Origin: Streptomyces sp. NBC_01723 | GTDB taxonomy: Bacteria; Actinomycetota; Actinomycetes; Streptomycetales; Streptomycetaceae | Direction of reading: 5' to 3' | DNA: 64,000 nucleotides | Assembly (NCBI RefSeq): GCF_036246005.1 | Contig: NZ_CP109171.1 | Coordinates: forward strand, 868,001 to 932,000 | Shown: positions 1 to 64,000 of the stretch, one piece after another | How positions within the stretch are numbered: the first letter of the stretch is position 1 | How the letters are laid out: each line of letters begins with the position of its first letter | The notes under the pieces: generated by a model | The model's input: only the letters and a program-made list of their open reading frames with translations | Told to the model about the DNA's origin: nothing | Database searches by the model: none | Position numbers and translations under genes: made by a program

Positions 1-891
1 GTAGTCGGCGACGACGGTGCCGTCGAAGCCCCAGGTGTCGCGCAGCAGCCCGGTGAGCAGGTCCTCGTCGGCGGCCGCGGGGACGCCGTCGGTGTCGGTG
101 TAGGCGTGCATCACCGACCGGGCGCCGCCCTCGCGGATCGCCATCTCGAAGGGCGGCAGCAGGACGTCGGCGCGCTCGCGCGGGCCCATCGGGGAGGGCG
201 CGAGGTTGCGTCCGGCGCGGGAGGCCGAGTAGCCGGCGAAGTGTTTGAGGGTGGCGACGACACCGGCGCCCTCCAGGCCGCGCACATAGGCGGTGCCGAT
301 GGTGCCGACGAGGTACGGGTCCTCGCCGATGGTCTCCTCGACCCGTCCCCAGCGGGCGTCGCGCACCACGTCCAGGACGGGTGCGAGGCCCTGGTGGATG
401 CCGACGGACCGCATGTCGCGGCCGATGGCGGACGCCATGCGGTGCACCAGGTCCGGGTCGAAGGTGGCGCCCCAGGACAGCGGGACGGGGTAGGCGGTCG
501 CGCCCCAGGCCGCGAAGCCCGCCAGGCACTCCTCGTGCGCGACGGCGGGGATGCCGAAGCGGTTCGCCGAGGCGATGCGGGCCTGGGTGCGCAGCAGCGA
601 GAGCGCGCCGAGCGCCGGGTCGACGGGGGCGGTGCCGAAGGGCCGGGTCAACTGGCCCAGCCCGGTGGGCAGGAGCGCGTCGAGGTCGACCGCCTCCTCC
701 ATGTCGTGCTGATGGGGGGCTACGTCTCCGCCCTCGTCGGACGCGCCGACCCAGACGCCGTACAGCTGGGCGATCTTCTCCTCGGGGGTCATCGCCTCGA
801 TGAGCGCGGACACCCTGGTGGTGACGGAGAGGGCGGGGTCGTTCCAGAGGGGGATTTCGGGGTGGGTCTCAACCGCCACGTTGTGGGTCAC
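1..891 (-). CDS. Glycoside hydrolase family 3 beta-glycosidase (C-terminus beyond window)
   Basis: Only the N-terminal 297 codons are inside the window. They show the GH3 (beta/alpha)8 domain: an EEKIAQLYG segment, QLTRPFGTAPVDP, the KHFAGYSASRAGRN block with its substrate-binding Lys-His, and a final GFDGTVVADY whose Asp is the expected nucleophile and lies at the window edge. The start is GTG at 891-889 behind GGAGG, and it overlaps the stop of the upstream permease gene (GTGA), so translation is coupled. No signal peptide is visible, so it probably acts in the cytoplasm on oligosaccharides imported by the three genes upstream. Gene order (binding protein, two permeases, GH3) matches the Streptomyces xylobiose operon bxlEFGA, so beta-xylosidase is the likeliest activity. 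A beta-glucosidase cannot be excluded. Confidence 0.9.
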   Translation of the reverse strand, partial: MTHNVAVETHPEIPLWNDPALSVTTRVSALIEAMTPEEKIAQLYGVWVGASDEGGDVAPHQHDMEEAVDLDALLPTGLGQLTRPFGTAPVDPALGALSLLRTQARIASANRFGIPAVAHEECLAGFAAWGATAYPVPLSWGATFDPDLVHRMASAIGRDMRSVGIHQGLAPVLDVVRDARWGRVEETIGEDPYLVGTIGTAYVRGLEGAGVVATLKHFAGYSASRAGRNLAPSPMGPRERADVLLPPFEMAIREGGARSVMHAYTDTDGVPAAADEDLLTGLLRDTWGFDGTVVADY

Positions 892-1706
892 TTTCCTCCG
901 ACGCCCATCAGGCCCTGGACCAGGGCGCGACGGGCGAACAGGTAGACGAGCAGGACGGGCACCATGGACAGCACGACGGCTCCCAGCAGGCCGGGGATGT
1001 CGATGCCGTGTTCGGTCTGGAAGTTGTAGAGGCCCAGGGTGACGACCTTGGTGGCGTCGGACTGGGTCAGGACGAGCGGGAACAGGAAGCCGTTCCACGC
1101 CTGGAGGGCGGAGAACACGACGATCGTGGAGAGTCCGCCGCGCGACAGCGGCACCACGAGCTGGAAGAACATGCGCCGCGGGGTGGCGCCGTCCATGGTC
1201 ATGGCCTCGAACAGTTCCGGGGATATGTCCCGCATGGCGCCGCTGAGGATCAGCGCCGACATCGGGAGGCAGAACGCGGTCGTGGGCAGGATGACGCCGA
1301 GCAGGTTGTCGTACAGCCCGGCCTCGCTGATCAGGTAGAACATCGGCACGATCACCGCCTGGGCGGGGATGGCGAGGCCGAGCAGGAAGAGCCGGAAGAC
1401 CGCCGAGGTGACCCGGCCGCGGCTGCGCACGATGGCGTAGGCGAGGGGCGGGACCAGCAGCAGGACGAGGCCGACCACACAGGCCGTGACGACGAGGGTG
1501 TTGAGGAAGTACCGGCCGAAGCCGGAGTCGAAGGCGCCGGTGTAGTTGTCCAGGGTGAAGCTGTCGGGTATCGACACCGGGCCGTTGTCGGCGTAGTCCT
1601 GCCGGGTGCGCAGGGTCGCGGCGAGCAGCACGTACAGCGGCAGGCCGACCAGGAGAAGCCAGACGAACGAGCCGGCGCCGGCCAGGTAGTTCGGTCGGCG
1701 CCTCAT
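888..1706 (-). CDS. Sugar ABC transporter permease (MalG type)
   Basis: The product is 272 residues and a binding-protein-dependent transport inner-membrane component. It has about six transmembrane segments and the EAA-type cytoplasmic loop EAMTMDGATPRRMFFQLVVPLSR, where the ATPase docks. It begins MRRRPNYLAG at 1706-1704. The start overlaps the stop of the preceding permease as ATGA, and its own stop overlaps the GH3 start. An upstream extension of the frame runs inside the preceding permease gene and is not coding. The operon carries no ATPase gene. As is usual for Streptomyces sugar importers, a shared MsiK-type ATPase elsewhere would energise it (family knowledge). Confidence 0.93.
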   Translation of the reverse strand: MRRRPNYLAGAGSFVWLLLVGLPLYVLLAATLRTRQDYADNGPVSIPDSFTLDNYTGAFDSGFGRYFLNTLVVTACVVGLVLLLVPPLAYAIVRSRGRVTSAVFRLFLLGLAIPAQAVIVPMFYLISEAGLYDNLLGVILPTTAFCLPMSALILSGAMRDISPELFEAMTMDGATPRRMFFQLVVPLSRGGLSTIVVFSALQAWNGFLFPLVLTQSDATKVVTLGLYNFQTEHGIDIPGLLGAVVLSMVPVLLVYLFARRALVQGLMGVGGK

Positions 1707-2590
1707 GACACACCCTCCATGGAACTGCGCATCTTGTCGTAGCCGGAGACCCGGACGACGATCAGCGAGACGACCGTGGCCGCGACGACCAGGGCCAGGG
1801 CGATCGCGGAGCCGGTGCCGTAGTCGAAGCTCTTGAACGCCTTGTCGTACATGTAGTAGGCGCTGATGGTGGTGTCGGTGCCGGGGCCGCCCTGGGTCAG
1901 GATGAGGACCGTCTCGAACGTGGTCAGGCCGCCGACGATCATCAGGATCATCGAGGTGATCATGGCGGTGCGCAGCTGCGGCAGTGTGATGTGGAAGAAC
2001 TGCCGGTAGCGGCCCGCCCCGTCGACCTCCGCCGCCTGGTACAGCACCTGCGGCACGGCGCGGGCGGCGCCCTGGTAGATCAGCGTGTGGAACGGGGTGA
2101 ACTGCCACGTGCTGACGAACGCGAGGACCCCGATGGCGGTGGCCTGTTCACCGAACAGGTTGCCGTCGCCGAACAGCCAGGTGGCGTCGGCCGGGATGCC
2201 GAAGTTCGGGTCGAGCAGCGCCCGCCACAGCACGGACACGGCCGTGGCGGACAGCAGCAGCGGGATGAAGTAGATGACCGACAGGACGGCGCGGTTGCGC
2301 TGGTGCCCGGCGGCCCAGACGCCGAGCAGGATGCTCAGCGGGGTCTGGAGGGCCACGCCGAGCGCGGTCAGTAGCAGGGTCAGCCAGACGCTGTTCAGCA
2401 TGACCGGGTCGTCGGCGAGGCGCGACCAGTTGTCCGTGCCGACGAACTCAGGCGGGCTGATGCCGTCCCAGCTCATGAAGGACAGCACCGCCACCATGAT
2501 CAGCGGCACGATCGCGAAGAGGGCGAAGAACACTGCGGCGGGCAGCGCCCAGACGAAGCCGGGCCGGGCGCTCGTGGTCTGTGTGGTCAT
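1703..2590 (-). CDS. Sugar ABC transporter permease (MalF type)
   Basis: The product is 295 residues. It starts MTTQTTSARPGFVWALPAAVFF, so the first membrane span follows a short cytoplasmic tail. Five further hydrophobic spans are visible, plus the EAA loop QAAEVDGAGRYRQFFHITLPQLR. It pairs with the downstream MalG-type permease as the heterodimeric channel of a carbohydrate importer. It follows the binding-protein gene by 10 bp and overlaps the next gene by four bases, so the genes form one transcript. Confidence 0.93.
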   Translation of the reverse strand: MTTQTTSARPGFVWALPAAVFFALFAIVPLIMVAVLSFMSWDGISPPEFVGTDNWSRLADDPVMLNSVWLTLLLTALGVALQTPLSILLGVWAAGHQRNRAVLSVIYFIPLLLSATAVSVLWRALLDPNFGIPADATWLFGDGNLFGEQATAIGVLAFVSTWQFTPFHTLIYQGAARAVPQVLYQAAEVDGAGRYRQFFHITLPQLRTAMITSMILMIVGGLTTFETVLILTQGGPGTDTTISAYYMYDKAFKSFDYGTGSAIALALVVAATVVSLIVVRVSGYDKMRSSMEGVS

Positions 2591-2600
2591 GGGCCGTTCG

Positions 2601-3905
2601 TCAGTCGGTCGGGAGGGCCTGCATGGCCTTGATGAAGCCGTCCGTGTCGAGCTGTCCGTTGAAGAACTGCTGGACGGCCTTGTGCAGGTCCGAGCTGGCC
2701 TTCTGCGGATACGCCTGGTCCCAGGACAGCTGGAAGGACGGGGCCTTGGACACGAGGTCGTACTGGAAGCGCGAGTACTCGGGGGTGCCCGAACTGTCGA
2801 TGAACTTGTCGGTGTTCGTCGTGGTCGGCAGGTTGCCGATGTCCAGCTGCGCCTTGACGAACTCGTCGGAGTACATGAGCTTCAGGAACTCGGCGACCGC
2901 CTCGGGGTGCTTGGTCTTCTTCATCACCGAGTAGTAGTTGTTGGTGTTGCCGGCCACGGAGGCCGGGTCGCCCTTGCCGCCCTCGACGGACGGGAAGGTG
3001 GTGTAGCCGAGGTCCTTCTCGGCGAACTCCTTGTGGTCCGTGAGCTGCTGGGAGTAGTACCAGGAGCCCATCAGCTCGAAACCGGCCTTGCCGGAGGCCA
3101 CGAGCTGGACCGAGCCGCCGTTGGTGTACTTGACGGAGTCGTAGTTCTTGCCGAAGGCGCCGGTGTCGACCAGCTCCTTGATCATGTCCAGGGCCTTCTT
3201 GCTGTCCGCGCTCTCCCAGGCGCTCTTGTCGCCGCCGACGGCCTTGGCGAACAGCTCCGGACCGGCTATGCGGTCGTAGAGGTACTGGAACCACATCTGG
3301 GTGGGCCAGACGTCGCCGCCGCCGAGCGCGATCGGGGTGACGCCCGCGTCCTTGAGCTTGTCCACCGCGGCGAGCAGCTCGTCCCAGGTCTTGGGCGGCT
3401 GGACGCCCGCGTCGTCGAGGACCTTCTTGTTGTGGAACAGCAGGACCGGCTGGGTGCCGCGCATCGGTACGCCGTACGGCTTGCCGTCGACGACGGCGCT
3501 CTCGAAGACGGACGGGAGGAACTTCTTCTCCAGGTCCGGGTCCTTCTTGATGAAGTCGTCGAGCGGCAGCAGCAGGTCCGCCTTGACGAACGGCTTGATG
3601 CTGCCGCCGCCCCAGTTGAAGAAGACGTCCGGGGCCTGCGGGGTGTTGATGATCGTCTGGAGCTTCGTCTGGTAGTCGGCACCGGGGATGGTGTCGAGCA
3701 CGGCCTTGACGTCGGACGTCTTGTTGAAGGTGTCGACGATCTGCTGCTCGACCTTGTTGCTCGCGTCCCCGTAGACCAGAACATGAATCTTGCCGTCGTC
3801 GGACGACGCCCCGCCGTTCCCGTCGCCGCAGGCCGACAGGCTCAGCGCCAGGGCGAGCGTCGCGGCGGTGGCGACGAGTCCGGGCAAGCGCGCACGTTTC
3901 TTCAT
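2601..3905 (-). CDS. Extracellular sugar-binding lipoprotein of ABC importer (BxlE-like)
   Basis: A 434-residue family 1 solute-binding protein. The N-terminus MKKRARLPGLVATAATLALALSLSACGDG is a lipoprotein signal with lipobox LSAC, so the Cys is lipidated and the protein is tethered outside the membrane. The mature part has the usual two-lobe pattern, including VFFNWGGGSIKPFV near the ligand cleft, GKPYGVP and MGSWYY. As first gene of an SBP-permease-permease-GH3 operon it sets substrate specificity. The gene order, GH3 partner and CGAAA-N-TTTCG operator all resemble Streptomyces xylobiose (bxl) operons, so xylo-oligosaccharides are the inferred ligand. ATG at 3905-3903 follows a modest AAAGG ribosome site. 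Confidence 0.9.
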   Translation of the reverse strand: MKKRARLPGLVATAATLALALSLSACGDGNGGASSDDGKIHVLVYGDASNKVEQQIVDTFNKTSDVKAVLDTIPGADYQTKLQTIINTPQAPDVFFNWGGGSIKPFVKADLLLPLDDFIKKDPDLEKKFLPSVFESAVVDGKPYGVPMRGTQPVLLFHNKKVLDDAGVQPPKTWDELLAAVDKLKDAGVTPIALGGGDVWPTQMWFQYLYDRIAGPELFAKAVGGDKSAWESADSKKALDMIKELVDTGAFGKNYDSVKYTNGGSVQLVASGKAGFELMGSWYYSQQLTDHKEFAEKDLGYTTFPSVEGGKGDPASVAGNTNNYYSVMKKTKHPEAVAEFLKLMYSDEFVKAQLDIGNLPTTTNTDKFIDSSGTPEYSRFQYDLVSKAPSFQLSWDQAYPQKASSDLHKAVQQFFNGQLDTDGFIKAMQALPTD

Positions 3906-3912
3906 CGTCTGC

Positions 3913-3942
3913 CTTTCGAAAGTTTCGGTGCCGTCACCGAAA
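3913..3942. promoter_or_regulatory. Nested palindromes, probable LacI-type operator of the sugar operon
   Basis: Three perfect inverted repeats overlap just upstream of the binding-protein start: CTTTCGAAAG (3913-3922), CGAAAGTTTCG (3917-3927, arms CGAAA/TTTCG around one base) and TTTCGGTGCCGTCACCGAAA (3923-3942, 8-bp arms). They lie between the predicted transcription start and the start codon, suited to a roadblock repressor. CGAA-N-TTCG cores are the published binding style of BxlR-type LacI regulators of Streptomyces xylan genes. Assignment to such a regulator is inference. Confidence 0.65.
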
Positions 3943-3956
3943 GCTCATGGTGTCGG

Positions 3957-3986
3957 ACAGTAAAGTCAGACGGGAATCTTGGTCAA
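3957..3986 (-). promoter_or_regulatory. Promoter of the sugar ABC/GH3 operon
   Basis: On the minus strand TTGACC (3986-3981) and TACTGT (3962-3957) are separated by 18 bp, a good vegetative-type promoter. Transcription would start near 3950, giving a leader of about 45 nt that contains the nested palindromes. The rest of the interval up to 4225 (upstream of the divergent esterase) holds another TTTCGAA core at 4033-4039 but no clear second promoter. Confidence 0.55.
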
Positions 3987-4225
3987 TGGCCGTGCAGGCG
4001 CGGACTCAATTCGTTATCGATCGCGTCCGACAGTTTCGAAGGCCATGCCGGTGCCCGGGGGCCGACGGAGCACGGTGAGGTCGGGTACGGCATGTGCACC
4101 TGACACAGGGAGCGAGCGCGCCGTATGTGGTCCGCACCGGTCGTCGCGGCGGGAGCCCGGTCCTACTGTCCAGCCAGCAGTTGAGACCCGCGTCACAAAC
4201 CCCCACGTGCCGTAGGAGTGTTGCG

Positions 4226-5797
4226 ATGCCCCACACCCATCCCCCAGCCATGCCGGCGGAGCGCGGCGGCGTCCGCGCCTGGGCGGCCCTGCTGACCGTG
4301 CTGATCGCCGCGGCGGCGTTCCTGTCCGTACCCTCGGGAAGCGCCCGCGCGGCCGGCCTCCAGGAGGTGACCGGGTTCGGTTCCAACCCCGGCAACCTGC
4401 AGATGTTCCGGTACGTCCCGGACGGCCTCCCGGCAGGCCGTCCACTCGTCGTCGCGATGCACGGATGCACGCAGAACGCGGCCGCCTACGACGACGAGAC
4501 GGGCTGGACGGAGATGGCCGACCGTCTGCGGTTCGCGCTGCTGCTCCCCCAGCAGCGCAGCTCGAACAACGCCAACTCGTGCTTCAACTGGTTCGAGAAC
4601 GGCGACACCTCGCGCGGCTCCGGAGAGGCTCTCTCCATCGTCCAGATGATGGACCGGATGCGCGCCGACAACGCGGTGGCGGCGGATCGTTCGTTCGTCA
4701 CCGGGCTGTCGGCCGGCGGGGCCATGACGTCCGCGATGATGGCCGCGTACCCCGACCGGTTCGACGGCGGCGCGGTCGTCGCCGGGATCCCGTCGCGGTG
4801 CGCCACGAGCCTGACCCAGGCCTTCGGCTGCATGAGCCCCGGCTCGGACCGGACGCCCGCGGAGTGGGGCGATCTGGTGCGCGGTGCCTCGTCCCACGAC
4901 GGCCCGTGGCCGACCCTGTCCGTCTGGCACGGCACCACCGACACCACGGTGGCACCCGTGAACCGGCGCGAACTCGTCGAGCAGTGGACCGACGTCCACG
5001 GCACCGACACCACCCCCGAGACCTCGGACACCGTCGGCGGCTACCCGCACCTGGTCTACGAGGACGCCGCGGGCCGCCCCGTCGTCGAGTCGTTCGAGAT
5101 CACCGGCATGGGCCACGGCCAGCCCGTCGACCCGGGCAGCGGAAGCGGCCAGTGCGGACGGGCCGCCGCCTACGTCCTCGACGTGAACATCTGCGCCGCG
5201 CACCACATCACGCGGTTCTGGGGTCTCGACGCGGGCACCGATCCCGACCCGGACCCCGGTACGCGGACGGTGACCCTGGCGAACGACGGCAGCCGCGACG
5301 GTTACGTCAAGGCGGGCGCCGACGGCGCCGGTCCGGCGGTCGGCACGCTGGAGTCCCTCTACGGGCTGGGCGTGGGCCGGGGCGCGGACGGCAGGCACAA
5401 CCGGGCGGTGCTCTCCTTCGACACCTCCTCGCTCCCCGACGACGCGGTCGTCGACAGTGCCAGGCTGTCCGTCACGCACGCGGGCGGCAGCGGCGATCCG
5501 TGGGGAAACCCCGCCGCCAACTCCCTGGCGGTGGACGCGCAGACCGGCTGCCTCGGCGCGTGCACGATCGAACCCGCGGACTGGTCGGCGTCCCCGACCG
5601 CGACCGGGGTCGCCGCCGTCCCGCGGTTCACCTCGGGCACCGCGTCCTCCACGGAGTTCTCCGGCCCCGGCCTGAGCGCTCTCGACCTGACCGGCACCAC
5701 CCAGTTGAGGCTCCGATTCACGCAGGCCCCCGGCTCCACCGGGTACGTCTTCGTCGCGCCCGGTTCCGCGGCGCAGCTCACCGTCACCTTCCACTGA
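4226..5797 (+). CDS. Secreted PHB-depolymerase/feruloyl-esterase family hydrolase with C-terminal accessory domain
   Basis: The product is 523 residues. A Sec signal peptide covers about residues 1-42 (hydrophobic ALLTVLIAAAAFLSV, cleavage near ARA). The alpha/beta-hydrolase domain (about 45-335) has oxyanion motif MHGCTQN, nucleophile Ser162 in GLSAGG, Asp239 in WHGTTDTTV and His296 in MGHGQPVD: the LpqC/PHB depolymerase pattern. After an Asp/Pro linker (about 337-345), residues 346-523 form a separate beta-rich domain (RAVLSFDTSSLPD and similar), like DNRLRE-type or carbohydrate-binding modules. The start is ATG 4226, after AGGAG; an earlier in-frame start at 4094 would bury the signal peptide. 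The substrate could be polyhydroxybutyrate or an esterified plant polymer. The second fits the xylan-type operon next door. Confidence 0.87.
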   Translation: MPHTHPPAMPAERGGVRAWAALLTVLIAAAAFLSVPSGSARAAGLQEVTGFGSNPGNLQMFRYVPDGLPAGRPLVVAMHGCTQNAAAYDDETGWTEMADRLRFALLLPQQRSSNNANSCFNWFENGDTSRGSGEALSIVQMMDRMRADNAVAADRSFVTGLSAGGAMTSAMMAAYPDRFDGGAVVAGIPSRCATSLTQAFGCMSPGSDRTPAEWGDLVRGASSHDGPWPTLSVWHGTTDTTVAPVNRRELVEQWTDVHGTDTTPETSDTVGGYPHLVYEDAAGRPVVESFEITGMGHGQPVDPGSGSGQCGRAAAYVLDVNICAAHHITRFWGLDAGTDPDPDPGTRTVTLANDGSRDGYVKAGADGAGPAVGTLESLYGLGVGRGADGRHNRAVLSFDTSSLPDDAVVDSARLSVTHAGGSGDPWGNPAANSLAVDAQTGCLGACTIEPADWSASPTATGVAAVPRFTSGTASSTEFSGPGLSALDLTGTTQLRLRFTQAPGSTGYVFVAPGSAAQLTVTFH

Positions 5798-5816
5798 CTG
5801 ACCCATTAATCAGAAC

Positions 5817-5866
5817 CTCAACAACGACGTCAGCACGCTGTGAGTCGTTGCCGCTGTTGAGTTTTT
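5817..5866 (+). terminator. Rho-independent terminator of the esterase gene
   Basis: CTCAACA plus ACGAC (5817-5828) pair with GTCGT (5844-5848) and TGTTGAG (5855-5861), giving a long stem interrupted by an internal bulge and followed directly by TTTTT (5862-5866). Real T-tracts are uncommon in this genome, so this is one of the clearest terminators here. Its 3' arm overlaps the -35 box of the next gene. Confidence 0.75.
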
Positions 5867-5885
5867 CGCAACACGCCCCTAGGGT
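5857..5885 (+). promoter_or_regulatory. Promoter of the XRE-TetR regulator, leaderless
   Basis: TTGAGT (5857-5862) and TAGGGT (5880-5885) are separated by exactly 17 bp. The GTG start of the regulator is only 8 nt after the -10 box, so the mRNA should begin at or next to the start codon. The -35 box lies inside the 3' arm and T-tract of the upstream terminator. Confidence 0.65.
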
Positions 5886-5893
5886 CGTGACCC

Positions 5894-6751
5894 GTGGAAA
5901 CCGACGACGTCATCGAAGGCGCGCCTGCCGCCGACACCGCCGCCCGCGTCCGTGAGGTCATCGCGGACGCGGGCGTCAGCCAGCGCGAGTTCGCGCGCCG
6001 TGTCGTCATGGATCCGTCCAAGCTCTCGCGTTCGCTGAGCGGCACCCGCCGCTTCACGGCCGCGGAGCTGGCACGGATCACCGACGAGGGCCGGGTCGAC
6101 GCGGGCTGGCTGCTCGGCACCCGGCCCCTCGCGAAGGAGACCGCGCCGGTCGCCGACGTCCAGGGCGGGCGGCCGCTGCAGATCGTCCGCGAGACGGTCC
6201 GGCTGATCGCCGAGCACGGATTCCACGCGGTGCGGGTCGCGGACATCGCCCGCGCCTGCGCCACCAGCAGCGCCGCGATCCACTACCACTTCCCGGGCCG
6301 CGCCGAACTCCTGGAAGCGGCCGTGCGCTGGTGCATGGACGAGGACACCGCGCGCCGTGCCGCCCGTCTCGCCGAGGCGGACGACGCGGCGGCGGAACTG
6401 CGCCAGCTCATCGCGTTGCAGACCCCCCGCACCGCGCAGCAGCGCCGCCAGTGGGCGGTCTGGCTCGACCTGTGGGCCGAGGCCGCGCGCTCCACGGGAG
6501 TGGGCCGACTTCACTCCGAGTACTACCGGCAGTGGCGGGAGACCGTCGCCGACGTCGTACGCCGAGGTGTCGGACAGGGCGTGTTCCGCGCCGACGTCGA
6601 TCCGCGGGCCGCGGCACTGACGCTGACCGCGCTGATCGACGGCCTGGCGACGCACGTCCTCTCGGTGAGCGGACCGTCGTCCGACAGCGCCGCGGACGCG
6701 ATGCACGCGGCACTGACCACACACGTCACGCACACGATCCTGGCCGACTAG
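5894..6751 (+). CDS. XRE-TetR fusion transcriptional regulator
   Basis: A 285-residue protein carrying two DNA-binding modules. Residues about 15-75 resemble a Cro/C1 helix-turn-helix (VSQREFARRVVMDPSKLSRSLSG). Residues about 92-140 form a TetR helix-turn-helix (ETVRLIAEHGFHAVRVADIARACATSSAAIHYHFP), followed by the helical TetR ligand/dimer domain. It begins GTG at a leaderless promoter. The catabolic operon starts 39 bp downstream in the same direction, so it is the likely regulator of that operon and perhaps of itself. The ligand is unknown; a carnitine-derived or related acyl-CoA compound is only a guess. Confidence 0.85.
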   Translation: METDDVIEGAPAADTAARVREVIADAGVSQREFARRVVMDPSKLSRSLSGTRRFTAAELARITDEGRVDAGWLLGTRPLAKETAPVADVQGGRPLQIVRETVRLIAEHGFHAVRVADIARACATSSAAIHYHFPGRAELLEAAVRWCMDEDTARRAARLAEADDAAAELRQLIALQTPRTAQQRRQWAVWLDLWAEAARSTGVGRLHSEYYRQWRETVADVVRRGVGQGVFRADVDPRAAALTLTALIDGLATHVLSVSGPSSDSAADAMHAALTTHVTHTILAD

Positions 6752-6790
6752 CTCCAGCAGTCACGGAAGCCAGAATTTCGGGAGGCCCCC

Positions 6791-7684
6791 ATGCCCATGA
6801 CCGAGAACGTCATCATCACCTGCGCGCTCACCGGCGCCGGCGACACCGTTCGCAAGAGCCCCCACGTCCCCGTCACCCCGGAGCAGATAGCCAGGAACGC
6901 CGTGGAGGCGGCCGCCGCCGGAGCAGCCGTCGTCCACATCCACGTACGCGACCCGGAGACCGGCGATCCGTCCCGCGACCCGAAGCTGTACCGGGAGGTC
7001 GTCGAACGCGTCAAGGAGACCGGCACCGACGTCGTCATCAACCTCACCGCCGGCATGGGCGGCGACCTGGTCATCGACCCGGACGACCCGCTCACCCACC
7101 TCCCCGGCACCGACCTCGTCAGCGGTCTGGAGCGCCTCCCGCACGTCGAGGACCTGCTTCCCGACATCTGCACGCTGGACTGCGGCTCGCTCAACTTCGG
7201 CGACGGCTCGAACCTCTACGTCTCGACGCCCGACATGCTGCGTGCGGGCGCGCGGCGCATCCAGGAGCTGGGCGTGCGGCCCGAACTGGAGATCTTCGAC
7301 ACCGGACAGCTCTGGTTCGCCAAGCAGTTGCTCGCGGAGGGGCTGCTCGACGACCCGACCGTGTTCCAGCTGTGCATGGGCATCCCGTGGGGCGCCCCCG
7401 CGGACCCCGGAGTGCTCCAGTCGATGGTCACCATGCTGCCGGACGGCGCGCGCTGGGCGAGCTTCGCGCTCGGCCGGATGCAGATGCCGTGGGTCGCGCA
7501 GTCCATCCTGCTCGGCGGCCACGTCCGCGTGGGCCTGGAGGACAACCTCTACCTCGGCAAGGGCAACAAGGCGACCAACGCCCAGCTCGTCGAGCGTGCC
7601 GTGACCATCACCGAGTCGATCGGCGCACGCGTCGCGACACCGGACGAGGCCCGCGCCGCTCTCGGCCTCAAGCCGCGCAAGTAG
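6791..7684 (+). CDS. Beta-keto acid cleavage enzyme (BKACE, DUF849), likely dehydrocarnitine cleavage
   Basis: 297 residues. BKACE enzymes are zinc-dependent TIM barrels that condense a beta-keto acid with acetyl-CoA, giving acetoacetate and a new acyl-CoA. The first zinc pair is visible as His49 and His51 in VVHIHVRD. Other family blocks include [18 protein letters not shown] and MGIPWGAP. It is followed by an L-carnitine-dehydrogenase-type enzyme and a hot-dog thioesterase, the same trio as the Pseudomonas cdh carnitine genes. That makes 3-dehydrocarnitine the best-guess substrate, yielding betainyl-CoA. The start at 6791 follows GGAGG; a second ATG six bases later is possible. Other beta-keto acids remain possible because the family is broad. 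Confidence 0.88.
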
Positions 7685-7712
7685 CCCGCCGCCACGACGA
7701 AGGATCCCTCTC

Positions 7713-8687
7713 ATGACCTCATCACCGGAGTTCACCTCGCCGGAGCACGTCCGCCGGGTCGCCTGCGTCGGCGCCGGAGTCATCGGCGGCGGCTGGGTCG
7801 CCCACTTCCTGGCCCGCGGCTACGACGTGACCGCCTGGGACCCGGCGCCCGACGCCGGACAGCGACTGCGCCGCCTGGTCGACGCGGCGTGGCCGACGCT
7901 CACCTCGCTCGGCCTCGCCGAGGGCGCGTCGACCGACCGCCTCACCGTGACCGACACCCTCGAACAGGCCGTGGCCGAGGCCGAGTTCGTCCAGGAGAGC
8001 GCGCCCGAGAAGCTCGACCTCAAGCGCGATCTGCTGGCCCGCCTGGACGCGGCGACACCGTCCGGCGTCGTCATCGCCTCCTCCACCTCCGGCTATCCGA
8101 TGACCGACATGCAGACGACGGCCGCGGACCCGTCGCGCCTGGTCGTCGGGCACCCCTTCAACCCGCCCTATCTCATCCCGCTGGTCGAGGTCGTCGGCGG
8201 CGAGCACACCGACGCGACGGCCGTCGCCTGGGCCTCCCGCTTCTACGAGGTCGCGGGGAAGTCCGTCATCACGATGGACAACGAGATACCGGGCTTCATC
8301 GCGAACCGCCTCCAGGAGGCCCTGTGGCGCGAGGCGCTGCACATGGTCGCGAGCGGCGAGGCGACGGTCCGGGACATCGACCTGTCGATCACCGAGGGCC
8401 CCGGGCTGCGCTGGGCGGTGATGGGACCGATGCTGACGTTCGCGCTCGCGGGCGGCGAGGGCGGCATGGCGCACATGCTGGACCACTTCGGCCCGTCCCT
8501 GAAGTCGCCGTGGACGCGCCTCGAAGCGCCGGAGCTGGACAAGGAGTTGTACGACGCCGTGGTGGCGGGCTGCGACGAGGCGGCGGACGGCCGCTCCATC
8601 GCGGACCTGGTGGCCGAACGCGACCGGGGTGTCGTCGAAGTGCTGCGCGCCACCGGCCGCCTGGACCGCGAGGAGAACCCCCGATGA
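7713..8687 (+). CDS. 3-hydroxyacyl-CoA-dehydrogenase-family enzyme, likely L-carnitine dehydrogenase
   Basis: 324 residues. The N-terminal Rossmann fold has CVGAGVIGGGWVAHF, then QESAPEKLDLK, SSTSGYPMTD and GHPFNPPYLIPLVEVVGG. The C-terminal domain has ALWREALHMV and GLRWAVMGP, then AGGEGGMAHMLDHFGP and SPWTRL, as in L-carnitine dehydrogenases (EC 1.1.1.108) and not fatty-acid FadB enzymes. It would oxidise carnitine to 3-dehydrocarnitine using NAD+, feeding the BKACE enzyme 28 bp upstream. Its stop overlaps the thioesterase start (ATGA). Substrate assignment rests on family resemblance and operon context. Confidence 0.86.
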   Translation: MTSSPEFTSPEHVRRVACVGAGVIGGGWVAHFLARGYDVTAWDPAPDAGQRLRRLVDAAWPTLTSLGLAEGASTDRLTVTDTLEQAVAEAEFVQESAPEKLDLKRDLLARLDAATPSGVVIASSTSGYPMTDMQTTAADPSRLVVGHPFNPPYLIPLVEVVGGEHTDATAVAWASRFYEVAGKSVITMDNEIPGFIANRLQEALWREALHMVASGEATVRDIDLSITEGPGLRWAVMGPMLTFALAGGEGGMAHMLDHFGPSLKSPWTRLEAPELDKELYDAVVAGCDEAADGRSIADLVAERDRGVVEVLRATGRLDREENPR

Positions 8688-9163
8688 CGAAGCTCCCGTT
8701 GTTCCACAGCACGGTCCGCCCGGAGTGGGTCGATTACAACGGCCACATGAGCGAGGCGTTCTACGTCCTCGTCTTCGGTCACGCCACGGACGCGCTGATG
8801 ATCGAGACGGGGCTGGATTCCGGCTACCGCGAGTCCACCGGCTGTTCCCTCTACACGGTCGAGTCCCACGTCCGCTATCTCCAGGAGGTGCCCGAGGCCA
8901 CCCACCTGGCCATCCGCACCCGCGTGCTGGGCGCGGCGGAACGCAAGGCGCGCTTCGTGCACGAGATGCACGTGGTCTCCGAACCGGGGTCGGAGCCGAT
9001 GCCCGACGCGGCCCCGGTGGCGACGACCGAACTGCTCGCGGTCCACGTCGACCAGCGGGCGGGCCGGGCCGCCGAGTTCCCGGACGCGGTCCGGCACCGC
9101 TTCTCGGAGCTGACCGAACCGGCGCCGTCCTGGGCGGGCCGCTCGATCCGCGCCGTGACCTGA
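8684..9163 (+). CDS. Hot-dog thioesterase (4HBT type), likely betainyl-CoA thioesterase
   Basis: The product is 159 residues. The N-terminus FHSTVRPEWVDYNGHMSEAFY carries the catalytic Asp-x-Asn-Gly-His-Met motif of 4-hydroxybenzoyl-CoA-type thioesterases, followed by the central hot-dog helix and ESHVRYLQEVP. It starts within the stop codon of the dehydrogenase gene. In carnitine catabolism this step releases glycine betaine from betainyl-CoA. The gene ends 37 bp before the stop of the convergent ABC-F gene. No clear terminator is seen in that gap. Confidence 0.86.
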   Translation: MTKLPLFHSTVRPEWVDYNGHMSEAFYVLVFGHATDALMIETGLDSGYRESTGCSLYTVESHVRYLQEVPEATHLAIRTRVLGAAERKARFVHEMHVVSEPGSEPMPDAAPVATTELLAVHVDQRAGRAAEFPDAVRHRFSELTEPAPSWAGRSIRAVT

Positions 9164-9200
9164 CCGTGCGGCCCGGCCCGCGCCGGTACGCGACGACCGG

Positions 9201-10853
9201 TCAGCGTCTGCGGCCGGCGTGCAGTTCCAGATGCTCGGCTTCGAAACGCGCCCGGAAGCAGCGATCGTGCGAGACCGCGACCACTGCCCCCGGGTACGCC
9301 GCGAGCGCCGCTTGCAGGTCCTCGGCCAGGTCGAGTGCGATGTGGTTGGTCGGCTCGTCGAGGACGAGAAGGTCCGCGGGCCGGGTCACCAGGGTCGCGA
9401 TCTGCAGGCGCCGCTGCTGCCCCACCGACAGGGCGGCGACAGGCACGAGCAGGTCCTGTTCGCGGAACAGCCCCAGGGACAGGAGCTGTTCGGCGTACTC
9501 CTCCGGCGGTCCGGGCCGCCCGGCGGCGAACGCGGCGAGCAGTGGCAGCCGCGTGGCCCGCGTGGGCAGTTCCTGGGCGAGGTAACCGATGCGGGCGGGC
9601 CGGCGCGCCGTACCGGCGTCCTGCCGCAGATCGCCCGCCAGGACGCGGAGCAGCGTCGTCTTGCCCGCGCCGTTCCCGCCCGTGACGAGGAGGCGTCCTC
9701 CGGGCTCGATCGTCAGGAGCCCGTCCAGGCGCAGCCGTTCCCCGACCCGTACGTCGTCGAGTTCGGCGAGGGTGCCCTGGACCGGGCCGCCGAGCGCCGA
9801 CGGCGGCGCCGTCGTGAACCGGAGCGGTACGGGCGGCTTGGCCACCGGGTTGCGCCGCAGCCGGTCCAAGCGCTCCCGCACCGAGCGCACCTGGCCGCCG
9901 AGCTTCGCCTCGCTGGAACGGCGGTGCTTGCCGAAGCCCTGCTTCGGGTCGCGGCCGGTGCTGGCCAGCCGCCTGCCCGCGGCCTCCAGCAGCTCCTGCG
10001 CGTGCGCCATCTCCTCGACCCAGTCCGCGTACCGCTGCTCCGCTCCGCGCCGGGCGGCGGCCTTCGCGGCGCGATACCCGTCCCAGCCGTCACCGTACCG
10101 GCGCACGGTGCGCTCGTCCCGGTCGACCTCGAGGATCGTGGTGGCGATGCGCTCCAGGAAGCCGCGGTCGTGGGTGACCGCGACGACGGTGCCGCGGTGT
10201 GCGCGCAGGTGTTCCTCCAGCCAGCGCACGGCCGTCGCGTCGAGGTGGTTCGTCGGCTCGTCCAGGAGCAGCAGTTCGGGAGCGGCGGCCAGGACGCAGG
10301 CGAGGGCGAGGCGCGACTGCTCGCCGCCGGACAGTGAGCCGAGCGGGCGCTCCCGGGCGATCCCCGCCGGCCCGAGCCCGTGCAGGGCGACGTCCACACG
10401 GGCGTCCGCCTCGTATCCGCCGCGTTCCTCGTAGGCGGTCAGCAGCTCGCCGTATGCGGCCAGCTGCTCGTCCGTCGCGTCGGCGAGGTACTCCTCCGCG
10501 GTACGGAGCCTTCGCTCCATGTCGCGCAGTTCGGTCAGGGCGAGGTCGACGGCGTCCTGCACGGTGCAGTCGGCGTCGAGGTCGAGGGTCTGGGCGAGAT
10601 GGCCCGTCCCGCCGGGGAAACGGACGGTGACCTCCCCGGCGTCCGGCGTCTCGGCCGTGGCGAGCAGCCGGAGCAGGGTGGACTTGCCGGAGCCGTTCTC
10701 ACCGACGACGGCGGCCTTCTCGCCGGGCCGGACAGTGAAGGAGACCTGGTCGAGGACGGTCCGGGTGCCATAGGACTTGGTGACGGACTTGACGGACAGC
10801 TGCGCCACCGCGGGGACGGCAGTGGGCAGCACGGTACGAGCGCGGTCGCGCAT
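9201..10853 (-). CDS. ABC-F ATPase, antibiotic-resistance type (ribosome protection)
   Basis: 550 residues with two ATPase domains and no membrane segment. Domain 1 has Walker A GENGSGKST (residues 51-59), signature LSGGEQSRL and LLLLDEPTNHLD. A charged linker follows, then domain 2 with GGNGAGKTT, signature LSVGQQRRL and LLVLDEPTNHI. The Val-Gly-Gln-Gln second signature is typical of actinobacterial CarA/TlrC/OleB-like ABC-F proteins, which dislodge macrolide-, lincosamide- or pleuromutilin-class drugs from the ribosome. The ATG at 10853 follows GGGAAAG. The 5' region has a short leader ORF and alternative hairpins, the usual architecture of drug-induced attenuation. The drug spectrum cannot be read from sequence. 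Confidence 0.88.
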   Translation of the reverse strand: MRDRARTVLPTAVPAVAQLSVKSVTKSYGTRTVLDQVSFTVRPGEKAAVVGENGSGKSTLLRLLATAETPDAGEVTVRFPGGTGHLAQTLDLDADCTVQDAVDLALTELRDMERRLRTAEEYLADATDEQLAAYGELLTAYEERGGYEADARVDVALHGLGPAGIARERPLGSLSGGEQSRLALACVLAAAPELLLLDEPTNHLDATAVRWLEEHLRAHRGTVVAVTHDRGFLERIATTILEVDRDERTVRRYGDGWDGYRAAKAAARRGAEQRYADWVEEMAHAQELLEAAGRRLASTGRDPKQGFGKHRRSSEAKLGGQVRSVRERLDRLRRNPVAKPPVPLRFTTAPPSALGGPVQGTLAELDDVRVGERLRLDGLLTIEPGGRLLVTGGNGAGKTTLLRVLAGDLRQDAGTARRPARIGYLAQELPTRATRLPLLAAFAAGRPGPPEEYAEQLLSLGLFREQDLLVPVAALSVGQQRRLQIATLVTRPADLLVLDEPTNHIALDLAEDLQAALAAYPGAVVAVSHDRCFRARFEAEHLELHAGRRR

Positions 10854-10863
10854 GGGTCTTTCC

Positions 10864-10917
10864 CTGCTGAATCGAGGGGTCTACGGGCAGCAGAAGCGGC
10901 GGCAGGGGCCGTGCCCG
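10864..10917 (-). promoter_or_regulatory. Possible attenuator: mutually exclusive hairpins before the ABC-F gene
   Basis: Two hairpins in the leader RNA share bases. In transcript order the first pairs CGGGCA (10917-10912) with TGCCCG (10889-10884). The second pairs CTGCTG (10893-10888) with CAGCAG (10869-10864), whose 3' arm abuts the GGGAAAG ribosome site (10864-10858). Only one can form at a time, so a ribosome stalled on the upstream leader peptide could decide whether the site is exposed. The pairing is visible; the switching is inferred. Confidence 0.45.
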
Positions 10918-10920
10918 GAC

Positions 10921-10944
10921 TCAGACGAAGAAGAGGAAAGCCAT
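10921..10944 (-). CDS. Leader peptide MAFLFFV upstream of the ABC-F gene
   Basis: An eight-codon reading frame, ATG GCT TTC CTC TTC TTC GTC TGA, starts 6 nt after a TATAGT -10 box and ends 67 nt before the ABC-F start. Its hydrophobic, Phe-rich sequence is typical of peptides on which drug-bound ribosomes stall. Being leaderless, the transcript would begin with this frame. Function as a stalling sensor is inferred from position and from known attenuation of ABC-F and Erm genes. Confidence 0.6.
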   Translation of the reverse strand: MAFLFFV

Positions 10945-10950
10945 GACCCC

Positions 10951-10979
10951 ACTATACGAGACGGGACGTCTCGCCGCAA
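10951..10979 (-). promoter_or_regulatory. ABC-F promoter with a fully palindromic 17-bp spacer
   Basis: On the minus strand TTGCGG (10979-10974) and TATAGT (10956-10951) are separated by 17 bp. The spacer 10973-10957 reads CGAGACGTCCCGTCTCG: two perfect 7-bp arms around TCC. A palindrome filling the space between -35 and -10 is the classic position for a TetR-like repressor operator, so this gene may be controlled both by a repressor and by attenuation. Confidence 0.7.
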
Positions 10980-11008
10980 TGCGTGGGTGCGCGTCGGGGT
11001 GGCGTCGG

Positions 11009-11740
11009 TCAGTAGATGCTCAGTCCGTACACCGACAGCCACTCGACCACCGGCTGGTAGTAGGTGAAGCCTCCCGAGCCGCAGTTGCCGCTGCTGCCGA
11101 CGATGATGCCCAGCGCGGTGGTGCCGGAGAAGGCCGGGCCGCCCACGTCTCCGGGTTCGGAGCAGACGTTGGACCGGAAGAGACCGCTCACGCTCCCTCC
11201 GCCGTAGTTGACCGTGACGTTGACCGCCTGGACGATCCCGCAACGGTGTCCGGTAGTGCGTCCGACATGGCAGACCGACTGGCCGACGACGGGGTGGGCC
11301 GCGGCGGTGATGTCGCGGGTGCCCGCCCCGGCGCCCAGGGAGACCTCGCCCGGACGGGCGACCGTCGTGCCGGTGTACCGGACGGTCGCGTAGTCGTTGC
11401 CGGGAAAGCTGACCCCCGCGGTGACCCCGACGGGGACGGTGAGGGCGGCGTCGGCGTACCAGGAGGTGCCGGCCGTCTGCGCACACCGGCCCGACAACAG
11501 CGCGTACTCGGCGGATCCGGAACGGGCGTTGAACCCGACGGTGCAGCGGGCGCCCGCGCTGTAGAGGACGTCGCCGCCGCGCACCGCGAAGGCGGCCGGT
11601 CTCTCCCGCGGCGCGGCGTCCGCCACCGGGCCGAGGACGGCGGTCCAGCCGAGCAGCAGGGCCAGGAGAACGGCGGCGGTAACGGTGACGTGCGAGGGGC
11701 GGTCGGAACGCGTGCGAGCCACAGCGGCCTCCAATGTCAT
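11009..11740 (-). CDS. Secreted S1-family serine protease homologue, catalytically dead
   Basis: 243 residues. A signal peptide covers about residues 1-43 (AVLLALLLGWTAVLG, cleavage near ADAA). The rest matches the alpha-lytic/streptogrisin-like S1 fold, with the usual cysteine spacing (Cys66/86, 157/167, 193/220). Two triad residues are changed. The TAGHC motif is LSGRC (Arg85 replaces His) and GDSGGP is GDVGGP (Val199 replaces Ser). Asp116 in NDYATV remains. There is no pro-domain between signal and protease fold, unlike active streptogrisins. It should therefore be a binding or decoy protein instead of a protease. I chose the ATG at 11740; an in-frame start 18 codons earlier would put a hydrophilic tail before the signal peptide. 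Confidence 0.82.
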   Translation of the reverse strand: MTLEAAVARTRSDRPSHVTVTAAVLLALLLGWTAVLGPVADAAPRERPAAFAVRGGDVLYSAGARCTVGFNARSGSAEYALLSGRCAQTAGTSWYADAALTVPVGVTAGVSFPGNDYATVRYTGTTVARPGEVSLGAGAGTRDITAAAHPVVGQSVCHVGRTTGHRCGIVQAVNVTVNYGGGSVSGLFRSNVCSEPGDVGGPAFSGTTALGIIVGSSGNCGSGGFTYYQPVVEWLSVYGLSIY

Positions 11741-11931
11741 GTACTGGCCATTGTGAGGCTCGCGGAGCCGTGCGGTCAGACCCAAAGCCGCCAACCAGGA
11801 TGGGTGAATCCGTGCGGCCGACGGCCCGAGCCTCGGCGGGTGGCGTGCCAGTGGAACGAGCGGAAGCCCGCCACCCCTTCAAGGATGGCGGGCTCCTTAC
11901 CGGCTGTGATGGTCAGCGGTGGGTCCGGTCG

Positions 11932-12405
11932 TCAGCGGCGGCCGCCGTGACGGTGGTGACCCCAGGACTTGTCATCGATGAAGCGCCCGTGGTCGTTGCG
12001 GAGCGTGGCGGTGTCGGAGCGGTTGCCCCACACGTGGTTGTGGCGGTCCTGGAACACGTCGGTGCGGGAGTCACGGCCCTCGCCGGTGTGGACGCGGACG
12101 GTGGCGCGGCCGTCGAGGCGGTAGTGGCGGAAGGTGTAGCGGTGGCCGTCCTCACCCCTGAGGGTCCAGCCGTTCAGGTTGACCGCGCGGCGGGTGTTGT
12201 TGGTGATCTCCACCCATTCCTTGTTCAGGGAACGGTTGGAGCGGTTGTCACGGCCCGGGGCGTTGTACTGGACGTCCGTGATCTCGATGCCGGGCCGCTG
12301 GCGCTGGTGGTCGGCGGCTGACGCCGGCACCACGAGTGCGGCGGTCAGGGCTCCGACGGCGAGGGCGCCGGCGGTCAGGCGGCGGGCGGTGATGGACTTC
12401 GACAC
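11932..12405 (-). CDS. Secreted lamin-tail-domain protein
   Basis: 157 residues starting at GTG 12405 behind AGGGGGAA. A signal peptide spans about residues 1-31 (LTAGALAVGALTAALVVPASA). The mature chain has the immunoglobulin-like lamin-tail pattern: IEITDVQYNAPG, EWVEITNNTRRAVNLNGWTLR, HRYTF, a V-R-V-H-T-G-E-G strand and DTATLRNDHGRFIDDKSW. The C-terminus is Gly-His-Arg rich. Such domains occur in small exported Streptomyces proteins, often linked to nucleases or the cell surface, but no function is established. It is a single-gene unit with a long upstream region. Confidence 0.8.
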   Translation of the reverse strand: MSKSITARRLTAGALAVGALTAALVVPASAADHQRQRPGIEITDVQYNAPGRDNRSNRSLNKEWVEITNNTRRAVNLNGWTLRGEDGHRYTFRHYRLDGRATVRVHTGEGRDSRTDVFQDRHNHVWGNRSDTATLRNDHGRFIDDKSWGHHRHGGRR

Positions 12406-12940
12406 AGGTTCCCCCTGCTTTGTGCGGGCACCGCCTGCCCCGGGATCCAGGCCCCGGGGTGGTGGTGCGTGGCGCGTTGCCCGGCCGGTCGGCCGTGCCC
12501 TCACAGATTGCGGGCCGGTCGACCGGTTCGTGGAGACGACGTGAACGGTGTTACCAACCACCGACATCCCGGTGACCCTCGACTGTATTGGGCATGTATG
12601 TGCCGAATGCACTGTGTTGACGCCACTGAAGCACGTGTCCCCTTGTGTCCGTTGGGCCGAGAGCCGAGACCGCCACGGCACGCCACCCCGACACCTCGAG
12701 AGCGTTCACCCGAAAGTGAGTAACAGCGCCGGCCGCTCTCCTGCGTCCGAGGTGTGAAGAAGCGCACCGCGCCCGGGCGCGCGCCATGCCCCTGAACCGT
12801 CTTGCCACGAGCTGGCATGGTGGCCGCACGCATAGCCGACCCGCGAACTATGTTGCCCCGCCACATGTGCGCCTGACCTGCGAATTCCTACGGTGTGGCG
12901 ACACGCAAACGTCCCCGTTGATCCCCAGGAAGTGGTGCCG
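12406..12940. other. Intergenic region between the lamin-tail gene and the MHS transporter
   Basis: This 535-bp divergent region has no convincing gene. It is less GC-rich than its surroundings around 12540-12620 and 12840-12900, as expected for promoters. Visible structure: ATTGGGCA (12587-12594) and TGCCGAAT (12601-12608), an inverted repeat with one mismatch around TGTATG, and TGCCA-CGAGC-TGGCA near 12805-12819. A TACAGT on the minus strand (12587-12582) could be a -10 box for the lamin-tail gene, but no matching -35 is clear. I could not place the transporter promoter. Confidence 0.4.
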
Positions 12941-14323
12941 ATGTCGTCGCCCGCAGCCGCTCCACCAGCCCCGAACAACCTCAAGCGCATCGTCGCCGCA
13001 TCCCTCATCGGCACCACCATCGAGTGGTACGACTTCTTCCTCTACGGCTCCGCCGCCGCCCTCGTCTTCAACAAGCTGTTCTTCCCGGACTCCGACCCGC
13101 TGGTCGGCACGCTGCTCTCGTTCCTGACGTACGCCGTCGGCTTCGCCGCGCGGCCGCTGGGTGCCCTGGTCTTCGGTCATTACGGTGACCGGCTCGGACG
13201 TAAGAAGCTGCTGGTCCTGAGCCTGTTGATGATGGGCAGTGCGACCTTCGCGATCGGGCTGCTCCCCACCCACGCGACGATCGGCACGGCCGCTCCCGTG
13301 CTGCTGACCGTGTTGCGGCTCGTCCAGGGGTTCGCCCTCGGTGGTGAGTGGGGCGGCGCCGTGCTGCTGGTGTCCGAGCACGGGGACGCGCGGCGGCGCG
13401 GGTTCTGGGCGTCCTGGCCGCAGACCGGGGCGCCGGCGGGGCAGTTGCTGGCCACGGGTGTGCTGTCGCTGCTGACCGCCGTGCTGTCGGACTCCGCGTT
13501 CAACAGCTGGGGCTGGCGGATACCGTTCCTGCTCTCCGGCGTACTGGTCATGGTCGGTCTGTGGATCCGGCTGTCCGTCGACGAATCGCCCGTCTTCAAG
13601 CAGGCGCTGGCGCAGGCCGAGTCGCGCAAGGCGAAGGCCGAACCGATGCCCGTCGTCGCCGTGCTGCGGCACCACTGGCGCGACGTACTGATCGCGATGG
13701 GCGCGCGCATGGCGGAGAACATCAGCTACTACGTCATCACCGCCTTCATCCTCGTCTACGCCACCACCGCGGCCGACGTCTCCAAGCAGACCGCGCTCAA
13801 CGCGGTCCTGATCGCCTCGGCGGTGCACTTCGCGGCCATCCCGGCCTGGGGCGCGCTGTCGGACCGCATCGGCCGACGGCCCGTGTATCTGCTGGGCGCG
13901 GCCGGCGTGGGGTTGTGGATGTTCCCGTTCTTCATGCTGATCGACCACGGCGACTTCAGCAGTCTGCTGCTCGCGGTGACCGTGGGGCTGGTGCTGCACG
14001 GCGCCATGTACGCGCCCCAGGCCGCCTTCTTCTCCGAGATGTTCGCGACCCGGATGCGGTACTCAGGGGCGTCGATCGGCGCCCAGTTCGCCTCCGTCGC
14101 GGCCGGTGCTCCGGCGCCGCTGATCGCCACCGCGCTGCTCTCCGAGTACGACAGCTCCACCCCGATCTCCCTCTACGTGATCGCTTCCGTCCTGCTGACC
14201 CTGGTCGCGGTGGGCGTGGCCAAGGAGACGCGCCACCGCGACCTCGCGGAGCCCGTGTCGGCCCCCGAGGACGAGGACGGGTCGGTCAAGGCCTCCCGTG
14301 CGCAGGGGGCGCGCTCAGTCTGA
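12941..14323 (+). CDS. MHS-family MFS transporter
   Basis: 460 residues and 12 membrane spans of the metabolite:H+ symporter type. It opens with RIVAASLIGTTIEWYDFFLYG, the hallmark of the MHS group (ProP, ShiA, KgtP). The loop 2-3 motif is GHYGDRLGRKK, and the second-half motif is GALSDRIGRRPVYLLG. The start at 12941 follows AGGAAG. It converges on a GAF-PucR regulator whose other neighbour is a 3-hydroxybutyrate dehydrogenase, so uptake of 3-hydroxybutyrate or a similar small acid is a reasonable but unproven role. Confidence 0.87.
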   Translation: MSSPAAAPPAPNNLKRIVAASLIGTTIEWYDFFLYGSAAALVFNKLFFPDSDPLVGTLLSFLTYAVGFAARPLGALVFGHYGDRLGRKKLLVLSLLMMGSATFAIGLLPTHATIGTAAPVLLTVLRLVQGFALGGEWGGAVLLVSEHGDARRRGFWASWPQTGAPAGQLLATGVLSLLTAVLSDSAFNSWGWRIPFLLSGVLVMVGLWIRLSVDESPVFKQALAQAESRKAKAEPMPVVAVLRHHWRDVLIAMGARMAENISYYVITAFILVYATTAADVSKQTALNAVLIASAVHFAAIPAWGALSDRIGRRPVYLLGAAGVGLWMFPFFMLIDHGDFSSLLLAVTVGLVLHGAMYAPQAAFFSEMFATRMRYSGASIGAQFASVAAGAPAPLIATALLSEYDSSTPISLYVIASVLLTLVAVGVAKETRHRDLAEPVSAPEDEDGSVKASRAQGARSV

Positions 14324-14345
14324 GCCCGGCCCACCGCCCGCTACC

Positions 14346-14373
14346 GACCCCGTACGCCCGTGCGTGCGGGGTC
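14346..14373. terminator. Bidirectional hairpin between MHS transporter and PucR regulator
   Basis: GACCCCG-T-ACGC (14346-14357) pairs with GCGT-G-CGGGGTC (14362-14373) around a CCGT loop: eleven Watson-Crick pairs plus one T-G wobble. It lies 22 bp after the transporter stop and reaches the stop codon of the convergent regulator, so it can terminate both genes. There is no T-tract, which is common in Streptomyces. Confidence 0.65.
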
Positions 14374-16342
14374 AGTGCTGTGCCGGGAGCGACAGCCGGT
14401 GGAGTCTGAGGGCCAGTTGTATCTCCAGTGCGCGGTCGGGGCTCTGCCAGTCGTCGCCCAGGAGGCGGCCCACGCGCTCCAGGCGCTGGGCGACCGTGTT
14501 CACGTGGACGTGGAGTTCGTCCTTGGTGCGGGCCGGACTCATGCCGCACGCGAAGTAGGCGTCGAGGGTGTGCAGCAGCTCGGTGCCGCGCCGCTCGTCG
14601 TAGGCGACGACCTGGCCGATGGTGCGCTCGACGAAACCCGAGACGTTCTGCTCGCCGGCCAGCAGCAGGCCCAGGAAGCCGAAGTCCTCGGCGGCGGCAC
14701 CGTCCCCGGAGCGGCCCAGCAGGCCCAGGGCGTCGAGGCAGCGCCGGGCCTCGGCGTAGGCGGCGGCGACGGCGTCGGGGCGGGCGGCGAGGTCCTCCAC
14801 GGGTGCGGAGGCGCCGACGGTGACGCTCTCGTGGACGGCCCGGCCGAGGTGCCGGGCGGTGCGGCGGGCCAGGTCCGTGGCCCCGTCACCGGCGTCGAGC
14901 GGCAGCAGGAGCACCGTGCCGCCGTCCCGTGCGGCGGCCAGGCCGTGCCGGGTCGCGGCGAGGTGGGAGGCGGCGGCCCACAGGCGCCTGCGCGCGTCCG
15001 CCTCCTGGTCGGCGTCGGACGCCGCTGTGTCGAGCCGGGCGGCGAGCACGACGTGTGTGGCGGCCAGGTCGGCACGGAGCCGCCGGGCGCGGTCGCCCAG
15101 CAGGCGCGGGTCGCGGTCGCGGGCGTCGAGCAGGTCGTCGAGCAGCTCGCCGCGGACACGCTGCTCGGCCTCGGCGGCGGAGCGGCGGGCGAGCAACAGC
15201 AGGGAGGTGACCATCGCGGCCCGCTCCAGGGTGAGTTGGTCGACGGGGTCGAGTCCGGGGTGGCCGCGCAGGACCAGGGCGCCGAGCAGTTCGTCACCGG
15301 CGGCGACGGCGGCGATCCAGTCGTCCTCGTGCCGCACCGCGTGTCCCTCGGCGCGGGACACCTCCAGGGCCCTCGCCGGCGCCGATCCCGCCTCGGTGAA
15401 CTCGACGGTGCCGTCCAGGACCTGGGAGACGGCGGCGGCCACGTCGTGCACCCCGCCACCGCGCAGGACCAGCTCGGTGAGCCGGTCGTGGACGTCGGAG
15501 GCGCGCTCGATGACGGCGCTGCGGTCCCCGATGATCTCGTTGGCCCGCTCCAGGCCGGCCAGGGCCGAGCGGGTCTCGGCGAGCAGGTTGGCGGTGTCGA
15601 TGGCGGCGGCCGCGAGGGCGGCGAAGGAACCGAGCAGGGCGATCTGCTCGCGCTCGAAGACCCGGGCCCGCCGGTCCGCGGCGAAGAGCACGCCGATGAC
15701 GTGGTGGCCGAGCAGGAGAGGGACGCCGAGGATGGCGACCAGGCCCTCGTCGCTCACGCCCGCGTCGATGGTGCGGGTGTGCTGGAAGCGGGCGTCCTTG
15801 AAGTAGTCGTCGGTGACGTAGGGCCGGGCGGTCTGGGCGACGAGGCCGCCGAGCCCTTCCCCCATGCCGAGCCGCAGCTGCTGGAAGCGGGCGGCGACCG
15901 AGCCCTCGGTGACCCGCATGTAGGTGTCGCCGCGGGCCGCGTCGTGGAGACTGAGGTAGGTCACGTCGGTGCCGAGCAGGGAACGGGCCCGCTGCACGAT
16001 CGCCCGCAGCACCGCGTCCAGGTCGCGCAGTCCGGCGAGGTCGTGGGCCGTCTCGAACAGCGCGGACAGCTCCGCCTCCCGCCTGCGCCGGCCCTCCAGC
16101 TCGGAGCGCACGCGCAGCGCGAGCTGCTTGGCCCGGTCGAGCGCGTCGATCCGGTCGGCCGGTCCTCCCTCGGCGCGGGCGAGCAGGACCGGCTGCTCGT
16201 AGGCGTCGGCGGACGCGCCCCGGGCCAGCAGCTCCAGGAACGGCGTCTCGACGGCGGCGGACGCCGGGACGACGGCGTCGCCGGCCGGCGCTCCGGCGCC
16301 CTCGGCCGGGCGCTCGGTGGACTGCAGGTGATCGCGGGACAT
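14372..16342 (-). CDS. GAF-domain PucR/CdaR-type transcriptional regulator
   Basis: About 656 residues. After a short basic coiled region (RAKQLALRVRSELEGRRRREAELSALFETA), a GAF domain covers about residues 90-245 (LGTDVTYLSLHDAARGDTYMRVTEG, VLFAADRR). A central GGDEF-like regulatory segment follows. The C-terminus is the PucR helix-turn-helix (LLHTLDAYFACGMSPARTKDELHVHVNTVAQRLERVGRLLG). ATG 16342 lies ten bases after GGGGAA; an in-frame ATG at 16360 or GTG at 16348 is also possible. It is probably the regulator of the adjacent 3-hydroxybutyrate dehydrogenase, with a hydroxy- or keto-acid as signal for the GAF domain (inference). Confidence 0.87.
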   Translation of the reverse strand: MSRDHLQSTERPAEGAGAPAGDAVVPASAAVETPFLELLARGASADAYEQPVLLARAEGGPADRIDALDRAKQLALRVRSELEGRRRREAELSALFETAHDLAGLRDLDAVLRAIVQRARSLLGTDVTYLSLHDAARGDTYMRVTEGSVAARFQQLRLGMGEGLGGLVAQTARPYVTDDYFKDARFQHTRTIDAGVSDEGLVAILGVPLLLGHHVIGVLFAADRRARVFEREQIALLGSFAALAAAAIDTANLLAETRSALAGLERANEIIGDRSAVIERASDVHDRLTELVLRGGGVHDVAAAVSQVLDGTVEFTEAGSAPARALEVSRAEGHAVRHEDDWIAAVAAGDELLGALVLRGHPGLDPVDQLTLERAAMVTSLLLLARRSAAEAEQRVRGELLDDLLDARDRDPRLLGDRARRLRADLAATHVVLAARLDTAASDADQEADARRRLWAAASHLAATRHGLAAARDGGTVLLLPLDAGDGATDLARRTARHLGRAVHESVTVGASAPVEDLAARPDAVAAAYAEARRCLDALGLLGRSGDGAAAEDFGFLGLLLAGEQNVSGFVERTIGQVVAYDERRGTELLHTLDAYFACGMSPARTKDELHVHVNTVAQRLERVGRLLGDDWQSPDRALEIQLALRLHRLSLPAQH

Positions 16343-16379
16343 GCTCACAGGATTCCCCATCGCCCGGTCGTCCCGGCAG

Positions 16380-16405
16380 CCCTGTGGACAACCCCGTCCA
16401 CAGGG
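16380..16405 (-). terminator. Hairpin terminator after the 3-hydroxybutyrate dehydrogenase gene
   Basis: CCCTGTGGAC (16380-16389) and GTCCACAGGG (16396-16405) form a perfect 10-bp stem with loop AACCCC. It begins about 40 nt after the stop of the minus-strand dehydrogenase gene and precedes the regulator start, so it separates the two transcripts. Confidence 0.7.
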
Positions 16406-16445
16406 GCCGCCGCCGGGCCGGCCGGTGCGCGGGCCGGGACCGGGC

Positions 16446-17246
16446 TCAGTGCGCCGTCCAGCCGCCGTCCAGCACGAGTGAGGTGCCGGTGACGAAGGAC
16501 GCCTGCGGCCCGCACAGGTACGCGACCGCCTCGGCGACCTCGTCCGGTTCGATCAGCCGCCGCACGGCGCTGTCCTGGAGCAGCACGTCGGTGAGCACCT
16601 GCTCCTCGGGGATGCCGTGGGCCCGGGCCTGGTCGGCGATCTGCCGCTCGACGAGCGGGGTGCGCACGTAGGAGGGGTTCACGCAGTTCGAGGTGACGCC
16701 GTGGGCGGCGCCTTCGAGGGCCGCGGTCTTGGACAGGCCCTCCAGGCCGTGCTTGGCGGCGACATAGGCCGACTTGTAGGCGGAGGCGCGCAGGCCGTGC
16801 ACGGAGGAGATGTTGACGATGCGGCCCCAGCCCTGCCCGTACATGTGCGGCAGGGCGCCGCGGATCAGGCGGAAGGGCGCCTCCAGCATCACGGTGAGCA
16901 CCGTGTGGAAGACGTCCGGCGGGAACTCCTCGATGGGCCGCACCAGCTGGATCCCGGCGTTGTTGACCAGGAGGTCGGTGCCGGCGGCGGCCCGTTCGGC
17001 GGCGTCCAGGTCGGTCAGGTCCAGGACCTGGGGCACGACGCTGCCCGCGAGGTCGGTGCTGCTCTCGGCGAGCGCGTCCAGTCCCGCCGCGTCCCGGTCG
17101 ACCGCTCTGACCCGGGCCCCGGCGGCGGCCAGGCGCAGGGCACAGGCACGGCCGATGCCCCCGGCGGCGCCGGTGACGAGGGCGGTGCGGCCGTCGAGGT
17201 CGAGCGAGGAGGCGTGGGGGGCCGGGAGGACGCTGGACGAGGTCAT
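16446..17246 (-). CDS. 3-hydroxybutyrate dehydrogenase (SDR family)
   Basis: 266 residues with a classical short-chain dehydrogenase fold. The NAD site is TGAAGGIG, then NNAG. The catalytic set is Ser in ISSVHG, then Tyr-x-x-x-Lys in YVAAKHG. The stretch RIVNISSVHGLRASAYKSAYVAAKHGLEGLSK and the late GTSLVLDGGWTAH match D-3-hydroxybutyrate dehydrogenases (EC 1.1.1.30), which convert 3-hydroxybutyrate to acetoacetate. The ATG at 17246 lies 7 nt after a TAGGGT -10 box, so the mRNA is probably leaderless. Earlier in-frame starts are rejected for that reason. CCCCAT direct repeats at 17278 and 17293, just upstream of the -10, may be activator sites for the PucR-type protein. Confidence 0.85.
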   Translation of the reverse strand: MTSSSVLPAPHASSLDLDGRTALVTGAAGGIGRACALRLAAAGARVRAVDRDAAGLDALAESSTDLAGSVVPQVLDLTDLDAAERAAAGTDLLVNNAGIQLVRPIEEFPPDVFHTVLTVMLEAPFRLIRGALPHMYGQGWGRIVNISSVHGLRASAYKSAYVAAKHGLEGLSKTAALEGAAHGVTSNCVNPSYVRTPLVERQIADQARAHGIPEEQVLTDVLLQDSAVRRLIEPDEVAEAVAYLCGPQASFVTGTSLVLDGGWTAH

Positions 17247-17301
17247 GTCCCCGACCCTAGGCAGCGCCCGCCCCGCTCCCCATGTGGGCACGCCCCATAC
17301 T

Positions 17302-17781
17302 TCAGTAGGGGGCAGTGGGGTCGAACCATGTGGGTGCGTCGGACAGCGCCTGCTTGATCCTGACCTGCCCGAACTCCCCCAGCTCCGGCAGCGCGTCCAC
17401 GGCGAACCAGCCCACCTCCAGCGACTCGTCGTCGTTGACCCGGGCCTCACCCCCCACGGCCCGGCAGCGGAAGGTGACGTCCATGAACTGGCAGACGTCC
17501 CCGTTGTCGTACGTCACGGGGTTCAGCGCCTGGACGAGGACCAGCCGCTCGACGACGCACCGGACGGCGGTCTCCTCCTCCACCTCGCGCATCGCGCAGG
17601 CGGCGGGCTGCTCGCCGGGCTCGGGGATGCCTCCGATCAGTGACCACCGCCCGTTGTCGGACCGCCGGCCCAGGAGCACCCGCCCCTCGTCGTCGAAGAC
17701 GACGGCGGTGACTCCGGGGAGCCAGAGCAGTTGCTGTCCGGCCGTCGCGCGCAGGTCGAGGATGAAGTCGGGAGTAGCCAT
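17302..17781 (-). CDS. Nudix hydrolase
   Basis: 159 residues. The Nudix box is present in full: GGIPEPGEQPAACAMREVEEET, with the REVEEE metal ligands. The N-terminus starts with a conserved TPDFILDLR segment typical of actinobacterial MutT-like proteins. The substrate is a nucleoside diphosphate derivative of unknown identity. ATG 17781 lies 7 nt after TAGGGT (minus strand, 17794-17789), indicating a leaderless mRNA. Confidence 0.88.
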   Translation of the reverse strand: MATPDFILDLRATAGQQLLWLPGVTAVVFDDEGRVLLGRRSDNGRWSLIGGIPEPGEQPAACAMREVEEETAVRCVVERLVLVQALNPVTYDNGDVCQFMDVTFRCRAVGGEARVNDDESLEVGWFAVDALPELGEFGQVRIKQALSDAPTWFDPTAPY

Positions 17782-17849
17782 GCGAACGACCCTAACGGGC
17801 CACGCCGGCCACTCCCGGCGGTGTCACGGGGCGTGCGACGGGCGTACGG

Positions 17850-19463
17850 CTACACGTCACGGGCGCGTCGCCCGCGCACACCGGCGCCGACGGCCCAGCC
17901 CAGCGCGCCCGCCGCGACCAGCACGAGAGCGATCTCGGGGAGTACGCCCAGCCGGGTGGCCGGGGTCTCGGAGGAGCGCAGGGGCACCTCCTGGACCAGG
18001 GAGTCCGCGACGAACATGCCGGTCTTCTGGGTGATCCGGCCGTCCGGCATGATGATCGCACTGACGCCGCTGGTCACCGGGACCGTGACGGTCCGGCTGT
18101 GCTCGACCGCGCGGACGCGGGACATGGCGAGCTGCTGGTAGGTCATCTCGCTGCGGTCGAAGGTCGCGTTGTTGCTGGGTACGGAGATCATCTGGGCGCC
18201 GTCGGTGACCTCGGAGCGCACGGCCCAGTCGAAGGCGGCTTCGTAGCAGGTGACCAGGCCGACCTCGGTGCCCGCCATGGAGAAGACGCCGGGCTCGGTG
18301 CCCCTGCTGAAGTCCCGGCTGACCATGGAGGTCCAGTCGTCGTTGATCGCCCCGATGAGCGAGCGCAGCGGGAGGTACTCGCCGAAGGGCTGGATCTGGC
18401 GCTTGTCGTAGGTGTCGACGGGGCCCTTGTCGGGGTCCCAGAGGATCTGCTCGTTGAGCAGCTTGCCGTCCCGTTCGACGACGCCGCCGACCGAGACGGG
18501 CGCGCCGATCGCCTTGACGGCGCGGTCGATGACCATGCGCGCGTCGGTGTTGGCGAAGGGGTCGATGTCCGAGGAGTTCTCCGGCCAGAGCACGAAGTCG
18601 GGGCGGTCCACCCGGCCCGCCCTCACCTCGGCGGCGAGGCGTTCCGTTTCCCGCGCGTGATAGTCGAGTACGGCCCGCCGCTGCGCGTTGAAGTCGAGGC
18701 CCGCGCGCGGCACGTTGCCCTGGATCACCGCCACGGTCGCGGTGCCGTCCTCCGCCTCGTCGCTGACCAGCGGGCGGGCGGCGACGGCGGCCACGACCGG
18801 GACGGCCACCGCGACGAGGGCCACCGCCGCCGCGCCACGCCGTACCTCGCCGGCCCGGCGCGCCCGAACGGCGAGACGCACCGCCTCGCAGAGGCCGAAG
18901 CCGCACAGGACGACCGCGAACCCGAGCACCGGCGTGCCGCCGAGCGCGGCGAGGGGCAGGAACACGCCGTCCGCCTGGCCGAACGCGATCTTGCCCCAGG
19001 GGAACCCCTCGAAGGGCACGCGCGCGCGTGCGGCCTCCCCCGCGATCCACAGCGCCGCCGCCCACACGGGCCATCCCGGCAGCTTCGACACCGCGGCGAC
19101 CCCCGCGCCGACCAGCGCGACGAAGAGCGCCTCGATCGCCACCAGGGCGAGCCAGGGGCCGGGGCCGACCTCCACACCGGTCCACACCAGCAGCGGCAGC
19201 AGGAAGCCGAGGCCGAAGAGGTAGCCGAGGCCGAGGCCCGCCTTCCAGCCGCGGCCGCGCAGCACCCCGCCGAGGACGGCGAAGGCGGGCAGGGCCAGCC
19301 ACCACAGGGTGCGCGGCGGGAAGCTGACGTAGAGCAGTACTCCGGAGAGCGCGGCTGCGGCGGCCGGGAGGAGGCGCAGGAGCCGTGCGGTGAGCCGGGA
19401 GGCGGGCGTGGGCTGCGGCTGCGTCCGGTCCGGCTCGCCGACGGAGGTTGCGGTGGCTGTCAC
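17850..19463 (-). CDS. lnt: Apolipoprotein N-acyltransferase
   Basis: 537 residues. The N-terminal half has about six to seven membrane spans (SFPPRTLWWLALPAFAVLGG and following). A carbon-nitrogen hydrolase domain follows with the catalytic Glu in LWPENSS, Lys in DKRQIQPFGEYLP and Cys in VTCYEAAFDW. A last membrane span is near the C-terminus. It acylates the N-terminal cysteine of lipoproteins at the outer face of the membrane; two ABC binding proteins in this window are possible substrates. GTG 19463 is chosen because the hydrophobic domain begins soon after. Longer in-frame starts add only an unstructured Arg-rich tail. Confidence 0.9.
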   Translation of the reverse strand: MTATATSVGEPDRTQPQPTPASRLTARLLRLLPAAAAALSGVLLYVSFPPRTLWWLALPAFAVLGGVLRGRGWKAGLGLGYLFGLGFLLPLLVWTGVEVGPGPWLALVAIEALFVALVGAGVAAVSKLPGWPVWAAALWIAGEAARARVPFEGFPWGKIAFGQADGVFLPLAALGGTPVLGFAVVLCGFGLCEAVRLAVRARRAGEVRRGAAAVALVAVAVPVVAAVAARPLVSDEAEDGTATVAVIQGNVPRAGLDFNAQRRAVLDYHARETERLAAEVRAGRVDRPDFVLWPENSSDIDPFANTDARMVIDRAVKAIGAPVSVGGVVERDGKLLNEQILWDPDKGPVDTYDKRQIQPFGEYLPLRSLIGAINDDWTSMVSRDFSRGTEPGVFSMAGTEVGLVTCYEAAFDWAVRSEVTDGAQMISVPSNNATFDRSEMTYQQLAMSRVRAVEHSRTVTVPVTSGVSAIIMPDGRITQKTGMFVADSLVQEVPLRSSETPATRLGVLPEIALVLVAAGALGWAVGAGVRGRRARDV

Positions 19464-19534
19464 CCCCCGGAGTGTACGGCGGGTGACCGAACCCCCGACA
19501 GCACGGTCCGCGGCGGCATGCGGACGGCCCGCAC

Positions 19535-20786
19535 ATGGCCGACGGGTGGCCGCCGACCGATGCCGTGTCGTTTCGGCACAACCGGGCGCCGAGCCGTCCA
19601 CACTTCGCCGACCAGCCGTTACGGTGTGTCCGAGCCTCGGTCGCCGGGCGGGCGGCGGGGCCCGTCAGGTCGGGGGCGACGGGGGCGGGGGACGCGGTGG
19701 GTTCGAGGGGGACGGCGTCCGCGGACGCCGCGAGGACGGCTGACGCCGACGGCGGCAGACGCGGCGGTGCCGACACCGCGGGGGTGGTGATCCTCGGGGC
19801 GTGCGCGTCCTGGTCGCTGATCACCGCGGCGGCGCGCGACGGGCGCCCGGAGGGCGTGCTGCTCGCCGTGCTGGCCGTGGCCGCCGGTTACGCCGCGGGG
19901 CGGATCTGCGGGGCGCTGCTCCCGGTCGCCGCCCCCTCGGCCGCGGCGCTGACCGGGCTGGCCCTCACGGTGGCGGTCCCGCATCTCGCGCCGGGACCGC
20001 GGATCACCGCACCGCTCGGGCACGCGGGTGCGACCGCCGCGTTGCTCGCGCTGTCGGCGGGTGCCGCGTGTTGCGGGGCATGGGCCGCCCGGGCGGCCGT
20101 CGTGCGGGTGGCGCTGCGGCTGCCAGGCCGTCGGGATCGCCGTGGCCGCGGCGGCGATCGGTTCGGCCGTGGGCTGCGTCGCGTGTGCCGTGGTGCTGGT
20201 GTGTTCCCTCGCGGCCGGCCGGACGCCCCGCGGCGCGGGGATCGCCGGGCTGGGTGGGGCCACGGGCGTGGTGGCGGGCCTGGGGTGGATGGTCCTCAGC
20301 GCATGGGTACCGGACGGTCTCGCCGCCTCCCTGGAGGGGCAGCTGACCGCCCATCGCGTGCAGCTGTGGCGCGACGCGCTGGAGCTGCTGCGCGCGGACG
20401 TGGTGTTCGGCGCGGGCCCGGGGCGCTTCGGCGCGCTGAGTCCGACCGCCGCCGGAATGCCGGTGCCGGACGGCGGGCCGCACTCGGCGCTCTGGCAGCA
20501 GGCCGCCGAACAGGGCGTCGTGGGCGTGGTGCTGCTGGGCGCGGCGTTCGGCTGGGTGCTGTACGCGCTGTGGCGCTCGCCGCGGCCCACGCCGGTCGTC
20601 CTCACCGCCGGCGTGGCTCTCACCGCCCTGGCCGCGATCGCCGCCGTCGGCAACGCGCTGAGCTTCACGGCGGTGTCGGTGGGCGCGGGGCTCCTCGCGG
20701 GGCTGGCCACGTCCCGCCCGCTCGCCGATGAGGGTGCGCTCAGTGCGCGGGCTGCTCGGGTGCCTTCGGGCGCAGCCGGTCCGTGA
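19535..20786 (+). pseudogene. O-antigen-ligase-like membrane protein gene, frameshifted
   Basis: Membrane-protein coding sequence continues across two frames. The first part (VILGACASWSLITAAARDGRPEGVLLAVLAVAAGYAAGR ... AARAAVVRVALRLP) runs to about 20126. The second (AVGIAVAAAAIGSAVGC ... HRVQLWRDALELLRADVVFGAGPGRFGAL ... HSALWQQAAEQGVVGVVLLGAAFG) continues one frame over. Removing one G from the GG at 20126-20127 joins them into one chain with the G-x-G-P-G-x-F and H-x-x-x-x-Q-x-x-A-E-x-G signature of Wzy/WaaL-type polymerases. The start is uncertain; 19535 is the farthest ATG in frame. The 3' end overlaps the convergent membrane-protein gene by 47 bp. It is either a recent pseudogene or a sequencing error. 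Confidence 0.6.
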
Positions 20787-21285
20787 TGACCTGGACGGCC
20801 GCCTCCGCGTCGTCCACGGTGACCGTGAAGGTGTGCCCGTCGCCCAGCTTGAGGATCAGGCCCTCGCCGCGCCGCACCACCACGGCGGTGCCCTTCTCGG
20901 GCCGCCAGCGGTAGCCCCAGCCGCCCCAGTGGCGCGGGGTGACGTGCGGGGCGAACTCGGCCCCGACGACGTGGGACAGGGGGATGCGCCGACGCGGCAG
21001 GCCGATGTGGCCGCAGCGCACTTCGAGGCAGTCCTCGTCGACCCGCAGCGCGACGTGTACGAAGGCGAGGGTGCCGAAGAGCACCAGCAGTCCCGCCGCG
21101 ATGCAGCCGACGACCGCCATGGTGAGCGGGACGACGCCGGACTCCCAGGCGGAGTCGACGGCCAGGGCGATGCCGAGCGCCATGCAGGCCGCGCCGATGA
21201 GCGCCAGGAACCACTGGACCCGGTTGGTGGCACGTCCGGTCCAGATGTCCGGCTGCGGGATGGTCTCGCCGTGGCGATGCCTCAT
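20740..21285 (-). CDS. Membrane protein with PH-like (DUF3093-type) domain
   Basis: 181 residues. Two membrane spans form a hairpin (FLALIGAACMALGIALAV and LTMAVVGCIAAGLLVLFGTLAFVHV). A cytoplasmic beta-rich domain follows: LRVDEDCLEVRCGHIGLPRRRIPLSHVVGAEF, then VVVRRGEGLILKLGDGHTFTVTVDDAEAAVQVITDRL. This is the pattern of bacterial PH/DUF3093 membrane proteins of unknown function. ATG 21285 lies 7 nt after TAACCT (21298-21293), a leaderless arrangement; the ATG six codons earlier lies upstream of that -10 box and is rejected. Confidence 0.72.
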   Translation of the reverse strand: MRHRHGETIPQPDIWTGRATNRVQWFLALIGAACMALGIALAVDSAWESGVVPLTMAVVGCIAAGLLVLFGTLAFVHVALRVDEDCLEVRCGHIGLPRRRIPLSHVVGAEFAPHVTPRHWGGWGYRWRPEKGTAVVVRRGEGLILKLGDGHTFTVTVDDAEAAVQVITDRLRPKAPEQPAH

Positions 21286-21364
21286 GGCTATGAGGTTACT
21301 CATGTTTCGCTGCGCGGGTACCTCGTCGCGCTGGGTGACTGGTCCGTCCGGGCGGACGGCCCGG

Positions 21365-22150
21365 TCAGCGGGCCGGTGTGACCGCGCGCAGGAGCCTGCC
21401 CTCGGCGTAGGCCAGCGCGGGCGCGGGCAGCGTGCCCTCACGTCCGCTGAGCAGCACGGTGAGGGTGCCCTCGGCCGGGGCGCCGGGGTCGGGGTGGGCG
21501 CCGATCCGGCGCAGCGCCTGGGCGGCGACCGCGCCCGCCGAGCCGTGCAGCACGAGCCGCGGGGCGCCGGGGCGCTGCACGGCGGCGCGGATGCGCTCGG
21601 CGACCAGTTCGTAATGGGTGCAGCCCAGGACGACGGTCGTTACCTCGTCGGGGGTGAGGGCCGCCGCGGCGGCGACGGCCGCGGTGATGGCCGCCTCGTC
21701 CGCGTACTCGACGGCTTCCGCGAGCCCCGGGCACGGCACTTCGGTGACGGTCGCGTCGCCGCCGAAGTCCGCGATGAGGCCGCGCTGGTAGGGGCTGCCG
21801 GTGGTGGCGGGGGTCGCCCAGATCGCCACGGGACCGCCACCGGCCGCGGCGGGCTTGATCGCCGGTACGGTGCCGACGACGGGCAGCGCGGGCTCCAGGC
21901 GGGCGCGCAGCGTGGGCAGCGCGTGCACGGTGGCGGTGTTGCAGCCGACGATCAGGGCGTCGGGCCGGTGCGCGGCGGCGGCCTCGGCCACCGCGAGGGC
22001 CCGGCCGGTCAGGTCCTCGGGGGTGCGCGGACCCCAGGGCATGCCGTCGGGGTCGAGGGAGAGGATGAGATCGGCGTCCGGTCGCAGGCGCCGTACCGCG
22101 GCGGTTGCCGCCAGCAGACCGATTCCGGAGTCCATGAGCGCGATCTTCAC
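21365..22150 (-). CDS. Glutamate/aspartate racemase family protein
   Basis: 261 residues. Both catalytic cysteines of the racemase fold are present: Cys70 in VGCNTATVHALP and Cys177 in VLGCTHYELV. The N-terminal acid motif is MDSGIG. It differs from MurI in lacking the GGL after DSG, so it may be an Asp/Glu racemase paralogue instead of the essential MurI. GTG 22150 lies 6 nt after TATGGT (22162-22157), a leaderless start. The promoter region is shared with the divergent glycosyltransferase, only 57 bp away. Confidence 0.82.
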   Translation of the reverse strand: MKIALMDSGIGLLAATAAVRRLRPDADLILSLDPDGMPWGPRTPEDLTGRALAVAEAAAAHRPDALIVGCNTATVHALPTLRARLEPALPVVGTVPAIKPAAAGGGPVAIWATPATTGSPYQRGLIADFGGDATVTEVPCPGLAEAVEYADEAAITAAVAAAAALTPDEVTTVVLGCTHYELVAERIRAAVQRPGAPRLVLHGSAGAVAAQALRRIGAHPDPGAPAEGTLTVLLSGREGTLPAPALAYAEGRLLRAVTPAR

Positions 22151-22207
22151 CCGGCCACCATAGACGATGCGCGGTCGAGGGCCGGTGGCGTGGGGCAGAC
22201 TGCGCAC

Positions 22208-23398
22208 GTGAGCGCCGACGCGTGGATGACCCCGGTGACCGTCGTATCCGCACTCTCCCTCGCCGCCTGGCTGTGGCTGCTGTTCGCGCGGGGCTTCTTC
22301 TGGCGTACGGACGTCGGACTGCCGGCCCGGGAGGAACCCGGTGTCTGGCCCTCGGTGTGCGTCGTCGTCCCGGCGCGCGACGAGGCGGTGGTTCTGCCCG
22401 CGAGCCTGCCGTCGCTGCTCGCCCAGGACTACCCGGGGCGGGCGGAGGTCTTCCTGATCGACGACGGGAGCACCGACGGCACGGGTGAGCTGGCGTGCGA
22501 GCTGGCCCGGCGGCACGAGGGGCTGCCGCTGACCGTGGCCTCGCCCGGTGAGCCGCCCGCCGGCTGGACGGGCAAGCTGTGGGCGGTGCGGCACGGCATC
22601 ACCCTGGCACGCGCGCGTGAGCCCGAGTACCTGCTGCTGACCGACGCCGACATCGCGCACGCGCCGGACAGTCTGCGCGCGCTGGTGGCGGCGGCCGGCA
22701 CCGGCGGTTTCGACGTCGTCTCCCAGATGGCGCGGCTGCGGGTGGCGAGCGGGTGGGAGCGGCTCGTGGTGCCCGCCTTCGTCTACTTCTTCGCGCAGCT
22801 CTATCCGTTCCGGTGGATCGGGCGCCGGGGGAGGACCGCGGCGGCGGCCGGCGGCTGTGTGCTGCTGCGGACCGGGGCGGCCGAACGGGCGCGGATTCCG
22901 GACGCCATCCGGCACGCCGTCATCGACGACGTGGCGCTCGCCCGCGCGGTCAAGGGCTCCGGCGGGCGCGTCTGGCTGGGCCTGGCCGAGCGGGCGGACA
23001 GCGTGCGTCCCTACCCGCGGCTGCGCGACCTGTGGCGCATGGTCGCGCGCAGCGCGTACGCGCAACTGCGGCACAACCCGCTGGTGCTCGCCGGCACGGT
23101 GGCCGGGCTGGCCCTCGTGTACCTGGTGCCGCCGCTCGCGGTCGTCGTCGGCGCGGTGCGGGGCGAGACGGCGGCGGCTGTCCTGGGGGGCGCCGCGTGG
23201 CTGGTGATGGCGGGGACGTACGCGCCGATGGTGCGCCACTACCGGCAGCCGCTGTGGCTCGCTCCCCTGCTGCCGTTCACCGCGTTCCTCTATCTCCTGA
23301 TGACGGTCGACTCGGCGGTGCAGCACTACCGGGGGCGGGGTGCGGCATGGAAGGGCCGCACCTACGCCCGTCCGGACGTCGTGCCCGACGAGGGCTGA
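22208..23398 (+). CDS. Family 2 glycosyltransferase, HpnB-like
   Basis: 396 residues. An N-terminal membrane span (VSALSLAAWLWLLFARG, followed by FFWRTD) precedes a GT-A domain: VVVPARDEAVVLPASLPSLLAQDYPG, DDGSTDGTG, GWTGKLWA, and the metal motif DADIAHAP. About three membrane spans follow at the C-terminus. The layout and the W-R-T-D...P-A-R-D-E spacing resemble HpnB, the glycosyltransferase associated with hopanoid genes, but no hopanoid genes are nearby. GTG 22208 is 6 nt after CAGACT (22196-22201), suggesting a leaderless mRNA divergent from the racemase gene. Confidence 0.83.
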   Translation: MSADAWMTPVTVVSALSLAAWLWLLFARGFFWRTDVGLPAREEPGVWPSVCVVVPARDEAVVLPASLPSLLAQDYPGRAEVFLIDDGSTDGTGELACELARRHEGLPLTVASPGEPPAGWTGKLWAVRHGITLARAREPEYLLLTDADIAHAPDSLRALVAAAGTGGFDVVSQMARLRVASGWERLVVPAFVYFFAQLYPFRWIGRRGRTAAAAGGCVLLRTGAAERARIPDAIRHAVIDDVALARAVKGSGGRVWLGLAERADSVRPYPRLRDLWRMVARSAYAQLRHNPLVLAGTVAGLALVYLVPPLAVVVGAVRGETAAAVLGGAAWLVMAGTYAPMVRHYRQPLWLAPLLPFTAFLYLLMTVDSAVQHYRGRGAAWKGRTYARPDVVPDEG

Positions 23399-23416
23399 CG
23401 GGCCGGACGGGCTCCG

Positions 23417-24724
23417 TCACTTGCGGCCGGGGGTCCAGTTCATGCCCCATCCGTAGGCATGGTCGACGGTGCGCTGCGGGCTCACGCCGCGTTCCGGCAC
23501 CAGGTACCGGGCCTCGCGCTGTACGACGAGGTCGCCTCCGGTGTTGGTGATCAGCGCGAGGGCGCACACCGTGGAGGGCACGGTGCACTCGTCGAGCGAG
23601 AAGTCGACCGGGGCGCCGTACTGCGGCTGGAGGGTGACCGTGGCGTGCAGGTCGGCGAAGGAGCGGGCCCCCTGGTAGATGGTCACGAAGACGAGGATGC
23701 GCCGGAAGTACTGCTGGTGGTCGAGGCTGACCGTGAGGTTCTCGCCGGTGGAGACCGCGCCGGTGCGGTCGTCGCCGTCGAGGTGGACGAACGGCGGCCG
23801 GTCGAGGGCTCCGAAGGCGTTGCCGAGTGCCTGGACCACGCCCTTGCTGCCGTCGTTGAGTTCGTACAGGGCGCACAGGTCGAGGTCGAGGTCGTCGTGC
23901 ATGGCGACCGGGCGGCCCAGTTTGCGGGCCCAGCCGGAGAACTGCTTGCGCACCTGCCAGTTGAGGTTGACGCGCAGCGCCCCCGAGGTGCCGCCCTGCT
24001 TGGTCAGCGATACGGAGGGCGCCGCCTTGGTGAGCGTGACCTTGGTCAGCCGGACCGGCGCGGCGGACGGCGGCGCGGTCGGGGGCGGGGGCGGGGTGGT
24101 GACGGCGGGAGGCGTGACCGGAGGAGCGGGCGGTGCCGCGGAGGGCGGTGGGGGCGGCGTGACCGCGGGGGCCGGCGGAACGGGCGCGGGTGCCTGCTGG
24201 GGTTCGTCCACCGAGATGCCGTAGTCCGTGGCCAGACCCTCGAGCCCGCTGTCGTAACCCTGACCGACGGCGCGGAACTTCCAGGCGCCCTGGCGGCGGT
24301 AGAACTCGCCCAGCACGAAGGCCGTCTCCACGGTCGCGCCCGGGTTGTCGAAGCGGGCCACCACGGTGTTCCGCGCCGCGTCGCGCACCTCGACGTAGAG
24401 GTCCGGGACCCGTCCGAACGGGCCGCCGTCCGAGGAGGCGGCGAGGATGACGGTCTCGATCGCGGGCTCCACGCGCGCGAGGTCGACGTGGAGGCTGTCG
24501 GTCACCCGCCCACCGGCGTCCCGCTTGCCCTCGTGCCGGACCGCGCCGGAGGAGTGCGCGGGCTGGTTGTAGAAGACGAAGTCCGCGTCGGAACGCACCT
24601 TTCCGCCCACCAGGAGCAGGGCGGACGCGTCCGCGTCGGGGACTGAGGGGCCGGATCGCCAGCCCAGTTCGACCCGCAGCGCCGTCGTCGGCACCGGGGT
24701 GTTCGATCCTTTCGACATCGACAT
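23417..24724 (-). CDS. Tandem TerD-domain protein with Pro-rich linker
   Basis: 435 residues. The first TerD domain covers about residues 10-185 ([67 protein letters not shown]). A Pro/Ala-rich linker of about 60 residues follows. The second, TerA/TerF-like, domain covers about 255-430 ([42 protein letters not shown]). The Asp clusters are calcium sites in this family. TerD proteins are cytosolic or membrane-peripheral stress proteins linked to tellurite, phage and colicin tolerance; the exact role here is unknown. ATG 24724 follows GGGGGC. A TAGGTT box at 24791-24786 could be the -10 for a 60-nt leader. Confidence 0.87.
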
Positions 24725-25020
24725 GTCTGCCCCCATCAGGTGTCACCGGGCCGCTTCCCGGCGCTTCGTCGTGTTCTCCGCGCCCAACCTATTCTCCCGG
24801 CCGTCCGTCCCACGCGCGGAGTGCGACGAGAGGTCCGGCGAGATGTTCGGCCAACCGCCGGTAACCCGCTCGGAACACGGCCTTTACCTCAAAAACGCGC
24901 GGCGTGACGCCCTATTTTGCCGAGTTCGCTCGCATTGGGGGTACCGGGTCAGTGCGGACACGGAAAACAACCCTCTTATCGGTCTCCCCAACCAGCACAT
25001 CGTGGGCTTAACTTATGGCC

Positions 25021-25461
25021 ATGACCTCCCCCCGCTCCACTTATGGCGGCGGCTACTACTCCGCCTCCTTCCCGGACACCCCGATCTACGACTCGCTCGT
25101 GGCCGAACGGGGCACCCCGCAGATCGCCCCGATCCGGGTCCCCGCGGCGTACGACGTGCCGAGCAGTCATCTGCCCGCGCTCCCGTCCGCCCTGCCCGCC
25201 CTCCCGGCGGGTCCCTCCCAGTCCTCCTACGGCTACCCGCAGCAGGCGCCGCAGCCCGCGCCCCTGCAGCAGGCCCCCGCCGCGTACATCCCCCAGCAGG
25301 CGACCGCACCGCGCGGGTACCCCGGTCCCCAGTACCAGCAGCAGCCCCGCCCTGCGGCGCCCGGCCCCGCGGGTTACGAGGCGATGCGCCCCGCGACTCC
25401 CCGGCCGGCCCCCGCGCCGTACCAGGACCCGTACAACCAGCAGCAGTACCGCGGCTACTGA
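25021..25461 (+). CDS. Pro/Gln/Tyr-rich small protein (DUF6643-like)
   Basis: 146 residues of low complexity, with a conserved N-terminus (TSPRSTYGGGYYSASFPDTPIYDSLVAERGTPQIAPIRVPAAYD) and a long disordered tail of PQQAPQP and QYQQQP repeats. It resembles a Streptomyces-specific family of unknown function. The second of two ATG codons (25021) is preferred because it lies 6 nt after TAACTT (25009-25014), matching the leaderless pattern of neighbouring genes. The 290-bp region upstream, shared with the tandem TerD gene, is AT-richer than average (24880-25010) but shows no other gene. Confidence 0.7.
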   Translation: MTSPRSTYGGGYYSASFPDTPIYDSLVAERGTPQIAPIRVPAAYDVPSSHLPALPSALPALPAGPSQSSYGYPQQAPQPAPLQQAPAAYIPQQATAPRGYPGPQYQQQPRPAAPGPAGYEAMRPATPRPAPAPYQDPYNQQQYRGY

Positions 25462-25480
25462 GCCGTCCCCGGGATCGTCC

Positions 25481-25494
25481 GTGCCACCTGGCAC
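25481..25494. promoter_or_regulatory. Perfect inverted repeat upstream of the MOSC gene
   Basis: GTGCCA-CC-TGGCAC is a perfect palindrome with 6-bp arms ending 9 bp before the ATG of the MOSC gene. It overlaps the CACGAT that would serve as a -10 box if the transcript is leaderless. It may be an operator; the regulator is unknown. Confidence 0.35.
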
Positions 25495-25503
25495 GATGGC
25501 GTC

Positions 25504-26331
25504 ATGGGGAACGCGCGACTGCGGTCGATCCACGTCCATCCGGTCAAGTCGTTCCGGAGCCTGTCGCTCCGGGAGGTCGTCATGGAGCCCTGGGGGCCGG
25601 CCGGAGACCGACGCTGGATGCTGATCGACGACGGGGGAAAGGTCGTCACGCAACGCAAGCAGCCGCGCCTCGCCCTGGCCGCCGCCGAGCTTCTGCCCGG
25701 CGGCGGCGTCCGGCTGTCCGCACCCGGCATGGAGCCGCTCACGGTGCCGGTGCCGCGCGGGACGGTCACCGTCCCGGCGCTGCTCTTCCGTGACAAGGTC
25801 GAGGCGCTGCCCGCGGACGACGCGGCCGCGCACGACTGGTGCAGCGCCTTCCTCGGGGCGGAGGTCCGGCTGGTGCACCTGGACGATCCCGCGACCCGCC
25901 GGCCCGTGGACCCCCGGTACGCGCTGCCGGGCGAGACCGTCACCTTCGCCGACGGCTTCCCGCTGCTGCTCACGACGACGGCCTCCCTGGACGCCCTCAA
26001 CTCCCTGATCGCGGGCGGCCCGCACGCCGCCGACGGACCTCTGCCCATGAGCCGCTTCCGGCCGAACCTGGTGGTCTCCGGCACCGAACCGTGGGCGGAG
26101 GACGGCTGGTCCCGCGTCACGGTCGGCGAGGTCGTCCTGCGGGTCGCCAAACCCTGCGGGCGCTGCGTCGTGACCACCACCGACCAGGCCACCGCCGGAC
26201 GCGGAGCGGAGCCCCTGCACACCCTCGGGCGGCACCGCCGTGTCGACGGCAAGCTGGTCTTCGGGCAGAACCTGGTCCCGGTGGGCCGCGGCACGGTCCG
26301 GGTCGGCGACCCGGTGCGGATCGTCGGCTGA
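25504..26331 (+). CDS. MOSC-domain protein (YcbX/mARC type)
   Basis: 275 residues. The N-terminal MOSC_N beta-barrel contains HPVKSFRSLSLREVVMEPWGPAGDRRWMLID. The C-terminal MOSC domain contains MSRFRPNLVVSG and VAKPCGRCVVTTTDQATAGRG, with the conserved Cys that ligates molybdenum in this superfamily. Such proteins reduce N-hydroxylated compounds together with an electron donor; no partner gene is adjacent. It stands alone between a palindrome and a strong terminator. Confidence 0.86.
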   Translation: MGNARLRSIHVHPVKSFRSLSLREVVMEPWGPAGDRRWMLIDDGGKVVTQRKQPRLALAAAELLPGGGVRLSAPGMEPLTVPVPRGTVTVPALLFRDKVEALPADDAAAHDWCSAFLGAEVRLVHLDDPATRRPVDPRYALPGETVTFADGFPLLLTTTASLDALNSLIAGGPHAADGPLPMSRFRPNLVVSGTEPWAEDGWSRVTVGEVVLRVAKPCGRCVVTTTDQATAGRGAEPLHTLGRHRRVDGKLVFGQNLVPVGRGTVRVGDPVRIVG

Positions 26332-26367
26332 CGTGCCACGCCCCGGCGGCGGGATCAGGACACCGGA

Positions 26368-26397
26368 CCGGAGCCGGGAACCCGTTCCCCGCTCCGG
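26368..26397 (+). terminator. Terminator after the MOSC gene
   Basis: CCGGAGC-C-GGGAA (26368-26380) pairs with TTCCC-C-GCTCCGG (26385-26397) around CCCG: twelve pairs with one C-C mismatch, then the T-rich GCGTTTGGCTTTG. It begins 37 bp after the stop codon. Confidence 0.65.
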
Positions 26398-26481
26398 GCG
26401 TTTGGCTTTGTGAGACGTTCATGAGAATGAGGCCGGGACGGGCCGGCCGGGGGGTGGCGGGGAGCAGGAAAGGGGGCGGAC

Positions 26482-27084
26482 GTGCGGGCGATCCGGGGGC
26501 TGTGGCGCTGGCGGCGCAATCCGCTGTGCCGCGCGACCGACCTGGCCGAGGCATGGGTGGCACTGGCGGGTCTGTTGCTCATCCTGTCCGTGGCGCCGTT
26601 GCTCGGCGTGCTCGCGGGCGGCGCCGCCCAGGACACCCTCCAGCGGTCGGTGCGCGAACAGCACGAGTCGCGGCACCGGGTGACGGCCATCGTGGTGCGT
26701 CCCCTGGAGCGCTCCACCCTGTCCGTCGACCCGGAGGGCGCCGGTGAGAGCCTGCGCAGCCGCGTCCTCGCCGACTGGACCGGTCCGGACGGATCCCGGC
26801 ACGAAGGCTCCGTCACGGTCGGCATCGACGACCCCGGCCCCGGCGACCGCTTCGGGCTGTGGACGGACGAGCGGGGACGCGCGGTGGCCCGCCCGCTGGA
26901 CGGCGCGACGGCGGCCACGCACGCCGTGCTCGCCGGGATCGGCGCCGCGGTGGCGGCGGCGGCCCTGGTCGAGGCCGGCCGGCGCACAGCCGTCCGGCGC
27001 ATGGTCCGCGGCCGGTACGCGCGTTGGGAGCGGGAGTGGGAGCGGGCGGGCCCGGACTGGGGCAGGACCGGCACGGGCAGCTGA
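26482..27084 (+). CDS. Two-span membrane protein (Rv1733c-like)
   Basis: 200 residues. Membrane spans lie at about residues 24-46 (AWVALAGLLLILSVAPLLGVLAG) and 145-163 (HAVLAGIGAAVAAAALVE). Between them is an extracytoplasmic domain of about 95 residues containing SRHRVTAIVVRPL and GDRFGLWTDERG. The charged ends RGLWRWRRNPLCRATD and WEREWERAGPDWG flank the spans. This architecture matches the actinobacterial family that includes Mycobacterium Rv1733c; its function is unknown. GTG 26482 follows AGGAAAGGGGG. Confidence 0.75.
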   Translation: MRAIRGLWRWRRNPLCRATDLAEAWVALAGLLLILSVAPLLGVLAGGAAQDTLQRSVREQHESRHRVTAIVVRPLERSTLSVDPEGAGESLRSRVLADWTGPDGSRHEGSVTVGIDDPGPGDRFGLWTDERGRAVARPLDGATAATHAVLAGIGAAVAAAALVEAGRRTAVRRMVRGRYARWEREWERAGPDWGRTGTGS

Positions 27085-27192
27085 CGGGCTTCCGGCTCCG
27101 GTCAACTCACCACCTGCGCGCACGCTACGGTGGACCGGCCGAAGCGAATCGGCGACAACCCGCGTACGACGAGGTGGGGGCACAGCAACGCC

Positions 27193-29631
27193 ATGGCACA
27201 GGGCACGGTCCAGGTGACGCACACCGGCACCTCGCGGTGGCGGCGCCGCACAGGTGAGTACGCATCGCTCGCCGCCGCCCTGGAGGCCGCGGCGGAGGGT
27301 GACGTCCTCACCGTCGCCCCGGGGACCTACCGGGAGAACCTCGTCGTCCAGCGGGCGGTGACCCTGCGCGGACCCGAGGGCGGCCAGGGTTCGGTGCGCA
27401 TCGCGCCCGTCGACGGCGTCCCGCTGACCGTGCGCGCCTCGGCGGTGATCCAGGACCTGCACGTGGAGGGCCAGGACGCGGCGGCGCCCGCGGTGCTGGT
27501 CGAGGACGGTACGCCGGAGCTGCTGGGCCTGAGAGTGGTCGCGCGTTCCGCCTCCGGGATAGAGGTGCGCGGCAGCGCGCGGCCCACGGTGCGACGCTGC
27601 GTCGTCGACAATCCGGCCGGTGTCGGCATCGCCGTGCTGGACGGCGGGGGCGGCGTGTTCGAGGAGTGCGAGGTCGTCTCGGCCGGACAGGCGGGCGTCG
27701 CGGTGCGTTCCGGCGCACATCCCCGGCTGGAGCGCTGCCGCGTGCACCATGCCGCCGGTTCCGGGCTGACCGCGACGGGCGAGGGCTCCGCGCTGGAGGC
27801 CGTGGGCTGCGAGGTGTACGAGGTCCGGGGCAGCGGAGTGCAGGTCACGGGCCGGGCCACCGCGCACCTGACCGACTGCGACGTGCACCGCACCACCGGC
27901 GACGGCGTCACCCTGGACACGGACGCCGTGCTCACCCTCGCCGACTGCCGCATCCACGACATCCCGGAGAACGCGGTCGATCTGCGCTCCCGTTCCGTCC
28001 TCACCCTGACCCGCACCACCGTGCGGCAGTTCGGCCGCAACGGCCTGTCGGTGTGGGACCCGGGCACGCGGGTGGACGCCAACCAGTGCGAGATCTTCGA
28101 CAGCACGGGCGACTACCCGGCCGTGTGGGTCAGCGACGGCGCCACCGCGGTGCTCGACTCCTGCCGGGTGCACGACGTACCGGACGCGCTGTTCGTCCTG
28201 GACCGCGGCTCCCGCGCGGACGTCGTCGACAGCGACCTGTCCCAGGTGCGCAACACGGCGGTGTCGGTGAGCGACGGCGCCACCGCTCAGCTCGACGACT
28301 GCCGCATCCGGGACGCGGCCACGGGCGCGTGGTTCCGCGACCACGGCAGCGGCGGCACCCTCAACAACTGCACGCTGGACGGCAACCGCACCGGCGTCAT
28401 AGTCACCAAGGGCGCCGACCCCACGATCGAACGCTGCACGGTCGACTCCCCTTCGGAGGCCGGTGTCTACGTGTCGGCCGGCGGCCGCGGCAGCTTCCTG
28501 AACTGCCGGGTGACCGGCAGCGCGGGCTACGGCTTCCACGTGATCGACGGCTGCCGTACGACGCTCAAGAAGTGCCGCACGGAGCGGTGCGCGCGCGGTG
28601 GGTACGAGTTCGCGGAGGGCGGCCCGGACAGCGCGTACGACTCCGGTCCGCTCGTCGAGGACTGCACCAGCGACGAGAGCGGCGGCGCGGCGGCGACCGC
28701 CCCGGCGGAGCCGGTCGTGCAGACGGTGAGCCAGTCCCCGGGGCTGCTGGGCTCGATCCCCGGGCAGCGCACCACCGAGCAGGAGCCCCTGATCGCGGCC
28801 GTCGCCCCGCAGGAGCCCGCGCGGACCTCGAAGGCGGTGCTCGGCGAACTGGACGCCCTGGTCGGCCTGGACAGCGTCAAGCGCGAGGTGCGGGCCCTGA
28901 CCGACATGATCGAGGTGGGCCGACGCCGGCAGCAGGCGGGCCTGAAGGCCGCGTCGGTCAAGCGGCACCTGGTCTTCACCGGCTCCCCGGGCACCGGCAA
29001 GACGACGGTCGCCCGGCTGTACGGCGAGATCCTCGCCTCCCTCGGTGTGCTGGACAAGGGGCACCTGGTCGAGGTCTCCCGGGTGGACCTGGTCGGCGAG
29101 CACATCGGCTCCACGGCGATCCGCACCCAGGAGGCGTTCCAGCGGGCGCACGGCGGGGTGCTGTTCATCGACGAGGCGTACGCGCTCTCCCCCGAGGACG
29201 CGGGCCGGGACTTCGGCAAGGAGGCCATCGACACGCTGGTCAAGCTCATGGAGGACCAGCGCGACTCGGTCGTGGTGATCGTCGCGGGCTACACGGCCGA
29301 GATGGAGCGCTTCCTGTCGGTCAACCCGGGGGTGGCTTCGCGTTTCTCACGCACCATCACCTTCGGCGACTACGGCCCCGACGAGTTGCTGCGGATCGTC
29401 GAGCAGCAGGCCGACGAGCACGAGTACCGGCTGGCCACCGGCACGGCCGAGGCGCTGACGAAGTACTTCACGGCGATCCCCAAGGGCCCTGCCTTCGGCA
29501 ACGGCCGCACCGCCCGCCAGACCTTCGAGGCCATGGTGGAACGGCACGCGAGCCGGGTGGCCCAGCTGGCCGATCCCAGCACGGACGACCTGACCCTGCT
29601 GTTCGCCGACGACCTGCCCGAGCTGCCGTGA
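27193..29631 (+). CDS. Right-handed beta-helix / AAA+ ATPase fusion (CbxX/EccA type)
   Basis: 812 residues. Residues about 35-500 are a right-handed parallel beta-helix: an entry motif of periplasmic-copper-binding type (AALEAAAEGDVLTVAPGTYRENLVVQRAVTLRG) and then many coils of about 23 residues such as PTVRRCVVDNPAGVGIAVLDGG. A disordered linker of about 50 residues leads into an AAA+ domain with Walker A GSPGTGKTT (near residue 597), Walker B VLFIDEAYAL (near 656) and a CbxX/CfqX C-terminal lid. No signal peptide is present, so the helix is probably cytosolic. AAA+ domains of this type act in type VII secretion (EccA) and Rubisco activation, but no esx genes are nearby. ATG 27193 is chosen; TACGGT at 27126-27131 may be the -10. 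Confidence 0.87.
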   Translation: MAQGTVQVTHTGTSRWRRRTGEYASLAAALEAAAEGDVLTVAPGTYRENLVVQRAVTLRGPEGGQGSVRIAPVDGVPLTVRASAVIQDLHVEGQDAAAPAVLVEDGTPELLGLRVVARSASGIEVRGSARPTVRRCVVDNPAGVGIAVLDGGGGVFEECEVVSAGQAGVAVRSGAHPRLERCRVHHAAGSGLTATGEGSALEAVGCEVYEVRGSGVQVTGRATAHLTDCDVHRTTGDGVTLDTDAVLTLADCRIHDIPENAVDLRSRSVLTLTRTTVRQFGRNGLSVWDPGTRVDANQCEIFDSTGDYPAVWVSDGATAVLDSCRVHDVPDALFVLDRGSRADVVDSDLSQVRNTAVSVSDGATAQLDDCRIRDAATGAWFRDHGSGGTLNNCTLDGNRTGVIVTKGADPTIERCTVDSPSEAGVYVSAGGRGSFLNCRVTGSAGYGFHVIDGCRTTLKKCRTERCARGGYEFAEGGPDSAYDSGPLVEDCTSDESGGAAATAPAEPVVQTVSQSPGLLGSIPGQRTTEQEPLIAAVAPQEPARTSKAVLGELDALVGLDSVKREVRALTDMIEVGRRRQQAGLKAASVKRHLVFTGSPGTGKTTVARLYGEILASLGVLDKGHLVEVSRVDLVGEHIGSTAIRTQEAFQRAHGGVLFIDEAYALSPEDAGRDFGKEAIDTLVKLMEDQRDSVVVIVAGYTAEMERFLSVNPGVASRFSRTITFGDYGPDELLRIVEQQADEHEYRLATGTAEALTKYFTAIPKGPAFGNGRTARQTFEAMVERHASRVAQLADPSTDDLTLLFADDLPELP

Positions 29632-29665
29632 CGGACCCGGCGCCCGGACGGCCGAGGGAGCGCCA

Positions 29666-29770
29666 GGGCCTGTCCGGCGGATCAGGTCGCAGGAAAGTGG
29701 CGGCGCCTGATCAGCAACCGACGACAACGCCGCAGATGGGCGCGCCAGACCCCGCGTGCCGGCCAGGCCC
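29666..29770. mobile_element. 105-bp MITE-like repeat element
   Basis: The ends are near-perfect inverted repeats: GGGCCTGTCCGGC (29666-29678) and GCCGGCCAGGCCC (29758-29770), 12 of 13 matching. Inside them GATCAGG (29680-29686) and CCTGATC (29706-29712) form a second inverted repeat. It has no coding capacity and sits between convergent genes. Its right end directly abuts the stop codon of the minus-strand membrane protein (CTA at 29771-29773). A sequence resembling its left end recurs at 33861-33877. It looks like a non-autonomous repeat of the kind scattered between Streptomyces genes; transposase dependence is inferred. Confidence 0.55.
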
Positions 29771-32107
29771 CTAGCAGGCCCCGGTGGCGTCGTCCGCCGC
29801 CGGAACGGACGTGGGGCCCCCGGTGTGGCGGGGCGCCGGCACCTCCGGTCGGAGACGGGCCAGCAGCCGTCCGCGCTCCTCGGCGAAGACCGGGTCGGCC
29901 TGGTAGTCGGAGTGGCCGAGGACCGGCGCGGGCAGCGGATGGAGTTCGGTGCGTCCGTACGTCAGCGGGTCCTTGAGGGGCGCGCGGTCCACCGCGGGGC
30001 CCGAGTCGCCGGGCAACCGCACCGGTCCGCCGATGGGGTCGGTGCGGCGGTACAGGTTGCGCCAGCAGTCGACCTCCCGGTGCAGCGAGGCGAGCGCCTC
30101 CGGTCCGAAGTGGGCCGGGAACCAGCGGCCGTACAGCCGCTCCAGTGGTGAGCCGTAGGTGAGCAGGGCGACCCGCCTGCGGGCGGCCGGCTCCAGCTGC
30201 CAGGACGCGGCGGCGGCGAGGACGCTGCCCTGCGAGTGCCCGGAGATGACCAGCCGTCCGCCGGTGGCGCGGGTCCAGGTCGCCATCCGCCAGGTCAGGT
30301 CGGGCACGGCGCGCTCGGCGTAGCAGGGCGGTGCGAAGGGGTGGGCGGCGCGCGGCCAGAAGGTGCCGACGTCCCACAGGATGCCGATGGTGCGCCGCGC
30401 GGAGGCGTCCTTGTAGGCGCGCCTGCCCCACGTCACGAACAGTATGAAGCCGAGGCCGATCAGCCAGGAGCCCAGGGCCTGCGCGGTCTGCGCGGCACCG
30501 TGCACGACGGCGTACGTGCCGCGCGCCGCCTCACCGGGCACCTGGTCGGTCGTCAGGGCACCCACCAGCGCTCCGGCGCCCAGCAGCAGGGTGGCGGCGG
30601 AGGTGATGGCGACGAGCAGCGGCGCCCGGTCGGTGAGGGTGGCCGTCGCGCGGGCCAGCGCGATGCGCCGGGTGCGTCCGGGATCCCCGGCCTCCCCCGC
30701 GAGGTCGCCCTCCACGGCGTCCCGTTCGGCGCGGGCCAGGCCCCAGGTGTGCCGGGCCAGCGCGGCGCACAGCAGCAGCACTACGACGAGGAGCGGCGGG
30801 ATGACGGACGCCTGCCAGGTCAGCAGGACGGGCGGGCCGTCCAGGAAGGTGCCGGTGCCGTCCATCCAGTCCGACACGCGCTGGGCGACGCCGCCGGACA
30901 TGAAGCCGCCCAGAGCGCAGGCCAGCATGACGACGGCGGGTCCGCCGAGGCCGAGGATCGCCGCGCGGGCGTCGGGGAGGCTGCGGTGGAGCAGGTGCGC
31001 GACCACGGCGAGGGCGATGACCAGCAGGCCCTGCGTCAGGGCGATGCCGCCGAAGGCCATGTCACCGGAGAGCCGGCCGGCCGACGCCCACCCCGGGCGG
31101 TCCCAGCCGCCGTACAGCAGGGTGAGGACGAACAGGACGAGGGCGGCGAGCGGCAGACGCCGTACGAGGTGGCGGTCGAGGCGCCGGTCGAGGCGGTTCT
31201 CGCTGCGGCCCCGACGGCAGACCACGACGACCACGGCGACGGCACCGGCGGCCAGTGCGACCTGGAGGAGCCATCCCAGCGTGTCCAGTGCCGCGGGTCC
31301 GCCCGGCCGGCGGTCGAAGCGGGCCGCGGGCGCACCGACCGCCACCGCGATGGTCAGCAGCCCGGCGGCGGTGTGCGCGGCGCGCAGCCGGGCCACCAGG
31401 CGGCGGCCGTACCAGAAGCCGGGCCGGCCGAGGGCGGTGTGGCCGGGGCCCTCCTCGGGGTCGGACTCGCGGTCCATCGGCTGCTGGGACTCGTACGCCC
31501 GCCAGGTGCGCAGCGACAGGTACCACAGCAGACCGGTGAGGGCGGCGGGTACCGCGGCCGCGAGGGCGAGCCTGCGGCCGGGCGCGCTCCACCAGCCGCC
31601 GTCGGAGACCACCGGAGACAGGAAGCCCACCCAGGAGTGGCGCTCGGCGCACACGCGCGTGCCCGCGCACTGCCAGGCAACGAGGTCGAGCGCGACCTCG
31701 CAGGCGGCGGCGACCAGCAGCACCGTCAGGGTGAGCCCCGCGAGCCGCACCAGCAGCCCGTACAGCCGTACCGTGCGGATCCGGCCGCTCGCGGCGGGCC
31801 GCATCCAGTGGGCGAGGTTGACCACCATGAACGGCAGGAGCAGCAGCCAGAGGGCGCGGGTGCCGTTGCCGGAGGTGAGATTGCACCAGACGTAGGCCTC
31901 GGGCACCGGCCGGCCGCGGTAGTCCTCGGGCCGGGACTCCGCGTCGACGTCCTCCGCGCGCCGGAAGACGGCCGCGACGTGGTCGCCGGTGATCCGCACG
32001 GTCCGCGGGTCGTCCAGCATCTCGGCGGGCGTGGTGCCGCCCACTCCGTGCACCAGGAGTTCCAGGGCGGTGCCGGATCTCCCGTCCCGCTGTTCGGCCT
32101 GTTCCAC
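29771..32107 (-). CDS. Large multispanning membrane protein with C-terminal lipase-like domain
   Basis: 778 residues. A short N-terminal hydrolase-type motif, ELLVHGVGGTTPAEML, is followed by roughly ten membrane spans (for example WLLLLPFMVVNLAHW, LTLTVLLVAAACEVALDLVAW, GGIALTQGLLVIALAVVAHLL). A soluble C-terminal region carries the nucleophile elbow VISGHSQGSVLAAAASWQL. The separated HGVGG oxyanion-type motif and GHSQG elbow suggest one alpha/beta-hydrolase fold interrupted by the membrane domain. Start: GTG 32107 has GGGGGAG about 8 nt upstream; the GTG nine bases earlier is too close to that site. The substrate is unknown, perhaps a lipid. The stop codon abuts the MITE-like element. Confidence 0.78.
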   Translation of the reverse strand: MEQAEQRDGRSGTALELLVHGVGGTTPAEMLDDPRTVRITGDHVAAVFRRAEDVDAESRPEDYRGRPVPEAYVWCNLTSGNGTRALWLLLLPFMVVNLAHWMRPAASGRIRTVRLYGLLVRLAGLTLTVLLVAAACEVALDLVAWQCAGTRVCAERHSWVGFLSPVVSDGGWWSAPGRRLALAAAVPAALTGLLWYLSLRTWRAYESQQPMDRESDPEEGPGHTALGRPGFWYGRRLVARLRAAHTAAGLLTIAVAVGAPAARFDRRPGGPAALDTLGWLLQVALAAGAVAVVVVVCRRGRSENRLDRRLDRHLVRRLPLAALVLFVLTLLYGGWDRPGWASAGRLSGDMAFGGIALTQGLLVIALAVVAHLLHRSLPDARAAILGLGGPAVVMLACALGGFMSGGVAQRVSDWMDGTGTFLDGPPVLLTWQASVIPPLLVVVLLLCAALARHTWGLARAERDAVEGDLAGEAGDPGRTRRIALARATATLTDRAPLLVAITSAATLLLGAGALVGALTTDQVPGEAARGTYAVVHGAAQTAQALGSWLIGLGFILFVTWGRRAYKDASARRTIGILWDVGTFWPRAAHPFAPPCYAERAVPDLTWRMATWTRATGGRLVISGHSQGSVLAAAASWQLEPAARRRVALLTYGSPLERLYGRWFPAHFGPEALASLHREVDCWRNLYRRTDPIGGPVRLPGDSGPAVDRAPLKDPLTYGRTELHPLPAPVLGHSDYQADPVFAEERGRLLARLRPEVPAPRHTGGPTSVPAADDATGAC

Positions 32108-32391
32108 TGTCCGCACTCCCCCGTGACGCGCCGTCGGCTCTGTCCGTGCGGGCACAAGGATCTCCGTTCGACGGGCTCCGCACACCCTTCGGCACGGAAT
32201 CTCCCCGAACCGTGTGACGAGTGATGCCATGACGAGACAGGGGTGACATGTGCGCGACGGGCGGGCGGTGGCGCGGCCGGCGGTGCGGCGTGCGAGGATG
32301 GGACGTCCGCGCACGGGTGCGGGGAGAAGTCCTCATCAGAGCGCGTGCGGCGGCGGGTCGGACGGTTTGCGGCGAAAGGACCGAAGCGTAC

Positions 32392-33216
32392 GTGAGTGAG
32401 AATCCGAACCTCCTCGCGGAGCAGCGGCGCGCCCTGATCCTCGACGAGGTGCGCCGCCGGGGCGGAGTCCGGGTCAACGAGCTGACCCGCAAGCTCGGCG
32501 TGTCGGACATGACGGTCCGTCGTGACCTGGACGCGCTGGCCCGGCAGGGTGTGCTGGAGAAGGTGCACGGCGGCGCGGTCCCGGTGGCGGAGGCGAGCAC
32601 GCACGAGCCGGGCTTCGAGGCCAAGTCGGGTCTGGAGCCGACGGCCAAGGAGGACATCGCCCGGGCCGCGGCCGAGCTGGTCGCGCCGGGTGCCGCGATC
32701 GCCCTGTCCGGCGGTACGACGACGTACGCGCTCGCGCACCGGCTGGTGGACGTGCCGGACCTGACGGTGGTCACGAACTCGGTGCGGGTGGCCGACGTGT
32801 TCCACGTGGCGCAGCGCACCTCGGGGACCCGGCCGGGCGCGGCCACGGTGGTGCTCACCGGCGGTGTGCGCACACCCTCGGACTCGCTGGTGGGCCCGGT
32901 GGCCGACCAGGCGATCGCCACGCTCCACTTCGACGTGCTCTTCCTCGGTGTGCACGGAATATCGACCGAGGCCGGCCTGTCCACGCCGAACCTGGCGGAG
33001 GCCGAGACCAACCGGCGGCTGGTGCAGTCGGCGCGGCGGGTCGTGGTGGTCGCGGACCACACCAAGTGGGGTGTCGTGGGCCTGAGTTCCTTCGCGACGC
33101 TGGAGCAGGTGGACACGCTGGTGACCGACGGCGGCCTGTCGGCGGACGCCCGCGCGGAGGTCGCCGAGCACCTCGGGCTGGTCGTGGCGGGCGAGCCGGA
33201 GCCGACGACCGACTGA
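32392..33216 (+). CDS. DeoR-family transcriptional regulator
   Basis: 274 residues. The N-terminal DeoR helix-turn-helix is RRALILDEVRRRGGVRVNELTRKLGVSDMTVRRDLDALARQGVLEKVHGGAV. The C-terminal sugar-phosphate sensor has LSGGTTTYALAHRL, VVTNSVRVADVF and HFDVLFLGVHGISTEAGLSTPN, plus VVVVADHTKWGVVGLS with the ligand-contact Asp-His-Lys region. GTG 32392 follows AAAGGA. No sugar operon adjoins it, so its targets lie elsewhere. It is divergent from the large membrane protein by 285 bp. Confidence 0.88.
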   Translation: MSENPNLLAEQRRALILDEVRRRGGVRVNELTRKLGVSDMTVRRDLDALARQGVLEKVHGGAVPVAEASTHEPGFEAKSGLEPTAKEDIARAAAELVAPGAAIALSGGTTTYALAHRLVDVPDLTVVTNSVRVADVFHVAQRTSGTRPGAATVVLTGGVRTPSDSLVGPVADQAIATLHFDVLFLGVHGISTEAGLSTPNLAEAETNRRLVQSARRVVVVADHTKWGVVGLSSFATLEQVDTLVTDGGLSADARAEVAEHLGLVVAGEPEPTTD

Positions 33217-33389
33217 TCCGGACACGCGGACTCCGCGCGTCGCTCCCGGCCCGGCGTCCGTGACGCCCCGCGCCTCGCGTGCCGGGTCCCTCCCGTCAGG
33301 CCCCGCTGACACCGGACGCACCCCCGGCTATGGTGGCGCCACTCGGCCGATCGTCCGCATGCGCCGCCGCGTACAAGGGGGTTGTGTCC

Positions 33390-33863
33390 ATGGCTCACCG
33401 TCTGCGTCCGGTGGGTCTCGACTTCGTCGAGACGGCGCCGGTGCGTCTGGTCTTCGCGCGGGAGATCTCCGCCGCTCCCGACGCGGTCTTCCGCGCGCTC
33501 GCCGAGGACGTGGCGGGCTGGCCCACGTGGTTCTCGGCGGTGACGTTCGCCCGGCCCATCGGTGAGGACGCGGGGCGCGAGGTCCGGCTCCGGGGCGGGA
33601 CGCGCTTCGTCGAGACGGTCCTGACGGCGGAGCTGCCCGAGGTGTACGCCTATCGCGTGGACGTCACCAACGCGCCCGGCGCCCGGGCGATGGCCGAGGA
33701 GTGGCGGCTGGCGCCGGCCGGGACGGGCACGCGCGTGCGGTGGACCTTCGCGGCGGACGGTACGGCCCTGTTCCGTTTCGTGCTGGGCCGGGCACGCCCC
33801 GGGCTGGCGCGGTCCTTCCGGGGGGCGGTCACCGCGCTGGACCGGCGGCTGACCCGGTCCTAG
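33390..33863 (+). CDS. SRPBCC-family protein
   Basis: 157 residues of the START/polyketide-cyclase-like fold: APVRLVFAREISAAPDAVFRALAEDVAGWPTWFSAV, then RFVETVLTAELPEVYAYRVDV, TRVRWTFAADG and a long C-terminal helix ending ALDRRLTRS. These proteins bind hydrophobic ligands; no catalytic residues can be assigned. ATG 33390 follows AAGGGGG. The stop codon TAG begins a sequence (TAGGGCCCGTCCGGCGG) similar to the end of the 29666-29770 element. Confidence 0.8.
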   Translation: MAHRLRPVGLDFVETAPVRLVFAREISAAPDAVFRALAEDVAGWPTWFSAVTFARPIGEDAGREVRLRGGTRFVETVLTAELPEVYAYRVDVTNAPGARAMAEEWRLAPAGTGTRVRWTFAADGTALFRFVLGRARPGLARSFRGAVTALDRRLTRS

Positions 33864-33877
33864 GGCCCGTCCGGCGG
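33861..33877. repeat. Short repeat related to the MITE-like element end
   Basis: TAGGGCCCGTCCGGCGG begins with the stop codon of the SRPBCC gene and closely matches GGGCCTGTCCGGCGG at 29666-29680. It ends 3 bp before the convergent Cds1-like stop. Only the end sequence is present, so it is a remnant or a shared transcription-end motif. Confidence 0.4.
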
Positions 33878-33880
33878 GAG

Positions 33881-35005
33881 TCAGTCGGGCCAGGTGCCCG
33901 TGCGCAGCAGCGTCTCGATCGCGGTCGTGTACGGGCCGATGTCGAGGCCCTGTTCGGCGAGCCAGGCATCCGAGTAGTACTTGTCGAGGTACCGGTCCCC
34001 CGGGTCGCACAGCAGCGTCACGACGCTGCCCCGGCGTCCCGCGGCCACCATCTCGGCGACGATCTTCAGCGCGCTCCACAGCCCGGTGCCCGTGGAACCG
34101 CCCGCCTTGCGGCCGATGGCCTGCTCCAGGGCGCGGACGGCCGCGACGCTCGCCGCGTCCGGGACCTTCATCATGCGGTCGATCGCGCCGGGCACGAAGC
34201 TCGGTTCCATCCGGGGCCTGCCGATGCCCTCGATCCGTGAGCCGCGGTCGCAGGCGACGTCCGGATCGCCGGTGGTCCAGCCCTCGAAGAAACAGGAGTT
34301 CTCCGGATCGGCGACACAGACCCGGGTGTCGTACTGCATGTAGTGCACATAGCGCGCGAGCGTCGCCGAGGTGCCTCCGGTGCCGGCCGTGGCGACGATC
34401 CACGCCGGTTCGGGGAACCGTTCCAGCCGCAGTTGCCTGAAGATCGACTCGGCGATGTTGTTGTTGCCGCGCCAGTCGGTGGCACGTTCGGCGTAGGTGA
34501 ACTGGTCCATGTAGTGACCGCCGGTCTCGGCCGCGAGACGGGCGGACTCCTCGTACATCCGGCGGGAGTCGTCCACGAAGTGGCACCGTCCGCCGTGGAA
34601 CTCGATCAGGCGGATCTTCTCCGTGCTCGTGGTGCGCGGCATCACGGCGACGAAGGGCACGCCGACCAGTTTCGCGAAGTACGCCTCGGAGACGGCCGTG
34701 GAGCCGCTGGACGCCTCGATCACCGGACGGTCGGGGCGGATCCAGCCGTTGCACAGGCCGTAGAGGAAGAGCGAGCGGGCCAGGCGGTGCTTGAGGCTGC
34801 CGGTCGGGTGGGTCGACTCGTCCTTGAGGTAGAGGTCGATGCCCCACCGTTCGGGGAGCGGGAAGAGGAGCAGGTGGGTGTCGGCCGAGCGGTTCGCATC
34901 GGCCTGGACCTTGCGCACGGCCTCTTTCAGCCATGCCCGATAGCCGGCGTCGCTGTGGTCGACGTCCAGGGTGGCGCCGGTGCGGGTCTGCGGGGTGGTG
35001 CTCAC
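33881..35005 (-). CDS. PLP-dependent cysteine synthase-family enzyme (Cds1-like)
   Basis: 374 residues with the fold of cysteine synthase/cystathionine beta-synthase. The PLP lysine is in [16 protein letters not shown], the substrate loop is [27 protein letters not shown], and the phosphate-binding motif is [15 protein letters not shown]. The length and the [11 protein letters not shown] region match the Cds1/Rv3684 branch, reported as L-cysteine desulfhydrases that release H2S, more than CysK. A biosynthetic role remains possible. GTG 35005 follows AAGGAG. The upstream 270 bp include an AT-richer stretch with TATGAT (35064-35059), a possible -10 on this strand. Confidence 0.83.
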
Positions 35006-35275
35006 GAGGAGGCTCCTTACGCTGCGCGCCGACGGCGTGCCGGGCGGCCGACGCCTCGATCATAGACATCTTCCACACGCTTCTCACCTGCATAAACACA
35101 CCTTTGGGCGGCTCAAAGGCACCCCTGGGGCACGTCGGCACGCGCGGTGGGGGCGCATTCGCGCGAGTGCTCCGGACGACCCCGGAAAGAGAGGGTGCGT
35201 ACTGGTGCTCGACGCGCGGTGCGGGCAGACTGCCAGCGGGTGGGACGACCGACGCGCGCGCGAGGGGGCGACGGC

Positions 35276-35599
35276 ATGGCGGACCCGGAGTTCAGGGCCA
35301 CGGGAGTGCGGATCGGCAAACGGCTGCGCTCACTCACCCGGGCCGGGACGGTCCGGATCAGCGATGGCAGGGTCGAGTTGCTCACCAGCTACGGCAGTGA
35401 GATCGACAGCGCGCCGGTGCAGGCGGTACGGGCCTCGCGCCCCTGGTTCGGCCCGCACGACCGGGCCCTCGCCGACCTCAACGGCAAGCGGTACCTGCTG
35501 ACGCTCGGCGAGCGGGACCCCGCGCCGGGTGAGCCGGGCCCGCCCGCGGCCCGCCGTTTCATCGAGGCCGTGCACAGGGCGGCCGGACATCACCGTTGA
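35276..35599 (+). CDS. Conserved small hypothetical protein
   Basis: 107 residues, no membrane span or signal. The sequence (GVRIGKRLRSLTRAGTVRISDGRVELLTSYGSEIDSAPVQAVRASRPWF, then KRYLLTLGERD) has alternating beta strands reminiscent of a small PH- or SH3-like barrel. I do not recognise the family. ATG 35276 follows GAGGGGGC. It lies between the Cds1-like gene (divergent) and the anti-sigma-type ATPase. Confidence 0.65.
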   Translation: MADPEFRATGVRIGKRLRSLTRAGTVRISDGRVELLTSYGSEIDSAPVQAVRASRPWFGPHDRALADLNGKRYLLTLGERDPAPGEPGPPAARRFIEAVHRAAGHHR

Positions 35600-35783
35600 G
35601 ATGTCCGTAAGTTGCGGTGCCTCACCCCTTGCGTCACGCTGGTCTCACGTCACTCTGGGTTTACCGGCGATAACGCTGCGAACCAGCCCGCCGGCCATGA
35701 CAGCAGGCGGCGGCGCGCCGCGTGCGCCCTGCTGGATCCGAACTCCGTGTTCTTCCGGACCTCTATGTCGGGGAGTCGCAGCC

Positions 35784-36320
35784 GTGATCACTCACCCAAG
35801 CAGACACTGCACGGTGGAGCTGCAAGCCCTGCCGTCGCGGATCGGCCAGGTCCGCAGAATCGTATCTGCGCAATTGCGCTACTGGCATATGCACTCCCTG
35901 ATCGACCGGGCCTCGCTCGGCGTGACGGAGCTGCTGACCAACGTCCACCTGCACGCCCGGCCGGACAAGACCTGCACCGTGGAGATAGAGCTGCTGCTGG
36001 AGCGGCTCACCGTCTCGGTGCGCGACCACGATCCGCGCCTGCCCGTCGTGGACGACGCCGAGCCCCTCGCCACCTGCGGGCGCGGGCTCGCCATGGTGGC
36101 GGCGATGAGCGAGAGCTGGGGCGCCCGGCCGGACGGCGAGTCCGGCAAGGTCGTCTGGTTCACGCTGCCGACGTGCGGCGGCCTGGCTCCGGTCACCGCC
36201 GCGCGCCCGCCGCGCCGCCTGGTCGAGGAGGTACCGGCCGCCGTGTTCGCGGAGACCGAGCACGCGGTCGATCTGGGCAGCCCCCAACCCGCTCCCGCCC
36301 GGTCGGCCGTTGCCGGCTGA
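35784..36320 (+). CDS. Anti-sigma-factor-type HATPase protein
   Basis: 178 residues. A GHKL ATP-binding fold of the RsbW/SpoIIAB class is visible: N-box IDRASLGVTELLTNVHLHA with the Mg-binding Glu and Asn, then VSVRDHDPRLPVV (G1) and CGRGLAMVAAMSESWG (G2). There is no histidine phosphorylation domain, so it is a stand-alone ATPase like the many Streptomyces anti-sigma or kinase partner proteins. No sigma or anti-anti-sigma gene adjoins it. GTG 35784 follows GGGGAG. The last 40 residues are Pro/Ala-rich. Confidence 0.83.
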   Translation: MITHPSRHCTVELQALPSRIGQVRRIVSAQLRYWHMHSLIDRASLGVTELLTNVHLHARPDKTCTVEIELLLERLTVSVRDHDPRLPVVDDAEPLATCGRGLAMVAAMSESWGARPDGESGKVVWFTLPTCGGLAPVTAARPPRRLVEEVPAAVFAETEHAVDLGSPQPAPARSAVAG

Positions 36321-36420
36321 CCGGGCGGTGACCCTTCGCTGCCGGGGGCCGTGCGGTGCGGGTCCGGTACCCGGTGGGTTCGGTGGGGGTGGGGGTGTGG
36401 GTGCCGGTGCCCGTGTCCGG

Positions 36421-36493
36421 CCCCGTGCTCGTGCTCGTGCCCATGCCCATGCCCGTGCCCGTGCCCGTGCCCGTGCCCGTGCCCGTGCCCGCG
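36421..36493. repeat. CCCGTG hexanucleotide tandem repeat
   Basis: Nine perfect-period 6-bp units (two CCCATG, six CCCGTG, one CCCGCG) run from 36440 to 36493. They are preceded by degenerate CTCGTG units from about 36421 and a G/T-rich GGTGGGGGTGGGGG stretch at 36376-36403. It separates the anti-sigma-type gene from the broken ABC genes. All frames across it are open but encode only Val-Pro or His-Gly repeats, so I do not call a gene. Confidence 0.8.
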
Positions 36494-36574
36494 GGGAGCG
36501 TGCCCGTGCGGGGTGCCCCACGCCGTAGCCCGCGTGGAACATCCGAGGCGCGCGTGCGCGCGGGACCTACACCC

Positions 36575-37691
36575 CCCGAGGTGCAGACGCGCGACGAGTA
36601 CGCGCAGTCCTCGGCCGGTGGTTGCCGTACCGGTCGGCGACCTGTGCCACGGCCGCCTTGCCGGCGTTCGTGGACACGCCGTCCGCGAGGGCGACGGCCA
36701 CCAGCATGTCGGAGTCCTGCGTGCGGTGGGGAGCCCAGGCGGCGCGGGTGATGACGTGGTCGCCGACGAGTTCGGACTGCCCGTAGAGGGCGCGGACGGT
36801 GAAGGTCTCGGCGCGGCCGTCGGTGAAGGTCAGGCGTGCCGTGTCGCCGGTGGTCAGCCCTCGCTTCGCCGCCTCGCTCTCCGTGATCGCGATGCCGTCC
36901 GTGCCGAGGGAGCCGAGTGACCCGTGCACGGTGCCCAGGTCGAAGGTGCGCTCCAGCGCGACCGGGTCCGTGACGGTCAACGCCCGCCCCTCCCCCTCGA
37001 CTTCCGCGACGCCCCGGCCGAGGCCGACGGCGGTGTCCACCCCCGGCAGCCGCTGGACGGCGTCGGCCAGTCGCGGACTGAGGCCGCTGCCGCTCGCGCC
37101 GAAGGACGGGGGCGCTGACGGCGACGTCGCCCGCGAACTCGCCTCCGGAGCGGGAGTCGAGGTTTCCGGTGGGTTCGTCGGCGAAGACCACGTCCGGCTG
37201 CCCGGCGAAGGCACGGGCCACGGCGACGCGCTGCTGCCGGCCGCCCGAGAGTTCGGCCGGCCGGTGGTGGAGGCGGTCGCGCAGTCCGACGACGTCGATC
37301 AGCGCGTCGACCCACTCGGTGTCGCCGCGGCGGCCCGCCAGGTCGAGCGGGAGGGTGATGTTCTCGGCGACGGTCAGCGTCGGGGGTTGTAGGCCTGGAA
37401 CACGAAGCCGACCCGGTCGCGGGGCAGCAGTGTGAGGCGTCGGTCGTCGAGGGTGCTCAGGTCGGTGTCGCCGATGCGGGCGGTGCCCGAGGTGAGCGTG
37501 TCCAGTCTGGCGGCGCAGTGCATCAGGGTCGACTTGCCGGAGCCCGAGGGCACCGTGATCGCCGTGAAGCGGCCGGCCGGGAAGTGCACGCTCACCCCGT
37601 CCAGGGCGCGTACGGCGGTGTCGCCACCGCCGTACACCTTCACGGCGTCGACGACCCGGGCGGCGGCCCCGGTGACGGTCGTCGTGGTCAT
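36575..37691 (-). pseudogene. Remnant of LolD-type ATPase fused to FtsX-type permease fragment
   Basis: The ATPase starts normally (37691: RVVDAVKVYGGGDTAVRALDGVS, Walker A PSGSGKST, GFVFQAYN) and then loses about four bases near 37380, so the frame ends at PRR. The next frame continues PTLTVAENITLPLDLAG, ELSGGRQQRVAVARAFAGQPDVVFADEPTGNLDSRSG and stops making sense near 37155. There the sequence jumps into the middle of an FtsX/MacB permease extracellular domain (LSPRLADAVQRLPGVDTAVGLGRG ... VAQVADRYGN), ending at 36621. The next permease residues, PEVQTRDEYAQSSAG, are encoded on the opposite strand at 36575-36619, a micro-inversion. The ATPase C-terminus and the permease N- and C-terminal membrane parts are missing. 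Confidence 0.8.
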
Positions 37692-37969
37692 GCCGCACCA
37701 CCCTTGCGGGTCCGGCCGAACTGCTCGTCCAGCACGGAGAGCCGGCGCCAGTACTCGTCCTCGTCGATCTCGCCGGAGGCGAAGCGGTGGCCGAGTACGG
37801 TGATGGGCGAGTTGTCCTCGACGGTGGACCGTCCGGGTCCGCGGCGCCCGCGCCACACGGTGCGGCGGAGCAGGGTGATGCCGGCGCCGATGACCAGCGC
37901 CCAGATCAGCGGAAAGAGCAGGATCCAGGGGCCGGGCCCGCCGTCGCCGAAGTGTGCCAGGGTCTCCAT
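37688..37969 (-). CDS. Small membrane protein with SHOCT domain
   Basis: 93 residues: a membrane span (PWILLFPLIWALVIGAGITLL) then a C-terminal SHOCT motif (VLGHRFASGEIDEDEYWRRLSVLDEQF). Such proteins often head LolD/FtsX operons. Its stop overlaps the start of the broken ATPase gene (ATGA), so the operon was intact before the ABC genes decayed. ATG 37969 follows GAGGAG. It is divergent from the TetR gene, with a strong palindrome in between. Confidence 0.83.
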   Translation of the reverse strand: METLAHFGDGGPGPWILLFPLIWALVIGAGITLLRRTVWRGRRGPGRSTVEDNSPITVLGHRFASGEIDEDEYWRRLSVLDEQFGRTRKGGAA

Positions 37970-38142
37970 GTCGTCCAACTCCTCGGTGGCGGTGTCGTTC
38001 GTGTCGCTTTCGAGCGTCGTCCCCGAGGCGGGTCCCGGTCGTCGTACGGCCAGCGGCAGTGTGCGTACCCCGCGGGGAGTACGTACGCCGTCCGGGCCTG
38101 CTTCCTCCCCCGCCAACTTAGGGTGTCCTGCGCCTCGATCTC

Positions 38143-38162
38143 TGTAACTACTAGTATGTACA
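38143..38162. promoter_or_regulatory. 20-bp palindrome over the tetR promoter
   Basis: TGTAACTACTAGTATGTACA matches its own reverse complement at 16 of 20 positions (TGTAnnTACTAGTAnnTACA). It overlaps the TACAGT -10 box (38159-38164) of the tetR gene and lies in the divergent region facing the SHOCT-ABC operon. This is the expected position of an autoregulatory TetR operator. Confidence 0.65.
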
Positions 38163-38170
38163 GTGGATGC

Positions 38171-38743
38171 ATGAGCACCTCGGAGCGGCTGATCGAGTCC
38201 ACCCGCGAGCTGTTGTGGGAACGGGGGTACGTGGGGACCAGCCCCAAGGCGATCCTGGAGCGGGCCGGCGCCGGACAGGGCAGCATGTACCACCACTTCA
38301 AGGGCAAGCCCGATCTCGCGCTGGCCGCGATCCGGCGGACCGCCGACGAGATGCGGGCCACCGCCGCGGGGGTGCTGGACGGTCCGGGCACGCCGTACGA
38401 GCGGATCGCGGGCTATCTGCGGCGCGAGCGCGAGGTGCTGCGCGGCTGCCCGGTGGGGCGGCTGACCATGGACCCGGACGTGATCGCCGACGACGCCCTG
38501 CGCGCACCCGTCGACGAGACGCTCGACTGGCTCAGGGAGCGCATCGCCCGGATCGTCGAGGAGGGCAGGGCGCAGGGCGAGTTCGCGCCCTCACTGGACG
38601 GCGAGGAGACCGCGGCGGCCGTCGTCGCGACCGTCCAGGGCGGTTACGTCCTCGCCCGCGCGTCCGGCTCCCCCACCGCGTTCGACGCAGCGGTCCGGGG
38701 ACTGCTGGCCCTGCTGTCCCCGCACGACGCCCCCGCCCGGTGA
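38171..38743 (+). CDS. TetR-family regulator
   Basis: 190 residues. The N-terminal helix-turn-helix is RLIESTRELLWERGYVGTSPKAILERAGAGQGSMYHHFKGKPDLALAAI. The C-terminal domain resembles the LmrA/YxaF branch (REREVLRGCPVGRLTMDPDVIADD). ATG 38171 lies 6 nt after TACAGT, so the mRNA is probably leaderless. It likely represses itself and the divergent SHOCT-ABC operon. The regulator survives although that operon's transporter genes are broken; the DUF4865 gene 12 bp downstream is a likely co-transcribed partner. Confidence 0.86.
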   Translation: MSTSERLIESTRELLWERGYVGTSPKAILERAGAGQGSMYHHFKGKPDLALAAIRRTADEMRATAAGVLDGPGTPYERIAGYLRREREVLRGCPVGRLTMDPDVIADDALRAPVDETLDWLRERIARIVEEGRAQGEFAPSLDGEETAAAVVATVQGGYVLARASGSPTAFDAAVRGLLALLSPHDAPAR

Positions 38744-38755
38744 GGAGCCCCGCCG

Positions 38756-39343
38756 ATGCACGCCATGCAGTACGAGTTCACCCTGCCCGCCGACTACGCG
38801 ATGGACGTCGTCCGGGAACGGGTCGCCCGCACCGGGCACCTCCTCGACGACTGGCCCGGTCTAGGTGCCAAGGCGTATCTGATGCGGGAGCGCGGGGTGC
38901 ACGGCTCGCCGGTCAACCAGTACGCGCCGTTCTACCTGTGGCGCACCGTGGAGGGCATGAACTCCTTCCTCTGGGAGGGCGCCTTCCAGCGGCCCGCCGA
39001 CGACTTCGGCCGGCCCGCGGTCCGGCAGTGGACGGGCCTGGCCTACGAGGAGGGCGGCGCCGCCCACTCCCCCGCGCGGGTGGCCGTACGACGCCGGCGG
39101 CCGGTACCGGAGGGGGTGCCCCTGTCGGAGTGGGCGGCGGAGGCGGTGCGGGAGACCGGGCGACTGGCGGCCGGGGACGGCGTGTTGCTCGCGGCGGCGG
39201 TCGTGGACACCGGCCGATGGGAGCTGGTCCACTTCTCGCTGCACGCCGACGAGGCGCCGGACGGGGTGGCGGGCGACGTCTTCCAGGTGCTGCACATCTC
39301 GGCACCGGAGCGGGAGCGGCTGCCCCGGGGGCGCCAGTGGTGA
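38756..39343 (+). CDS. DUF4865 family protein
   Basis: 195 residues. The N-terminus HAMQYEFTLPADYAMDVVRERVARTGHLLDDWPGLGAKAYLMRERG and the VNQYAPFYLWRTVEGMNSFLWEGAF segment are typical of DUF4865, alpha/beta proteins of unknown function often found next to TetR regulators. RBS GGAG precedes ATG 38756. The intergenic spacing suggests co-transcription with the TetR gene. Its stop overlaps a GTG that starts a 26-codon frame. Confidence 0.8.
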   Translation: MHAMQYEFTLPADYAMDVVRERVARTGHLLDDWPGLGAKAYLMRERGVHGSPVNQYAPFYLWRTVEGMNSFLWEGAFQRPADDFGRPAVRQWTGLAYEEGGAAHSPARVAVRRRRPVPEGVPLSEWAAEAVRETGRLAAGDGVLLAAAVVDTGRWELVHFSLHADEAPDGVAGDVFQVLHISAPERERLPRGRQW

Positions 39344-39420
39344 GCGCCGTCCGCGTACGCGACGCGCACGACCACCTGCCCTTCGAGGGGCCGTCGCGGG
39401 CCCACCACGCCGCCCGCTGA
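39340..39420 (+). CDS. Possible 26-residue coupled ORF
   Basis: GTG at 39340 overlaps the stop codon of the DUF4865 gene (GTGA) and opens a 26-codon frame (SAVRVRDAHDHLPFEGPSRA...) ending TGA 39418-39420. The coupling is real in sequence, but no homologue is recognised. It may be the residue of a truncated downstream gene or simply chance. Confidence 0.3.
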   Translation: MSAVRVRDAHDHLPFEGPSRAHHAAR

Positions 39421-39479
39421 CGTCCATGCGCCGAACCTCCAGACGCCGAACCCCTCCCGCCCGAACGGGAGATGCCCGC

Positions 39480-39872
39480 ATGCCCTTCGTCCGCATAGAC
39501 GCCCACGGCACCGACGCCGACCGCCTCGACGCGCTCGGCCGTGCCGTCCACGACGCCCTGGTCGAGACGCTCGGGATCCCGCACGACGACCGCTTCCAGG
39601 TCCTCACCGGACACGACGGCGCCCGCGGCGCGCTGCGGTACGACGACTATCTCGGGGTGCACCGGGACGAGGGCATCGTCTTCGTGGCGATCACCCTCCG
39701 GGCGGGCCGGACGAGCGAGCGCAAGCAGGCGCTGTACCGCCGGATCGCCGAACTCGCCGAGACCTACGCGGGTACCGAACCCCGGAACGTCTTCGTCACC
39801 CTGACCGAGAACACGTCCGCCGACTGGTCGCTCGGCCACGGGATCGCGCAGTACGCTGCGCGCGGTACGTAG
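39480..39872 (+). CDS. Tautomerase-family protein
   Basis: 130 residues. It starts Met-Pro-Phe-Val-Arg, so Pro2 becomes the N-terminal catalytic base after Met removal, as in 4-oxalocrotonate tautomerase-like proteins. Other family features are VHDALVETLGIPHDDRFQVL and RTSERKQALYRRIAELAE, then NVFVTLTEN. The length (about twice the 4-OT monomer) matches the MSAD/tautomerase subfamily with a fused repeat. ATG 39480 follows GGGAG. Its TAG stop is part of the TAGGCT -10 box of the next gene. Confidence 0.82.
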   Translation: MPFVRIDAHGTDADRLDALGRAVHDALVETLGIPHDDRFQVLTGHDGARGALRYDDYLGVHRDEGIVFVAITLRAGRTSERKQALYRRIAELAETYAGTEPRNVFVTLTENTSADWSLGHGIAQYAARGT

Positions 39873-39881
39873 GCTCGGACC

Positions 39882-40280
39882 ATGTTGAGACTCGGTGTCC
39901 CCGTCATCGGCGTCACGGACGTGCCCCGCGCGGAGGCGTTCTGGACCGCGGCGCTCGGTCTGGTCGCCACGGACGAGTGGCGGAGCGCGACTTGGCGCAC
40001 CCTGAACCACGCCGACGGCTCCGGGCGGGCGCTCGGCCTGATGCGCAGCGAGTCGCCGGCCGAGCCGCGCCCCCGCGTCCACCTGGACCTCTACACGGAC
40101 TCGGCGGAGGAACAGCGGGCGGAGGTGCTGCGGCTGGTCGGCCTCGGCGCGCGGAAGGTCGACTGGGACCGCTACCCGCCCGCCCCCGACTTCGTCGTCC
40201 TCGCGGACCCGGACGGCAACGTCTTCTGTGTGGTCGACCTGAGCAACGCCCCCAGCGGCGGCGCCCGGCCGACCCCCTAG
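39882..40280 (+). CDS. VOC (glyoxalase/bleomycin-resistance) family protein
   Basis: 132 residues in two beta-alpha-beta-beta-beta modules: VPVIGVTDVPRAEAFWTAALGLVATDEW and HLDLYTDSAEEQRAEVLRLVGLGARKVDWDRYPPAPDFVVLADPDGNVFCVVD. A metal-site pattern is only partly conserved, so the function (dioxygenase, lyase or drug binding) is open. ATG 39882 lies 6 nt after TAGGCT (39870-39875), a leaderless start. Its stop codon overlaps the stop of the convergent ROK gene within one CTAG. Confidence 0.84.
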   Translation: MLRLGVPVIGVTDVPRAEAFWTAALGLVATDEWRSATWRTLNHADGSGRALGLMRSESPAEPRPRVHLDLYTDSAEEQRAEVLRLVGLGARKVDWDRYPPAPDFVVLADPDGNVFCVVDLSNAPSGGARPTP

Positions 40281-41515
40281 GCGAGCGCGTCCAGCGGGTC
40301 GTCCAGGACCGGCTGCCAGGCCAACTCGGCCGCGCCGACCAGGCTGTTGTGGTCCAGACTGCACGGCAGGATGGGTACGCCGCCGCTCTGCCCCCACAGG
40401 CTGCGGTCGGCGACGACCGCGCGCAGCCGCTCGGGGTCGGCGTCGAGGAGGGCGCGGTGGAGGCCGCCGAGGATGATGCGGTCCGGGTTCAGGATGTTCA
40501 CCAGGCCCGCGAGACCCAGGCCGAGGCGGTCGATGAGGGCCTCGGTGGCGGTGCGGACGGCCGGGTCGGCGTAGTGGTCGCGGATCAGGTCGTAGGACTG
40601 CTGGAGCAGGGACACCTCCGGCCCCGGCTCGCGGCCGGCCGCCGTGAGGAAGGCCAGCGGGTCGGCCTCCACGTCGAGGCAGCCGCGGCTGCCGCAGTGG
40701 CAGGGGCGGCCCTCGGGGTTGACGGCGAGGTGGCCGACCTCCAGGGCGAGACCCGAACTGCCCATGTGCAGGCGGCCGTCGAGGACCAGGGCACCGCCGA
40801 CGCCCCGGTGGCCGGTGGCCACGCACAGCAGGTCGCGCGCTCCGCGCCCGGCACCGTGCCGGTGTTCGGCGAGGGCCGCGAGGTTGACGTCGTTCGCGGC
40901 GAACGCGGGCCCCTCGATACCGGCGGCGCGCACCTGCTCGGCGAAGATCCGCCGCACGGGCGCGCCCGCCGGCCAGGCCAGGTGCAGCGGGTTCAGGGCC
41001 AGGCCCTCCGGTTCCGCGACGGCGGACGGCACGGCGAGCCCCGCGCCGACGCAGCGCCGCCCGGTCTCCCGCAGCAGCTCCGCGCCCGTCTCGACGACGG
41101 AGCCGAGCACCTTCGCCGGGTCGGCGTCGACGACCTCGCAGCCGGGTGCGGTGGCGACGATCCGGCCGCCGAGACCGACCAGGGCCGCGCGGAAGCCGTC
41201 GGCGTGGACCTGCGCGGCGAGCGCGACGGGACCGTCCTCGGCGACCGCGAGGCGGTGCGAGGGGCGGCCCTGCGAACCGGCCGCCGCGCCGGGCCTCGCG
41301 TCGACCCGGATCAGGCCGAGCGCCTCCAGTTCGGCGGCGACGGCGCCGGCCGTGGCCCGGGTCACGCCGAGTTCCGCGGTGAGGACGGCCCTGGTGGGGG
41401 CGCGTCCGGTGTGCACGAGCTCCAACGCGGGTCCGAGCGCGCCGCGCCCCCGTTCCAGCCGCGTCCTCGAGGTGGTCCCTTCCCCCGCCGCCCGGGGGTC
41501 CGCCTTGCCGCTCAT
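40277..41515 (-). CDS. ROK-family (NagC/XylR type) transcriptional regulator
   Basis: 412 residues. An N-terminal winged helix (LGPALELVHTGRAPTRAVLTAELGVTRATAGAVAAELEALGLI) is followed by the ROK sugar-kinase-like domain with the zinc signature ALEVGHLAVNPEGRPCHCGSRGCLDVE. A DNA-binding head plus ROK fold indicates a sugar-responsive repressor, not a kinase. ATG 41515 is chosen: GGGAGTCTCCC (41520-41530), a perfect 5-bp-arm palindrome, immediately precedes it and may be its own operator. No sugar operon is adjacent except the aga-like genes 2 kb away. Confidence 0.85.
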   Translation of the reverse strand: MSGKADPRAAGEGTTSRTRLERGRGALGPALELVHTGRAPTRAVLTAELGVTRATAGAVAAELEALGLIRVDARPGAAAGSQGRPSHRLAVAEDGPVALAAQVHADGFRAALVGLGGRIVATAPGCEVVDADPAKVLGSVVETGAELLRETGRRCVGAGLAVPSAVAEPEGLALNPLHLAWPAGAPVRRIFAEQVRAAGIEGPAFAANDVNLAALAEHRHGAGRGARDLLCVATGHRGVGGALVLDGRLHMGSSGLALEVGHLAVNPEGRPCHCGSRGCLDVEADPLAFLTAAGREPGPEVSLLQQSYDLIRDHYADPAVRTATEALIDRLGLGLAGLVNILNPDRIILGGLHRALLDADPERLRAVVADRSLWGQSGGVPILPCSLDHNSLVGAAELAWQPVLDDPLDALA

Positions 41516-41519
41516 GGAG

Positions 41520-41530
41520 GGGAGTCTCCC
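41520..41530. promoter_or_regulatory. Palindrome in front of the ROK regulator gene
   Basis: GGGAGTCTCCC has perfect 5-bp arms around one T, ending 4 bp before the ROK ATG. It could be an autoregulatory operator or a translation-level hairpin hiding the start. Short palindromes of this GC content occur by chance, so confidence is low. Confidence 0.3.
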
Positions 41531-41552
41531 ATGATCCGCAGGTGTGGGGTGC

Positions 41553-42203
41553 CTAGAGGCCACTGACCCGGAGCGTGATGTTGAGCCGTCCGGTGAGCCC
41601 CAACTCGGGCGGTGCCGTGCCCGGGTGCACCCTCGGCACGCCGTGGTAGGCGAGCCGGGAGGTGCCGCCGAAGACGAACAGGTCGCCGCTGCGCAGTTCG
41701 ACGTCGGTGTAGGGGCGGGTCCGGGTCTCCGGGTTGCCGAAGCGGAAGACGCAGGTGTCGCCGAGGCTCAGGGAGACCACGGGCGCGTCGGAGCGCTCGT
41801 CGGCGTCGCGGTGCATGCCCATGCGGGCGTCGGCGTCGTAGAAGTTGACCAGGGCGATGTCGTACGGCGCGTCCGCCGCGGCGCCGGCGCCCAGCGCGTC
41901 GGTCACCGCACCGCGGCCCAGTTCGCCGAGCCAGGCCGGGAAGGGCTTCACCGGCGCACCGTCGCCGTCGACGACGGTGCGGGCGTAGGCGTACGGGTGC
42001 CAGTGCCAGCCGAGGCAGACCTGCCGGGCGGTCATGGTGCCGCCGCCGGGAGTGTGGACCGTGCGCAGTCCGGCCGGGGGGCGGGCCCACTCGCGGCAGG
42101 CACTCAGCAGCTCGCGCTGCCGTCCGGGCGCCAGCCAGTCCGGCACGTGGACGGCACCGGGCGCGGTCTCGGTACGGCTCCTGGGGAACAGCTCGGAGTC
42201 CAT
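41553..42203 (-). CDS. AlkB-type 2-oxoglutarate/Fe(II) dioxygenase
   Basis: 216 residues. The iron ligands are His131 and Asp133 (MHRDADERSDAP) and His187 (LAYHGVPR). The 2-oxoglutarate arginines are in GRLNITLRVSG. NFYDADARMGMHRD, VSLSLGDTCVFRFG and GDLFVFGGTSR are diagnostic of AlkB, which removes alkyl groups from 1-methyladenine and 3-methylcytosine by oxidation. ATG 42203 follows GGATGGGG. It is divergent from the RlmG-like gene. Confidence 0.9.
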   Translation of the reverse strand: MDSELFPRSRTETAPGAVHVPDWLAPGRQRELLSACREWARPPAGLRTVHTPGGGTMTARQVCLGWHWHPYAYARTVVDGDGAPVKPFPAWLGELGRGAVTDALGAGAAADAPYDIALVNFYDADARMGMHRDADERSDAPVVSLSLGDTCVFRFGNPETRTRPYTDVELRSGDLFVFGGTSRLAYHGVPRVHPGTAPPELGLTGRLNITLRVSGL

Positions 42204-42280
42204 GTCCCCATCCTGCCCGCGACGCCGCCCGGTCCGCGCGAGGGGGGCCTGAGCTGCGGCTCGGTTAGCCTGGGCGCACG

Positions 42281-43438
42281 ATGAACGACCGCAGTGACCG
42301 TATGACGACGCCATGGGGCGAGCAGGTGCTGACCCGCTTCCCCGAGGACCCGCGCGACCGGCTCCGGGCCTGGGACGCCTCCGACGAGTACCTGCTCGGG
42401 CACCTCGCGGAGCGGGAGGTGCCGCTGACCGGCACGGTGGTGGTGCTCGGGGACCGCTGGGGAGCGCTGGTGACGGCGCTGGCGGGGCACCGGCCGGTGC
42501 AGATCACCGACTCCCACCTCGGGCGGGAGGCGACTCGCGTCAACCTGGAGCGGGCCTGCGCGGAGCCGGGCTCCGTGCGCCTGCTGACCACGCAGGACCC
42601 TCCGCCGGACCGCGTCGACGTGCTGCTGGTGCGGGTGCCCAAGAGCCTGGCGCTGCTGGAGGACCAGTTGCTGCGGCTGGCGCCCGCGCTGCACGAGGGC
42701 ACGGTCGTCGTCGGCGCCGGGATGGTCAAGGAGATCCACACCTCGACGCTCCGGCTGTTCGAGCGGATCGTGGGCCCGACCAGGACCTCGCTGGCCGTGA
42801 AGAAGGCCCGGCTGATCTTCGCCACGCCCGACCCCGCCCTGCGGCGGCCGGCCAACCCGTGGCCGCTCACCTACCGGCTCCCCGACGACGTCGGACCGCT
42901 GCTCTCCGGCCGGGCCGTCGTCAACCACGCCGGCGTGTTCTGCGCCGACCGGCTGGACGTCGGCACCCGGTTCTTCCTCCAGCACCTGCCGACGGCCGGT
43001 GGCGCCCGCCGGGTGGTGGACCTGGGCTGCGGCAACGGCGTGGTCGGTACGGCGATGGCGCTGGCCGACCCCGGGGCGGAGGTGCTGTTCACCGACGAGT
43101 CGTTCCAGGCCGCGGCCTCAGCGGAGGCGACGTACAAGGCGAACGGGGCGACGGGACAGGCCGAGTTCCGGGTGGGCGACGGGCTGGCCGGGGTGCCCGA
43201 CGGCAGTGTCGACCTGGTGCTCAACAACCCGCCCTTCCACTCCCACCAGGCGACCACCGACGCCACCGCGTGGCGGATGTTCACCGGGGCGCGGCGCGTG
43301 CTGCGCCCCGGCGGCGAGCTGTGGGTGGTCGGCAACCGGCACCTGGGCTACCACGTCAAGCTGAAGCGCCTGTTCGGCAACGCTGACCTGGTGGCGAGCG
43401 ACAGCCGGTTCGTGGTGCTGAGGGCCGTCAGGACGTAG
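42281..43438 (+). CDS. rlmG: rRNA (guanine-N2-)-methyltransferase, RlmG/RsmC type
   Basis: 385 residues with two Rossmann-like halves. The N-terminal half is degenerate. The C-terminal half has SAM motif I VVDLGCGNGVVGTAMA and the catalytic LVLNNPPFHSHQATTDATAWRMF, the NPPFH signature of N2-guanine methyltransferases. E. coli RlmG (YgjO) modifies G1835 of 23S rRNA and RsmC modifies G1207 of 16S. Which applies here is not certain, but length and layout favour RlmG. ATG 42281 lies 9 nt after TAGCCT. The 3' end overlaps the convergent aldolase gene by 11 bp. Confidence 0.83.
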   Translation: MNDRSDRMTTPWGEQVLTRFPEDPRDRLRAWDASDEYLLGHLAEREVPLTGTVVVLGDRWGALVTALAGHRPVQITDSHLGREATRVNLERACAEPGSVRLLTTQDPPPDRVDVLLVRVPKSLALLEDQLLRLAPALHEGTVVVGAGMVKEIHTSTLRLFERIVGPTRTSLAVKKARLIFATPDPALRRPANPWPLTYRLPDDVGPLLSGRAVVNHAGVFCADRLDVGTRFFLQHLPTAGGARRVVDLGCGNGVVGTAMALADPGAEVLFTDESFQAAASAEATYKANGATGQAEFRVGDGLAGVPDGSVDLVLNNPPFHSHQATTDATAWRMFTGARRVLRPGGELWVVGNRHLGYHVKLKRLFGNADLVASDSRFVVLRAVRT

Positions 43439-44285
43439 CGCCGACCACCTGGATGATCGTCGCCACCGTCCGCACCATGGCCTCCCTTCCGGCGGTGAGG
43501 TAGCCGCGCGAGTCGACCGCGTCGGGGCGGGCGGCGAGGTGCTCCCGGATCGCGCCGGTCATGGCGATGTTGAGGGCGGTGCCGACGTTGACCTTGGCGA
43601 TGCCGCCCGCGACGGCCGCGGCGAGTTCGGCGTCCGGGACGCCGGAGGAGCCGTGCAGGACGAGCGGGACGTCCAGCGCGCTGGACAGTGCCTTCAGCAG
43701 GTCGTGGTCGAGGGCCGCGGTGCGGCTGGTCATGGCGTGCGAGCTGCCGACGGCGACGGCCAGGGCGTCCACGCCGGACTCGGCGACGAAGGCGCCGGCC
43801 TCGGCGGGGTCGGTGCGCGCGCCCGGGGCGTGGGCGTCGAGGGGCGCCGCGCCGTTCTTGCCGCCGACCTCCCCCAGTTCTGCCTCGATCCAGAGCCCCT
43901 GGGCGTGCGCCCAGCCGACGGCGGCCCGGGTGGCCGCGAGGTTCTCCGCGTACGTCAGCCGGGAGGCGTCGTACATCACGGAGCTGAACCCGGCGTCCCG
44001 GGCCTGGCGCAGCAGGCCGTCGCTCTGGACGTGGTCGAGGTGCAGGGCGACGGGCACGGCCGCGCCCTCGGCGGCGGCGACGGCCGCGGCGGCCAGGGGC
44101 CGCAGGCGGCCGTAGCGGTACTTCACGGCGTTCTCGCTGACCTGGAGCACGACGGGCATGCGCACGGACTCGGCGCCGGCGACGACGGCCTCGATGTGTT
44201 CCAGGGTGATGACGTTGAAGGCGGCTACGGCGGAGCGTGCGGCCGCGGCGCGGCCGACCAGGTCGCCGGTGCTGGCGAGGGGCAC
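43428..44285 (-). CDS. Class II ketose-bisphosphate aldolase (GatY/KbaY/Fba type)
   Basis: 285 residues. The zinc ligands of class II aldolases are visible: VALHLDHVQSDGLL (first His), the acidic GEVGGKNG region, VGSSHAM and LVLHGSSGVPD. VSENAVKYRYG and KVNVGTALNIAMTGAIREHL bind the phosphates. Pairing with an AgaS-like isomerase points to tagatose-1,6-bisphosphate or a related amino-sugar-derived substrate, though fructose-bisphosphate cannot be excluded. GTG 44285 follows GGGAGAG. Confidence 0.85.
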   Translation of the reverse strand: MPLASTGDLVGRAAAARSAVAAFNVITLEHIEAVVAGAESVRMPVVLQVSENAVKYRYGRLRPLAAAAVAAAEGAAVPVALHLDHVQSDGLLRQARDAGFSSVMYDASRLTYAENLAATRAAVGWAHAQGLWIEAELGEVGGKNGAAPLDAHAPGARTDPAEAGAFVAESGVDALAVAVGSSHAMTSRTAALDHDLLKALSSALDVPLVLHGSSGVPDAELAAAVAGGIAKVNVGTALNIAMTGAIREHLAARPDAVDSRGYLTAGREAMVRTVATIIQVVGATS

Positions 44286-44374
44286 GGTCTCTCCCTTCCC
44301 GGGCGTCGGGGCACGGGTGTCGGGGGCGGGCTCGGGGCGGGTGTCGGGTGCGCGCGGCGGTGCGCGCGGCGGCG

Positions 44375-45256
44375 TCAGGGGGCGAGGATCACCGAGCGGG
44401 TGAGGTGGCGCGGGCGGTCCGGGTCGAGGCCGCGGGCGGCGGCGACGGCGACCGCGAGCCGCTGGGCCCGGACCAGTTCGGCGAGCGGGTCCAGCTCCCC
44501 CGGCACCCACATCGCGCCGGTGTCGCGGACCTGGTCGGCCAGCCCCTCGGGGGCCTCGCCGAACATCCAGGTGGCCGTGCCGGCGGTGCTGATGCTGATG
44601 GGCCCGTGTCGGTACTCCATCGCCGGGTAGGCCTCGGTCCAGGAGAGGGACGCCTCGCGCATCTTGAGTCCGGCCTCGTTGGCCAGTCCGACGGTCCAGT
44701 CCCGGCCGAGGAAGGTGAACTGGGTGCGCTCCACCAGCCCTTCGGGAAGCGCGGCGGCGAGCGCCGTGCGGGCGTCGGCGACGACCGCGTCGCTGTGCAG
44801 GCCCAGGTGGGCGCGGAGCAGGGTGAGGGCGGTGGTCGCGAACCGGGTCTGGACGACCGACCGTTCGTCGGCGAAGTCGAGGACGACCACGTCGTCCGCG
44901 GCGGCCATGACCGGCGTCCTGGGGTCCGCGGTGATCGCGACGGTTCGGGCGCTGCCCTTCAACTCCGCGAGCAGCTCCAGCACTTCGGTGGTGGTGCCGG
45001 AGCGGGTGAGGGCGACGACCCGGTCGTACGCGCGTCCCCGGGGGAACTCCGAGGCGGCGAACGCGTCCGTCTCGCCCTGGCCCGCGCCCTCGCGCAGCGC
45101 CGCCACCGACTGCGCCATGAAGTACGAGGTGCCGCAGCCGACGACGGCCACCCGCTCGCCCGCCGCGGGCAGCGCCGCCGTGTGCCCCGCCGCCTCCGCG
45201 GCGGCCCGCGTCCAGCACTCGGGCTGGCTGTTGAGTTCGTCCTCGACATGCGTCAT
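44375..45256 (-). CDS. SIS-domain sugar isomerase/deaminase (AgaS-like)
   Basis: 293 residues with two SIS domains: ERVAVVGCGTSYFMAQSVAALRE, VALTRSGTTTEVLELLAELKGSARTVAIT, then FLGRDWTVGLANEAGLKMREASLSWTEAYPAMEYRHGPIS. The MEYRHGP motif is shared with AgaS and the GlmS isomerase half, so it probably isomerises or deaminates an amino-sugar phosphate. The aldolase gene follows 89 bp downstream on the same strand. A clear promoter bracketed by DeoR-type half-sites lies upstream. ATG 45256 follows GGGGAG. Confidence 0.84.
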   Translation of the reverse strand: MTHVEDELNSQPECWTRAAAEAAGHTAALPAAGERVAVVGCGTSYFMAQSVAALREGAGQGETDAFAASEFPRGRAYDRVVALTRSGTTTEVLELLAELKGSARTVAITADPRTPVMAAADDVVVLDFADERSVVQTRFATTALTLLRAHLGLHSDAVVADARTALAAALPEGLVERTQFTFLGRDWTVGLANEAGLKMREASLSWTEAYPAMEYRHGPISISTAGTATWMFGEAPEGLADQVRDTGAMWVPGELDPLAELVRAQRLAVAVAAARGLDPDRPRHLTRSVILAP

Positions 45257-45282
45257 GCCGCACACTCCCCGATCGACCGATC

Positions 45283-45325
45283 TGATTGTTCCTGCAAGAT
45301 ATAGCGAGCTTTCGAGCACAATCAA
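45283..45325 (-). promoter_or_regulatory. Promoter and bracketing operator half-sites for the aga-like operon
   Basis: On the minus strand TTGATT (45325-45320) and TATCTT (45301-45296) are spaced 18 bp. TGATTGT (45283-45289) and ACAATCA (45318-45324) form a perfect 7-bp inverted pair 28 bp apart: one covers the -35, the other the expected start of transcription. The divergent gene encodes a DeoR-family repressor, the obvious binder. On the plus strand TAGGGT (45352-45357) may be the -10 of the deoR gene. Confidence 0.6.
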
Positions 45326-45385
45326 GCAATCCGAGGAAGTGGACCGTGCGCTAGGGTCGGCGGAGATCGAGGAACGGAGGCGCGG

Positions 45386-46171
45386 ATGTCGCGCGACGCC
45401 CGCTGGAAGGCGCTGCTGGAACTGCTCGTGGAGCGGGGCCGGCTGGACGTCGAGGAGGCGGCGACCGAGCTGGAGGTCTCGGCCGCGACGATCCGCCGTG
45501 ACTTCGACCGGCTCGCCGAGCAGCAGATGCTCGTGCGCACGCGCGGTGGCGCGGTCGTGCACGGGGTGTCGTACGAGCTGCCGCTGCGCTACAAGACCGC
45601 CCGTCGCGCCTCGGAGAAGCAGTACGTCGCGCAGGCGGTCGCGGCCCTGGTGGCGCCCGGGGAGGCGGTGGGACTGACCGGGGGGACGACCACCACGGAG
45701 GTGGCGCGCGCCCTGGCCGTGCGCGCCGACCTGGCCGCCGGGACGCCCGCGCTGACGGTGGTCACCAACGCGCTCAACATCGCCAACGAGCTGGCCGTCC
45801 GGCCGCAGTTCAAGATCGTGGTGACCGGCGGGGTGGCCCGGGCGCAGTCGTACGAGTTGATCGGGCCGCTCGCGGACGGCGTGCTGGGCCAGGTGACGCT
45901 CGATGTCGCCGTGCTGGGTGTCGTCGCCTTCGACGCCGAGCACGGTGCGGCGGCGCACGACGAGGCGGAGGCGGCGATCAACCGGGTGCTGTGCGAGCGC
46001 GCCGAGCGTGTGGTGGTGGCCGCCGACGCCAGCAAGCTGGGCCGGCGGGCGTTCGCCCGGATCTGCGCGACCGAGTCGGTGGACACGCTGGTCACGGACG
46101 CCTCGGCCGACCCGGAGCTGGTGCGCCGGTTCGAGGAGGCGGGGGTCCGGGTCGTCACGGCCGGCGCGTAG
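45386..46171 (+). CDS. DeoR-family regulator of the aga-like genes
   Basis: 261 residues. The helix-turn-helix is RWKALLELLVERGRLDVEEAATELEVSAATIRRDFDRLAEQQMLVRTRGGAV. The sensor domain has GLTGGTTTTEVARAL, VVTNALNIANEL, VTGGVARAQSYELIGPLAD, and AAHDEAEAAINRVLCERAERVVVAADASKLG. It resembles AgaR and is transcribed divergently from the isomerase-aldolase genes, so an amino-sugar or tagatose phosphate is the likely inducer. ATG 45386 follows GGAGG. Confidence 0.88.
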   Translation: MSRDARWKALLELLVERGRLDVEEAATELEVSAATIRRDFDRLAEQQMLVRTRGGAVVHGVSYELPLRYKTARRASEKQYVAQAVAALVAPGEAVGLTGGTTTTEVARALAVRADLAAGTPALTVVTNALNIANELAVRPQFKIVVTGGVARAQSYELIGPLADGVLGQVTLDVAVLGVVAFDAEHGAAAHDEAEAAINRVLCERAERVVVAADASKLGRRAFARICATESVDTLVTDASADPELVRRFEEAGVRVVTAGA

Positions 46172-46189
46172 GAGCGGTTCGCCGGAGCG

Positions 46190-47176
46190 TCAGTGCCCGT
46201 GCTCGTCGCCGTGCTCGTCGCCGTGTTCGGTCGGCGAGGAGGGCGCCGGTTCCGACGCGTCCGGCGCCGCACCGGCTGCCCGCACGGTGAAGGCGGCGGT
46301 GTGGACCTCGCCCCGGTGCCGGAAGTCCAGGAAGAGGCGGTACGTGCCGTCGCTGGGCGCGGTGGCCGTGAAGGAGATGCCCGGGCCGGGCCTGGTGGTC
46401 CCGTCGCCGGGCTCGCCGTTGGGGTGGACGTGCAGGTAGGCGAGGTCACCGGAGCGCAGGGCGACGAGGTGACCGTAGGCGCCGAGGTAGGGCTGGAGGT
46501 CGTTGACGGGTTCGCCGTCGCGGGACACCTCGAACTTCAGCTCGCTCGCCTTGCCGGGGCGCAGGGATCCGGCGAGCTCGACGTGGTAACCGTCGGCCCT
46601 GGCGGTGCCGTTGAGGGCGGGCATGCGCGCGGGCTCGTAACGGCCGGAGGCGGCGAGGTCGGCGCCGAGCGTGAGGTTCTCGGCGCCCTTGCGCGCTGGG
46701 GTGAAGTCGGCGAAGACGCGGTAGCCGCCCGCGCGAGGCAGGTCGACGGGCGTGCTCCAGGTGCCGTCGGCGGCGCGGGCGGGGTGCAGGTGGCGGTAGG
46801 TGACCAGGTCGCGTGAGGCCACGATGAGGTGGAGTTCCTTGTCGTGCTCGCGTTGGTACGCGGTGACGGCCCCGCCGCTCGCGTCCCGCACCGTGAAGCG
46901 CAGCTCTTGACGCTCACCGGCGCTGACGCGCGGGGTGGCGAGATCGAGGGTGTAGCCCTTCTCGGAGACCTGGAGCCCACCGGGCGGGGTGCTCTCATGA
47001 CCCTCGTGGCCGCCACCCTCCGGCTCCCGGGGCGCCGGCCCGCCGTGCTCGTCGTGGGGCGCGGGCGGCGCGCTCTCCTCCACGACGGGGTCCACTCCCC
47101 TGCCCACGCCGTACGCGGTGCCGAAGGTCGCGGCTAGTGCGGCGGCGAAGGCGGTGATCCTCAGTCCGGTGCGCAT
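46190..47176 (-). CDS. His-rich membrane-anchored/secreted protein linked to copper ATPase
   Basis: 328 residues. One N-terminal hydrophobic segment ([19 protein letters not shown]) acts as signal or anchor. It is followed by a His/Glu/Gly-rich stretch ([18 protein letters not shown]). Two beta-sandwich-like repeats share an [24 protein letters not shown] pattern with [14 protein letters not shown]. The C-terminus is [12 protein letters not shown]. The many His residues and the shared divergent control region with CopA suggest an exported metal-binding protein. The family is known from actinobacteria but its function is not established. ATG 47176 follows GAGGAG. Confidence 0.77.
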
Positions 47177-47245
47177 GACGGTCGTCTCCTCGGGTTCCGG
47201 GCCTCTGGCTCGACGGCGAGCAGAGGCTCTTCCTGCATCTCACAA

Positions 47246-47344
47246 TACCCCTAGGGGGTACCTAGTCAAGCGGGACGAACACTTGCGTCAGATACCCCCT
47301 ATGGGTATACATGAATGCGGAGTGGAGATACCCCCTCCCCGTAT
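47246..47344. promoter_or_regulatory. CsoR-type copper boxes in the copA divergent region
   Basis: TACCCC-TAG-GGGGTA (47246-47260) is a perfect 6-bp inverted repeat and ATACCC-CCTAT-GGGTAT (47292-47308) is a second. A weaker ATACCCCCTCCCCGTAT follows at 47328-47344. GTATACCCCNNNGGGGTATAC-like sites are the known targets of CsoR copper repressors. The first lies near the His-rich gene and the others nearer copA, so both genes are probably copper-inducible. The csoR gene itself is not in the window. Confidence 0.75.
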
Positions 47345-47384
47345 ATGCCACCCAGCACACGCCGCGCACGCGTCAGGAGCAGCC

Positions 47385-49661
<2,277 letters not shown>

Positions 49662-49715
49662 GCGTTCACCCGGCACGCCGGGCGCGGCGTCGGCCGCGCG
49701 TCCGCCCGGCGGCCG

Positions 49716-49777
49716 TTCCACGCGCGGTCCCCAACCCCGTTTCCACGCGCGGTCCCCGGCCCCGTGCCACGGGCGGC
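49716..49777. repeat. 25-bp tandem repeat between copA and PAP2 genes
   Basis: Two 25-bp copies (49716-49740 and 49741-49765), each starting TTCCACGCGCGGTCCCC and ending CCCCGT, differ by two bases. A partial third copy (GCCACGGGCGG) follows. No gene crosses it. The 231-bp interval from 49662 to 49892 holds nothing else I recognise. Confidence 0.7.
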
Positions 49778-49892
49778 CCACGTCCCCCGGACGGGCCCCG
49801 CCGCCGCGCCTCGGGCACGGAGGCGGACCAGGATGGTGCGGCGAGGGACCACGCCACGTACACCGGCCGGCCGGCCCACGGAGCAGGAGCCG

Positions 49893-50588
49893 ATGAACGA
49901 ACCGACCCAAGCCGACGGGGACGACGACACCGGCTGCCCGCCGGACCCGCCGCCCGCCCCGCGACGGGCCCCCGGCCGGGCCTTCAGCGCCGTGCTCGGT
50001 GACCTGCGTGCCGTCGACGGCGCGCTGTACGCGGCGGTCGCCGCCACCTCCACGCCCACGCTCGACCGGGCGCTGCGCCGCCTCTCCCACGCCGCGGACC
50101 ATTCGAAGGTCTCCCTCGGGATCGCCGCCGCCCTCGCCCTCAGCGGTGCGCGGGCGCGCCGGGCCGCGCTCGTCGGGGCCGGGGCGGTCGCCGTGGCCTC
50201 GGCCTCGACGAACCTGCTGGGCAAGCGGCTGGTGCGCAGGGCGCGGCCGGACCGGGAGTCGGCGCGGGTGACGGTGGACCGGTACGTGCCCATGCCCGCG
50301 TCGGCGTCCTTCCCGTCGGGCCACACGGCCGCGGCGGTCGCCTTCGCCACGGCCGTCGGTGTCGTCCTGCCCGCCGCCGCCGTCCCCCTGGGCGCACTGG
50401 CGAGCGCCGTCGGTTACGCCCGGGTCCACACCGGCGTCCACTATCCCGGCGACGTCGCCGCGGGCGCCGTGGTGGGCATCGCCAGCGCGGCGGCGGCGCT
50501 GGCCGCGGCGGCCGCCGCCCCGGTCCCGGGCGTGCGGTCGGTCTACTCGGCGACGACGGCGCCGCACACCGCCGTCGGCCCCGGGTAG
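49893..50588 (+). CDS. PAP2-family phosphatase
   Basis: 231 residues. The three-part PAP2 signature is complete: KRLVRRARPDRES (K-x6-R-P), SFPSGHTAA (P-S-G-H) and YARVHTGVHYPGDV (R-x5-H-x3-D). About four to five hydrophobic spans surround it, so it is a membrane phosphatase for lipid phosphates such as undecaprenyl diphosphate or phosphatidate. An N-terminal Pro-rich tail of 30 residues is disordered. ATG 49893 follows GGAG. Confidence 0.87.
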   Translation: MNEPTQADGDDDTGCPPDPPPAPRRAPGRAFSAVLGDLRAVDGALYAAVAATSTPTLDRALRRLSHAADHSKVSLGIAAALALSGARARRAALVGAGAVAVASASTNLLGKRLVRRARPDRESARVTVDRYVPMPASASFPSGHTAAAVAFATAVGVVLPAAAVPLGALASAVGYARVHTGVHYPGDVAAGAVVGIASAAAALAAAAAAPVPGVRSVYSATTAPHTAVGPG

Positions 50589-50761
50589 TCGCTGCGGGGG
50601 CCGGAGACCCAAGAAGTGTCAGGGCATGGCGGGCCGCGCCCGGGGCCCCCGTTCGGCGACATCCCTCGCTCGGTCCGGGGCCACGGCCCTCACGCTCCGT
50701 GCACCCCCGGGCGAGGGCGCTCCTGGTGCCCTTTCCCTCCGGCTGTGGAAACGTCCGGATC

Positions 50762-51826
50762 ATGGCCCACATGTCCCACGGCGCCCACGGCAGGTCTCCG
50801 ACCCGCGGGCGGCGCTGGTCCACGTTCCGGCAGTCGCCGTTCTGGCCGGCCACGGTGCTGGTGCTGATCCTCGCCGCCGCTGCCGGTCTCTTCGCGGGCT
50901 CGTACACCTACTCGATGGCGGACCCGACGCCGCGCTCGATCCCGACAGCGGTGGTCGGCTCGTACGACGAGGCCCGCAGCCGGGCCTTTCTGGACGGCCT
51001 GGAGCAGGCGCTGAACGCCTCGGTGAAGGTGCACACCTACGACACCCGGTCCGCGGCGGTCGGGGCGCTGGAGGACCAGGAGGTCTTCGCGATCTTCGAG
51101 TTGCGCGAAGGAGGTCGGACCGCCGTCCTCGACCTGTCCAGCGCGTCGGGCGCCTCGGTCGCCGAAGTCCTGTCCGACGCGGCACCGGCCGTGGGCCGGA
51201 AGACGGGCGTCCGGGTCACCGTCCGGGACATCAACCCCCTCCAGGAGGGCGACCCGCGCGGGCTGGCGATCTTCTACATCTCCCTGGCCGCGGTGATCAT
51301 CGGTTTCGTCGGGGCGATCCAGCTCAGCGTGCACGCGCGGTCACTGGTCCCCTTCGAGCGCATCCTGTTCACGATGGCCTACGCGCTGCTCGGCGGCTTC
51401 GCCATCGCCGCGACGGTGGACTGGCTGCTGGACGCCCTCGACCTGCCGTTCGCGGAGTCGTGGCTGATCCTGGCGCTCACCCTGTTCACCTCCGGCATGG
51501 TCTTCTCCATGTTCAACACCCTGTTCGGGCGCTGGGCGATGCTGCCGACCTGGGGGCTGATGGTGCTCCTCGGCAATCCCTCGTCCGGCGGCGCGGTGTC
51601 GTGGCCGCTGCTGCCGTCCCCGCTGGGGGTGATCGGCCAGTGGCTGCCGCCGGGCGCCTCGGTCAACGCGCAGCACACGGCGGTGTACTTCCAGGGCCAT
51701 CAGCACGTGTTCCCGTTCCTGGTGCTGGGCGGATGGGCCCTGCTGTCCTGCGCGGTCTTCTGGATCTGGCGTCACCGGCACCCGGGCGGGCGCGAGAAGG
51801 AGCCGGTGGCGGAGGAGGGGTCCTGA
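50762..51826 (+). CDS. ABC-2/YhgE-like membrane protein
   Basis: 354 residues. The first membrane span lies at residues 29-50 (PATVLVLILAAAAGLFAGSYTY). An extracytoplasmic domain of about 110 residues follows, then five further spans (YISLAAVIIGFVGAIQL, MAYALLGGFAIAATVDWLL, WLILALTLFTSGMVFSMFN and so on) and a basic C-terminus. The layout resembles ABC-2-type or Pip/YhgE permeases, but no ATPase is adjacent. It converges on the MarR gene. The start at 50762 has no clear ribosome site, and MAHMSHG gives a second ATG three codons later. Confidence 0.72.
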   Translation: MAHMSHGAHGRSPTRGRRWSTFRQSPFWPATVLVLILAAAAGLFAGSYTYSMADPTPRSIPTAVVGSYDEARSRAFLDGLEQALNASVKVHTYDTRSAAVGALEDQEVFAIFELREGGRTAVLDLSSASGASVAEVLSDAAPAVGRKTGVRVTVRDINPLQEGDPRGLAIFYISLAAVIIGFVGAIQLSVHARSLVPFERILFTMAYALLGGFAIAATVDWLLDALDLPFAESWLILALTLFTSGMVFSMFNTLFGRWAMLPTWGLMVLLGNPSSGGAVSWPLLPSPLGVIGQWLPPGASVNAQHTAVYFQGHQHVFPFLVLGGWALLSCAVFWIWRHRHPGGREKEPVAEEGS

Positions 51827-51845
51827 GGCGACGGCGCCCCGCGCC

Positions 51846-52313
51846 TCAGTCGAGTTCCTCGCGCACGGTCGCGGCGATGCGGGTGAGCGCGGTCCCGAGG
51901 TGGCGGCGCTGAGCGGCGGTCAGCGGATCGAACACGAGCCGCTTCACCTGCGCGACGTGTTCCGGCGCGCTCTCGACGAGCTTCTGCCGGCCGGCGTCGG
52001 TGAGGGTGGCGAGGGTGTACCGGCCGTCTCCGGGGTCGGGGCGGCGGGCGACCCAGTCCCGGGCTTCGAAGCGGTCCATCACCTTCGACAGCCGGGGCTG
52101 GGTGCTGTCGCTGACCCGGGCCAGGTCGCTGAGGCGCATCGTGGCCTCCTTTGCCATGGACAGCTGGGCCAGCACCCCGTACTCGAAGTTGGAGATGCCC
52201 GCGTCGCGCTGCAACTGGCGGTCGAGGGCTGCCGGGAGGGCGATGACGACCGTGCGCAGCGCCTGCCACAGGTCCTGCTGGTCGTCGTCGAGCCAGGGTG
52301 ACTGGGTGTCCAT
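51846..52313 (-). CDS. MarR-family transcriptional regulator
   Basis: 155 residues. The winged helix covers YGVLAQLSMAKEATMRLSDLARVSDSTQPRLSKVMDRFEARDWVARRPDPGDGRYTLATLTDAG, between dimerisation helices. ATG 52313 (MDTQSPW) follows GATGAGG; two further ATGs at 52322 and 52325 lie at the edge of the first operator. It is divergent from the quinone oxidoreductase gene, with four copies of one palindrome between them, so it almost certainly represses both genes and responds to an electrophile, quinone or phenolic compound (inferred). Confidence 0.87.
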   Translation of the reverse strand: MDTQSPWLDDDQQDLWQALRTVVIALPAALDRQLQRDAGISNFEYGVLAQLSMAKEATMRLSDLARVSDSTQPRLSKVMDRFEARDWVARRPDPGDGRYTLATLTDAGRQKLVESAPEHVAQVKRLVFDPLTAAQRRHLGTALTRIAATVREELD

Positions 52314-52325
52314 GAGCCTCATCAT

Positions 52326-52420
52326 ACTTGCCCGGGCAACCTGAATCACTTGCCTGGGCAAGTCGACATGGGCTAGCTTCTCACTTGCCCAGGCAAGTGA
52401 AAATACTTGCCTGGGCAAGC
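52326..52420. promoter_or_regulatory. Four copies of ACTTGCC-NN-GGCAAGT operator
   Basis: 16-bp palindromes lie at 52326-52341 (imperfect), 52348-52363, 52383-52398 and 52405-52420 (last base differs). Spacings are 22, 35 and 22 bp, so the array is two symmetric pairs, each pair separated by about two helical turns. The sites fill the region between the MarR start and the oxidoreductase leader. Their 16-bp size and divergent placement fit MarR dimers. Confidence 0.85.
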
Positions 52421-52475
52421 AAAGAAGCCGATGAAGCCCTGTTCGAAGACGTCGGACACACCCTGAGGAAGTGCC

Positions 52476-53411
52476 ATGAAGGCCATACGTTTCCACGAGT
52501 TCGGCAGCAGCGACGTCCTGCGCTACGAGGATGTCGACCGTCCGGTCCCCGGCACCGGGCAGGTGCTGGTGCGTGTGGCGGCCACGTCGTTCAACCCCGT
52601 CGACGACCACATCCGCGCCGGTGTCCTGGCCGAGATGATTCCGATCGCGCTCCCCTACGTGCCGGGGATCGACCTGGCGGGCACCGTCGCCGAACTCGGC
52701 GCCGGCGTCACAGGCCCGGAGGTGGGCGACCGGGTCGTGGCGATGCTGCCCCTCGACTCCGCCGGAGGCGCCGCCGAGTACGTGCTCGCCCCGGCCGCGT
52801 CCCTCACCGCGGCCCCCCGGACGACCGAGCTCGCCGACGCGGCCGCGCTGCCGCTGACCGGTCTGGCGGCCTGGCAGACGGTGTTCGAACTCGCCGAGCT
52901 GAAACCCGGACAGACCGTCCTGGTCAATGGGGCGGGGGGTGCGGTGGGCAGCCTCGTCGTGCAGCTCGCCGTCGACGCGGGCGCGAAGGTGACCGCGGTG
53001 GACGCGCCGACGCACGCCGACCGCCTCCGGGGCTACGGCGCGGACCGCGTCGCCGGCCCCCTCGACCTCGCCGCGGACCCGGCCGCCGTGGGCGGTCCGT
53101 TCCAAGTTGTGGTGAACCACGTCCGCGTCTCCCCCGAGGAGCTGGCGCGGCTGACGGAGTACGTCGCCGACGGCGGGGTCGCGGCGAGCACGGCCGGCCC
53201 GGTTCCCGAGGATCCCGCCCGGGGCGTGCGGAGCGCGAGCCTGTGGGTCCGGAGCGACGGAGCCCAGCTGGCCGAGCTGGTGGCCAAGGTGGACGCGGGC
53301 AAGCTCCGGCTGCACGTCGCCGCGCGCCGCCCGGTGGCCGGGCTGGCCGCCGTGCACGAGGACGCCGGCGCCGGACGGCTGCCCGGCAAGACGGTCGTAC
53401 TCGTTCCCTGA
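52476..53411 (+). CDS. Zinc-free quinone oxidoreductase (MDR family)
   Basis: 311 residues. It starts KAIRFHEFGSSDVLRYEDVDRPVPGTGQVLVRVAATSFNPVDDHIR and has GIDLAGTVAELGAGVTGPEVGDRV. The NADPH Rossmann motif is NGAGGAVGSLVVQLA. The zinc ligands of alcohol dehydrogenases are absent, placing it among NADPH:quinone reductase-like medium-chain dehydrogenases. With the MarR gene and its four operators it forms an inducible detoxification unit. ATG 52476 follows GAGGAAG. Confidence 0.88.
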   Translation: MKAIRFHEFGSSDVLRYEDVDRPVPGTGQVLVRVAATSFNPVDDHIRAGVLAEMIPIALPYVPGIDLAGTVAELGAGVTGPEVGDRVVAMLPLDSAGGAAEYVLAPAASLTAAPRTTELADAAALPLTGLAAWQTVFELAELKPGQTVLVNGAGGAVGSLVVQLAVDAGAKVTAVDAPTHADRLRGYGADRVAGPLDLAADPAAVGGPFQVVVNHVRVSPEELARLTEYVADGGVAASTAGPVPEDPARGVRSASLWVRSDGAQLAELVAKVDAGKLRLHVAARRPVAGLAAVHEDAGAGRLPGKTVVLVP

Positions 53412-53428
53412 CCGCGCCCGGACGGACC

Positions 53429-53465
53429 GGCCGCCCGCCGTGCACTCCCCCTTCGGCGGGCGGCC
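53429..53465 (+). terminator. Strong hairpin after the oxidoreductase gene
   Basis: GGCCGCCCGCCG (53429-53440) and CGGCGGGCGGCC (53454-53465) form a perfect 12-bp stem with a 13-nt loop, beginning 18 bp after the stop codon. There is no T-tract. Confidence 0.7.
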
Positions 53466-53584
53466 CGGCATCCGGGCCCGCGGTGCGGCTCCCGCGGCCC
53501 CGCCCGACCGCCCCGTCTGTTCCGAAGGCGGCCCGGCTGCGATCATGAGGACGGAGTTTCCGCCTTCGGTTGGTTGGAGTGCAC

Positions 53585-54787
53585 ATGGCCCTCGACGTCG
53601 ACGCGATCCGCGCGCAGATACCCGCTCTGAAGTCCGGCTCCGCCCGTTTCGACGCGCCGGGCGGCACCCAGACCCCGCAGCCGGTGATCGACGCCATCGG
53701 CGAGGCGCTGGCCAACCCGCTGGCCAACCGGGGCCGGACGACCGAGGGCGAGCGCAACGCGGACGGCATCGTCGCGGACACCCGCAGCGCGCTCGGCGAC
53801 CTGCTGGGCACCGAGCCGCGGGGGGTCGTCCTCGGCCGCAGCGCCACCCAGCTCGCCTACGACCTGTCCCGGACGCTCGCGAAGGCCTGGGGGCCCGGGG
53901 ACGAGGTGGTCGTCACCCGCCTCGACCACGACTCCAACATCCGGCCCTGGATCCAGGCGGCCGAGGCGGTGGGCGCGAGCGTGCGGTGGGCGGACTTCGA
54001 CCCGGCCACCGGGGAGCTGCTTCCCGAGCACGTCGAGGCGGTACTGTCCCCACGCACCCGGCTGGTCGCCGTGACGGCCGCCTCCAACCTGATCGGCACC
54101 ATGCCCGACCTGCCGGCCGTCGCCCGTCTGGCGCACGGAGTCGGCGCGCTGCTGCACGTGGACGCCGTGCACTACGCCTCGCACGCGGTCGTCGACCCGG
54201 CGGCGCTCGGCGCGGACACGCTGGTCTGCTCGCCGTACAAGTTCCTCGGTCCGCACCTGGGCGTGCTGGCGGCGCGGCCCGAGTTCCTGGAGACACTGCG
54301 CCCGGACAAGCTGCTGCCCTCCAGCGACGCCGTCCCCGAGCGGTTCGAGCTGGGCACGCTGCCCTACGAACTGCTGGCCGGTACCCGTGCCGCGGTGGAC
54401 TTCCTCGCCGGTCTGGAACCGGACGCGCACGGCGGCCGCAGGGAGCGGCTCGTCGCCTCCTTCGCCGCCCTGGAGACGCACGAGGACGCGTTGCGCCGGC
54501 GGATCGAGGCAGGGCTGGCGGACCTCGGCGGGATCACCGTCCACTCCCGTGCCGCGCGGCGCACGCCCACCCTGCTGTTCACCGTGGCGGGTCTGAGCCC
54601 GGCCGAGGTGTACCGGCGGCTCGCCGAGCGCGGGGTCGACGCGCCCGCCGGCACCTTCTACGCGCTGGAGGCCTCGCGCCACCTGGGCCTGGGCGACGAG
54701 GGTGCGGTCCGCGTCGGCCTCGCGCCCTACACCAGCGCCGACGACGTGGACCGCCTCCTGACGGCCCTCGCCGCTCTCACCACCTGA
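53585..54787 (+). CDS. Cysteine desulfurase-like class V aminotransferase
   Basis: 400 residues of the PLP fold type I. The PLP lysine is in DTLVCSPYKFLGPHLGVL, and the cofactor ring stacks near HVDAVHYASHAVVD. FDAPGGTQTPQPVIDAIGEAL and LGRSATQLAYDLSRTLAK are typical of the cysteine-desulfurase-like subfamily (TIGR01976), whose physiological reaction is unclear. The mobile catalytic Cys loop of SufS is not evident. No suf or isc genes are near. ATG 53585 follows TTGGAG; a start 15 bases earlier is less well placed. Confidence 0.82.
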   Translation: MALDVDAIRAQIPALKSGSARFDAPGGTQTPQPVIDAIGEALANPLANRGRTTEGERNADGIVADTRSALGDLLGTEPRGVVLGRSATQLAYDLSRTLAKAWGPGDEVVVTRLDHDSNIRPWIQAAEAVGASVRWADFDPATGELLPEHVEAVLSPRTRLVAVTAASNLIGTMPDLPAVARLAHGVGALLHVDAVHYASHAVVDPAALGADTLVCSPYKFLGPHLGVLAARPEFLETLRPDKLLPSSDAVPERFELGTLPYELLAGTRAAVDFLAGLEPDAHGGRRERLVASFAALETHEDALRRRIEAGLADLGGITVHSRAARRTPTLLFTVAGLSPAEVYRRLAERGVDAPAGTFYALEASRHLGLGDEGAVRVGLAPYTSADDVDRLLTALAALTT

Positions 54788-54809
54788 CCGGAAGTCCCGG
54801 CGTCCGGGC

Positions 54810-57080
54810 TCACCCCAGCGGCACCGTCACCTCACCCGCGCCGCGCGCGCTCCCGCCGCCCGCGACCCGCACGGTGAACGGCCGGTCGGTGCCGGTGGCG
54901 GTGACCCGCAGGACGTCGCCGTCGCGGCGCACTTGGAAGGTGGCGGCCGGGGTGCCCAGCAGGTCGGGCACGGTGACCTCGGTCGCGTAGTCCGCGCCGG
55001 CGGGCGGGTGGACCAGCAGCGTCGGGTCGTCCAGCCAGTCGCCGTCGGGGCGCCGGTCGTCGGAGGCCAGCGGCAGGACCGCGCCCTCGCGGACGTACAG
55101 CGGCAGGCTGTCGAAGGCGTGCCGTTCGGCGCGCCAGGCCGGGCCGGTGACGCGCTCGCCGGTCAGGAGGTGGGTCCAGGTGCCCTCGGGGAGGTAGACC
55201 TCCACCTCCCCGTCCTCGGTGAACACCGGGGCGACCAGGAGGTCCGGGCCGAGCATGTACTGGCGGTCCAGCGGGCGGCAGCCGGGATCGTGCGGGAACT
55301 CCAGGAGCATCGGACGCATCATCGGCACGCCGGTGCGGTGGGCCTCGGCGGCGACGCCGTACAGGTAGGGCATCAGGCGGTGCTTGAGGAGGGTGAACCG
55401 GCGGGCGACGTCGACCGCCTCCTCGCCGAACTCCCAGGGCACCCGGTAGGACGAGGAGCCGTGCAGCCTGCTGTGCGAGGAGAGCAGGCCGAAGGCCAGC
55501 CAGCGGGTGAAGACCGCGGCGTCGGGCGTGCCCTCGAAGCCCCCGATGTCGTGGCTCCAGAAGCCGAAGCCGCTCAGGGAGAGCGACAGTCCGCCTCGCA
55601 GCGACTCGGCCATCGCCTCGAAGGACGACCAGCAGTCGCCGCCCCAGTGGACGGGGTACTGCTGCCCGCCCGCGGTCGCCGAGCGGGCGAAGAGGACCGC
55701 CTCGCCCTGGCCGCGCTCCTTCTCCAGGAGTTCGAAGACGGTGCGGTTGAAGAGGTGGGTGTAGTAGTTGTGCATGCGCTCCGGGTCGGAGCCGTCGTGC
55801 CAGACGACGTCGATGGGGACGCGCTCGCCGAAGTCGGTCTTGAAGGAGTCCACACCCTGGTCGAGCAGGGGCTTGAGCTTCCCGGCGAACCAGTCGCGGG
55901 CGGCGGGGTCGGTGAAGTCGACCAGGCCCATCCCGGCCTGCCACAGGTCCCACTGCCAGACGTCGCCGTCCGGCCTGCGGACCAGGTACCCGAGGGCGGC
56001 GGCCTCGTCGAAGAGCGGGGACTTCTGGGCGATGTAGGGGTTGATCCAGACGCTGACCTTCAGTCCCTTCGCCTTGAGCCGGGCGAGCATGCCCTCCGGG
56101 TCGGGGAAGACGTCCGGGTCCCACTGGAAGTCGCACCACTGGTACTCGCGCATCCAGAAGCAGTCGAAGTGGAAGACGGTCAGCGGGATGCCGCGTTCGG
56201 CCATGCCGTCCACGAAGGACGTCACGGTCCGCTCGTCGTACGACGTGGTGAAGGACGTGGTGAGCCAGAGACCGAAGGACCAGGCCGGGGGGAGAGCGGG
56301 GCGGCCGGTGAGGGCGGTGTAGCGGCTGAGGACGTCCTTGGGGGTGGGCCCGGCGACGACGTAGTACTCCAGCGTCTGGTCCTCGACGCTGAACTGCACC
56401 TGGCCCACGGACTCGGAGCCGACCTCGAAGGAGACCGCGCCGGGGTGGTTGACGAAGACGCCGTAGCCGCGTGAGGAGAGGTAGAAGGGGATGTTCTTGT
56501 AGGCCTGCTCACTGCTGGTGCCGCCGTCGGCCTGCCACATGTCGACGACCTGGCCGTTCTTGACGAACGGGGTGAAGCGCTCGCCCAGGCCGTAGACCTG
56601 CTCGCCGACGCCGAGCGAGAGCCGGCTCAGCATGTGGTGGGCGCCGTCGCCGGTGGTGGCGAAGGCGGTGCCCTTGGCGTTCGCCCGGGTCAGCTCGCGT
56701 CCGTCCGCGTCGTGGAAGGTCAGGCCCCAGGGACCGGCGCGGTCCAGCCGGAGGGTGAGCGGGCCGCTGGTCAGCTCGGTGACGGTGCCGTCCTGGCGCA
56801 CCGCGCCGGCGCCGTCGGCCGGGTCCGCGAGGGCGAAGTCGGGGCCGGGGCCGCGTTTTCCGGCGTGATGGGTGACGCGGACGCCGATGACCCCCTCGGC
56901 GGGCGAGAAGCATTCGACCGTGAGCAGCGGCGCGTTGAGCGTGTCCCCCCTCCGCGCCACCTTCTTCACGGCGGCATAGGCAGTGAAGCGCTTCGATTCC
57001 GGGCGTACATCGCGTACCTCGGTGGCGTACGAGAGATGCACACCCTCACGGATGAGCCAGAAGCCGTCGGTGAACTTCAT
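54810..57080 (-). CDS. yicI: Alpha-xylosidase (GH31)
   Basis: 756 residues. The GH31 layout is N-terminal beta-sandwich, then the barrel with FHFDCFWMREYQWCDFQWDPDVFPDPEGMLARLKAKGLKVSVWINPYIAQ, nucleophile Asp in DSFKTDFGERVP, and HDIGGFEGTPDAAVFTRWLAFG with the WSHDIGGF block. C-terminal beta domains follow. The sequence follows the YicI branch, alpha-xylosidases that remove alpha-1,6-xylose from xyloglucan fragments such as isoprimeverose. No signal peptide, so cytoplasmic. It is divergent from a sugar ABC importer, its probable substrate supplier. ATG 57080 follows GAGGAAG. Confidence 0.88.
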   Translation of the reverse strand: MKFTDGFWLIREGVHLSYATEVRDVRPESKRFTAYAAVKKVARRGDTLNAPLLTVECFSPAEGVIGVRVTHHAGKRGPGPDFALADPADGAGAVRQDGTVTELTSGPLTLRLDRAGPWGLTFHDADGRELTRANAKGTAFATTGDGAHHMLSRLSLGVGEQVYGLGERFTPFVKNGQVVDMWQADGGTSSEQAYKNIPFYLSSRGYGVFVNHPGAVSFEVGSESVGQVQFSVEDQTLEYYVVAGPTPKDVLSRYTALTGRPALPPAWSFGLWLTTSFTTSYDERTVTSFVDGMAERGIPLTVFHFDCFWMREYQWCDFQWDPDVFPDPEGMLARLKAKGLKVSVWINPYIAQKSPLFDEAAALGYLVRRPDGDVWQWDLWQAGMGLVDFTDPAARDWFAGKLKPLLDQGVDSFKTDFGERVPIDVVWHDGSDPERMHNYYTHLFNRTVFELLEKERGQGEAVLFARSATAGGQQYPVHWGGDCWSSFEAMAESLRGGLSLSLSGFGFWSHDIGGFEGTPDAAVFTRWLAFGLLSSHSRLHGSSSYRVPWEFGEEAVDVARRFTLLKHRLMPYLYGVAAEAHRTGVPMMRPMLLEFPHDPGCRPLDRQYMLGPDLLVAPVFTEDGEVEVYLPEGTWTHLLTGERVTGPAWRAERHAFDSLPLYVREGAVLPLASDDRRPDGDWLDDPTLLVHPPAGADYATEVTVPDLLGTPAATFQVRRDGDVLRVTATGTDRPFTVRVAGGGSARGAGEVTVPLG

Positions 57081-57289
57081 GATCTTCCTCGGGTGGGGCG
57101 GGAGCTGTCGGATGGGGAGCGCAGAAGCCGTCGCACAGCAGGTTGATCGTACACAGGCCCCCTCCCGGTTCCGAGGTGTTCACGCCAACTCCACCGCCTT
57201 GAACTGGAGGGATCACCGAAAACAACACCATCGTCACCGCACGGAGTGAAGAGGTCGGGGTTGCTTCGGTCTAGCGCGGGAGCGGGTCC

Positions 57290-57341
57290 TTGACGTATTA
57301 GTCATCCCATCAAACAAAACGGTCCGGCGGGGCAGCCGGAC
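57290..57341 (+). promoter_or_regulatory. Promoter region and leader hairpin of the second sugar ABC operon
   Basis: TTGACG (57290-57295) is a good -35 box, inside an AT-rich stretch (57290-57320) unusual for this genome, but no standard -10 box is clear. TGAC-gtatta-GTCA (57291-57304) overlaps it. Downstream, GTCCGGC (57322-57328) and GCCGGAC (57335-57341) form a perfect 7-bp hairpin in the leader, ending 23 bp before the ATG. The rest of the 284-bp divergent region has no gene. A TACGAT at 57153-57148 may be the -10 of the alpha-xylosidase gene. Confidence 0.4.
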
Positions 57342-57364
57342 GGGACGACAGCAAGGGCCGCACC

Positions 57365-58579
57365 ATGTCGAAGCGCTTCACCTCGCTCGCCACCGCTTCC
57401 GTGCTGGTCGCCGGGGCGGCGCTGGCCGGCTGCGGACAGCAGCGCGACGCCGACGTGTACACCGTGATGAATTCCTCGACCGACGAGTCCTACCACCGCT
57501 GGGACGCCGAGGCGATGGCCCGCTGCGGGGAACGGCTGGGGGTCACCATCGAGCAGCAGAGCGTTCCGGCGGCGCAGGTGATGACGAAGGCGCTGCGCAT
57601 GGCGTCGTCCAAGTCGCTGCCGGACATCGTGCAGTTCGACGCGTCCGAGATGCCGACGTTCGCGGAGGCGGGCGGCCTGGTCGACCTCGGGACCCTCGGG
57701 CTGAGCACCGAGGGCATACCCGAGGGCATCGCCGAGTTCGGCTCCTACAGGGGGACGTACTACGGCGCGGCCCGGTCCGTGAACACGCTCGCCCTGTTCT
57801 ACAACAAGGACGTCCTCGACGAGGCGGGCGTGCGAGTGCCCACCACCTGGGCCCAGTTGCGGGAGACCGCGAAACAGCTCACCCGGGGCGGGCGGTACGG
57901 ACTGGCGCTCAGCGCGGGCGGCGCGGAGGACGGCGTCTTCCAGTTCATGCCGTTCATGTGGTCCAACGGCGGCGACGAGACCGATCTGGACGGTCCGAAG
58001 GTGGTCGAGGCCCTCGACTACTGGAAGGGCCTGTTGACGGACGGTTCGCTCTCGAAGTCGACGGTCAACTGGACACAGGCGGACGTCAACGACCAGTTCA
58101 TGGCCGGCAACGCGGCGATGATGATCAACGGGCCGTGGCAGGTGGAGACCCTCAACAGCGACGAGTCGCTGCACTGGGGCCTCGCGCCGATCCCGGTCCC
58201 CCGAGCCGGCGACGACTCGGTGGGCCCCCTCGGCGGCGCCGTGCTCACCGTGCCCAACACCGGTGACGAGGCCCGGGAGAGGACGGCCGGGAGGATCGTG
58301 GCCTGTCTGTCGAGCGAGAAGGAGCAGCTCACCTACGCGCTCAACAGCTGGATGGTCCCGGCCAACGCCCGGGCCGCCGCCGCCTGGCGCGAACGGGTGC
58401 CCGAACTGGACTCCCTCGCCGACCAGGTGGCCGTCGCCCGGTCCCGGACGGCGCAGCTCGGCGCCGGCTGGTCGAGCGTGTCGCTCGCCCTGCAGAGCGC
58501 CTTCCAGTCCGCCCTGACCGGCCAGTCCAGTGAGTCCGCCCTGAAGCGCGCCCAGCAGCGGGCCACGAGCGGGAACTGA
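57365..58579 (+). CDS. Sugar-binding lipoprotein of second ABC importer
   Basis: 404 residues. The N-terminus SKRFTSLATASVLVAGAALAGCGQQ is a lipoprotein signal with lipobox LAGC. The mature chain is a family 1 solute-binding protein: MPTFAEAGGLVDLG, GTYYGAARSVNTLALFYNKDVLDEAGVRVPTTWAQL, and DQFMAGNAAMMINGPWQVETL. As first gene of the importer and divergent from an alpha-xylosidase, it probably binds xylosylated oligosaccharides from xyloglucan, or another alpha-linked sugar. Two permease genes follow within 12 and 6 bp. Confidence 0.89.
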   Translation: MSKRFTSLATASVLVAGAALAGCGQQRDADVYTVMNSSTDESYHRWDAEAMARCGERLGVTIEQQSVPAAQVMTKALRMASSKSLPDIVQFDASEMPTFAEAGGLVDLGTLGLSTEGIPEGIAEFGSYRGTYYGAARSVNTLALFYNKDVLDEAGVRVPTTWAQLRETAKQLTRGGRYGLALSAGGAEDGVFQFMPFMWSNGGDETDLDGPKVVEALDYWKGLLTDGSLSKSTVNWTQADVNDQFMAGNAAMMINGPWQVETLNSDESLHWGLAPIPVPRAGDDSVGPLGGAVLTVPNTGDEARERTAGRIVACLSSEKEQLTYALNSWMVPANARAAAAWRERVPELDSLADQVAVARSRTAQLGAGWSSVSLALQSAFQSALTGQSSESALKRAQQRATSGN

Positions 58580-58590
58580 GGTACACCCCC

Positions 58591-59490
58591 ATGACCACGC
58601 CCACCGTCACCGCCCGGACCCGGCGCCGGCTGGCCCAGTGGGGGTTCGTCGCCCCCGCCGTCGTCTTCATGCTGCTGTTCTTCGGCTATCCGCTGGTCCG
58701 CAACGTCGTGATGAGCTTCCAGCACTACACGCCGAAGACCTTCTTCACCGGTGAGGCGCCCTTCAACGGGGCCGACAACTGGTCCAACGTCTTCCATGAC
58801 GCGCTGTTCGGCAAGGCCCTGTGGCACACGCTGGTGTTCACCGCCGGGTCGCTGCTCGGGCAGTTCTGCATCGGGCTGGCGCTCGCGGTCTTCTTCAGCC
58901 GCCGCTTCCCGCTGAACGGCGTACTGCGTTCGCTGATCCTGCTGCCCTGGCTGGTGCCCATGGTGGTCTCCGGCATCGTGTGGCGGCGCATCCTCGACCA
59001 GGACACCGGCGTGCTGAACTCGTTCCTCGACACCCTCGGAGCCGGCGGGCACACCCCGTGGCTGACCAGTCCGGACCTTGCCCTGCTGTCGGTCGTCCTG
59101 GTCAACGTCTGGATCGGCATCCCGTTCAACATGGTCATCCTGTACGGCGGCCTCCAGGAGATCCCGAAGGAGCTGCACGAGGCGGCCGCCCTGGACGGCG
59201 CGTCGGCGTGGCGGACCTTCCGCTCCGTCACGCTGCCGGTGCTCAGGCCGGTCGTCACGGTCGTGCTGGTGCTGGGGTTCATGTCGACGGTGAAGATCCT
59301 CGACCTGATCCTCGCCCTGACCGACGGCGGCCCGGCCGACGCCACGCAGACGCTCGGCACGCTGACGTACCAGAACTCCTTCGTCCAGCTGGACTTCGGC
59401 GCGGGCGCCGTGGTCGGCAACGTACTCATCCTGATCTCCGCCGTGTTCGCGGTGTTCTATCTGCGGGCCAACCGCACCGAGGGGAAGTGA
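58591..59490 (+). CDS. Sugar ABC transporter permease (MalF type)
   Basis: 299 residues, six membrane spans (FVAPAVVFMLLFFGYPLVRNVVMSF onward) and EAA loop HEAAALDGASAWRTFRSVTLPVLRPV. It begins 11 bp after the binding-protein stop and pairs with the next permease. No ATPase gene follows, so a shared MsiK-type ATPase is expected. Confidence 0.92.
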   Translation: MTTPTVTARTRRRLAQWGFVAPAVVFMLLFFGYPLVRNVVMSFQHYTPKTFFTGEAPFNGADNWSNVFHDALFGKALWHTLVFTAGSLLGQFCIGLALAVFFSRRFPLNGVLRSLILLPWLVPMVVSGIVWRRILDQDTGVLNSFLDTLGAGGHTPWLTSPDLALLSVVLVNVWIGIPFNMVILYGGLQEIPKELHEAAALDGASAWRTFRSVTLPVLRPVVTVVLVLGFMSTVKILDLILALTDGGPADATQTLGTLTYQNSFVQLDFGAGAVVGNVLILISAVFAVFYLRANRTEGK

Positions 59491-59496
59491 CCGGCG

Positions 59497-60324
59497 ATGG
59501 CCACCCACACACCCACCGCGTCCCGGCGCCGCTGGGGCTCCACCGTCGCTGGTGTGCTCGTCCTCGGCGTGATGCTCTTCCCGCTGTACTGGATGCTCAA
59601 CACCGCGCTCCAGCCCGAGTCGGGGCTGCTCCAGGTCGACCCGGTGCCGGGCGGCCTCGACCTGTCCGGCTTCTCCCAGGCGATCGGCGACCAGGGCGGG
59701 CACCTGCTGACCTCCCTGGCCGTCTCGCTCGGCGCGGTCGCCCTCTGCCTGGCGATCTCGGCTCCGGCGGCGTACGGGCTCGCGCGGTTCGGGCTGCGCG
59801 GCTCGCGCACCATCGTGTTCGGCACCCTGATCACCCAGATGGTGCCGGGCATCGTCATCGCCAACGCGCTCTACAACTCCTACGTCGACCTGGGCCTGGT
59901 CAACTCCTACTTCGGCCTGATGCTCGCGGACGCCTCGCTGGGCATCCCGTTCTCCATCGTGCTGATGCGCTCCTTCATGGTGTCGATCCCGGGCGAGGTG
60001 ATCGAGGCCGCGCAGATCGACGGGGCCGGGCCGGTGCGGACGTTCGCGCGGGTGGTGCTGCCGATGAGCCGCAACTCGCTGATCACGTCGGGGCTGTTCG
60101 CGTTCCTGTTCGCGTGGAGCGACTTCATGTTCGCGCTGACCCTGAACACGACCGACGAGGTCAAGCCCGTCACCCTGGGCATCTACCAGTACATCGGCGC
60201 GCACGTCGGCGACTGGGGTTCGGTCATGGCCGCCTCCGTGCTCTCCGCGGTACCGGCGGCGATCCTGCTCGTCCTCGCCCAGAAGTACATCGCCGCCGGG
60301 ATCACCGGCGGCTCCGTCAAATGA
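59497..60324 (+). CDS. Sugar ABC transporter permease (MalG type)
   Basis: 275 residues with six spans (VAGVLVLGVMLFPLYWMLNTALQP, then the amphipathic GSRTIVFGTLITQMVPGIVIANALYNSY) and EAA loop EAAQIDGAGPVRTFARVVLPMSRN. It begins 6 bp after the MalF-type stop and is the last gene of the operon. The next gene has its own leaderless promoter. Confidence 0.92.
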   Translation: MATHTPTASRRRWGSTVAGVLVLGVMLFPLYWMLNTALQPESGLLQVDPVPGGLDLSGFSQAIGDQGGHLLTSLAVSLGAVALCLAISAPAAYGLARFGLRGSRTIVFGTLITQMVPGIVIANALYNSYVDLGLVNSYFGLMLADASLGIPFSIVLMRSFMVSIPGEVIEAAQIDGAGPVRTFARVVLPMSRNSLITSGLFAFLFAWSDFMFALTLNTTDEVKPVTLGIYQYIGAHVGDWGSVMAASVLSAVPAAILLVLAQKYIAAGITGGSVK

Positions 60325-60380
60325 CGCGGGCGGTGAGCCGTGCCTTGCCGCCATCCCCGTTCGGCACCTAGCCTGACTTT

Positions 60381-61589
60381 GTGCCGCTAATAAACAAAAC
60401 CCGATCGCACAGTGCCGTGCCGGGTCCCCGCGACGATCTCACCCGCCTGCGCATCGCCCTGACCGCCTTCTTCGCGCTCGACGGCTTCGTCTTCGCCGGC
60501 TGGGTGGTGCGGATCCCCGCCATCAAGGAGCAGACCGGTGCCTCCGCCAGCACCCTGGGGCTGGCCCTGCTCGGTGTCTCGGCCGGTGCCGTCGTCACCA
60601 TGACGCTCACCGGCAGGCTGGTCCGCCGCTACGGCAGCCATCCCGTCACCGTCGCCTGCGCGGTCCTGCTCTGCCTGAGCATCGCCCTGCCCCCGCTCAC
60701 CCACTCGGCGCTCGCCCTGGGCGCCGTACTCCTGGTCTTCGGCAGCGCGTACGGCGGGATCAACGTCGCCTTCAACAGCGCCGCCGTCGATCTGGTGGCC
60801 GTGCTGCGGCGGCCGATCATGCCGAGCTTCCACGCGGCGTTCAGCCTCGGCGGCATGGTCGGCGCCGGACTAGGCGGGCTGGTCGCCGGGTCGCTGTCCC
60901 CGACGCGGCACCTGCTCGGCCTCACGATGCTCGGACTGCTCGTCACCCTCGTCGCGGGCCGCGCCCTGCTGCGGTGCGAACCCGCCGCGCCGCCCGACCG
61001 CCCGGCCGAGGACGACGGCTCCCCGCGCCGCCTCGACCGCCGGACCCGCCGTCTGGTCGTCACCTTCGGCCTGATCGCCCTGTGCACGGCGTACGGCGAG
61101 GGCGCCATGGCCGACTGGGGCGCCCTGCACCTGGAGCAGGACCTGGACGCCTCCCCAGGTCTGGCCGCGGCCGGCTACTCCTGCTTCGCCCTCGCCATGA
61201 CCGTCGGCCGGCTGACCGGCACGACCCTGCTGGAGCGGCTGGGCCGGACCACCACGGTGGTGGCGGGCGGCACCACCGCGGTGGCCGGGATGCTGCTCGG
61301 CTCGCTCGCCCCGTCGGTGTGGGCGGCCCTGTTCGGTTTCGCGATCACCGGGCTCGGACTCGCCAACATCTTCCCGGTCGCCGTCGAACGGGCCGGCGCC
61401 CTGGGCGGACCGAGCGGTGTGGCGACCGCGTCGACGCTGGGATACGGCGGCATGCTTCTCGGGCCGCCCGCGATCGGCTTCATGGCGGACTGGTTCTCCC
61501 TGCCGGCCGCGCTCACCAGCGTGGCGGCGCTCGCGGCGGTCGCGGTGCTCGTCGCCGTGGCGACCCGGCGCGCGGCGGTGGAGGGCTAG
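60381..61589 (+). CDS. MFS transporter (YbjJ-like)
   Basis: 402 residues, 12 predicted spans. It starts GTG 60381, 6 nt after TAGCCT (60369-60374), so the mRNA is leaderless. The sequence FFALDGFVFAGWVVRIPAIKEQTGASASTLGLALLGVSAGAV and the loop LTGRLVRRYGSHPVTV match the YbjJ-like branch of the MFS, whose substrates are unknown. The middle cytosolic loop is Arg/Pro-rich (PPDRPAEDDGSPRRLDRRTRR). It converges on the MarR gene, with stops 8 bp apart. Confidence 0.86.
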   Translation: MPLINKTRSHSAVPGPRDDLTRLRIALTAFFALDGFVFAGWVVRIPAIKEQTGASASTLGLALLGVSAGAVVTMTLTGRLVRRYGSHPVTVACAVLLCLSIALPPLTHSALALGAVLLVFGSAYGGINVAFNSAAVDLVAVLRRPIMPSFHAAFSLGGMVGAGLGGLVAGSLSPTRHLLGLTMLGLLVTLVAGRALLRCEPAAPPDRPAEDDGSPRRLDRRTRRLVVTFGLIALCTAYGEGAMADWGALHLEQDLDASPGLAAAGYSCFALAMTVGRLTGTTLLERLGRTTTVVAGGTTAVAGMLLGSLAPSVWAALFGFAITGLGLANIFPVAVERAGALGGPSGVATASTLGYGGMLLGPPAIGFMADWFSLPAALTSVAALAAVAVLVAVATRRAAVEG

Positions 61590-61596
61590 GGGACGG

Positions 61597-61989
61597 TCAG
61601 CGCACCAGCATCCGGTTCAGCACGGCCCGCTGCACCGGGAGCGCCAGGCCGTGCCGGGCCCGTCCCTCGGCGGTGAGCGCCACCCGGACGCCCCGCCGGT
61701 CCTCCGGGCACAGGGAGCGCTCGACGAGGCCGTCCTTCTCCAGGCGGGCGACCAGCCGGGACAGCGCGCTCTGGCTCAGATGGACCCGCTCGGAGATCTG
61801 CTGCACCCGGTAGCCGCAGGCGCCGTCGGCGTCCGGTGAGCCCGCGAGGATGTCGAGCACCTCGAAGTCGCTTCCGCAGAGCCCGTGTTGGTGCAGCGCG
61901 CGGTCGAGTTCGCACTGGGTCCTGGCGTGCAGTGCCAGCATGCCGCGCCACCGCGCGACGAGCGCCTGTTCGGACCTGTCCCCCGCCAT
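61597..61989 (-). CDS. MarR-family regulator
   Basis: 130 residues: dimer helix RWRGMLALHARTQCELDRALHQHGL, winged helix YRVQQISERVHLSQSALSRLVARLEKDGLVERSLCPEDRRGVRVALTAEG. ATG 61989 lies 6 nt after TACGGT (62001-61996), a leaderless start. It is convergent with the YbjJ-like MFS gene and divergent from the DUF6332 gene. A role in controlling the MFS gene is possible but no shared operator is evident. Confidence 0.85.
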   Translation of the reverse strand: MAGDRSEQALVARWRGMLALHARTQCELDRALHQHGLCGSDFEVLDILAGSPDADGACGYRVQQISERVHLSQSALSRLVARLEKDGLVERSLCPEDRRGVRVALTAEGRARHGLALPVQRAVLNRMLVR

Positions 61990-62064
61990 GGGCGCACCGT
62001 AGCAGAGCGCACGCGGCCCGAAAGACCGGTCGCCGGGCCAACCCGATCTGCCAGACTTGCCGAC

Positions 62065-62349
62065 ATGGAGACATACGGGGGACGGCGTACGCAGGGCGAG
62101 CGGGACGCGATGACGGTCGAGATCGGCTACGCGCTGTGCAGCGCGGCGTTCGCGGCGGCCGTGCTGTTCGGGGCCGTGGCGGGACCCGCGTTTCTCTTCG
62201 CCCTGCCGGCCGGTGCGCGGGGTGTGCTCGTGGCCGCGGGAGTGGTGCTGGCCGTCGCGGTGTTCCTGGTGCGGGTGGTGAGTGTGCTGGTGCGGTTCGG
62301 ACGCGGGGGTCAGCCGAGCCAGCCCGGCCGCACCAACCCCGACTCGTAG
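62065..62349 (+). CDS. DUF6332 small membrane protein
   Basis: 94 residues. Two membrane spans (YALCSAAFAAAVLFGAVAGPAFLF and GVLVAAGVVLAVAVFLVRVVSVLVRF) follow a hydrophilic GRRTQGERDAMTVEIG segment, as in the Streptomyces DUF6332 family of unknown function. ATG 62065 is 7 nt after CAGACT (62052-62057), a probable leaderless start. The last 40 bp overlap the end of the convergent response-regulator gene. Confidence 0.75.
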   Translation: METYGGRRTQGERDAMTVEIGYALCSAAFAAAVLFGAVAGPAFLFALPAGARGVLVAAGVVLAVAVFLVRVVSVLVRFGRGGQPSQPGRTNPDS

Positions 62350-62975
62350 GCGAGCACGACCAGTTGGGCGCGGTCGCGGGCGCCCAGCTTGACCATGGTG
62401 CGGCTGACGTGGGTCTTGGCGGTGAGCGGGCTGACGACCAGTCTGCGGGCGATCTCCTCGTTGGACAGGCCGATGCCGACCAGGGCCATCACCTCCCGTT
62501 CGCGCTCGGTCAGCCGGGCCAGCTCCCCTGCCGCCGCGGGCTCCTTGGAGCGGGCGGCGAACTCGGCGATCAGGCGCCGGGTCACCCCCGGCGACAGCAG
62601 CGCGTCGCCGTCCACCACCGCGCGCACGGCGCGCAGGAGTTCCTCGGGTTCGGTGTCCTTGACCAGGAAGCCGGAGGCGCCCGAGCGGATGGCCTCGAAG
62701 ACGTACTCGTCGAGTTCGAAGGTGGTGAGCATGACGACCTTCACCTCCCGCAGGCCGGCGTCCCCGGTGATCCGGCGGGTCGCGGCCAGACCGTCGAGCA
62801 GCGGCATGCGGATGTCCATCAGGACGACGTCGGGGCGCAGTTCGCGGATCAGGCGCACCGCCTCCTCGCCGTCGGCGGCCTCGGCGACCACCTCGATGTC
62901 CGCCTGGGCGTCCAGCAGGGCACGGAACCCGGCCCGTACCAGTGACTGGTCGTCGGCGAGCAGTACGCGGATCAC
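62310..62975 (-). CDS. NarL/FixJ-type response regulator
   Basis: 221 residues. The receiver domain starts IRVLLADDQSLVRAGFRALLDAQ, phospho-acceptor Asp in LRPDVVLMDIRMP, then TTFELDEYVFEAIRSGASGFLVKD. The C-terminal LuxR helix-turn-helix is LTEREREVMALVGIGLSNEEIARRLVVSPLTAKTHVSRTMVKLGARDRAQLVVLAYE. GTG 62975 overlaps the kinase stop (GTGA), so the pair is translationally coupled. Targets are unknown. Confidence 0.9.
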   Translation of the reverse strand: MIRVLLADDQSLVRAGFRALLDAQADIEVVAEAADGEEAVRLIRELRPDVVLMDIRMPLLDGLAATRRITGDAGLREVKVVMLTTFELDEYVFEAIRSGASGFLVKDTEPEELLRAVRAVVDGDALLSPGVTRRLIAEFAARSKEPAAAGELARLTEREREVMALVGIGLSNEEIARRLVVSPLTAKTHVSRTMVKLGARDRAQLVVLAYESGLVRPGWLG

Positions 62976-64000
62976 CGGCCCTCCTCCTTCGTGTGCGCCA
63001 CGTCGATCGGCAGCGCGGCGAGCACGCGGAAGCCGCCGTCGGAGCGCGGACCCGCCTCGATGGTGCCACCCAGCGCCGCCGCCCGCTCCCGCATCCCGGC
63101 CAGCCCGTTGCCGCTGCCGCCCGCGTCGGCGCCCGTCGCCGGTCCGTCGTCGTCGACACGCAGCCGCAGCATGCGGCCGTCCCGGTCGAGGCGCACGCGC
63201 GCGTGCCGCGAACCCGAGTGCCGCACCACGTTGGTGAGCGCCTCCTGGACGATGCGGAACGCCGCCAGGCCGGTACCGGGCGACAGTCTCGGCGGCTCCC
63301 CCTCGACCTCGACGGTGAGGCCCGCGCTCGCCGCCTGCTCGACCAGTTCGGGCAGCCGGTCGAGGCCGGGGGCCGGTGCGCGCGGCGCGTCTCCGGGGGT
63401 GCGCAGGGCGCCGAGGACCTGCCGCACCTCACCGAGCGCCTCCTTGCTCTGGTCCTTGATGGTGGTGAGCGCGGTGCGCGCCTGCTCCGGGTCGGAGTCG
63501 AGGAGGGCGAGTCCGACGCCCGCCTGCACATTGATCACGGAGATGCTGTGCGCGAGGACGTCGTGCAGCTCACGAGCGATCCGCAGCCGTTCCTCGTCCG
63601 CGCGGCGCTTCGCCGCCTGGGCCCGTTCGGCCCGTTCCCGCGCCCACTGCTCGCGCCGGGTCCGGGCCAGCTCCGACAACGCCACGATCGCCACCACCCA
63701 GGTGGCGATCACGATCTCCTCTCCCCAGGAGGCGGCGGAGTCCCCGGACGGCGGCAGCCAGCGGTAGAGCCAGTGCGACACCAGGGCGTGCCCGGCCCAC
63801 AGCGCGACCATCGCCGTCCACGCGGCCCGGCGGTGCCCGGTGACGACGGCACTGAAGCAGGCCACCGCGACGGCCACGAACACCGGCCCGTACGGGTATC
63901 CGGAGCCCAGGTAGAGCAGCGTGGCCGCCGCCGTGCCGAACACCACGGGCACCGGGTGGCGCTGCCGCCACAGCAGGGCGGCCCCGGTGAGGAACAGCAG
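62972..64000 (-). CDS. Sensor histidine kinase, NarL-partner type (5' end beyond window)
   Basis: The visible part is 342 codons and is open to the right edge. The N-terminal half has several membrane spans (TAAATLLYLGSGYPYGPVFVAVAVACFSAVV, MVALWAGHALVSHWL, IVIATWVVAIVALSEL). Then comes the HisKA_3 dimerisation domain with phospho-acceptor His in IARELHDVLAHSISVINVQAGVGLALL. The HATPase domain has VQEALTNVVRHSGSRHARVRL, VDDDGPATGADAGGSGNGLAGMRER and GGFRVLAALP. Its stop overlaps the response-regulator start. The signal is not deducible. Confidence 0.9.
   Translation of the reverse strand: MLFLTGAALLWRQRHPVPVVFGTAAATLLYLGSGYPYGPVFVAVAVACFSAVVTGHRRAAWTAMVALWAGHALVSHWLYRWLPPSGDSAASWGEEIVIATWVVAIVALSELARTRREQWARERAERAQAAKRRADEERLRIARELHDVLAHSISVINVQAGVGLALLDSDPEQARTALTTIKDQSKEALGEVRQVLGALRTPGDAPRAPAPGLDRLPELVEQAASAGLTVEVEGEPPRLSPGTGLAAFRIVQEALTNVVRHSGSRHARVRLDRDGRMLRLRVDDDGPATGADAGGSGNGLAGMRERAAALGGTIEAGPRSDGGFRVLAALPIDVAHTKEEGR

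Follow-up and report, generated by a model that had tools for sequence, protein, structure and literature searches.

Sequence comparison indicates that a macrolide-type ABC-F gene is probably governed by a switch with two inputs, in which derepression of a TetR-family regulator would act at the promoter and ribosome-mediated translational attenuation would act on the transcript. For the first input, a TetR protein with a TetR_C_11 domain is predicted to bind CGAGACG-N3-CGTCTyG. The predicted site fills the spacer between the -35 and -10 boxes of both the ABC-F promoter and the promoter of a macrolide-inactivating glycosyltransferase gene, so that binding of the repressor would shut out RNA polymerase. 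The TetR protein would leave its operator in the presence of a macrolide or a similar drug. We infer a macrolide ligand because of the two target genes, which favor macrolides over lincosamides or pleuromutilins as the inducer. For the second input, the mRNA would begin at or near the AUG of a seven-codon aromatic leader whose codons are predicted to pair with the ribosome site of the ABC-F gene; a drug-stalled ribosome on the leader would cover the paired codons and free that site. The first input would report drug in the cell, and the second drug on the ribosome.

The ABC-F gene and its upstream region

The window, i.e., the whole stretch of DNA analyzed, comprises 64 kb of a Streptomyces chromosome (G000:C1:868001-932000). 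Its ABC-F gene (9201..10853, minus strand) encodes a ribosomal protection protein of 550 amino acids resembling TlrC, CarA, OleB and SrmB, as judged from the open reading frame and profile scores. The protein scores 381.6 bits against the ribosomal-protection ABC-F profile NF000355, narrowly above the cut-off of 380. Its best profile match is NF000171, which describes the TlrC/CarA/OleB/SrmB producer proteins, yet the score of 677.2 bits lies under the cut-off of 800, and the protein is therefore termed TlrC-like and not a member of that family. TlrC and other ARE4 proteins confer resistance to macrolides and streptogramin B according to the available text of PMC10201436, and the gene studied here probably shields ribosomes from macrolide-type antibiotics.

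All elements upstream of the gene lie on the minus strand, in the order TTGCGG, a 17-nt spacer, TATAGT, GGGGTC and the ATG at 10944. The -35 box TTGCGG (10974..10979) was assigned from the sequence and its orthologs, and the -10 box TATAGT occupies 10951..10956. As the original prediction had stated, the whole spacer between them is a perfect 7-3-7 palindrome, CGAGACG-TCC-CGTCTCG (10957..10973), the putative TetR site. The predicted leader of seven codons can likewise be read directly from the sequence ahead of the ABC-F gene: the frame ATGGCTTTCCTCTTCTTCGTCTGA (10921..10944) encodes MAFLFFV followed by a stop codon, and its ATG stands 91 bases ahead of the ABC-F ATG at 10853. The stretch from the leader to the ABC-F gene (10866..10920) starts with GTCCGGGCACGGCC, is conserved among orthologs and holds an inner hairpin. 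It is followed by AGGGAAAG (10858..10865), the presumed ribosome binding site of the ABC-F gene, for which pairing with the leader codons is predicted.

TTGCGG agrees with only three of the six -35 consensus letters, and a standard sigma-70 scan called no promoter here (0 found). Judged from the 6-nt gap between TATAGT and ATG only, the mRNA may start at or close to the leader AUG and would then be leaderless; the accessible part of PMC8079986 describes leaderless transcription for several leader peptides of S. lividans. A scan of 10300-11600 for intrinsic terminators returned none, which makes translational attenuation the likelier form of control. A search of Rfam returned one chance match, below its cut-off. 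A WhiB7/WblC promoter was also considered and set aside, as the AT-rich element of this motif was not seen. The same-strand gene further upstream (11009-11794, minus strand) resembles a secreted trypsin-like serine protease when its translation is read by eye, and seems to be no part of the system.

The leader peptide and its predicted pairing with the ribosome site

A DNA search recovered the leader region in 43 of 392 genus genomes at E 3.5e-9 or better (hand count); these were kept from 146 genomes that matched in all. Among the weaker matches, which were discarded, seven loci were read. Five of them held one common sequence that looks by eye like MoeB/ThiF-like coding sequence (four in printed context), and two were 23-base matches. 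Two loci, L074 (G345) and L079 (G049), had a leader-region DNA match, and an ABC-F gene was not found in the stretch fetched. The ortholog upstreams listed retain the promoter boxes, the palindrome and the short frame, together with TCCGGGCACGGC past its stop codon. The original prediction had been staked on conservation of leader and palindrome at homologous loci, and both are conserved.

In the ABC-F clade termed clade A, phenylalanine is the penultimate residue of all 72 readable leaders. Seven codons were counted in 67 of the 72, eight in four and six in one, with a script that favored the seven-codon start where several fitted. These leaders comprise 27 distinct peptides, e.g., MAFLFFV, MRFFYFL, VTFYYFR and MRHYFFL. 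The leader is also kept in 11 of 11 genomes that have no TetR, eight of which are without an intact operator.

The ABC-F proteins of the sister clade, clade B, are ~63-72% identical. An aromatic-ended leader, often MGSYYFFL or MGSYYFFR, was present in 52 of 55 distinct clade-B upstreams, a count favored by a detection rule that sought aromatic-ended frames. It covers the loci with an N-terminal match; L227, L228, L232, L237, L241, L248-L251 and L255 (out of 40 loci) gave no such match and one further sequence was too short. Within the 60 bases ahead of the leader, the palindrome occurs in a single one of the 52 leader-bearing upstreams and is absent from the other 51, although many of these operator-less genomes do have the TetR gene (e.g., G005, G006, G019, G052 and G053). 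As the leader is found in both clades and the operator mostly in one, the leader is the layer common to both.

The original prediction of two mutually exclusive hairpins was not borne out. In the predicted minimum-energy fold, the leader codons pair with the ABC-F site AGGGAAAG and enclose the second hairpin, so that the structure is nested. The stability of the whole-leader fold equals that of dinucleotide shuffles (z 0.00). When 63 sequences were aligned, their consensus fold lacked the helix between leader and ribosome site, and covariation could therefore not be counted for it.

CTTTC, the complement of GAAAG in the ribosome site, occurs in 26 of 31 distinct leader sequences, where synonymous redraws with the codon use of five window frames expect 1.0 and the highest of 2000 draws gave 6; these redraws overstate the significance, since the leaders are related to each other. 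The element stands at codons 2-3 or 6-7 depending on the type of leader, and is retained in both types. Mean energies of the duplex between leader and site were -14.4 kcal/mol for native leaders, -11.8 kcal/mol after synonymous recoding and -13.0 kcal/mol when leaders were swapped between species, and at 38 of 66 loci under 5% of the recoded leaders paired as well as the native one. These RNA tests covered 66 of 69 sequences, after removal of three in which the ABC-F start was shifted, and two more without a recognized ribosome site were left out of the pairing test. In the remaining 64 of 66 sequences, the mean predicted pairing of the ribosome site was 0.88 and fell to 0.60 once the leader was blocked, mimicking a stalled ribosome. 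With 60% pairing left in this model, the site is not open.

These fold results suit an explanation by repressor alone, in which the operator is real and the short frame serves as a leaderless start, a stability element or a coupling device whose RNA shape is conserved: the fold does not rise above shuffles, the helix is missing from the consensus, and the site stays mostly paired with the leader blocked. We consider this explanation unlikely, as the short frame with its aromatic ending is kept in every readable clade-A leader, recurs in nearly all clade-B upstreams where the operator is almost always absent, and is written in clade A with codons that keep CTTTC. The leader-peptide half of the original prediction is thus supported, at the level of sequence, by the conserved short frame, its aromatic ending and a codon choice that preserves pairing with the ribosome site.

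Predicted operator, target genes and candidate TetR repressor

Taken alone, the palindrome is weak evidence, because near-matches to its core are no more common in the window than in shuffles (9 found with up to two mismatches against 10.4 expected). Its conservation and its company across genomes, by comparison, argue strongly that it is real. The central three bases vary, the first of them being G in 29, C in 14, A in 12 and T in 3 of 58 sites.

The genome that holds the window has six exact sites: one in the ABC-F promoter, one in the promoter of a glycosyltransferase gene, two in the intergenic region between a TetR gene and a gene for a DUF6243 protein, and two inside unrelated genes. With one mismatch allowed, 31 and 38 matches were counted on the two strands (69) versus 16 and 13 (29) for the reversed pattern. 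The glycosyltransferase scores 777.2 bits against NF033129 ('macrolide-inactivating'), above the cut-off of 700, and oleandomycin glycosyltransferases are the nearest solved chains. Its promoter follows the plan of the ABC-F promoter, with TTGCAC, the palindrome, TACGGT and ATG. Directly upstream of the glycosyltransferase gene lies a gene for an Erm(O) 23S rRNA methyltransferase (L128, G000:C1:6552000-6558500); no operator was seen by eye in the 260 bases ahead of it. The same genome carries a second ABC-F gene (55% identity; L064, G000:C1:2768439-2770061, minus strand), which is preceded by the variant palindrome GACGAGACG-AAC-CGTATCGTC. As the spacer between TTGACG and TAGTTT, this variant may belong to a promoter, and an aromatic leader was not seen there.

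We searched 199 Streptomyces genomes for the promoter plan, written as GAGACGNNNCGTCTYG with a -10 box behind it and, 4-8 bases after that box, a start codon; the window's own promoter has a spacer shorter by one base and does not fit this pattern. The search returned 34 matches in 32 genomes, and the reversed-pattern control returned none. Fifteen of the matches lie at an ABC-F leader, and the other 19 lie where a gene for a macrolide-inactivating glycosyltransferase begins; 30 of the 34 loci were read (14 aromatic leaders, 16 glycosyltransferase starts) and the other four were assigned by coordinates. All 32 genomes fall among the 158 of 199 that have the TetR gene (hand comparison; p 3e-4). 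A search of six genomes for perfect sites gave seven places, five of them at the glycosyltransferase gene and two at neither target gene (G054:C1:1983116 and G074:C1:1356614). In the glycosyltransferase promoter of G031 (L468), two tandem operator copies stand ~20 bases apart. The same predicted repressor thus appears, from sequence, to control the macrolide-inactivating enzyme in many species.

The original prediction had called for a TetR-like gene with the same palindrome, and such a gene was found at G000:C1:2252723-2253364, outside the window, with the site upstream of itself and a coherent set of target genes. Its product scores 52.2 bits for PF00440 and 91.2 bits for PF16859, above the cut-offs of 24 and 32, and the top match by sequence among solved chains has E 2.7e-15. 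An exact AGACGN3CGTCT lies between -250 and +45 of the TetR start in 66 of 71 fetched orthologs (50% identity or more) and in none of seven paralogs (30-41% identity), and 38 of the 71 orthologs have two or more exact core sites. Three of the five orthologs without an exact site have one with a single mismatch, and one begins at a contig end. As controls, the site was met in 7 of 20000 shuffles and in 337 of 6340 pieces drawn at random from the fetched loci, a set that includes many loci retrieved for holding it. The gene divergent from the TetR gene (L127, start ~3975, plus strand) encodes a DUF6243 protein of 67 amino acids beside its own copy of the site; the term DUF6243 was absent from the open-access literature searched. 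A second TetR gene of the same genome (37% identity; L120, G000:C1:6949355-6949906, minus strand) adjoins one-mismatch sites at 6950012 and 6950029, and perhaps represents a sister regulon.

Presence of the operator largely follows presence of the TetR gene. At the ABC-F gene, ten core letters were scored in a fixed window ahead of the leader start in 72 genomes, with TetR counted as present at E 1e-50 or better. Nine or more letters were found in 58 of 61 genomes with TetR compared to 3 of 11 without (Fisher 2.0e-6), and 0.06% of shuffled promoter windows reach this score. A cut-off of 8 gave 60/61 compared to 4/11 (1.7e-6), and a cut-off of 10 gave 45/61 compared to 1/11 (8.3e-5). Micromonospora okii, Nocardiopsis endophytica, S. 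aculeolatus and S. niveiscabiei are among the TetR-less genomes. Six of the 72 loci break the rule: G272 (10/10), G402 and G403 (9/10) keep the site without TetR, and G311 (7), G001 and G411 (8) have TetR with a decayed site. The set includes L024, L261 and L289; the rows of G039 (leader not found), G345, G049 and the genome of L302 were left out. A quick tree of the ABC-F proteins with 69 rows, including three fragments, shows ten changes each for TetR presence and for the operator. Strong branches yielded six independent contrasts; the operator follows TetR in about four of them, and none runs in the opposite direction (sign test, median p 0.125). The uncorrected counts are strong, and the tree-corrected test on six contrasts is too small to decide.

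A similar pattern was obtained at the second target. The glycosyltransferase gene was found in 137 of 199 genomes at E 1e-130 or better; 126 upstreams were read and 124 starts placed (all but G174 and G092), and the operator was taken as the best match up to 200 bases before the conserved N-terminal motif. It is present in 116 of 117 loci with TetR and 2 of 7 without; after removal of 16 loci that had been found by the pattern, the counts are 100 of 101 and 2 of 7 (p 1.1e-6). Among the seven TetR-less loci, four resemble each other upstream and thus amount to about one event, and another, G179, is a 57% homolog. Eleven glycosyltransferase genomes stand outside the count (G114, G134, G042, G027, G037, G070, G075, G086, G156, G158 and G166), of which G070 and G086 are without TetR. 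A scored absence of TetR may reflect an assembly gap in drafts such as G050, which is 82% complete.

Could the leader be the only control, and the palindrome have a structural role in the promoter or bind a different kind of protein? Clade B, with its leader and no operator, and the eight TetR-less clade-A genomes that retain the leader without an intact operator would fit such a scheme. Nonetheless, it is very unlikely, as the palindrome also occurs at glycosyltransferase promoters and upstream of the TetR gene, and is lost jointly with TetR at two targets. That a different TetR binds the ABC-F operator appears highly improbable. Related TetR proteins have related half-sites in common, the second TetR gene of the window's genome does lie beside its one-mismatch sites, a variant site ending in CGTATCGTC precedes the ABC-F paralog, and G272 keeps its operator without the TetR named here; the exact site was nevertheless missing from every paralog checked, and operator decay accompanies the absence of the named protein. 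The chance of a fortuitous palindrome in GC-rich DNA is negligible given the conservation at a fixed position, the empty reversed-pattern control and the rarity of nine core letters in shuffled windows, even though near matches are as common in the window as in shuffles and one-mismatch matches to the reversed pattern reach 29 beside the 69 oriented ones. The repressor operator between -35 and -10 that had been proposed is, at the level of comparison, strongly supported by the candidate TetR, its targets and the joint loss at two genes.

In a broader version of the two-input switch, to which we give even chances, the TetR_C_11 repressor would be a genus-wide macrolide sensor that commands scattered glycosyltransferase, ABC-F and DUF6243 genes, with the ABC-F gene alone needing leader stalling in addition. 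If so, the ribosome factor would be made only with drug present and at the ribosome, the inactivating enzyme would need the first signal only, and the DUF6243 protein would join the macrolide response as a new component.

Relation to known systems

That ABC-F genes can be controlled by attenuation is established, with lmrC, tiaA and are5sc as Streptomyces examples (PMC12421871 and PMC8546547, as far as their available text goes). The attenuators of lmrC, tiaA, are5sc, vmlR and cplR likewise have a short upstream frame ahead of the ABC-F gene, and at cplR a stalled ribosome exposes a masked Shine-Dalgarno element (accessible parts of PMC10201436, PMC12421871 and PMC8546547). The same parts of these three papers give MLV, MVGDDDISG, MIN and MR[I/M] as leader peptides of ARE1, ARE2 and ARE5 genes, several of them with terminators, and contain no description of TetR control of the five genes. 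The system described here differs from them in its TlrC-like gene, its aromatic leader, the absence of a detected terminator and a TetR-type operator in the promoter.

Two layers are combined in the bmrBCD operon of Bacillus subtilis, where a promoter repressor, AbrB, is joined to a ribosome sensor on a leader. According to the portion of PMC4191407 available, AbrB sets growth-phase timing and the promoter is unresponsive to the drugs; the system controls a transporter through a leader of 53 amino acids and transcriptional attenuation. The same portion describes attenuation of the ermC type, which likewise uses a leader peptide, a masked ribosome site and release by stalling. Unlike in bmrBCD, the predicted repressor here is a TetR protein with drug-resistance target genes, and unlike in the ermC type, it is the leader codons that are predicted to cover the ribosome site. 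Drug-responsive repressors of the TetR type such as MphR(A) and MtrR have, as is predicted here, a TetR DNA-binding domain, a palindromic operator over promoter elements and control of resistance genes. Their sites and target genes differ from those described here, where unlinked ABC-F, glycosyltransferase and DUF6243 genes are the predicted targets.

In the open-access literature, outside of which most subscription journals lie, we found no TetR for these genes, no aromatic leader of a TlrC-like ABC-F gene and no joint regulon, nor any report on a regulator of the glycosyltransferase. The accessible parts of PMC10219788 and PMC6109786 hold nothing on the genes of this system. Work on the candidate TetR may already exist under a different name; one possible identity is SCO1712 of S. 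coelicolor, which the available text of PMC10608281 and PMC7105598 describes as a TetR antibiotic down-regulator.

The proposed switch offers a testable candidate answer to what turns on intrinsic macrolide resistance in Streptomyces, in which one predicted site unites enzyme inactivation with ribosome protection. It also puts forward a candidate repressor of the OleD/Mgt-type glycosyltransferase. This enzyme is widespread, and the accessible part of a review (PMC6804068) calls its detailed function in non-producers not defined. Genomes that have lost the repressor layer and kept the leader, together with the leader-only sister clade, form a natural comparison, and the aromatic leaders represent a new series for asking which nascent peptides stall with macrolides.

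The pairing of erm and mgt genes has precedents. In S. ambofaciens, srmA is followed by mgtA/gimA, as described in the same part of PMC6804068. The Erm(O) gene directly ahead of the glycosyltransferase gene in the window's genome can be likened to this order. S. lividans has the pair lrm-mgtA. In contrast to these erm-mgt pairs, the glycosyltransferase gene here has a promoter of its own that is filled by the operator.
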